A stretch of DNA of 44,429 nt. Source: Kamptonema formosum PCC 10802. Its GTDB lineage: Bacteria > Cyanobacteriota > Cyanobacteriia > Cyanobacteriales > Oscillatoriaceae. The position numbers and the translations under genes were made by a program. The DNA is taken from NCBI RefSeq assembly GCF_000332335.1, contig NZ_KB235948.1:4665243-4709671 (forward strand), in the 5' to 3' direction. Shown here in pieces: positions 1 to 44,429 of the stretch. Below the pieces are notes generated by a model that saw only the letters and a program-made list of their open reading frames with translations, ran no database searches and was not told where the DNA came from. Each line of letters opens with the position of its first letter. The first letter of the stretch is position 1.

Positions 1-865
1 CTCTGCGGCGGGTGCCGGTGGGGCCAAAAAAACGGCTGAAGCCGGTGCGGGGCCTGATTTGGATGGGGTTTGACCGGCAGTAATTTGGCGGGAGGGTTAG
101 GTTGAAACTAATTAAGCAGAAAAGGTGTAATTTTGGGAGGGTTTGCGCTGATAGACCTGAAGTGGGTAGTGGGATTGAGGGCACAGAGAAGTATGATAAT
201 TATATTAATCTTTATGTAGACTCATCGAATAGGTTTGGGGGTGGACACCGGCACACTGCGGGGATTCCCTGTGCGGCGGGTGCCTGCCGGGCCAAAAAAA
301 CGGCTGAAGCCGGTGCGGGGCCTGATTTGGATGGGGTTTGACCGGCAGTAATTTGGCGGGAGGGTTAGGTTGAAACTAATTAAGCAGAAAAAGTGTAATT
401 TTGGGAGGGTTTGCGGTGATAGACCTGAAGTGGGTAGGGGAATTGATGGCACAGAGAAGTATGAGAATTATATTAATCCTTATGTAGACTCATCGAATAG
501 GTTTGGGGGTGGACACCGGCACTGTGCGGGGATTTCCTGTGCGGCGGGTGCCTGCCGGGCCAAAAAAACGGCTGAAGCCGGTGCGGGGCCTGATTTGGAT
601 GGGGTTTGACCGGCAGTAATTTGGCGGGAGGGTTAGGTTGAAACTAATTAAGCAGAAAAGGTGTAATTTTGGGAGGGTTTGCGCTGATAGACCTGAAGTG
701 GGTAGTGGGATTGAGGGCACAGAGAAGTATGATAATTATATTAATCTTTATGTAGACTCATCGAATAGGTTTGGGGGTGGACACCGGCACTGTGCGGGGA
801 TTTCCTGTGCGGCGGGTGCCGGTGAGGCCAAAAAAACGGCTGAAGCCGGTGCGGGCCAAATTTAG
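1..865. repeat. 268-bp direct tandem repeat, three copies plus a partial copy
   Basis: The same block recurs with a period of exactly 268 bases: GGTTGAAACTAATTAAGCAG appears near 99, 367 and 635, and the window opens inside a preceding copy. Copies differ by a few substitutions; the last is cut short near 862, where a heptanucleotide array starts. Each unit has a GC-rich half with GGCTGAAGCCGGTGCGGGGC and an AT-rich half with TTATATTAATCTTTATGTAG. The short reading frames in the units are mutually shadowing and look non-coding. A diverged single copy of the AT-rich half occurs near 7533-7580, on the far side of the retroelement. Function unknown; the array may continue left of the window. Confidence 0.93.
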
Positions 866-1015
866 GGATTAGGGATTGGGGATTGGGGATTGGGGATTGG
901 GGATTGGGGATTGGGCAAAAGCTGTGAGTCTTACCCATGCGCCATGCGCCATGCGCCATGCGCTATGCGCTATGCGCCATGCCCTATGCCCTATGCGCCA
1001 TGCGCCATGCCCTAT
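864..1015. repeat. Heptanucleotide tandem repeats (GGGGATT and ATGCGCC arrays)
   Basis: Positions 864-916 hold about seven copies of GGGGATT, whose complement CCCCAAT matches the class of short tandemly repeated heptamers known from filamentous cyanobacteria. Positions 933-1015 hold about a dozen heptamers of the type ATGCGCC, ATGCGCT or ATGCCCT. An open frame runs from the second array into the kinase gene, but those residues are low-complexity repeat translation and not a real N-terminus. Confidence 0.9.
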
Positions 1016-1104
1016 TGTTAAGGTGTGGGGCAAAAATTGACAGTCAACTTTTTCCTCAAAAGCTCTATCCTGGATATAAATTTATCATAACCGGCATCAA
1101 AGCC

Positions 1105-3015
1105 ATGTTGGGACAAACCCTTGCGGGGCGCTATAAAATCGTCAAATATCTGGGAGGCGGGGCATTTGGCCAAACTTTCCTCGCCTCAGACACCCAGCTA
1201 CCCGACAATCCTGAGTGCGTCGTCAAACAGCTTAAACCCCAGTATAACGATCCGTCTATCCTGCAAATTGCCAGCCGGTTATTCAAAACCGAAGCTCAAA
1301 CCCTCCAGAAATTGGGCGAGCACGACCAAATTCCCAGACTTTTGGCTCACTTTGAGGAAAATCAAGAATTCTATCTGGTGCAGCAATTCATCGACGGCGA
1401 CAGTCTGTGCGCGGAAATAAAACCGGGATGCAAGTGGACAGAAAAACAGACAGTTGCCTTTTTGCTGGATGTGCTGACAGCCCTCTCTTACGCCCATCAG
1501 CAAGGCGTGATCCACCGCGATATCAAACCGGCAAACTTAATCCGACGCCGCAAAGATAAGAAAATTGTCCTCATAGACTTTGGGGCGGTTAAGCAAGTGA
1601 GTACCGGGGTGGTTAATGCGCAGCAGAGTCAGACGAGTCTGACAGTTGGGATTGGCACCCCCGGATATATGCCAAGTGAGCAAACTCAGGGCAAACCCCA
1701 GTTTAGCAGCGATGTTTATGCCCTGGGAATCACGGCAATTCAAGCACTCACCGGCATCTCCCCAGAACGATTGCCCGAAGATCCCGTAACGGGGGAAGTT
1801 ATCTGGCGCAACTGGGCGAAAGTTAGTCCGAAGTTGGCAAACATTCTAGATAAAATGGTGCGCTATGATTACCGCCAGCGCTACTCGCCAGCATCTCAGG
1901 CGCTGCAAGCGGTTTCCTCTCTGACAAAACCGAATTCCCCCCTGACGCGCCGGCAAGTTGTCAAGCTGGCGGGATTTGCCGGTGGGGGATTTGTAGCGTC
2001 GGTTTTCGCCCGTCAGCTTTTCACCTCTCCCCCCTCTTCCCCAATAGTTGAGAATTCACCCTCACCCCCAAATCCTCTCCCACAAGCGGAACAAAGAGTT
2101 GATACTTCTCCCACACCTGAGACTCCGCCTCCCCCACCTAGAAGTAGGGGGAGTGAGGGCAAAACTTTGCAAACTTTTGCCTTCGACGCAATCACGGTAG
2201 ACGCGCGGGGGCGAGAAATCAACCGCACGCGCCGACAAGCTGAATATTTTACCCATGACTTAGGAGACGGAGTGATTTTAGAAATGGTGTCGATTCCGGG
2301 GGGAACTTTTATGATGGGTTCCCCGCAAACGGAGTCAGGGCGATATAGTGACGAAGGTCCGCAACGCCTAGTGACGGTGCAGCCTTTTTTTATGGGAAAG
2401 TACGCCATAACTCAGGCGCAGTGGAAAGTTGTCGCCGCTTTGCCTAAGGTAAATCGGGACTTAAATCCAGATCCGTCTCGATTCAAAGGCGCAAACAGGC
2501 CGGTGGAGAATGTATCGTGGGACGATGCGGTGGAATTTTGCGCCCGACTGTCCCAAAAAACCGGGCGCGACTACCGCTTACCCAGTGAAGCTGAGTGGGA
2601 ATATGCCTGTCGCGCCGGCACCACAACGCCTTTCCACTTCGGCGAGACAATTACGACTGATTTGGCTAACTACGACGGCAACTCTACCTACGCCTCCGCC
2701 CCGAAAGGTGTTTATCGCCAGCAGACAACAGATGTCGGGAGTTTTCCGCCGAACGCCTTTGGACTGTACGACATGCACGGCAATGTCTGGGAGTGGTGCG
2801 CCGATCTTTACCACGGGAATTATGCCGGTGCGCCGGTGGATGGGAGTGTCTGGAGTTCTGGCGGAAACGAAGATCGTCAATCCCGGATGCTACGTGGGGG
2901 TTCTTGGCGCAGCTATCCCGGGGTTTGCCGTGCGGCTTACCGCCACGGGTGCGGGCCGGAGTTCAGGGTTGGCGATCTCGGGTTCCGCGCGGTCGTTTCT
3001 GCTGTCAGGACTTAA
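1105..3015 (+). CDS. DGR target 1: Ser/Thr protein kinase fused to a formylglycine-generating-enzyme-like (C-type lectin) domain with variable C-terminus
   Basis: A 636-residue protein. The ATG at 1105 gives a normal kinase N-terminus ([13 protein letters not shown]); the upstream in-frame ATG at 937 lies in a tandem repeat. Kinase domain, residues about 10-270: Gly-rich loop GGGAFG, Lys41 in [11 protein letters not shown] at 137-144 with catalytic Asp139, DFG at 158-160, so it should be active. Residues 282-305 are hydrophobic and preceded by RR, probably a membrane anchor (a Tat-like signal is less likely). A Pro/Ser-rich linker follows, then from about residue 355 a sulfatase-modifying-factor-type domain ([36 protein letters not shown]). 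The last 40 residues (595-634) are encoded by VR1. In DGRs this fold displays diversified binding residues. A diversified receptor controlling a kinase is my inference. Confidence 0.93.
2878..3008 (+). repeat. DGR variable repeat 1 (VR1)
   Basis: VR1 matches the template repeat at 4671-4801 with a constant offset of 1793. From 2883 to 3008 (126 bases) there are 19 mismatches, each at a position where the template has A (10 become G, 6 become T, 3 become C by my reading) and none at other bases. Two more A mismatches lie at 2881-2882. It encodes residues 595-634 of target 1; 14 residues differ from the template translation, mostly at AAC/AAT (Asn) codons. The constant 3' part (TCGGGTTCCGCGC to GTCAG) is the likely initiation-of-mutagenic-homing site. 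Identity ends at 3009, where G replaces the template C. Confidence 0.97.
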
Positions 3016-3077
3016 TAGCCCTTTACCCTCTTCCCCTTTTGCCCTCTGCCCTTCTTTCCTTTTCCCTCTTCCCTCTC

Positions 3078-3105
3078 TCGCGCGAAGCGCGTCGCGATTT
3101 TTTTT
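3078..3105 (+). terminator. Hairpin followed by eight T, after target 1
   Basis: TCGCG at 3078-3082 can pair with CGCGA at 3093-3097, or CGCGC with GCGCG around a GAA loop at 3079-3091. Eight consecutive T follow at 3098-3105. This resembles an intrinsic terminator between target 1 and avd. It also lies 70 bases past VR1, where some DGRs carry a hairpin that helps homing. The sequence is typical of GCGCGAAGCGC repeats in cyanobacteria, so either role is uncertain. Confidence 0.4.
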
Positions 3106-3136
3106 GAAAAATGACCTATTATCTTTTTAGCGAACA

Positions 3137-3484
3137 ATGAGCGAATTACCCATTATCCAAAAAACCTATGACTTGGTTAAATGGTATGTCCCCATTTTGA
3201 ACCGGCTTCCGCGCCAGTACAAATTTACTGTTGGGGACCGGATGATAATTGGACTTTACGAACTTTTAGAAGGTCTGATATCAGCCCGATACGCCAAAGA
3301 CAAATTAGCCCAGCTGGAAGCGCTCAACATAAAAATAGACATCCTGCGCCACCAAACGCGCTTGCTCTTAGATTTTCACGAAATGTCAACCGAAAGGTAC
3401 GAGTACGCGGGAAAATTGCTCAATGACATCGGCACCGATTTGGGCGGCTGGATTAAACAGCAGCGCAAAAAAGACTCCCCGTGA
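3137..3484 (+). CDS. DGR accessory variability determinant (Avd), four-helix bundle protein
   Basis: A 115-residue, Lys/Arg-rich, mostly helical protein. It has the family signature LPRQYKFTVGDRM near residues 24-36 and the usual length of Avd proteins. In characterised DGRs Avd forms a pentameric barrel that binds the reverse transcriptase and template RNA and is needed for mutagenic cDNA synthesis. It lies between the target gene and the reverse transcriptase, a common order. No strong Shine-Dalgarno sequence precedes the ATG at 3137. The stop codon lies in a 13-bp repeat that separates it from the reverse transcriptase gene. Function is assigned from family resemblance and context and is very likely right. 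Confidence 0.93.
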   Translation: MSELPIIQKTYDLVKWYVPILNRLPRQYKFTVGDRMIIGLYELLEGLISARYAKDKLAQLEALNIKIDILRHQTRLLLDFHEMSTERYEYAGKLLNDIGTDLGGWIKQQRKKDSP

Positions 3485-3513
3485 AACCTCCCCGTGAAAC
3501 CTCCCCGTGAAAC
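3475..3513 (+). repeat. Three tandem copies of a 13-bp unit between avd and the RT gene
   Basis: CTCCCCGTGAAAC is repeated exactly three times at 3475-3487, 3488-3500 and 3501-3513. The first copy contains the avd stop codon; the third contains an in-frame GTG (3507) that could be an alternative RT start. Copy-number change here would move the RT start relative to avd without affecting either core domain. Confidence 0.9.
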
Positions 3514-3545
3514 TGAAAACATCTCACCTGATTTCTCAGCCACCC

Positions 3546-4655
3546 ATGAAACGATACGGCAACCTGTTCCCCCAAATTGTAGATTTCGCCAACCTGCTAT
3601 CCGCCGCGCGAAAAGCTCAGCGCGGCAAACGCTTTCGCCCAAATGTCCTGGAGTTCAACTACAACCTGGAAGGAAACCTGCTGCAACTCCAGGAAGAATT
3701 GAAATCCAAAACCTACACTCCTGGCGCGTACAGGACTTTTGAGATTTCCCAACCCAAGCGGCGGCTAATTTCAGCAGCGCCTTACCGGGATAGAATTGTT
3801 CACCACGCTCTCTGCAATATTATTGCCCCACTTGTCGAGCGAAGTTTTATTAGTGATTCCTACGCAAACCGTGTTGGGTTTGGCACTCACCGCGCTTTGC
3901 GCCGGTTCACGAAATTCGCCCGCTCAAGTAAGTACATCCTCCAGTGCGACGTGCGAAAATATTTCCCCAGCATCGATCACAGCATACTCAAAAAACTGAT
4001 CCGCCGCCAGATTAAATGTCCCGATACGCTGTGGCTGCTTGATAAAATCATCGATAACAGCAACCCGCAAGAACCTGTGATAGAATATTTCCCAGGAGAC
4101 GATTTGCTCGCACCCCTAAACCGGCGGCGCGGTTTGCCAATTGGCAACCTGACAAGCCAATTTTTGGCCAATCTTTACCTGAACAGTCTCGACCATTTTG
4201 TGAAAGAACAGCTGAAAGCAGAAAAATACATCCGCTTTGCCGATGACTTCGCTCTCTTCTCCGACAGCTGGGAATTTTTAGCCGGTGCGCGAATCGAGAT
4301 AGAGTCACACCTCGCCACCCTGCGTCTGAAAATTCACCCCATCAAAAGCCAGCTGTTTGAAACGCGATACGGCGCAAGCTTTGTGGGATTTCGCATCCTC
4401 CCGGATCGCATACGAGTGCGCCAAGAAAATCTGCGCCGCGCCTTCCGCCGGTTGCGCCAGTTGCGGGAAGATTGGATTGCCGGTAGAATTGGACTCTCCG
4501 CAATATACCGTTCAGTTCAAAGCTGGGTGGCTCATTTGAAACACGGCGACACCTGGAGATTGTGCCAGAAACCCGTATTCTTAAAGAAACCGGGGTTCTC
4601 CGTAACTAGGAGATTGCGCCAAAAAATCTTGACAACTTTCGCCTTGATGCTATAA
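3546..4655 (+). CDS. DGR reverse transcriptase
   Basis: A 369-residue RNA-directed DNA polymerase when started at ATG 3546 ([14 protein letters not shown]), the family-like start; GTG 3507 in a tandem repeat would add 13 residues. Visible motifs: [31 protein letters not shown] (first catalytic Asp), LPIGNLTSQ at about 199-205, and [11 protein letters not shown] with the catalytic FADD near 230. IGxxxSQ in place of QGxxxSP is diagnostic of DGR enzymes, in which this motif is tied to adenine misincorporation. The template repeat starts 16 bases after the stop. The last ~30 residues (from 4566) are encoded by a dispersed hairpin repeat also found at five other sites here, so the tail is probably not conserved. 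Confidence 0.95.
4566..4600 (+). repeat. Dispersed GAAACCCGG-type hairpin inside the 3' end of the RT gene
   Basis: A 35-base imperfect palindrome: CAGAAACCCGTATTC, short TAAA centre, then GAAACCGGGGTTCTC. It belongs to the same family as the repeats at 25837-25870, 34613-34646, 37393-37426, 42019-42045 and 43402-43434. It is read in frame as [12 protein letters not shown] near the RT C-terminus. Confidence 0.85.
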
Positions 4656-4670
4656 TAGAATTGGAATCGG

Positions 4671-4801
4671 CAAAACCGGATGCAACGTGGGGGTTCTTGG
4701 AACAACAATCCCAGGAATTGCCGTGCGGCTAACCGCAACAGGAACGAGCCGGAGTTCAGGAATGACAATCTCGGGTTCCGCGCAGTCGTTTCTGCTGTCA
4801 G
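4671..4801 (+). other. DGR template repeat (TR)
   Basis: This is the invariant donor copy of VR1, in the same orientation. Over 4676-4801 it has 29 adenines; 19 are changed in VR1 and no other base is. Read in the VR frame it gives Asn-rich variable sites ([21 protein letters not shown] then LGFRAV), the usual AAY-rich template design that spreads over many amino acids when A is randomised and avoids stop codons. It has no coding role of its own: the open frame over it is the reading frame of the protein it templates. The RT stop is at 4655, so the TR transcript may be the 3' part of the avd-RT mRNA. Confidence 0.97.
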
Positions 4802-5344
4802 CACTCTTCAATGTGAGAGCCGGCGGATGGGAATTCGTCGGGAGAGCGGAAGAGTCCAGCCGGTTCCAGTGATGGGCAATCCCATCCGAACATCAAACTG
4901 GGTGGAGTGGCTTGGTAGGCTGTGCCGAAGTGTCGCTCCCCCAAACAGAGTGTTTATATGCCGACACCTATCCCATTATTCTTAATATAACACAACTCCA
5001 CAAAATTGTGCCGGTGAAATGTAAAAATTTTATGACAATTTTATGAATTTTTTCGCCGGCTCTTCCCCCAAGCACGCCGCCGCCGGCACCGATTGCAGAT
5101 ACCCCCCGCTGTAGGGAGGTGCGCCGGCACGCACTCCAGGGATTCTACCGGCTGCCGGTGCCTGCCGGCTAAGTCCAGCACCCGACTGTGCCGGAACCAA
5201 GCGTCAGCCTGCTGCGTATACCCGCGCCTGGCTAGAAACATGGGCGGTGAACCAGATTTAAACTCGCACATCTATAAAATAGAAGAAATAGAGAGAGGCG
5301 ATGGGTAAAATAGAGATAACTCTCCCACCGGCACCCTTTTCCCA
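4802..5344. other. Noncoding region after TR
   Basis: No convincing gene. The first ~180 bases, to the AT-rich tract near 4980, have few repeats and are a candidate for the structured spacer RNA that follows TR in studied DGRs and primes cDNA synthesis; this is only positional. From about 5040 to 5240 the DNA is rich in CCGGC/GCCGG and looks like degenerate intergenic sequence. No clear ribosome-binding site precedes target 2. Confidence 0.5.
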
Positions 5345-7144
5345 ATGATTTACTGCCTCAATCCTACTTGCGTCCTGCCCGAAAATCCAGATGGCACAAA
5401 CTTCTGCATGAGTTGCGGGACAAAACTGTCCCCGCTGCTCAGAGGGAGATATAGCATAATTCGCGCTATCGGTCAAGAGGGGTTTAGCAAAACCTACTTG
5501 GCAGTGGACAGAGACTGGCGCAACGCCTGGTGTGCCGTCAAACAGTTCTCCCCCTCACCGGCACTTCAAAACAGCCCGCCGGTGCTGGAAAAAGCGCGGG
5601 AGTTCTTTAACCTTGAAGCGGAAAAACTGCTTCACTTAGAAGAACACCCGCAGATTCCCACCCTGTTCGCTTACTTCGAGGAAAATAATAGGCTGTACCT
5701 GGTGCAGCAGTTCATCAAAGGACACACCTTGCTCGAAGAGCTGCAGCAAGAGGGAACCTTCAGCGAGCCGAAGATTCGGAAAGTTCTGGGAGATTTACTG
5801 CCGGTGCTGCAATTCGTGCACGACAGAAAAGTCACTCACAGAAATATCAAACCAGAGAGCATCATCCGCCGGCAAAGCGATGGCAAATTAGTGCTGGCAG
5901 ACTTCGGGGTGGCCAAACAGTGGGCCGGCACGCTGTTGAGCCGGCAGAGGGCAGTACCCCGACGGATACGCGCCGTGGGGCAAATGCGCGGTGTCGCTCA
6001 CCCCGCCAGCGACTTGTACAGTTTGGCTGTAACTTGCATCCGCCTGATGACTGGCTGCTTTCCAAAAGCCGACGGTGCTGACGAACTGTTTGATGCGATG
6101 GAAAGCTGCTGGCGGTGGCGAGAAAAACTGCCTGCCGGCACATCTGTCAGCCCGGAATTGGAACAAGTTTTGGATAAATTGCTCTCAGATTATTTCAAAG
6201 ATCGATATCAGTCTGCGGCGGAAGTGATGGCGGCGCTTGCGCCCTCAACCCCCACCCCCATCGCCCAAAGAGGGAGTGGGAGCGCGAAAGGATTGCTTCT
6301 CAGTTCCTTTGCATTCGAGATGGTGACAGTTGATGCGCGGGGGCGAGAAATTAACCGCAGTCGCCGGGGAGCTGAATACTTTCCCGAAAACTTAGGAGGC
6401 GGAATAATTTTAGAAATGGTTTCCATTCCAGGGGGAACCTTTACGATGGGTTCGCCGAAGACTGAAGAAGGGCGATTTGACAGTGAAAGTCCGCAGCACT
6501 CGGTAACAGTGGAGCCCTTTTTTATGGGGAAGTATGCGATCACTCAGGCGCAGTGGAAAGCTGTCGCTCTGTTGCCCAAAGTCAGCGGCGACTTAAATCC
6601 CGATCCTTCTTATATCAAAGGCGCAAACAGGCCGGTGGAATATGTATCCTGGAATGATGCAGTGGAATTCTGCGCCAGACTGTCGGAACAAACCGGGCGC
6701 AACTACCGGCTTCCCAGCGAGGCGGAGTGGGAATATGCCTGTCGCGCGGGAACCACAACCCCTTTTCACTTCGGCGAGACGATAACCTCAGATTTGGCTA
6801 ACTACGACGGGAACTATACCTACGCTTCAGGGCGAAAAGGCAAATACCGCAAGCGAACAACCGATGTGGGGAGTTTTCCGCCGAACGCTTTTGGGCTGTA
6901 CGACACGCACGGAAATGTTTGGGAGTGGTGCGCCGATCCCTGGCACGATGATTACACGGGTGCGCCGTCGGATGGGAGTGTCTGGGAAGCCGGTGGGAAC
7001 AAAAATCGCCGGCTGTTGCGGGGTGGTTCTTGGTATTACTTCCCCAGACGGTGCCGTGCGGCTTTTCGCTGCTGGTTCGTGCCCGACTTCAGGTATGGCA
7101 TCTTTGGTTTTCGCGTTGCCCTTTCCTTGCCGAGGAATCAATAG
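5345..7144 (+). CDS. DGR target 2: zinc ribbon, degenerate Ser/Thr kinase, and formylglycine-generating-enzyme-like domain with variable C-terminus
   Basis: A 599-residue protein. The N-terminus has a four-Cys zinc ribbon (Cys4, Cys9, Cys21, Cys24). The kinase-like domain (about 33-300) keeps the Lys in CAVKQF and a DFG at 186-188, but the catalytic loop reads HRNIKPES (165-172): the catalytic Asp is Asn167 and the metal-binding Asn is Ser172. The glycine loop is also weak (GQEGFSKT). It is therefore probably a pseudokinase. A short linker leads to the lectin-like domain ([36 protein letters not shown]), very similar to target 1, ending in VR2. Unlike target 1 there is no hydrophobic segment after the kinase, so it is probably cytoplasmic. 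Interaction with target 1 is possible but not shown by sequence. Confidence 0.9.
   Translation: MIYCLNPTCVLPENPDGTNFCMSCGTKLSPLLRGRYSIIRAIGQEGFSKTYLAVDRDWRNAWCAVKQFSPSPALQNSPPVLEKAREFFNLEAEKLLHLEEHPQIPTLFAYFEENNRLYLVQQFIKGHTLLEELQQEGTFSEPKIRKVLGDLLPVLQFVHDRKVTHRNIKPESIIRRQSDGKLVLADFGVAKQWAGTLLSRQRAVPRRIRAVGQMRGVAHPASDLYSLAVTCIRLMTGCFPKADGADELFDAMESCWRWREKLPAGTSVSPELEQVLDKLLSDYFKDRYQSAAEVMAALAPSTPTPIAQRGSGSAKGLLLSSFAFEMVTVDARGREINRSRRGAEYFPENLGGGIILEMVSIPGGTFTMGSPKTEEGRFDSESPQHSVTVEPFFMGKYAITQAQWKAVALLPKVSGDLNPDPSYIKGANRPVEYVSWNDAVEFCARLSEQTGRNYRLPSEAEWEYACRAGTTTPFHFGETITSDLANYDGNYTYASGRKGKYRKRTTDVGSFPPNAFGLYDTHGNVWEWCADPWHDDYTGAPSDGSVWEAGGNKNRRLLRGGSWYYFPRRCRAAFRCWFVPDFRYGIFGFRVALSLPRNQ
7011..7124 (+). 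repeat. DGR variable repeat 2 (VR2), diverged
   Basis: Over 38 codons aligned without gaps to TR (from its ATG codon at 4680), about 21 of 28 template adenines are changed but also about 19 of 86 other bases; many of the latter are third-position silent changes (GGG to GGT, TTC to TTT). Variable sites fall in the same Asn codons as VR1 (SWYYFPRRC versus SWNNNPRNC). This fits an old mutagenic homing event followed by drift, or homing from a different, related template. Confidence 0.8.
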
Positions 7145-7187
7145 CGTGTTTCGCTATTGCGGTTTTGTCTTTTACCGGCAAAAGTTC

Positions 7188-7249
7188 GTAGGGGCGGGTT
7201 TACTAATATCTGAACTTCGCAGAGACATTTTGGGTGAACCCGCCCCTAC
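7188..7249. repeat. 62-bp inverted repeat ending in GTAGGGGCGGGTT
   Basis: GTAGGGGCGGGTTTA at 7188-7202 is matched by TGAACCCGCCCCTAC at 7235-7249 (14 of 15 pairs). Similar GGGGCGGG pieces occur near 18121, 19081, 19200, 19390 and 43975, so it is a dispersed palindromic element. It could also act as a transcription stop after target 2. Confidence 0.75.
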
Positions 7250-7532
7250 TTTAGCCCCACAAGTTTGTAGTTGGGCTAATGCCCCACAGGTTTGCACTCC
7301 GGGAGGCTTCTGGGCACCCACCGACTGATTCAACCGCACAAGTGCCCCGATAGCCGCAGGCGCACTCCCGCAGAGGCCGCTTGATGCCTGTCGTTTGCCG
7401 GTGGCAGGCATCCGGGGTGAGCCAGCTCCAGCCCCCTGTCTCTCATATAACCAACAAATTAAGTGGAAAACCTATAATTTTTACTCGCTGTCTAACTTTA
7501 CAGCCCAGTGCTGATAAATTAAGCAACTTATT

Positions 7533-7580
7533 GCGAAGTGTAACAATTATATTAATCTTTATGTAGACTCATTGAATAAG
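7533..7580 (+). repeat. Diverged copy of the left-flank 268-bp repeat (AT-rich half)
   Basis: GCGAAGTGTAACAATTATATTAATC and the following TTTATGTAGACTCATTGAATAAG match the AT-rich part of the upstream tandem unit (for example about 194-235) with a few substitutions. Weaker similarity extends left to about 7456. It places the retroelement locus between two copies of one noncoding sequence. Confidence 0.75.
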
Positions 7581-7636
7581 TCCTGTCCTTTTTCTGGCCG
7601 GCACACCCCCTTTTCATATCAGTGCGCCGGCGCACC

Positions 7637-7714
7637 GTTTGTAAGTTCAGCGTAGCCCCAAGGTTTGTAAGTTCAGCGTAGCCCCAAGGTTTGTAAGTTC
7701 AGCGTAGCCCCAAG
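7637..7714 (+). repeat. Three tandem copies of a 26-bp repeat
   Basis: The 26-base unit, containing GTAAGTTCAGCGTAGCCCC, occurs at 7637, 7663 and 7689 and is followed by a variant (GTTTGTAGTTGGGCTT). Single variants occur near 36213 and an array of the GTAGTTGGGCT type fills the right end of the window. No coding role. Confidence 0.9.
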
Positions 7715-7815
7715 GTTTGTAGTTGGGCTTGTGTAATTTTTAGTTAAAAGTCACACACTTCAGAGAAATAGAGCTATATCAGTAAAGAAGCAAGACTTTT
7801 CAGATACAAGAACGA

Positions 7816-8853
7816 ATGACCATCAACCGGTGCTCTAGCTCATCTAGCTTCCAGGCAACGACTGAACACAGAGATGCGGGCTTTGAGGGAAACGACTCTC
7901 AGCGGTCACCTGCTGCGCAACAGGTTCCGCTAGCGTCGATTGTGCTGGCGCACTACCAGCCCCGGCATTATTTTGATGAGGTTGCCATGCAGCAGCTAAC
8001 GGCTAGCGTGAGGGAACACGGCATCCTGCAGCCGCTGCTGGTGCGACCGGCAGGCATTGGCCAGTACGAACTGGTGGCAGGGGAGCGCCGGTATAGGGCA
8101 GCCCGGGCAGCTGGACTGACTGAAGTGCCGGTGGTGGTGCGCCAGATGACTGATTCTCAAGCTATCCAGTACGCCCTGGTGGAGAACTTGCAGCGCAAGG
8201 ATTTGAACCCACTGGAGGAAACCCAAGGAATCCTGCAACTGCTGGCCATGCGGCTGGACTGCGATCGTGCCGGTGTTGAGAGCAAGCTCTACCGGCTCGA
8301 CAATCAAGCCAAAAAGAAAGCTACCCAAAGCGCTTTGAGCAGACTGTCAAGGGAAGCAGGTGAGGCCGAAGTTGGGGACAGACCGGCGAGTGTAGCTCCG
8401 TCAGGGGAGGGAGAGGGGGAAATTCCCCAAAGCACTTTGGGAAAATCAGACCGGGAAATAGTAGAGCAGGTATTTGCTGAGCTGGCGCGGATGACCTGGC
8501 AGTCCTTCGTCCGCACCAGACTGCCCCTGCTCAACCTGCCGCCGGAAATCCTGGAACCCCTCCGCCAGGGGCGCATCGAGTGGACAAAGGCCAAGGAAAT
8601 TGCCAAGCTGGAGTCGGAGGCGGAGCGGGGGGCGCTGCTGGAAGAAGCGAGGGCTCACTCTCTGACGCTGCGCCAAGTGCAAAAACTGGTCAAGGAAAAG
8701 AAAGCGCCCAGAGAGCGAGCAGAGCTGCAAGCGGAGATCGAGGAGATATTGAAGAGAGCTAGGAAGTTTGCGGCGTGGGACGACAGCGAGAAGTGCGACA
8801 GGCTAAAATTGCTGCTGGCAGAACTGAAATTGCTGCTGCCTGGGGAGGAGTGA
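7816..8853 (+). CDS. ParB/Spo0J-type partition-like protein
   Basis: A 345-residue protein with an N-terminal ParB/Srx domain: [14 protein letters not shown] near residue 34, then [13 protein letters not shown] at about 89-101, the CTP/nucleotide-binding signature, and [17 protein letters not shown]. The centre should be the helix-turn-helix ([11 protein letters not shown] then [19 protein letters not shown]), and the C-terminus is helical and charged. ParB proteins bind parS sites and slide as CTP-dependent clamps, normally with a ParA ATPase. No ParA gene and no parS-like palindrome were recognised here, so this is an orphan. Residues about 170-200 form a low-complexity insert (rich in Ser, Gly and Glu) between the domains. 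It does not by itself indicate a plasmid. Confidence 0.88.
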
Positions 8854-8916
8854 AAAGCTTAGTTGAGGGGGAGATCCCTGTGCTATAGTGTGGGCGCTTT
8901 GCCTGCGGAATTGGAC

Positions 8917-9330
8917 ATGCGGAGTTTGACATTCAGTCAAATCAAAGAGCCGGTCGCATTGCTGAGCAAAAAAACCGACTCGCTGCGTCAGTGTTCTATC
9001 TGCCGGTGTGGACACCACTGACAAGCAAATCAAGACCGGCATGAGGGAGAACCGAGAAATTTGGGAGAGCCCTCCAACCCCGGAGCGACTGCCGGCGGTG
9101 CTGGCCGAACAGGAAACGCTTTTCAATGCGCTTTTCAATGCGCTTTTCAACGATCCCGATCGCGGCTGAGCAATGAGCGCAGGAGAATGCCAAGCCAAAA
9201 GACTTCACTGATAGCCTGAATCTTTGCAAGACCTCGCTTAAAAGATAGAGCGGTGGCTGCAGGCGCTTGACAGGCAACAAGAGGACAAGCCGCGATGGCA
9301 AAAATGCTCCAAAAGCTGGTAACACGATGG
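8917..9330 (+). pseudogene. Probable decayed gene of unknown family
   Basis: Pieces of charged, helical coding sequence can be read on the plus strand but not in one frame: LTFSQIKEPVALLSKKTDSL from the ATG at 8917, then after a frame change VDTTDKQIKTGMRENREIW through PERLPAVLAEQETLF to a stop at 9167, then KIERWLQALDRQQEDKPRW near 9250-9310 with an in-frame stop just before it. A 14-base direct repeat (CTTTTCAATGCG type) is triplicated at about 9119-9150. I do not recognise the family. Confidence 0.35.
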
Positions 9331-9375
9331 CTGTGGCCATATCAGGAAAAGGTATAAAAATCTTAACATAAACGG

Positions 9376-9404
9376 TTGTCATTTTAAAATTAATCAGTTA
9401 TACT
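9376..9404 (+). promoter_or_regulatory. Sigma-70-type promoter for the hydrolase/dioxygenase cluster
   Basis: TTGTCA at 9376-9381 and TATACT at 9399-9404 are separated by exactly 17 bases. The first gene starts at 9595, so the transcript would have a leader of about 180 nt. It is one of the two best promoter matches I found in the window. Confidence 0.65.
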
Positions 9405-9424
9405 ACTGACTATACAAAAAATGT

Positions 9425-9506
9425 CCCACGGGAGGATTGCGTAAGACTTGAACGAACTTAAGGGAGCTTAATAATCCCAGTCACAACGCCCAAGAGAGCC
9501 CGTGGG
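9425..9506 (+). promoter_or_regulatory. Possible structured 5' leader with an 8-bp outer stem
   Basis: CCCACGGG at 9425-9432 is perfectly complementary to CCCGTGGG at 9499-9506, enclosing 66 bases that contain AAGGGAGCTTAATAATCCC. It lies in the predicted leader of the following gene. It matches no riboswitch class I know. It could be a cis-regulatory RNA, an operator or chance. Confidence 0.35.
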
Positions 9507-9594
9507 CAAGTTTATTCTCAATCTTCCTCGGAGGCGCTGAACTAAGTGTCATTCGACCTGAAAAACTTAGGTAAAAAAAGGATTCTAGGCCAAA

Positions 9595-10629
9595 ATGAAA
9601 CGTTTAATCGTTTGCTGTGATGGAACTTGGCAAAAATTAACCGACCCCTGTCCAACCAACGTCGTTAAAATTGCACAAGCGATTAAGCCTGTCGCTAGTG
9701 ATGGAACGCTTCAGTTACTCTACTATGATGAGGGCGTCGGTACGGATGAGGATGCAGCAGAGAGGTTTTTGGGGGGAGCTTTCGGCAAAGGAATTGACCA
9801 AAATATCCAAGATGCGTATCGCTTTCTTTGCCTGAACTATGTTGAGGGAGATGAAATTTACCTGTTTGGCTTCAGTCGTGGCGCTTATACGGTCAGGAGT
9901 CTGGCCGGACTGATGTATAACACCGGCCTGTTAAAACGCGAAAACATCCGTCAAGCGCCGGAAGCTTATCAGCTTTACTGTAACAGGGGGATTGCGCCGA
10001 GTGACGAGGAGGCAAAAGACTTCCGGAAAGAAAATAGTCTTGGAAGTCGGGTTGAAATCACCCTTTTAGGTTGCTGGGATACAGTCGGTTCTTTGGGAAT
10101 TCCCGATCTATCGTACTTTGGGCCACTCACGCAACAGCTCAACAATCAATACAGGTTCCACGACACTCAGCTGAATAAAAAGATTAAAAACGCCCTCCAT
10201 GCGGTGGCGATTGATGAGCAGCGCAAAGTCTTCAATGTCACGCCGATGCACAAACATCCTGACGCTCCAGACCAAGTGCTGCGCCAAGTCTGGTTTCCAG
10301 GAGATCATGGCTGTGTCGGCGGTGGGACGCTGAAGAAAAGTAAATTAGCAGATGGCACTTTGAAGTGGATGATTGAATCTATTGGCTCCTTAGGACTGGG
10401 TCTGGAGTTCGATATCAGTAAAATCAATCCTCCTCTTGACTTTGACTATACCTGCGATTTTCAGGTAAAGAGCATCATCGAGAAGGCCACAAAACTGGGG
10501 GGAACTATACTTCGGGAGATTGGAGATGAAATTGATGAATTGCATGAAAGTGTAAAATTGCGCTGGAAACAGCGATCGGACTACCGACCCCCCAACTTGA
10601 AAAAGTACCTAGACAAACTAGAAGCATAA
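9595..10629 (+). CDS. DUF2235 alpha/beta-hydrolase (lipase-like)
   Basis: A 344-residue protein of the DUF2235 family, the fold found in the phospholipase domain of Tle1-type type VI effectors and in free-standing bacterial proteins. Start: MKRLIVCCDGTWQ, the typical family N-terminus. Nucleophile motif GFSRGAYTVRSLAGL with Ser94; oxyanion/aspartate regions are likely in YDEGVGT and LGCWDTVGSLG; a late His is present in WFPGDHGCVGGG. There is no signal peptide, so it is probably cytoplasmic. It is followed after 98 bases by a cyclooxygenase-like gene. A role in releasing fatty acid from lipid for that enzyme is an inference; the substrate is unknown. Confidence 0.85.
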   Translation: MKRLIVCCDGTWQKLTDPCPTNVVKIAQAIKPVASDGTLQLLYYDEGVGTDEDAAERFLGGAFGKGIDQNIQDAYRFLCLNYVEGDEIYLFGFSRGAYTVRSLAGLMYNTGLLKRENIRQAPEAYQLYCNRGIAPSDEEAKDFRKENSLGSRVEITLLGCWDTVGSLGIPDLSYFGPLTQQLNNQYRFHDTQLNKKIKNALHAVAIDEQRKVFNVTPMHKHPDAPDQVLRQVWFPGDHGCVGGGTLKKSKLADGTLKWMIESIGSLGLGLEFDISKINPPLDFDYTCDFQVKSIIEKATKLGGTILREIGDEIDELHESVKLRWKQRSDYRPPNLKKYLDKLEA

Positions 10630-10727
10630 CCCTAACCTAGAGATGCTGGGGGAGCGTTTTAGACGCCCCCATCTAGCAGGTTAAGCTGGGATCAGTCACA
10701 TCTACAGGACCCACAAGGAAAACAATT

Positions 10728-12368
10728 ATGGCCTCACAAAGAGACACATCAAGAGACGGGCTAAGAAATAAAGTTGAGACTTTGTTGCTGACAAAGTTTA
10801 AGCCGATGTGGGCTTTTATTCAAAGCAACGATTTTCTCAAGAGGGCAGTTAATAAAACTCTCATCAATAATGCCATCAATAAAATTCCCAATCGTCCCTA
10901 TCCGTTCAGTACGAAGTCTCCTTACACGTCTTGGGAGTCATTAAACGATCGCACTTATTCCGGACTCCACCTACCGCCTACGAGTTGGAAACCTTTAACC
11001 GATCGCAACTATATAGGCGTTAACTTAACCCCTGGGGAGGAGTTCGAGACAAATCTTCCTCCTGTCGAAGACCTAGCGGTCTTATATAAGAAGACCGGAG
11101 AAACTAAATACTCCCCAAAATCCAGCCTGATTTTCCCCTATTTCGTTCAGTGGTTTACCGACAGTTTTCTGCGTACAGACCGGCAGAATCACCTCAGGAA
11201 TAGTTCAAATCACCAAATCGACCTTTGTAATGTCTATGGATTGACCCCAGAAATTACTCGTCTGTTGAGGTCTTATCAAGGGGGGAAACTAAAAAGCCAA
11301 ATTATCAATGGGGAAGAATATCCTCCTTTTTACTACGATGAGAATGGCCAAGCCAAGGAAGAATTCAAAGGAATGCCTCATCTAGTAACCGCTGAAGGGG
11401 TTAATAAAGCAGATACCTTACCCCCAGAAAGAAAACAAAAGTTATTTGCTCTGGGGTTAGAGGTTGAGCGGGCCAATGTCCAAATTGGTTATGTGATGCT
11501 GAACGTTCTTTGCTTACGAGAGCACAATCGCGTGTGCGATCTCTTAGCAAAGAGTTATCCCACTTGGGATGACGAGCGACTGTATCACACAGCCAGAAAC
11601 ATTGTGATGGTTGAGTTCCTCAAAATTGTGCTTGAGGATTATATTAACCACATCACCCCCTATCAATTTCAATTCTTCACCGATCCCCTTGCGTTTACTA
11701 ATGAGAAATGGTATCGCACGAATTGGATGTCGGTAGAATTTACTCTAGTCTATCGCTGGCACAGTATGCTGCCCGATACGATCGTGTGCGACGGGCAAAA
11801 CATTCCTGTCCCCGACACGATGTGGAACAATGAGATGATTATTAAGAAGGGTTTGGGAGCTATATTTGAGGAATCTTGCTCCCAACCGGCAGCCCAACTG
11901 AGCTTATTCAACACGCCTGATTTCCTGGTACACACTGAGCTGGCCAGTATTCGGTTAGGTCGCGCGGCAAAACTGCGGACTTATAACGATTACCGCGAGT
12001 TGTGCAAGTATCCGCGCGTCACCGATTTCAATCAAATTAGTGGCGATGAAAAAGTTCAAAAAGAACTGGAGCGCTTGTACGGGCATGTAGACAATATTGA
12101 GCTATATGTGGGGCTCTACGCAGAAGACCTGCGGCCAAATTCAGCTTTGCCTCCCTTGGTGGGCCGGCTGATAGGCATTGATGCCTTTTCTCAAGCGTTC
12201 ACCAATCCTCTGCTCGCAGAGCATGTTTTCAATCCAGAAACTTTTTCACCAGTAGGGTGGGAAGAGATTATGAATACGAAGACTCTCTCCCAGGTGTTGA
12301 ATCGCAATGTTCCTCCAGGGAAAGAGTATAATGTTTCTTTCTATCGCGAGGGTTGGCAGCCGGTGTAA
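10728..12368 (+). CDS. Cyclooxygenase-like heme dioxygenase (animal-type heme peroxidase superfamily)
   Basis: A 546-residue protein clearly homologous to animal prostaglandin G/H synthases over the whole catalytic domain, without the EGF module or signal peptide. Matching blocks: YTSWESLNDRTYSG (residues about 65-78), LCLREHNRVCDLLA with PTWDDERL, the radical-site segment EFTLVYRWHSMLPD with Tyr342, Trp344 and proximal His345 (Tyr385/His388 in COX numbering), ELERLYGHVDNIELYVGL, and IGIDAFSQAFTNPL, whose Ser aligns with the aspirin-acetylated serine. The distal heme region reads FVQWFTD: Gln141 is kept but the distal His is Asp145. Bacterial relatives oxygenate unsaturated fatty acids to hydroperoxides. 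Good ribosome-binding site (AAGGA). Product and position specificity cannot be read from sequence. Confidence 0.9.
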   Translation: MASQRDTSRDGLRNKVETLLLTKFKPMWAFIQSNDFLKRAVNKTLINNAINKIPNRPYPFSTKSPYTSWESLNDRTYSGLHLPPTSWKPLTDRNYIGVNLTPGEEFETNLPPVEDLAVLYKKTGETKYSPKSSLIFPYFVQWFTDSFLRTDRQNHLRNSSNHQIDLCNVYGLTPEITRLLRSYQGGKLKSQIINGEEYPPFYYDENGQAKEEFKGMPHLVTAEGVNKADTLPPERKQKLFALGLEVERANVQIGYVMLNVLCLREHNRVCDLLAKSYPTWDDERLYHTARNIVMVEFLKIVLEDYINHITPYQFQFFTDPLAFTNEKWYRTNWMSVEFTLVYRWHSMLPDTIVCDGQNIPVPDTMWNNEMIIKKGLGAIFEESCSQPAAQLSLFNTPDFLVHTELASIRLGRAAKLRTYNDYRELCKYPRVTDFNQISGDEKVQKELERLYGHVDNIELYVGLYAEDLRPNSALPPLVGRLIGIDAFSQAFTNPLLAEHVFNPETFSPVGWEEIMNTKTLSQVLNRNVPPGKEYNVSFYREGWQPV

Positions 12369-12461
12369 CATTTTGCAAAGATTTTCACCCTCACCCCCCG
12401 TTCCTCCCTCTCCCCGGACGGGAGAGGGGACCATCGGTGTCAGGGCGGCCACGGGGGCATT

Positions 12462-12946
12462 GGTGTTAACTTAAGCTCCTGGCGATTGAAAGATGTTGTT
12501 GGCGAATTAACGGGGGGTTAGACCTCTGGCTAGTTTGCCAGGGTCCTGGCGATTGAAATCGCGGCTATACAGACGAAGCCCGCCTACGCGGGCTAAAGAC
12601 TAGAGAGAGATTCTCAAAATGTGCGGTTTTTTTCGAGGAAACAGGAGAAAGGGGAGAACAAGGGTTCCCAGAAAGCTCCCCTCCCCGTTCACGGGGAGGG
12701 GTTGGGGGTGGGGTCTTACCCTACATCAATTCGCCAACAGTCTCTTGAAATCGCGGCTATACAAACGAAGTCCGCCTACCCTGCGGGAAGGGCTTCGCCC
12801 AAGGCGGACTTAAGAGAAGAGCGAGAGTTTTCAAACCCGCGCAGGCGGGTTTGGTCTGTGTAGCTGCGGTTACCCTGCGGGAAGCCGCCAAGGGCGGCTA
12901 CAACCGCCCAGAGGCTGCGGAACACAGCTTAAATTGACACTAATGC
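12462..12946. repeat. Long form of a dispersed palindromic element (MITE-like)
   Basis: The left end TTAACTTAAGCTCCTGGCG and the right end CAGCTTAAATTGACACTAAT are approximate inverted repeats. Inside are hairpins built of CGCGGCTATACAAACGAAG with GCGGGCT or GCGGACTT, a long GGGGAGGGGTTGGGGGTGGG tract and CTGGTTAG-type flanks. The reverse complement of about 43612-43955 is the same element over most of its length; a short deletion form is at 40860-41060. No transposase is encoded. The small open frames inside it are repeat translation. Confidence 0.8.
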
Positions 12947-13016
12947 CACGGGGGCCCGCCCCTACTGCCGGGAAGGGGAACCCCTACCGTCACAATCAAC
13001 TGTTAAAAGGTGGTTT

Positions 13017-14216
13017 ATGGACAAGAAATTATTTACGGAATATCCCGAACAGGATGAGCGCAAATACTACGAACTTGTGATTGAACAAGTCAGGATGCGT
13101 ATGGATAATCTTTATAAGGATAAAGATCGGGCCCTGCGAGATACCCATACGAAAAGCCACGCTGCTGTTAAAGCAACTCTCGAAATCTTTGACTTTGATG
13201 AGGAAGCGATTAAACGCGAATTGAGCGAGCGCACCGCGCTGACTCCTTCCCAGGTTAAAGGGATTTCCATGAAGCAAGGCTTGCTCTCCTCACCCAAACA
13301 ATATCCTGTTTGGCTGCGATTGGCAAACGGGGCCTTCCAAATAAAAAATGATTACGAGGCAGACACCCGCTCAATGGCAATCAAAGTGATGGGGGTTGAG
13401 GGGGAGCGGCTTGAGCACAGCTATGAGTCGAAAACTCAGGACATTATTGTACACAATTCAGAGTTTTTCTTTGTAAAAACCATCAGAGACTACTACGGCT
13501 TTTTCTCTGCGGTCGTTGAGTCAAAGGAGGCAACAAAGAAGTGGCTCTTTCAACATCCCGTGCAGTTCTTAGCGCTCCTCAAGGGGACGAGCGAGGTTCC
13601 GAAAAGTTTACTGACACAGCGGTATTGGAGCAGTTCAGCCTCTGCTTTGGGTCTGCCGCCCGATTTCGACCCCTCGCAGACGAGTGTCCTTCCTGTCGAA
13701 TATCCGGCTGTGATTAAGTATGCGTTTACTCCAGTTTCACCCAAACCACCGCACGACAAGATTCCATACAAGTCTCGACCTGGGATTCCTAAATGGCCCT
13801 TCACAGATCGCGCGAAAGCACTCGGCTTAGATCCGAGTCAGCCGGACAATTACTACCGGGATGATATCATTCAATCCCTTGCGAAACCGGACGCTGAATA
13901 CTGTTGGGAGTTTGGCATTCAGTTCCAAGCCAGCCCAAACATGTCCATCGAGGATACCACGGTTACGTGGAAGGAAAAGGAATCGCCGTTTTTCACAGTA
14001 GGTCGTCTCACCGTCAAGCATCAAATCATTGATTTCGAGAAACAATACGATTTCTGTGAGAACCTGCGATTTTCTCCCTGGAACGGTCTAGCAGTCCACC
14101 GTCCGGTGGGTTGCATCAACCGGCTGCGCGGTTTAGTTTACCCCGTTGTAGCCTCCTATCGCTATGAGAAGGGAGGTATTGCCGGTGAAGAGCCTACTGG
14201 AGACGAGACGTTTTGA
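13017..14216 (+). CDS. Catalase-like heme protein (y4iL-like branch of the catalase superfamily)
   Basis: A 399-residue protein. The distal heme face is catalase-like: RDTHTKSHAAVKATLEI with distal His44, and VHNSEFFFVKTIRDYYGF with distal Asn147, matching the NNTPVFFIRD segment of catalases. The C-terminal motif FSPWNGLAVHRPVGCINRLR is typical of this catalase-like branch. The catalase proximal-Tyr motif (R-x-x-x-Y) is not evident, so true catalase activity is doubtful. Catalase-related proteins paired with lipoxygenases or dioxygenases can act on fatty-acid hydroperoxides, for example as allene oxide synthases. The neighbouring cyclooxygenase-like gene makes that role attractive but unproven. 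A repeat element separates the two genes, so co-transcription is uncertain. RBS AAGGTGG before ATG 13017. Confidence 0.82.
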   Translation: MDKKLFTEYPEQDERKYYELVIEQVRMRMDNLYKDKDRALRDTHTKSHAAVKATLEIFDFDEEAIKRELSERTALTPSQVKGISMKQGLLSSPKQYPVWLRLANGAFQIKNDYEADTRSMAIKVMGVEGERLEHSYESKTQDIIVHNSEFFFVKTIRDYYGFFSAVVESKEATKKWLFQHPVQFLALLKGTSEVPKSLLTQRYWSSSASALGLPPDFDPSQTSVLPVEYPAVIKYAFTPVSPKPPHDKIPYKSRPGIPKWPFTDRAKALGLDPSQPDNYYRDDIIQSLAKPDAEYCWEFGIQFQASPNMSIEDTTVTWKEKESPFFTVGRLTVKHQIIDFEKQYDFCENLRFSPWNGLAVHRPVGCINRLRGLVYPVVASYRYEKGGIAGEEPTGDETF

Positions 14217-14262
14217 GTAGCTTCTAATAAGCTGTTAGGCTTTTAACCTGCTTTGCCGGTGA

Positions 14263-14312
14263 AATGAGGCAGAGCCTCCAGATTGCGTTCCCAGCTCAAG
14301 CTGGGAACGAGA
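14263..14312. repeat. Dispersed double-hairpin repeat (GAGGCAGAGCCTC / GTTCCCAGCCTGGGAAC)
   Basis: GAGGCAGAGCCTC followed by GTTCCCAGCTCAAGCTGGGAAC, two adjacent hairpins. Related copies are at 18186-18240, 30913-30976, 36241-36290 and 43558-43610. Here it lies between the converging ends of the catalase-like and PEP-CTERM genes, where it could help stop transcription. Confidence 0.8.
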
Positions 14313-14386
14313 GATATGCAGAAGTTGTAGCGCAGCCGTCGGGCAGGCGGGCTGCGCTACGAAGGTGTTGGTTCACGCGGTTGGTT

Positions 14387-16288
14387 TTATGGTTGGCGGC
14401 GTGGTTTGGAACCCACGAGGAACGCACCGATCACTAAAAATCCCATTATCGTTGCCGGTTCGGGAACTTTTGTGGGATTAGATGTGGGCTCGATAGCGTA
14501 AAGGCTAAAGTCGGCAGTCTCGGTGTTGAAGGCGAGTTTGATCGGGAGTGCCATCGGGTTGGTGGGGTCGATCGCGTCACCGGTTCGCACGGTGAATTTC
14601 GTCACGCCTTTTGTCCCGTTGTTGTCGATCAACAGGTCGCCCAGAAGGTCGGCATAGTCGCCGAAGTTGAGGCTGTCGCCACTGCCGAAGACGCCGAGAA
14701 CTTTGTCGGCAACGGAGACGGTAAAGGGATTCTCAAAGGTGGCGGGCAAGTCCAAGATGGAGGTAAACAGGGAGTCACTGTCCATCTCATAGTCAAACCC
14801 GTAGGCGGTGGGCGGGTCAAACCAGTGGCCTGTCGTTACGCCGCAAAAACTCATGGAATTAGCGGTCTGGATGGGACAATTGGGCAGCCAAGGGTTGAAT
14901 TGGGATGCACCTACCACATTAGAGACTGCCATGAACACCCCTTCCTGATTGTTGGCAAGTCTTGCCCAGAAACTTATCTCGCCATCATCGGTCAAGCTCC
15001 CGCGATCCATTGATAAGGCTGTAACTGTAGAACCGAGAAGGGAATCGCCCAGCGCGATAACTTTATCTTGAACACTATCCGATCCAACGAAGATGCCTGG
15101 AGTATCATACCAGAAGTTCGGTTGGTATGACTTACCCATGAAAGCAACATTGCCGTTGTTATTAAGCGAGCTAGTACCAAGGGTGTAAAAAGTCTCCTGA
15201 AGGGGGACGATCTCTCCTGCGGGATCGTAATTGTAGTAGGTTCCTGCAATCACGCTGCCATCGCTGCCATCACCAGTGAAAATGACTTGACCTTGTACGT
15301 TACCACTACCTATAATGACAGTTTTGTCACCGCCTACCGCAGTAAAGGCTGAAACCAAACCGGAATTGTTAATGTTGGCTTCACGATACGACCCCAAGAT
15401 AAACATGGGGTCGTTAGAAACAATGGGAGAAATCCCGCTTGAGTCACTGACAAAAACACCGTCTTGGGTAGTGAAACTAACCTTTCCAGCATTGTTAATG
15501 GACGGAGCTTCAAATTTAACGGAGCATACCTGGTTCGAAGCCGATCCAGGGGTACACCCTGTCATTGAAGTAACGACGGAACTACCTGCCGACGTGGCCG
15601 GCGGTTGGGCTTTGTAAACATTGGTGATACCATTGCTTCCTTTAGCAGTGAAAGCCACTTCTCCTGCATCATTCATGCTTAACCCAGGAGCGAATTCACC
15701 ATATTGAGTGCTGCTGGCAACTTCCCGTGGCACTGAACCTGGAGCCGAACCAACAACAAAGATTTTAGTTTCATTAGTCCCACGCATTTTGGCAACAAAA
15801 GCCACTTCCTTCGCTTGTGTGCCAGGAATGGAACGAAGGGCAATCCCCTGACCAAAGCTCGCAAAAGGACTCGTAGATTTGGTATCAGCTACATAGATTG
15901 GTGTAGCCCCTGCACTGGCGGTATTTGGATTGCCCAAACTAATCACCTGATAGGTCTGCCCACTAGCAGTTTTATCTGCGATGAAGGCAACTTTACCGCC
16001 TTTCGCTGCAATTCCCTTGCCCGCTTGATACATAGGGTCGGTTGACAGGTTGTAAACGTCGCTGTTCCCCCACAACAAACTGGCAGAACCGCTAGTACCC
16101 AGTCCATTGTCAATACTGGTGTACTGAGTGCTAGGAGTCAAAAACTGATTGCGCGTGTCGGCAACAGGTCGAAAAGTGAAACTAGCAGCCTTCGCTTCAC
16201 CCGCCATCAAAACCGGCAACAAACCCAAAATCGCGCTAGAAACACACAGAACCGATCGATTAAATCGAGAAAAATTGGAGTTATTCAT
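14387..16288 (-). CDS. PEP-CTERM surface/secreted protein with NxxGxVxF repeats
   Basis: A 633-residue exported protein. The ATG at 16288 (MNNSNFSRFNRSVLC) follows AGGGAAA at good distance and starts directly before a signal peptide ending near MAGEAKA; an ATG ten codons upstream is less likely. The body has repeated segments of the type NDAGEVAFTAKG, NNAGKVSFTTQDG, NNSGLVSAFT, NNNGNVAFMGK and DDGEISFWARL, spaced by about 60-80 residues and probably beta-rich. The C-terminus has the PEP-CTERM sorting signal: VPEPAT, a hydrophobic helix and a basic tail (KPRRQP), which exosortase processes for surface or extracellular delivery. Convergent with the catalase-like gene. The exact function is unknown; extracellular matrix or adhesion is typical of the class. 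Confidence 0.88.
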   Translation of the reverse strand: MNNSNFSRFNRSVLCVSSAILGLLPVLMAGEAKAASFTFRPVADTRNQFLTPSTQYTSIDNGLGTSGSASLLWGNSDVYNLSTDPMYQAGKGIAAKGGKVAFIADKTASGQTYQVISLGNPNTASAGATPIYVADTKSTSPFASFGQGIALRSIPGTQAKEVAFVAKMRGTNETKIFVVGSAPGSVPREVASSTQYGEFAPGLSMNDAGEVAFTAKGSNGITNVYKAQPPATSAGSSVVTSMTGCTPGSASNQVCSVKFEAPSINNAGKVSFTTQDGVFVSDSSGISPIVSNDPMFILGSYREANINNSGLVSAFTAVGGDKTVIIGSGNVQGQVIFTGDGSDGSVIAGTYYNYDPAGEIVPLQETFYTLGTSSLNNNGNVAFMGKSYQPNFWYDTPGIFVGSDSVQDKVIALGDSLLGSTVTALSMDRGSLTDDGEISFWARLANNQEGVFMAVSNVVGASQFNPWLPNCPIQTANSMSFCGVTTGHWFDPPTAYGFDYEMDSDSLFTSILDLPATFENPFTVSVADKVLGVFGSGDSLNFGDYADLLGDLLIDNNGTKGVTKFTVRTGDAIDPTNPMALPIKLAFNTETADFSLYAIEPTSNPTKVPEPATIMGFLVIGAFLVGSKPRRQP

Positions 16289-16667
16289 GTTGTGATTTCC
16301 CTGATACAAAGTGAACACAAACTTAGCATTTAGCCCTTAAATATGCTAATTAAAGGACTGAAATGTAACTGCATTTTACAATTAAAAGCCCATACTTTAA
16401 ATGCTTTTGTATGTGCTCATAGGAGGCTCCTAAAATTAGGTCAGACCATTTTCTCCTTAAAGGAGGCTACAGCCAATCAAGCCATCACTCCATGTCCGCT
16501 CTGAAGGTGGCTTGCTTTGCCGCGAGTTCCTTGAATTGCTCTGGCTGCTTTCTATTGTAAGCACCATCCGGAATTCTTCAAGTAGTAAAATGGAGAAAAT
16601 CGGATAAAGTTTGAGCGGATAAACTTTCTTGTCAGTCGTTGAAAAAAGTATACTTTAGTATCAAGAG

Positions 16668-16696
16668 TTGACAAAAGGTGAAAAAAGTAGTAGAAT
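16668..16696 (+). promoter_or_regulatory. Sigma-70-type promoter for the NB-ARC gene
   Basis: A perfect TTGACA at 16668-16673, 17 bases, then TAGAAT at 16691-16696. The start codon at 16725 would be about 20 nt after the transcription start. This explains why the apparent TTG start at 16668 is not a translation start: it is the -35 box. Confidence 0.7.
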
Positions 16697-16724
16697 CTCC
16701 GTAAAACTACGCAATAACTCGCCT

Positions 16725-34836: not shown

Positions 34837-36201
34837 GTGAAACGTAAAGGGAAACGGTACAGTTGGGCGCTCGCGGGAGTTCTGGCAGCCGCAATCATTC
34901 TTTCAGGAATTGGCGAACAGGCAAGTACAGCAGTGAAGGATACCCGAAGGAATTCCGATATATTAGCACAGGCGGAACTGCCCTGTCAAGTGAAAGAGGA
35001 AAACACGGCAAATCCCTACTCCAACGATGCCGAAATCGACCGGGCGGTGGCAGAGGAAATGTGCGCTCAAAAGCTGTATGGCTTAGCAATAGGTATCGTG
35101 AGAAATGGAAAAAATATCTATCTCAAGGGGTACGGCTATGAGGATTTGGAAAAGAAAATTCCTGTGGGGGCGAAGAAGACGATGTTCCGCTGGGCGTCGC
35201 TGTCTAAGTCGGTGACGGGAGTGGCGGCGGTGCGAGAGGTTTTTGCCGGCAATCTGGATTTGGATGCGGATGTGAGAAAATATGTGCCGGAGTATAAATT
35301 TCCCGCAACATACGCTTACCCGTTAGAAAATGGCAAGTTCGATATCCGACGGCTTCCCGACTCTCCCAAACCGATCATTACCACGCGCATGCTGCTCAGC
35401 CACACTTCGGGGATTAAGAATTTCAGTAATGGGCCAAGTAAGGCCGGCACGCCGCCAGAAAATTTGGTGAGCGATCCCAATGTCAACACCGGCATCTTTT
35501 GGGCGGGGAAATATTTTTGGGACGATCCGAATCATTTGCTTTACATTCCGGGCACGAAAGAGAGCTATTCGGTTTTCGGCTATACGCTAGCAGGGATGGC
35601 AATTGAAAGAGCCGGTGAGCCGAAAACGTACTGGGAAAAAGTCCGCGACGGAATCGCGGTGCCTTTGGGGATGACACCGGCAGATTTTCCCAACCATCCG
35701 GGAGCCGGCTACCAGTCAGGCTCGTTTTTCCAGCCGGATTACGAGTGGGTGAGTATCCCGCACCGCGCGGTGGGATACCGCTACGATAAAGAGACGGGAA
35801 TCTATAAGAACTCGGGGAGTGTGGATGTGAGCTGGAGGCTGCCGGCTGCCGGTTTTATTTCCACGGTGGAGAATCTGGCGCAATACTGCAACGGGTTGAT
35901 GAATCGGGAAGATGTGGTTTCGGCTAAGATGAAAGAAGATTTCCTCTGGAAAGGAAGCCAACTTAGCGATGGCACCTATATCAGCGCCAGCATGGGTTTT
36001 GGGATCGGCGAGACTGACGGGAGAAAGCGGATTGGAGCGATTGGATCTCAGCAGAAGACCCGAACCCGCTTGACGATGTACCCGGATGAAGGTCTTTGTT
36101 TTGTGATAATGACTAACTCAGAATGGGCGAAGATAGATGACATTTTCAATGTCCTGGAAACGGCTTACCGGAATAAGAAGTTGCCCCTGAATGGCGGGTA
36201 G
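34837..36201 (+). CDS. Serine hydrolase of the beta-lactamase/penicillin-binding class C fold
   Basis: A 454-residue exported protein. The GTG start at 34837 is chosen because AGGAGG (34825-34830) lies just upstream. A signal peptide follows (MKRKGKRY, hydrophobic WALAGVLAAAIILSGIG). The hydrolase domain has the SxxK motif SLSK (Ser121-Lys124), the Tyr motif YSVFGYTLAG (Y-S-x-x-G near 247) and LLSHTSGIKNF near 188. The third motif is unclear (IGAIGSQQKTRTR region). The family includes D-amino-acid peptidases, esterases and beta-lactamase-like enzymes; the substrate cannot be read. A small double hairpin repeat follows the gene. True antibiotic resistance activity should not be assumed. Confidence 0.85.
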   Translation: MKRKGKRYSWALAGVLAAAIILSGIGEQASTAVKDTRRNSDILAQAELPCQVKEENTANPYSNDAEIDRAVAEEMCAQKLYGLAIGIVRNGKNIYLKGYGYEDLEKKIPVGAKKTMFRWASLSKSVTGVAAVREVFAGNLDLDADVRKYVPEYKFPATYAYPLENGKFDIRRLPDSPKPIITTRMLLSHTSGIKNFSNGPSKAGTPPENLVSDPNVNTGIFWAGKYFWDDPNHLLYIPGTKESYSVFGYTLAGMAIERAGEPKTYWEKVRDGIAVPLGMTPADFPNHPGAGYQSGSFFQPDYEWVSIPHRAVGYRYDKETGIYKNSGSVDVSWRLPAAGFISTVENLAQYCNGLMNREDVVSAKMKEDFLWKGSQLSDGTYISASMGFGIGETDGRKRIGAIGSQQKTRTRLTMYPDEGLCFVIMTNSEWAKIDDIFNVLETAYRNKKLPLNGG

Positions 36202-36204
36202 TTC

Positions 36205-36300
36205 AAAAGGTTCGTAAGTTCAGCGTAGCCCAAAGGTTTTATCGCTCCCAAGCGGAGCCTGGGAGCGAGGGGTGGGAGGCTCTGTCTCCTTCTTGTTTTA
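36205..36300. repeat. 26-bp-type repeat plus double-hairpin repeat
   Basis: GTAAGTTCAGCGTAGCC (36213 on) is a single copy of the 7637-7714 repeat. It is followed by CGCTCCCAAGCGGAGCCTGGGAGCG and GGAGGCTCTGTCTCC, a variant of the 14263 family. It lies between converging genes and may serve as a terminator. Confidence 0.7.
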
Positions 36301-36347
36301 TTTGTGCCGGTTACGCAACGCTTACCCACCCTACTTTCTAATACTTT

Positions 36348-37286
36348 CTACTTTTTGGGCTTTCTGAACCGGTTCACACCGTAAACAGCACCGGCACCCA
36401 GCAGGAGATAGGGGCTGAACACGAGTAACCAAAGGATGAAAGCAAACAAGCTAAACGTGAATTCGCTGAGGGAATTGGTTGCCTTGCCCCAGGTTTCTTG
36501 CACCCGCAAACCGAGGGCAGGCTGCGCCGGCGCGCCGGCAGAAATAGCGGCTTCCAGGTTTAGGTTAATCGTAGAGTATGCAACTTGGTTGCGCATGCTT
36601 TTCAGCTGAGCGTCGAGCCGCTCAATCGACTCGCGAATCGTGCTCAGTTCGTTGGCGGCTTTGAGGACATCACCAACGGAGCCAGAGCGCTCCATAATTT
36701 TTAAGACCATTTCTTCGGATTTGCGCAAATTTCGCAGCCTCGCCTCGCTATCGACGAGTTGAGAGGTCACGTCTTCTACGGTAAGGGAGCGGTTCTGCAC
36801 GGTGCCGAGTTTGGCGAGAGCATTAAGGGTGGTTTCCAGCTTATTTTGCGGAACGCGAATTTGCACCGATGCGGTGTGGCGGCTGCTGGGATCTAGGGGT
36901 TTGTTATCTTGCAATCCCAGTATGTCTCCCTGCTGCTGTTTCGCGATGGCGGAAACTTCTCGAATGCTCTGGTCAATGGATTTGACAAGGAGGTTTAGCT
37001 CGGCTTTTTTGATGAGTTGGGGTTGGGATCGCGGCGCTTCTGCAGCGGCTGCCTGCAAGTTAGCCGGCGCAACTGGAGCCATTTCCGATTTCGCTGCCGG
37101 TGCAGGGGCTTTCATGTCCGCTTTCCCGAACTGGGCAGAATCCTGGTATGAGCCACCACCGCAACTGGGCAAAGTCACGGCAGACAGCAGTCCCAGCAGG
37201 GTGAGGGTGAGGAGACGCTCAGTGCCGGCGTGGTTGGTTTTGTTGAAGAAATGTTGCGGGGACTTAGCTTTGAGGTGAGTGTTCAT
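36348..37286 (-). CDS. DUF4349 lipoprotein
   Basis: A 312-residue protein with a basic N-terminus, a hydrophobic segment (LLTLTLLGLLSAVTLP) and the lipobox LPSC (Cys near 42), so probably lipid-anchored after signal peptidase II processing. A low-complexity Ala/Pro/Lys segment follows. The DUF4349 domain runs about 90-265: KKAELNLLVKSIDQSI, VQIRVPQNKLETTLNAL, DVTSQLVDSEARLRNLRK, and a coiled coil ERLDAQLKSMRNQVAYSTINL. The end is a transmembrane helix (FSLFAFILWLLVFSPYLLLGAGAVYG) and a basic tail. RBS AGGAGA precedes the ATG. The function of the family is unknown; an envelope role is likely. Confidence 0.87.
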   Translation of the reverse strand: MNTHLKAKSPQHFFNKTNHAGTERLLTLTLLGLLSAVTLPSCGGGSYQDSAQFGKADMKAPAPAAKSEMAPVAPANLQAAAAEAPRSQPQLIKKAELNLLVKSIDQSIREVSAIAKQQQGDILGLQDNKPLDPSSRHTASVQIRVPQNKLETTLNALAKLGTVQNRSLTVEDVTSQLVDSEARLRNLRKSEEMVLKIMERSGSVGDVLKAANELSTIRESIERLDAQLKSMRNQVAYSTINLNLEAAISAGAPAQPALGLRVQETWGKATNSLSEFTFSLFAFILWLLVFSPYLLLGAGAVYGVNRFRKPKK

Positions 37287-37392
37287 AGCGGGTTTCTCCT
37301 GAGTAAATCGAGTGGGTTGCGCCCTACTATATCTAAGTTAACCTCCCGCAGATGGGAGAGGTGCGAGTTGATACAAAAATTGAAACAGCGGC

Positions 37393-37426
37393 GAGAAACC
37401 CTTATTCTTTAAGAAACCGGGTTTCT
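37393..37426. repeat. Dispersed GAAACCCGG hairpin
   Basis: GAGAAACCCTTATTC, TTTAA, GAAACCGGGTTTCT. It lies between the divergent DUF4349 and helicase genes. An upstream in-frame start for the helicase would run through it, which argues for the later ATG. Confidence 0.82.
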
Positions 37427-37498
37427 GCAGCGCAAGGATGCCTTCGGGTTATAAACTCAGAATTAGTACCGGCAAAACATTCCCTCGCCAAGCCAACG

Positions 37499-39904
37499 AT
37501 GCCAAAAGATTCGGACAGGAATGGAACCCCTCCAGAAGCGGAATCGCTCTCACCGGCAGCCTTGCGGGAGGCGGCGCTGCGCAGCATCCGCGACGGACTG
37601 CGATCGGGACAGCAGCAAATGGCCGACTGGCAGGGTGGCCCTCTGGCGGTTTCGGCGGTGCCCGGTGCCGGCAAGTCCACCGGCATGGCGGCGGCGGCGG
37701 CTTTGGCCATTGCGCGCCACCACCTGCACCCGCGCCGCCAGCTCGTCGTCGTCACCTTCACCCGCGCGGCAGCGCATAACATAAAAAAGAAAATTCGTCA
37801 ATACCTGGAGAGGCTGTCTTTACCGCAACTGGGGTTTTCTGTCCACACGCTGCACGGTTTGGCGCTGAATATTGCCCTCCGCCACCAGGATCTGTCAGGT
37901 TTGAGTCTGGACAGCACAGCCTTGGTGACGCCGAACCAGAGTCACCGGCTGGTTCGCACCTGTGTGGAGCAGTGGGTTGCCTGCCTTCCGCGCCGATATC
38001 AAATGCTGGTGCAGGGGGGGCAATTTGACGGGGAGGAAACGGAGCGGCTGCGCCGGCAGTCGGTGCTGCGCACGGATGTGCTGCCAAATCTGGCGCTGAC
38101 TGTGATTCACGAGGCGAAGTCGTCGGGGTTGCAAGCGCAGCAATTGCGGGAATTGAGCGAGCTGGCAAGAGATGAGTACGAGATTTTGGCGATCGCAGCG
38201 GGGCTGTACGAGAATTACGAGAAGTTGCTGCGCTCGCGACAGTTTATTGACTACGACGACATGATTCTGGCGGCGCTGCGCGTGCTGGAGAATCCAACCG
38301 CCCGCCGGCTGGAACAAGCCAAAGTGTTTGCGGTATTTGAAGATGAGGCGCAAGACTCTACGCCGCTGCAAAGCAAGCTGCTGGAAATTCTGGCGACTGA
38401 CCCCGCACAGCCGCACCTCCCCCCCAATCTTATCCGAGTCGGCGACCCGAATCAAGCGATTAACTCGACGTTTACGCCGGCAGATCCGGTCTATTTCCGC
38501 AAGTTTTGCAAAGATTGCGACGAGCGAGGTATGCTAGCGACGATGGATAGAGCCGGTCGCAGCAATCAGATTATTATAGATGCGGCTAATTTTGTTCTGG
38601 AATGGGTGAACCAGCAGTGGTTAGCGGGAAGTGGGAACCTCCCCCTCAAACCGCCCCCGCACGGGGAGAGTGAGGAAAGAGGGGCGAGAGGGGCGAGAGG
38701 GGCGAGCGCAGCCAACCGCGAGACACCTTTTCGCGAGCAAAAAATACGAGCGGTTGACAGTGGAGATCCGCAACCCGACGCCAACCCAGATAAAGTCGGT
38801 CGCGGGCTGGAAATTTACGCGCCGCGAGATATATTTCAAACCGCACAACTGATGGGGAAAAGGGTGATTGAGCTGTTTGAGGAAGATCCCGACCGGTCGG
38901 CGGCGGTACTGGTGCGGGAAAACCGGCAAGGCGAGTGGCTAGCCGGTGAGATCAGGCGTCTGTATCCAGACCGGATTAGGATTTATGAAGTGGGTCAGCA
39001 GGAGCGCCGGTCCCACGTGCCGGCGGAGATCGTGGCGGTGCTGCAATTCCTCGATCGCCCGCACTCGCCGGACTATTTGAAAGCCGCTCTCACGGTGTTG
39101 GCAAATCGCAAGCTTATCCCGGCACAAGACCTCGACGCTCTCGCTATTTTACCAGAGCAGTTCCTGTATCCGGGACCGCTGGCGCAGCCGCAACCCGAGC
39201 CGGTGCTGCTGGCGCGGCGGTTTTGCTCCAGTTTGCTTCGCGCTCGCCTGGAATTGCCGATCTATAATTTGATTTCGTTTGTGGCTTTGGCGCTGAATTA
39301 CGACCAAGCGGAGCTAGCAACGGCTGACAAGCTGGCGGAAAGAGTGGCGCAGCAGACGGTTGGCAAGAATTCTATGAGCGGTTTGCTGGCGGTGCTGAGT
39401 GAAATTGTCAGTTCCGAACGGTTTGAGCCGGTAGATCCGGATGAGGCGGAGTCGATTTACATTCGTGCCGGTCAGCTGACGATTATCACCATGCACAAGG
39501 CAAAAGGGCTGGATTGGGATTATGTTTTCCTGCCCTTTTTGCACGAACAAACGATTCCGGGGCGGCTGTGGGTTCCGCCGCAGATGCAGTTTCTCGGCGA
39601 GTTCACGCTGGCGGAAGTGGCGAGAGCGCAAATTCGCGCCAGTTTGCACGAGCAGTATCCTTTGCCAGATGTGGGCGCTGCGTGGGAGCAAGCCGGTTAT
39701 TTGAAGACAGCGGAGGAGTACCGGCTGCTGTATGTAGCGATGACGCGGGCGAAGCGGTTGCTGTGGGTTTCTGCTGCTCAGCAAGCTCCGTTTACTTGGA
39801 ATAAGCCGAATAATTTGCAGGAGCAAAAACCCTGCCCCGTGGTGCCGGCGCTCAAGAGCCGGTTTCCGGAGTCCGTGGTGTTTGTGCCGGCGATGTTGAG
39901 GTAG
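37499..39904 (+). CDS. UvrD/Rep/PcrA-like superfamily 1A DNA helicase
   Basis: An 801-residue protein starting at ATG 37499 (MPKDSDRNGT); the 49-codon upstream extension crosses a dispersed repeat and is unlikely. Motifs in order: Q-motif region ALRSIRDGLRSGQQQMADW, Walker A AVPGAGKST near residue 60, Ia VVTFTRAAAHNI, II VFEDEAQD, III IRVGDPNQAINSTF, IV ATMDRAGRSNQIII, V LTIITMHKAKGLDWDYV, and VI YRLLYVAMTRAKRLLW. A Ser/Gly/Arg-rich insertion (GESEERGARGARGASAA) and NPDKVGRG sit near the 2A/2B boundary and look like a repeat-derived linker. Such enzymes unwind DNA 3' to 5' in repair or replication restart. The absence of an adjacent nuclease argues against an AddAB-like complex. It is probably a housekeeping-type gene. 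Confidence 0.92.
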   Translation: MPKDSDRNGTPPEAESLSPAALREAALRSIRDGLRSGQQQMADWQGGPLAVSAVPGAGKSTGMAAAAALAIARHHLHPRRQLVVVTFTRAAAHNIKKKIRQYLERLSLPQLGFSVHTLHGLALNIALRHQDLSGLSLDSTALVTPNQSHRLVRTCVEQWVACLPRRYQMLVQGGQFDGEETERLRRQSVLRTDVLPNLALTVIHEAKSSGLQAQQLRELSELARDEYEILAIAAGLYENYEKLLRSRQFIDYDDMILAALRVLENPTARRLEQAKVFAVFEDEAQDSTPLQSKLLEILATDPAQPHLPPNLIRVGDPNQAINSTFTPADPVYFRKFCKDCDERGMLATMDRAGRSNQIIIDAANFVLEWVNQQWLAGSGNLPLKPPPHGESEERGARGARGASAANRETPFREQKIRAVDSGDPQPDANPDKVGRGLEIYAPRDIFQTAQLMGKRVIELFEEDPDRSAAVLVRENRQGEWLAGEIRRLYPDRIRIYEVGQQERRSHVPAEIVAVLQFLDRPHSPDYLKAALTVLANRKLIPAQDLDALAILPEQFLYPGPLAQPQPEPVLLARRFCSSLLRARLELPIYNLISFVALALNYDQAELATADKLAERVAQQTVGKNSMSGLLAVLSEIVSSERFEPVDPDEAESIYIRAGQLTIITMHKAKGLDWDYVFLPFLHEQTIPGRLWVPPQMQFLGEFTLAEVARAQIRASLHEQYPLPDVGAAWEQAGYLKTAEEYRLLYVAMTRAKRLLWVSAAQQAPFTWNKPNNLQEQKPCPVVPALKSRFPESVVFVPAMLR

Positions 39905-39947
39905 GTGCTAACCCCTCACGGCTATTTTTCATGCGATTAGCTACTTT

Positions 39948-40010
39948 CCTGGCGATTGGAAATCGCGGCTATACAAACGAAGCCCGCCTTCGCGGGCTAA
40001 GAGAAGAGCT
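39948..40010. repeat. Fragment of the dispersed palindromic element
   Basis: Part of the 12462-12946 family: CCTGGCGATTGGAAATCGCG, then GCTATACAAACGAAG and CCCGCCTTCGCGGGCT. It sits just upstream of the toxin-antitoxin pair, before an AGGAGG ribosome-binding site. Confidence 0.8.
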
Positions 40011-40035
40011 ATAAATCAGATAGGAGGAGAATCTT

Positions 40036-40416
40036 ATGAGTGCCAGTTTTGTGACTTCCCCATTTAGCCAAACGACTAAGCTGACTTACTCAGTGCTGGT
40101 TGAAGAGGGAAAAGAAGGGGGATATAAAGCGACGGTGTGGGGTTTGCCAGAGTGCGAGGCTGCCGGCGCTACGCGAGAGGAGGCGATGGAAAATGTGCGC
40201 CGGCTTGTGGAGGCGCGTCTGGAGCGAGCGGAAATCGTCTATCTGGAAATGGAACTGCCCAAACCCGAGCATCCTTGGATGAAGTTTGCCGGTATGTTTA
40301 AGGACGATCCGTACTTTGATGAGATGCTGGAGGATATCAAAGCCCTTCGCCGCGAGCGCGATGCCGAAATGGAAGAGTATTACCGGAAACTAGATGCGGA
40401 GGAGCAAGCCAAGTGA
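40036..40416 (+). CDS. HicB-like antitoxin
   Basis: A 126-residue protein. Residues about 18-70 form a HicB/UPF0150-type fold (KLTYSVLVEEGKEGGYKATVWGLPECEAAGATREEAMENVRRLVEARL). The C-terminal part (HPWMKFAGMFKDDPYFDEMLEDIKALRRERDAEMEEYYR) is an extended, charged helix of the kind that wraps a PIN-domain toxin. Start ATG 40036 follows AGGAGG. Stop and toxin start overlap as GTGA, as is usual for TA operons. The usual HicB partner is a HicA mRNA interferase; here the neighbour is a PIN nuclease. The C-terminal segment recalls antitoxins found with VapC in cyanobacteria. Transcription autoregulation is probable but the HicB here lacks a clear DNA-binding ribbon-helix-helix. Confidence 0.82.
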   Translation: MSASFVTSPFSQTTKLTYSVLVEEGKEGGYKATVWGLPECEAAGATREEAMENVRRLVEARLERAEIVYLEMELPKPEHPWMKFAGMFKDDPYFDEMLEDIKALRRERDAEMEEYYRKLDAEEQAK

Positions 40417-40835
40417 GTGTTTGGGTACTGGATACGGATCATGTCTCGCTTTTTCAACAGGGGCATCCACTGGTAAGGCAGCGTGTTAATGCAGTCGCTC
40501 CTCAAGAGGTTGCTGTAACCATCATTACACTGGAAGAGCAACTGTATGGCCGGCTCAATCGTATCAGGAGGGCTTCTTCAGAAGATGAGGTGGTATCAGC
40601 TTACGCAAAGCTGAGGGCTACCTGGAATTACTTCCAAACAGTTAATTTGCTGGATTTTGACCAGGATGCTGCCAGATGTTACGCCGAGTTTGTCCGTCAA
40701 AGAATCCGCGTTGGTACGCAAGATTTACGGATTGCTGCTATTGTGATTTCCAGGACCGGCATTCTGGTTACGCGCAACCAGCGCGATTTTTCACGGGTGC
40801 CAGGTCTGAGCTTTGAAGACTGGACAGTAGAATAA
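40413..40835 (+). CDS. PIN-domain ribonuclease toxin (VapC-like)
   Basis: A 140-residue protein starting with GTG at 40413, which overlaps the antitoxin stop. Acidic active-site residues of the PIN fold are visible: Asp7 in VLDTDH, Glu near 42 in TITLEEQLYG, Asp near 104 in GTQDLRIAAI and a late Asp in TRNQRDFSRV. VapC toxins cleave tRNA or rRNA when free of antitoxin. The gene is full length (typical 130-145 residues), so the pair may be active. It is followed by a palindromic element. Confidence 0.9.
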   Translation: MSVWVLDTDHVSLFQQGHPLVRQRVNAVAPQEVAVTIITLEEQLYGRLNRIRRASSEDEVVSAYAKLRATWNYFQTVNLLDFDQDAARCYAEFVRQRIRVGTQDLRIAAIVISRTGILVTRNQRDFSRVPGLSFEDWTVE

Positions 40836-40859
40836 TCTTGTTGGGGGAGGGGTGGGATC

Positions 40860-41062
40860 ATTAGTGTCAACTTAACCTCCTGGCGATTGAAATCGCGGCT
40901 ATACAAACGAAGTCCGCCTACCCTTCGGGAAGGGCTTCGCCCAACGCGGACTTAAGAGAAGAGCGGGACTTTTCAAACCCTTGCCTTGCGGGTTTTGTCT
41001 GTATAGCTGCGGTTTCAACCGCCGGGAGACTACGGGACACAGCTTAAGTTGACACCGATGGG
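40860..41062. repeat. Short form of the dispersed palindromic element (MITE-like), about 200 bp
   Basis: TTAGTGTCAACTTAACCTCC at the left end and CAGCTTAAGTTGACACCGAT at the right end are inverted repeats. Inside are nested hairpins with AATCGCGGCTATACAAACG, GGGAAGGGCTTCGCCC, and TCTGTATAGCTGCGGTTTC. It is a deletion form of the 12462-12946 element, with both ends present. No coding sequence. Confidence 0.85.
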
Positions 41063-41188
41063 GTGGGATTCCCCGCCTCATCTTGCCAAGATTACGCCAT
41101 TGAAGGATTTGCGATGACACACCTGCCGGATGACAGTAACCTAAATAAATGCAGGTTTACACCTCATTCATTTGGCACCGGCTATATA
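41063..41188. other. Short region with no gene
   Basis: Between the palindromic element and the toxin remnant I see no open frame with a RBS. A run TATATACTAAAAGTATGAG near 41185-41203 is AT-rich and could be promoter-like but has no target gene in the right direction. Confidence 0.4.
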
Positions 41189-41389
41189 CTAAAAGTATGA
41201 GTAATATAAGTGGCATAATACAGCAACTGCAACCCGACACAGAAGCAGAAATGACCTACCCTGAAAGCGACGGACAGCCAATGGCAGACAGCACGAAGCA
41301 ATTCCGCTGAATTGTATGCCAGACCTCTTGCATCTAGACTCGATATGTGGTGAATTCGGGAGCCTGTTTTCATCCAATTTTATTTTCAC
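41189..41389 (-). pseudogene. Decayed DUF5615-type (PIN-like) toxin partner of DUF433
   Basis: The ATG at 41389 overlaps the stop of the DUF433 gene and the first residues MKIKLDEN are the hallmark start of DUF5615 toxins. After NRLPNS the sequence no longer follows the family; a stretch GRSFLL could be the remains of the conserved GRFLITQD strand. The frame ends after 66 residues, while intact members have about 110-120. Frameshift or deletion decay is the likely cause. Confidence 0.55.
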
Positions 41390-41625
41390 GACACCGGCAC
41401 CTTCCAGAGATTCTCCCGCGCCAATTCAGCCGCATAAGCAACTGCAGCCCGAATATCCTCAGGCGTCAGTGCTGGGTAGTGGTCTGTAATTTGCTCCGGA
41501 GTCAGCCCTTCGGCTAAGGCATCTAAAATGATGGTAATGTAAATGCGCGTCCCCCGGATGCAAGGAAATCCCCCACATACTGCCGGGTCTGCTGTGACGC
41601 GACTCAGTAACTCTTCACGAGTCAT
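41386..41625 (-). CDS. DUF433 (VapB-like) antitoxin
   Basis: A 79-residue protein with the family core AVCGGFPCIRGTRIYITIILDALAEGLTPEQITDHYPALTPEDIRAAVAYAAEL, a small HTH-like fold. DUF433 proteins are usually the first gene of a toxin-antitoxin pair with a DUF5615 PIN-like protein, and here a decayed partner overlaps its stop codon. Full length; it may persist as an orphan antitoxin or repressor. TACTC-type spacing before the ATG gives no strong RBS. Confidence 0.88.
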   Translation of the reverse strand: MTREELLSRVTADPAVCGGFPCIRGTRIYITIILDALAEGLTPEQITDHYPALTPEDIRAAVAYAAELARENLWKVPVS

Positions 41626-41839
41626 GGAATACCTCTGCTATCGTTAATTCCATATTACTTGAGTTTGGCGTCAAGCGACCTGTCCCTCTCTTGGCGGAGC
41701 GGAGGTCGAGGGTTTGCACTCACAATAAGATGTGCCGGCACAACCCTTATCTCTTGCTTCTTGTTAAAAAGTTATGGCTGTGATATGATGTGAGGGGACA
41801 GTAAAAAAGCCGGCTGCTGAGGGGAGGGAATTAAGAGTT

Positions 41840-42037
41840 ATGTTGGAGCGCATCACGTTTGACCCGCAGATAATGGGCGGACGCGCCTGCATTCGGGGGA
41901 TGCGGATCACTGTCTCCCTGGTCGTGAATCTGATGGCCAATGGCATGAGTGTTGATGAGATTCTCAGGGAGTATCCCAGCTTAGAAGCTGAAGATTGCCG
42001 GTGGGCGCTTCAGTATGCGAGAAACCAGGTTTCTTGA
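41840..42037 (+). CDS. DUF433 protein truncated by a repeat; orphan antitoxin
   Basis: A 65-residue protein: MLERITFDPQIMGGRACIRGMRITVSL, then MSVDEILREYPSLEAEDCRWALQYA. Family members usually run about 10 residues further with AxxxxDE. Here the last residues RNQVS and the stop codon come from the hairpin repeat at 42019-42045. No toxin gene follows; the next gene is on the opposite strand. The core HTH is intact, so DNA binding may be kept. Confidence 0.8.
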   Translation: MLERITFDPQIMGGRACIRGMRITVSLVVNLMANGMSVDEILREYPSLEAEDCRWALQYARNQVS

Positions 42038-42045
42038 AGAAAAGG
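42019..42045. repeat. Diverged GAAACCCGG hairpin that ends the DUF433 gene
   Basis: GAGAAACCAGGTTTC, TTGAA, GAAAAGG. Same family as 25837-25870 but the right arm is decayed. Confidence 0.65.
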
Positions 42046-42048
42046 ATA

Positions 42049-42495
42049 TCAACGGTATGGCTCTCTTACGGCACGCTCCAACTCTTCCCGTTCTTGTCGT
42101 CCCTGTTCTAGCCTATCTGCGCTGACTTCCGCCGAAACTCCGTATACTCTACAGTCAGGACTGCCGAATCCTAATAGAAAAGTCCAGTTACCACTCCAGC
42201 AAGCCTGGGCGACTAGGGGGTTATGAAAACTACTATTTGGAGGTATACGCTGGAGCTTAAAAAAGCAATAATTTTGTTGATTACAGCCCACAAAAGTCAG
42301 GCTAAAACACTCCGCAGCATCGCGCGTACAGCGAACTCTAGTCCCAATATCTTTTCCGCGACTGACAAAAAACGGCTCCCCTTGATCGCTGTAGACAATC
42401 CCTTCCTGGCTTAAAGCCTTTTGTGCGGGAAGAACTCCCAGGCTTATAAAGGTAACTAATCCCAATCCTGCTGTTACTAAATGTCTGGTTTTCAT
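42049..42495 (-). CDS. Secreted small cysteine-rich protein of unknown function
   Basis: A 148-residue protein. The N-terminus is a signal peptide (MKTRHLVTAGLGLVTFISLGVLPA, cleavage likely near ALSQ). The mature part has six Cys (CTRDAAECFSL, CNQQNYCFF, ACWSGNW, DCRVYG), probably disulphide-bonded, and a charged C-terminal helix (RLEQGRQEREELERAV). I do not recognise the family. There is no obvious partner: the gene is convergent with the truncated DUF433 gene and about 390 bases away from the HTH gene. Confidence 0.7.
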   Translation of the reverse strand: MKTRHLVTAGLGLVTFISLGVLPAQKALSQEGIVYSDQGEPFFVSRGKDIGTRVRCTRDAAECFSLTFVGCNQQNYCFFKLQRIPPNSSFHNPLVAQACWSGNWTFLLGFGSPDCRVYGVSAEVSADRLEQGRQEREELERAVREPYR

Positions 42496-42885
42496 TTGGG
42501 GAATCTCTTCCTAGATGAAAATCTTTAACGGCGCTAGCTCACCATCCCCCACAATCAGCCTCACTACCCAGCCATCTGAGTGTGGTGTCCACCACAACTA
42601 CAGGAGAGCCATTTACGTCTGAGTTATTCTCAGATGCGCTCTAGCCGTGCTATAGTCAGATATTAGCGGTGCCAGACATGGAACTTGTGAGGCTAGGGGA
42701 ACCCCACGCCCACCGGCTCGACCCCTCACAGCGTCCCAGCCTCCGAATGCCTGAATCCTGGCCCCTTCAGCCTGTCCGCTCGCTTGGTTACATTAATCGT
42801 AAGCTAGTCACAACCGGCATATCAACTAGCCGGCACTAGCAAAAACATTATAATTTCATTAGTAATTTTATCAAGACTACCGGCA
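42496..42885. other. Intergenic region, 390 bases
   Basis: No gene seen. It contains CCGGC-rich sequence and a 26-base AT-rich tract near 42845-42870 (TTATAATTTCATTAGTAATTT) which could include the promoter of the next gene. Confidence 0.45.
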
Positions 42886-43371
42886 ATGGCCACCGACGAG
42901 CTTTTTGCCCAGGCTGCAAAGGACTGGGACTTGGACACGCTGTACGCAGACCTGGCCTCGGCCAAGGGGAAGCGCCTGACACCCATTGAGAAGCTGCACC
43001 TGCGCGGCTTGCTGTGTGGCCACAGTCCCGCCGAGATAGCCGAAAGGCTCAATAAGAATGTCAAAGGAGTTGAAGTTAACTTTTGTAACACAATATACCA
43101 GTACGTTAAGAACCTTTTAGGCAAAGCCAGCGAAAAGGTAGAAAACTGGAGGAATATCTGCGAGTGGCTTGAGGAAGCGGGATATAAAGCTCAGTCGTCT
43201 GCTGAATCGCAATCAGATGATTGTTTGCCAATAAAATTCTTAATAAAGAAAGCTAATATAACTCTTGACAAAAATCAAGTAATAATTGACATCAACCTGA
43301 GAATCATCGCCTCCTCCCCTATAGAACCCCCAATAGAAGACACAGACACCGGCAACGGTGCTTCGCTCTAG
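42886..43371 (+). CDS. HTH protein related to N-termini of cyanobacterial STAND ATPases
   Basis: A 161-residue protein. Residues about 12-85 form an HTH domain: LYADLASAKGKRLTPIEKLHLRGLLCGHSPAEIAERLNKNVKGVEVNFCNTIYQYVKNLLG, the same kind of module as at the start of the NB-ARC gene at 16725. KVENWRNICEWLEEAGY follows, as in multidomain relatives. The remainder (95-161) is low-complexity with one beta-rich stretch (ITLDKNQVIIDINLRIIASS). There is no NTPase domain, so it is either a stand-alone regulator or an adaptor fragment. The start ATG 42886 lacks a clear RBS. Confidence 0.7.
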   Translation: MATDELFAQAAKDWDLDTLYADLASAKGKRLTPIEKLHLRGLLCGHSPAEIAERLNKNVKGVEVNFCNTIYQYVKNLLGKASEKVENWRNICEWLEEAGYKAQSSAESQSDDCLPIKFLIKKANITLDKNQVIIDINLRIIASSPIEPPIEDTDTGNGASL

Positions 43372-43401
43372 ATGCGGGGAAAAGCCCCAACCGCAAATAC
43401 C

Positions 43402-43434
43402 AAAAAACCCGTTTTCTTAGAAAAAACGGGTCTT
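43402..43434. repeat. Hairpin related to the GAAACCCGG family
   Basis: AAAAAACCCGTTTTC, TTAG, AAAAAACGGGTCTT. It follows the HTH gene by 30 bases and, as a stem with A/T-rich arms, could act as its terminator. Confidence 0.65.
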
Positions 43435-43557
43435 CAGACCGGCAAAACTGAACTCACTCACCAGAATCTCCGCTGATTTCTCGCACAAGCCGGTGAACTG
43501 CACTGGTTGGTGCCACCCTACAGATAGAGGCTTTGCGTAAGTCCTGCAGAAAATAAA

Positions 43558-43610
43558 AGGGAGGCAGAGCCTCCCCAAAAGCATTCCCAGCCTGAGGCTG
43601 GGAACGAGAC
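43558..43610. repeat. Dispersed double-hairpin repeat
   Basis: GGGAGGCAGAGCCTCCC followed by TTCCCAGCCTGAGGCTGGGAA; family of 14263-14312. Confidence 0.8.
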
Positions 43611-43611
43611 A

Positions 43612-43955
43612 ATCTTCTCTTAGCCCGCGAAGGCGGGCTTCGTTTGTATAGCCGCGATTTCAAGAGACTGTTGGCGAATTGATAGGGGGTTTTACCCCAC
43701 CCCCAACCCCTCCCCGTTAACGGGGAGGGGAGCTTTCGAGGGAACTTTTGTCCCCCCCTTTCCTTGTCTTTCTTGGAAAAAAAAACGCGCAGATTTTGAG
43801 AGTATCGATCTACTCTTAGCCCGCGAAGGCGGGCTTCGTCTGTGTAGCCGCGATTTCCAATCGCCAGGAACCTGGCCAACTAGCCAGAGGTCTAACCCCT
43901 CACCGATTCGCCAACAGCTTCTTTCCAATCGCCAGGAGCTTAAGTTGACACTAAT
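43612..43955. repeat. Long dispersed palindromic element, inverted relative to 12462-12946
   Basis: The reverse complement matches 12462-12800: AGTGTCAACTTAAGCTCCTGG at the right end (43935-43955), GTTAGACCTCTGGCTAGTT, the GGCTACACAGACGAAGCCCG hairpin, the G-rich GGGGAGGGGTTGGGGGTGGG tract and a second GCTATACAAACGAAG arm near 43640. The left terminal part is missing and abuts the double-hairpin repeat. Confidence 0.8.
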
Positions 43956-44429
43956 GGGGCACGGGGGCACCGCCCCTACTTTGGGGGGCTTTGAGTATTT
44001 CCCCCCCTTTTTAAGGGGGGGCTAGGGGGGGATCTCACCTGACTCACTGGTAAGTAGAACTTGGGTTAATATATTTGCCGCGAAAAGTCAATGTCATCCC
44101 CTGTGCCGGTTGGGGCATTTGGGGGGAGAAGGGGTGAGCATGGATTGCTTCCGCAAGCGAGTTTTGCCCAGTCGCTGCGAGTGACGCAAATCCTGAGAAA
44201 TAGCTGGCAACCTCGAATGTTTAAGGGCGCTGCACATTGAAAGGATAATTGCAACTTTTTTACACTCACAAAATATCACCTCGCACGCCCCCTCCCCGAA
44301 CGCGCGGGGAGGGGGTTGGGGGTGGGGGAAAACAAAGTTTGTAGTTGGGCTAAAGCCCAAGTTTGTAGTTGGGCTTTAACCCAAAAGGTTCGTAGTTGGG
44401 CTAAAGCCCAAAAGGTTCGTAGTTGGGCT
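43956..44429. other. Right end: repeats, no gene
   Basis: It holds a CCCCCC/GGGGGG stretch near 43998-44035, a second GGGGAGGGGGTTGGGGGTGGG tract near 44305 and, from about 44330 to the window end, several tandem units of TTTGTAGTTGGGCTAAAGCCC related to the 7637 repeat. Short open frames on the minus strand follow these repeats. Confidence 0.6.

Follow-up and report, generated by a model that had tools for sequence, protein, structure and literature searches.

A cyanobacterial diversity-generating retroelement in Kamptonema formosum PCC 10802 with a predicted structured RNA 3' of its template repeat and probable targets in trans

A diversity-generating retroelement (DGR) was identified in the genome of Kamptonema formosum PCC 10802, within a stretch of 44,429 nucleotides that was analysed as a whole (the window). 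It consists of a target gene ending in variable repeat 1 (VR1), the accessory variability determinant gene avd, a reverse transcriptase (RT) gene, the template repeat (TR) and a putative structured RNA (R1), and a second gene resembling the target lies beyond it (Table 1). The target gene encodes a Ser/Thr kinase domain (Pkinase, E = 1.3e-37) and an FGE-sulfatase domain (E = 3e-59), both identified in Pfam. Among the solved structures related to it is that of T. denticola variable protein 1 (2y3c), the C-type-lectin fold being assigned by sequence only. The avd product matches the Pfam family bAvd (70 bits) and the NCBIfam family DivGenRetAVD (136.7 bits; cut-off 80). The xGxxxSQ motif is found in DGR-type RTs and xGxxxSP in those of group II; the RT of the window is of the former type. 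Its closest solved structure is 8ub7 (E = 3.8e-67, profile A2).

Table 1. Features of the retroelement and its surroundings (positions in the window)
Feature	Position	Strand	Basis
Target gene: Ser/Thr kinase and FGE-sulfatase (C-type-lectin-like) domain, VR1 at C-terminus	1105..3015	+	Pfam
VR1	2883..3008 (looser similarity 2873-3012)	+	19/29 A, 0/97 non-A changed vs TR
AGGACT at VR 3' boundary (TR: AGCACT, 4800-4805); candidate IMH / IMH* difference	3007..3012	+	81 TR/VR pairs
Hairpin and T-run, terminator-like	3080..3092	+	Pattern scan; similar flank 3' of VR2, VR3
avd, accessory variability determinant	3137..3484	+	PF22296; NF033474; dN/dS 0.13
DGR reverse transcriptase	3507..4655, likely start ATG 3546	+	RVT_1; PIGNLTSQ, FADD; dN/dS 0.25
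Sigma-70-type promoter match, 12/12, ending 20 nt 5' of TR	4629..4656	+	Promoter scan
TR, template repeat	4676..4801	+	TR/VR1 alignment
R1, predicted structured RNA 3' of TR, 143 nt	4800..4942	+	Covariation, 58 sequences
R1 helices	4803-4809/4849-4855; 4813-4814/4846-4847; 4820-4828/4833-4841 (GGGA loop)	+	Covariation
R1 further helices	4869-4875/4882-4887; 4901-4912/4931-4942 with 4918-4920/4924-4926	+	Covariation
Second kinase-FGE gene, VR-like end 7009-7134	5345..7144	+	21/29 A, 25/97 non-A changed vs TR

A genome search found a single RT of the DGR clade type; one further match, 27% identical (E = 4e-6), was not taken as a second RT of the same kind. Among the best 80 loci, grouped by title and identity and not by a tree, 76 have cyanobacterial titles and four do not (L063, L087, L091 and L102), with RT identities of 63-85%. 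Cyanobacterial DGR relatives are mostly 63-73% identical, and a congener reaches 85%. The RT is matched by 159 phage records, each less than 60% identical, and by six plasmids at 60-80% identity among the best 5000 plasmid records, all six cyanobacterial. Defence-system profiles gave generic kinase and RT matches alone. The element appears to be an ordinary cyanobacterial DGR, of a kind already known.

TR and VR1 align without gaps; 19 of the 29 template adenines are substituted in VR1 (11 by G, six by T and two by C) and none of the 97 other letters (Fisher p = 1.3e-15). These values reproduce exactly the adenine-only divergence described in an earlier sequence-only reading, whose RT motifs and Avd gene were also found. 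Its claim of a complete DGR holds, as a TR/VR pair, a DGR-type RT, Avd and an FGE target are all present. At every window offset on both strands, the second-best match to TR is the end of the second kinase-FGE gene, which has 25 non-adenine mismatches and appears to be a retired target or a paralogue; further matches have at least 50. A codon check of TR indicated that adenine changes cannot create a stop codon at any position, and that such changes give access to about 10^15 protein variants. The cassette rewrites the likely ligand-binding tip of proteins of its own genome; their fusion to kinase and protease domains suggests that they are sensors with a reshuffled recognition face.

Searching the genome with TR gave 19 matches, of which eight were compared; the other 11 were weaker and short (E 0.27 and above). 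A second TR was rejected among the eight: outside TR and VR1, the adenine-only pattern is confined to VR2 and VR3, and the rest are diverged FGE ends. VR2 lies 3.8 Mb away (9/29 adenines and 1/97 other letters changed relative to TR) and VR3 95 kb away (15/29 and 1/97). The TR of the window thus appears to have rewritten two distant genes as well, making three probable targets in all. Gene conversion between VR2 and VR3 could be a different origin of their lone non-adenine difference.

Two congeners were searched, and the one with a good TR match was used for comparison. Orthologous VR1 sequences differ at 19 of 31 adenine sites and 3 of 87 others, and orthologous VR2 sequences at 13 of 31 and 4 of 87, versus 0 of 31 and 3 of 87 in the retired VR4 and 0 of 31 and 5 of 87 in the retired VR5. 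Seven letters distinguish the TR from that of the congener; VR1 carries all seven, and VR2 and VR3 carry six each, the exception being A at TR position 95, the letter found in the congener. In the congener, VR2 matches the letter of its own TR at 7/7 of these sites. VR1 and VR2 thus appear to have been rewritten after the split from the congener. The letter in VR2 and VR3 is an older template letter, absent from TR and VR1, so the last writing of these two probably predates that of VR1. A comparison of VR1 between strains had been proposed in the sequence-only reading; the congener's VR1 does differ, and its own TR/VR1 pair has no non-adenine mismatch (13/31 adenines, 0/95 others). The earlier statement that the system was recently active stands in so far as VR1 and VR2 were probably rewritten since the split, but the lack of drift between TR and VR1, on which it was based, dates only the last rewriting. 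Recency is better supported by the orthologous VR differences and the copied template letters. The dN/dS values relative to the congener are 0.25 for RT, 0.13 for avd, 0.17 for FGE before the VR and 0.45 for the kinase; RT and avd have open frames under purifying selection.

A family alignment of R1 was built from 66 of 81 loci that have a TR/VR pair with at most two non-adenine and at least eight adenine changes in 90 bases. L081, L091 and L103 were set aside at the outset, L101 for want of an anchor, L075 as a duplicate and, because of insertions or odd ends, L030, L070 and L090; 58 sequences remained. The consensus contains 40 pairs, 32 of them with compensatory changes. Alignment cells are paired in 96.3% of cases, versus 83.3% in shuffled and 26-45% in slid alignments, and double changes number 352 versus 93. 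The R1 model later recovered all eight left-out loci and 19 of 23 RT loci outside its training set. Rfam gave no match except a chance miRNA (E = 5.2), and the available text of PMC7517822 and PMC10907252 contains no mention of an RNA structure 3' of TR in cyanobacterial DGRs. This conserved, probably folded RNA tail of TR appears to be new here and would locate sister templates far from, or without, a detectable enzyme. Neither this tail nor the targets in trans had been noticed in the sequence-only reading, and the extent of 1105 to 4801 that it gave is short at its end, as the conserved RNA reaches 4942.

The letters around the VR boundary were compared in 81 TR/VR pairs from 58 loci. TR and VR are identical in 75-80 pairs at positions -14 to -1, and in 69, 62 and 15 pairs at positions 0, +1 and +2, respectively; at +2, VR has G in 69/81 and TR has C in 57/81. 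The phage BPP-1 requires a hairpin directly after VR, according to the available text of PMC3240598, whereas the nearest terminator-like hairpin in the window lies about 70 bp beyond VR1, and no inverted repeat a few bases 3' of VR was found among hairpins with a T-run. Two terminator-like sites were found in 3000-5100 versus 3.3 in shuffles, so the hairpin is not above chance by count. The flank with the hairpin, a candidate mark of active VRs, is present 3' of VR1-VR3 and absent at the two frozen VRs, but diverged copies in the congener (L157) have it as well. Promoter-like sites of at least 9/12 in the same interval number two, versus 2.0 expected from shuffles. The 12/12 match upstream of TR also occurs in the congener (L026); the 72 remaining loci of the scan lack a perfect match. 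A clade-wide TR promoter was not convincing (at most three mismatches in 20 of 74 loci versus 13.9% of shuffles).

As far as the available texts describe them, the cyanobacterial DGRs of Vallota-Eastman et al. 2020 (PMC7517822) and of clade 5E of Dore et al. 2024 (PMC10907252) share with this element the order VR-avd-RT-TR, kinase-CLec targets and remote targets; here, unlike there, template history orders target rewriting. The DGR of Bordetella phage BPP-1 is alike in RT-Avd, TR, adenine mutagenesis and a structured RNA directly 3' of TR, a spacer that recruits bRT-Avd in the account available (PMC12875486). Its TR precedes brt, whereas that of the window follows RT. The R1 model gives no significant match at the BPP-1 spacer region (6.3 bits, E = 0.29) and a match (E = 6e-6) just downstream of an RT, 43% identical, on a Prosthecochloris plasmid.

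Very probably, the element is a DGR of the cyanobacterial kind in which one TR serves three genes of the genome, including the two distant ones. The TR transcript would continue into the folded R1, which RT-Avd would bind; R1 would be a handle, and probably a priming platform, like Sp of BPP-1. RT would copy TR with adenine errors, and the cDNA would replace VRs at the 3' ends of FGE/C-type-lectin-like genes. The anatomy, the adenine-only changes, the post-split rewriting of VR1 and VR2 and the covariation of R1 rest on sequence comparison; transcription, R1 binding by RT-Avd, priming and the sensor role we infer. R1 is unlikely to be nothing more than a terminator or a target structure at the DNA level: its last helix could end a transcript, and the handle role draws on analogy, but several covarying stems extend over 143 nt directly 3' of TR beside conserved unpaired letters, and the scan of 3000-5100 gave no terminator-like site after R1.

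Copying of VR1 by gene duplication or conversion, in place of writing in trans, is very improbable. It is favoured by the VR3 locus, where window positions 2176-3395 and 4949-5011 are both matched and the intervening stretch is absent, apparently a remnant of a copied cassette. However, VR1, VR2 and VR3 differ from one another at many adenine sites and at position 95 only among the others, while the gene parts upstream differ at 54-78 of 600 positions. VR2 and VR3 share three adenine-site changes, not more than the four and five that they share with VR1, and the VR2 orthologue tracks the TR of its own genome at the seven diagnostic sites. A once-active DGR that is now silent, its VRs rewritten after speciation and no longer changing, is unlikely. 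Sequence data give final states only, two other VRs of the genome are frozen, and VR2 and VR3, whose letter at position 95 predates the current TR, have probably escaped overwriting ever since that change in TR. Against this, VR1 equals the current TR at 97/97 non-adenine sites, and the RT and avd frames are those of genes maintained by purifying selection.

In 292 cyanobacterial genomes, the R1 model found 43 copies in 27 genomes, and 22 copies lay more than 5 kb from any RT match (E <= 1e-60). Nineteen of these were retrieved (G300:C54, G129:C26 and G230:C28 were left out) and 18 were analysed as a set, 17 of them in an alignment without L220; the 19th (G306:C1:5414469) has no VR nearby. An adenine-only VR adjoins five of the 18, representing three independent units. 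These RT-less units possess R1 and a TR of their own, very different in sequence, and are apparently templates read in trans. Assembly gaps are an unlikely explanation in near-closed genomes (G131 and G253, two contigs; G308, one); such a gap is possible in G008 (220 contigs), as are lost plasmids. Trans reading has precedents: in the available text of PMC10907252, Thiohalocapsa PB-PSB1 has RT-less DGR loci, and its DGR 4 and 5 carry targets that match the DGR 2 TR. Both systems thus have loci without RT and trans diversification (apparent in the cyanobacterial units), but Thiohalocapsa uses the TR of another locus. For Nodularia spumigena CCY9414, 70 copies of a 'potential DGR1 ncRNA element' are mentioned in the available text of PMC3610870. 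That these are copies of TR-R1 was rejected: the repeated stretch in G306 (296 bp, query 118-413 of 614), found at one RT locus between RT and R1, excludes R1 (465-614). It has at least 39 other copies, 40 of 112 candidates having been scored, and seems to be an unrelated repeat that was inserted in the TR of this locus.

The chances are about even that these DGRs form a split system, in which a few RT-Avd sources serve many dispersed non-autonomous units, each with a target gene, a VR, a TR of its own and R1, through trans reading via R1. A second class, in which the target gene is fused directly to R1, would be the scar of VR x TR recombination that deleted avd and RT.

Mutagenesis by cyanobacterial DGRs has not been seen in culture, as stated in the available text of PMC12691664. 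The changing template letters offer a culture-free way of telling when each target was rewritten. The R1 model finds templates without RT and gives a defined RNA for asking what recruits the enzyme. Should trans reading of the RT-less units prove real, RT-based counts of hypermutable cyanobacterial genes would be too low. If the split system is real, about half of the templates would be invisible to RT-led surveys, and some genomes would retain usable templates after loss of the enzyme or borrow an RT from a plasmid or neighbour.

The cassette in the window is a genuine but ordinary diversity-generating retroelement (DGR). The pair of template repeat (TR) and variable repeat of the kinase-FGE target (VR1) is present, base for base, as the sequence-only reading had claimed (Fisher p = 1.3e-15 for the adenine bias), no other stretch of the window on either strand approaching this match to the TR, and the accessory variability determinant (avd), RT and kinase-FGE target are each backed by profile matches. 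Among solved structures, the RT profile has its closest sequence relative in 8ub7 (E = 3.8e-67), the BPP-1 DGR complex. The second kinase-FGE gene of the window is probably a retired DGR target. The RT has 293 matching loci in GTDB species genomes, and cyanobacterial titles stand on 76 of the best 80 of these (identity 63-85%). A mechanical search found a candidate TR/VR pair in 71 of 81 loci (the best 80 and the window) at a loose threshold that admits some spurious pairs, and, in 66, a stricter pair with no more than 2 non-A changes and 8 or more A changes over 90 bases. The majority of the TRs sit a short way 3' of the RT; the order VR-avd-RT-TR is therefore common and the window an ordinary member. 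For cyanobacterial DGRs, the accessible part of PMC7517822 describes both kinase-CLec and remote targets. The window also holds an NB-ARC/NACHT NTPase, and NACHT defences are tied to DGR targets of this lineage in the accessible text of PMC10907252.

Features of the window and of related loci, with changes counted against TR adenines (A) and other TR bases (non-A)
Feature	Location	A	Non-A	Remark
Three tandem copies of a 268-bp unit	1-836			95-96% identical to first; directly upstream of cassette
14-bp and 7-bp repeats	after tandem array, to about 1015
VR1	2883-3008	19/29	0/97	gap-free
TR	4676-4801
Structured RNA (R1)	4800-4942			directly 3' of TR
Second kinase-FGE gene	5345-7144		25/97	adenine-biased against TR
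Next-best TR match in window, both strands	7009-7134		25	end of second kinase-FGE gene
Tle1-like phospholipase-domain protein adjoining animal-type haem peroxidase	9595-10629, 10728-12368
NB-ARC/NACHT NTPase	16668-18101
Protein rich in RTX calcium-binding repeats	26646-28583
VR2	C3:855080	9/29	1/97	trypsin-like protease-FGE gene
VR3	C3:4764730	15/29	1/97	another kinase-FGE gene
Truncated avd and 63-bp match beside VR3	L147 6983-7404
VR near RT-less copy	L215	14/26	0/86
VR near RT-less copy	L216	8/26	0/86
VR near RT-less copy	L221	8/27	0/85
VR near RT-less copy	L222	14/24	0/88
VR near RT-less copy	L228	12/26	0/86
VR near RT-less copy	L211	9/19	2/93
VR near RT-less copy	L226	15/25	2/87
VR near RT-less copy	L212	11/21	6/91
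VR near RT-less copy	L224	17/25	12/87
296-bp repeat	L269 (G306:C1:3866804-3867417)			between RT and R1

The host genome (8.59 Mb, 9 contigs) contains a single RT of this kind and 13 FGE matches, the TR itself among them. Besides VR1 and the distant targets VR2 and VR3, nine matches were compared with the TR; six align with 11, 18, 20, 25, 36 and 36 non-A changes, and the remaining three gave no alignment below 45. The VR3 locus carries a truncated avd together with 63 bp that match window positions 4949-5011, just past R1, the intervening stretch being absent. This locus looks like the remnant of a duplicated cassette that would have lost RT, TR and R1.

The sequence-only reading had proposed comparing VR1 between close strains, and the outcome agrees with it: VR1 differs in the congener genome G002, whose own TR/VR1 pair is adenine-only (A 13/31, non-A 0/95). 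The comparison of orthologous VRs between the two genomes covers 31 A sites and 87 others. VR1 differs at 19 and 3 of these, and VR2 at 13 and 4 (upstream, 58/600 and 45/594 bp), whereas the retired VR4 and VR5 differ at no A site and at 3 and 5 others, respectively (upstream, 14/600 and 37/573). By these A-site differences, VR1 and VR2 were rewritten after the split and VR4 and VR5 were not. The split itself is not very recent, as the two RT genes have diverged by about 0.23 at synonymous sites. No clear orthologue of VR3 was found in G002.

Seven of the first 118 positions distinguish the two TRs, and at these diagnostic positions the window TR's letter is found in VR1 (7/7), VR2 (6/7) and VR3 (6/7). 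At position 95, VR2 and VR3 hold A, the congener's letter, and TR and VR1 hold C. On the simplest reading, the TR would have changed from A to C after the last writing of VR2 and VR3 and before that of VR1. An independent A-to-C change in VR1 is possible, A-to-C being seen at 4 of 87 A sites over VR1-VR3. For a change in the TR, the direction is read from the congener and VR4, because the base varies among TRs of more distant genomes.

The sequence directly 3' of the TR, R1, is conserved across loci. An alignment of 58 flanks folds into 40 pairs, in 32 of which both sides have changed at least once. Paired cells amount to 96.3%, against 83.3% in shuffles, which kinship alone can beat without structure, and 26-45% in slid versions, which retain kinship but over which a structure derived from the alignment itself is favoured. 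Double changes number 352, against 93 in the control. Taken alone, the window's R1 folds only moderately better than its shuffles, 3 of 200 of which did as well (z = -2.4). No Rfam family matched at its gathering score; under permissive settings one chance match came up. The covariance model finds 19 of 23 RT loci held out from its building, with no match in L032, L064, L069 and L078; in four loci of this test the RT and R1 occupy opposite strands, so the 3' end of the RT gene does not explain R1. R1 is also present on plasmids of Anabaena sp. 90 and Acaryochloris marina, and its model matches just downstream of an RT (43% identical) on a Prosthecochloris plasmid (E = 6e-6); at the BPP-1 spacer the match is not significant (E = 0.29). 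Close RT relatives in Parabeggiatoa, Thioploca, Thiotrichaceae and Blastocatellia records (L063, L087, L091, L102) all carry R1, which may reflect transfer beyond cyanobacteria or binning error.

TR/VR identity ends sharply at the R1 start in 81 pairs from loci selected for having a pair. The letters agree in 75-80 pairs just before R1; agreement then falls from 69 at the first position and 62 at the second to 15 at +2, where G stands in 69/81 VRs and C in 57/81 TRs. This switch resembles the IMH/IMH* difference of BPP-1.

R1 has at least 43 matches in 27 of 292 cyanobacterial genomes, a lower bound because ten candidates per genome were scored, and the RT has 24 (E<=1e-60), some of them fragments, in 19. 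At this threshold, an RT match stands no more than 5 kb from 21 R1 copies and farther off or nowhere for the other 22 (RT-less), three RT matches have no R1 inside 5 kb, and ten R1-bearing genomes have no RT match. A profile of 17 clade RTs found nothing at E<=0.01 in five of the ten (G131, G112, G035, G222 and G308). The readable RT motifs of the others are GxxxSP, or GxxxSG in G008 and G155; two matches gave no readable motif, and G098 holds a DGR RT fragment of 87 positions. The Avd profile gave no match at its cut-off in the ten, with G112 (33.4 bits), G155 (27.6) and G131 (21.7) below it, and for about 6 kb around the 18 fetched RT-less loci there is no match to RT or avd.

A VR lies nearby at 9 of the 18. 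The five adenine-only loci represent three independent units, because L215, L216 and L228 (in G131, G253 and G267) are copies of one; their TR-R1 sequences show 1 to 3 differences in 260 positions and their surroundings do not match, which suggests that this unit moves. In 6 of the 9 loci without a nearby VR, a target reading frame runs straight into R1 and stops at -13 to +29, matching the product that VR x TR recombination deleting avd and RT would be expected to give; neither arrangement was seen at L214, L217 and L227. The RT-less TR differs from an RT-linked TR of the same genome at 37/115 positions in G057, 49/120 in G267 and, counted against the closer of two such TRs, 43/117 in G306, so widely that the neighbouring VR is attributed to the RT-less template. 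The enzyme for these three genomes' units would lie 1.2 to 4.0 Mb away or have since been lost; the RT match of G057 has one internal stop. G131 and G253 have adenine-only VRs, and no RT was found in either; they would need an enzyme recently lost, borrowed or unassembled. R1 pairing persists in an alignment of 17 of the 18 RT-less copies (23/35 pairs with double changes) and may be inherited from RT-bearing ancestors. At one DGR locus of G306, a 296-bp repeat has at least 39 other near-identical copies; it is probably the element of PMC3610870, whose accessible text reports 70 copies of DGR1 ncRNA, and not TR or R1.

Thiohalocapsa PB-PSB1 offers a precedent for RT-less loci and trans reading, two targets there following another locus's TR (PMC10907252, accessible text), and BPP-1 is known to have a structured spacer (PMC12875486, likewise). 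The open-access literature covered, which leaves out most subscription journals and whose silence proves little, yielded no description of a clade-wide covarying RNA 3' of the TR or of RT-less units that have a template of their own. The interest beyond an ordinary cassette lies in the rewriting order read from template letters and in the RNA model with its RT-less copies.
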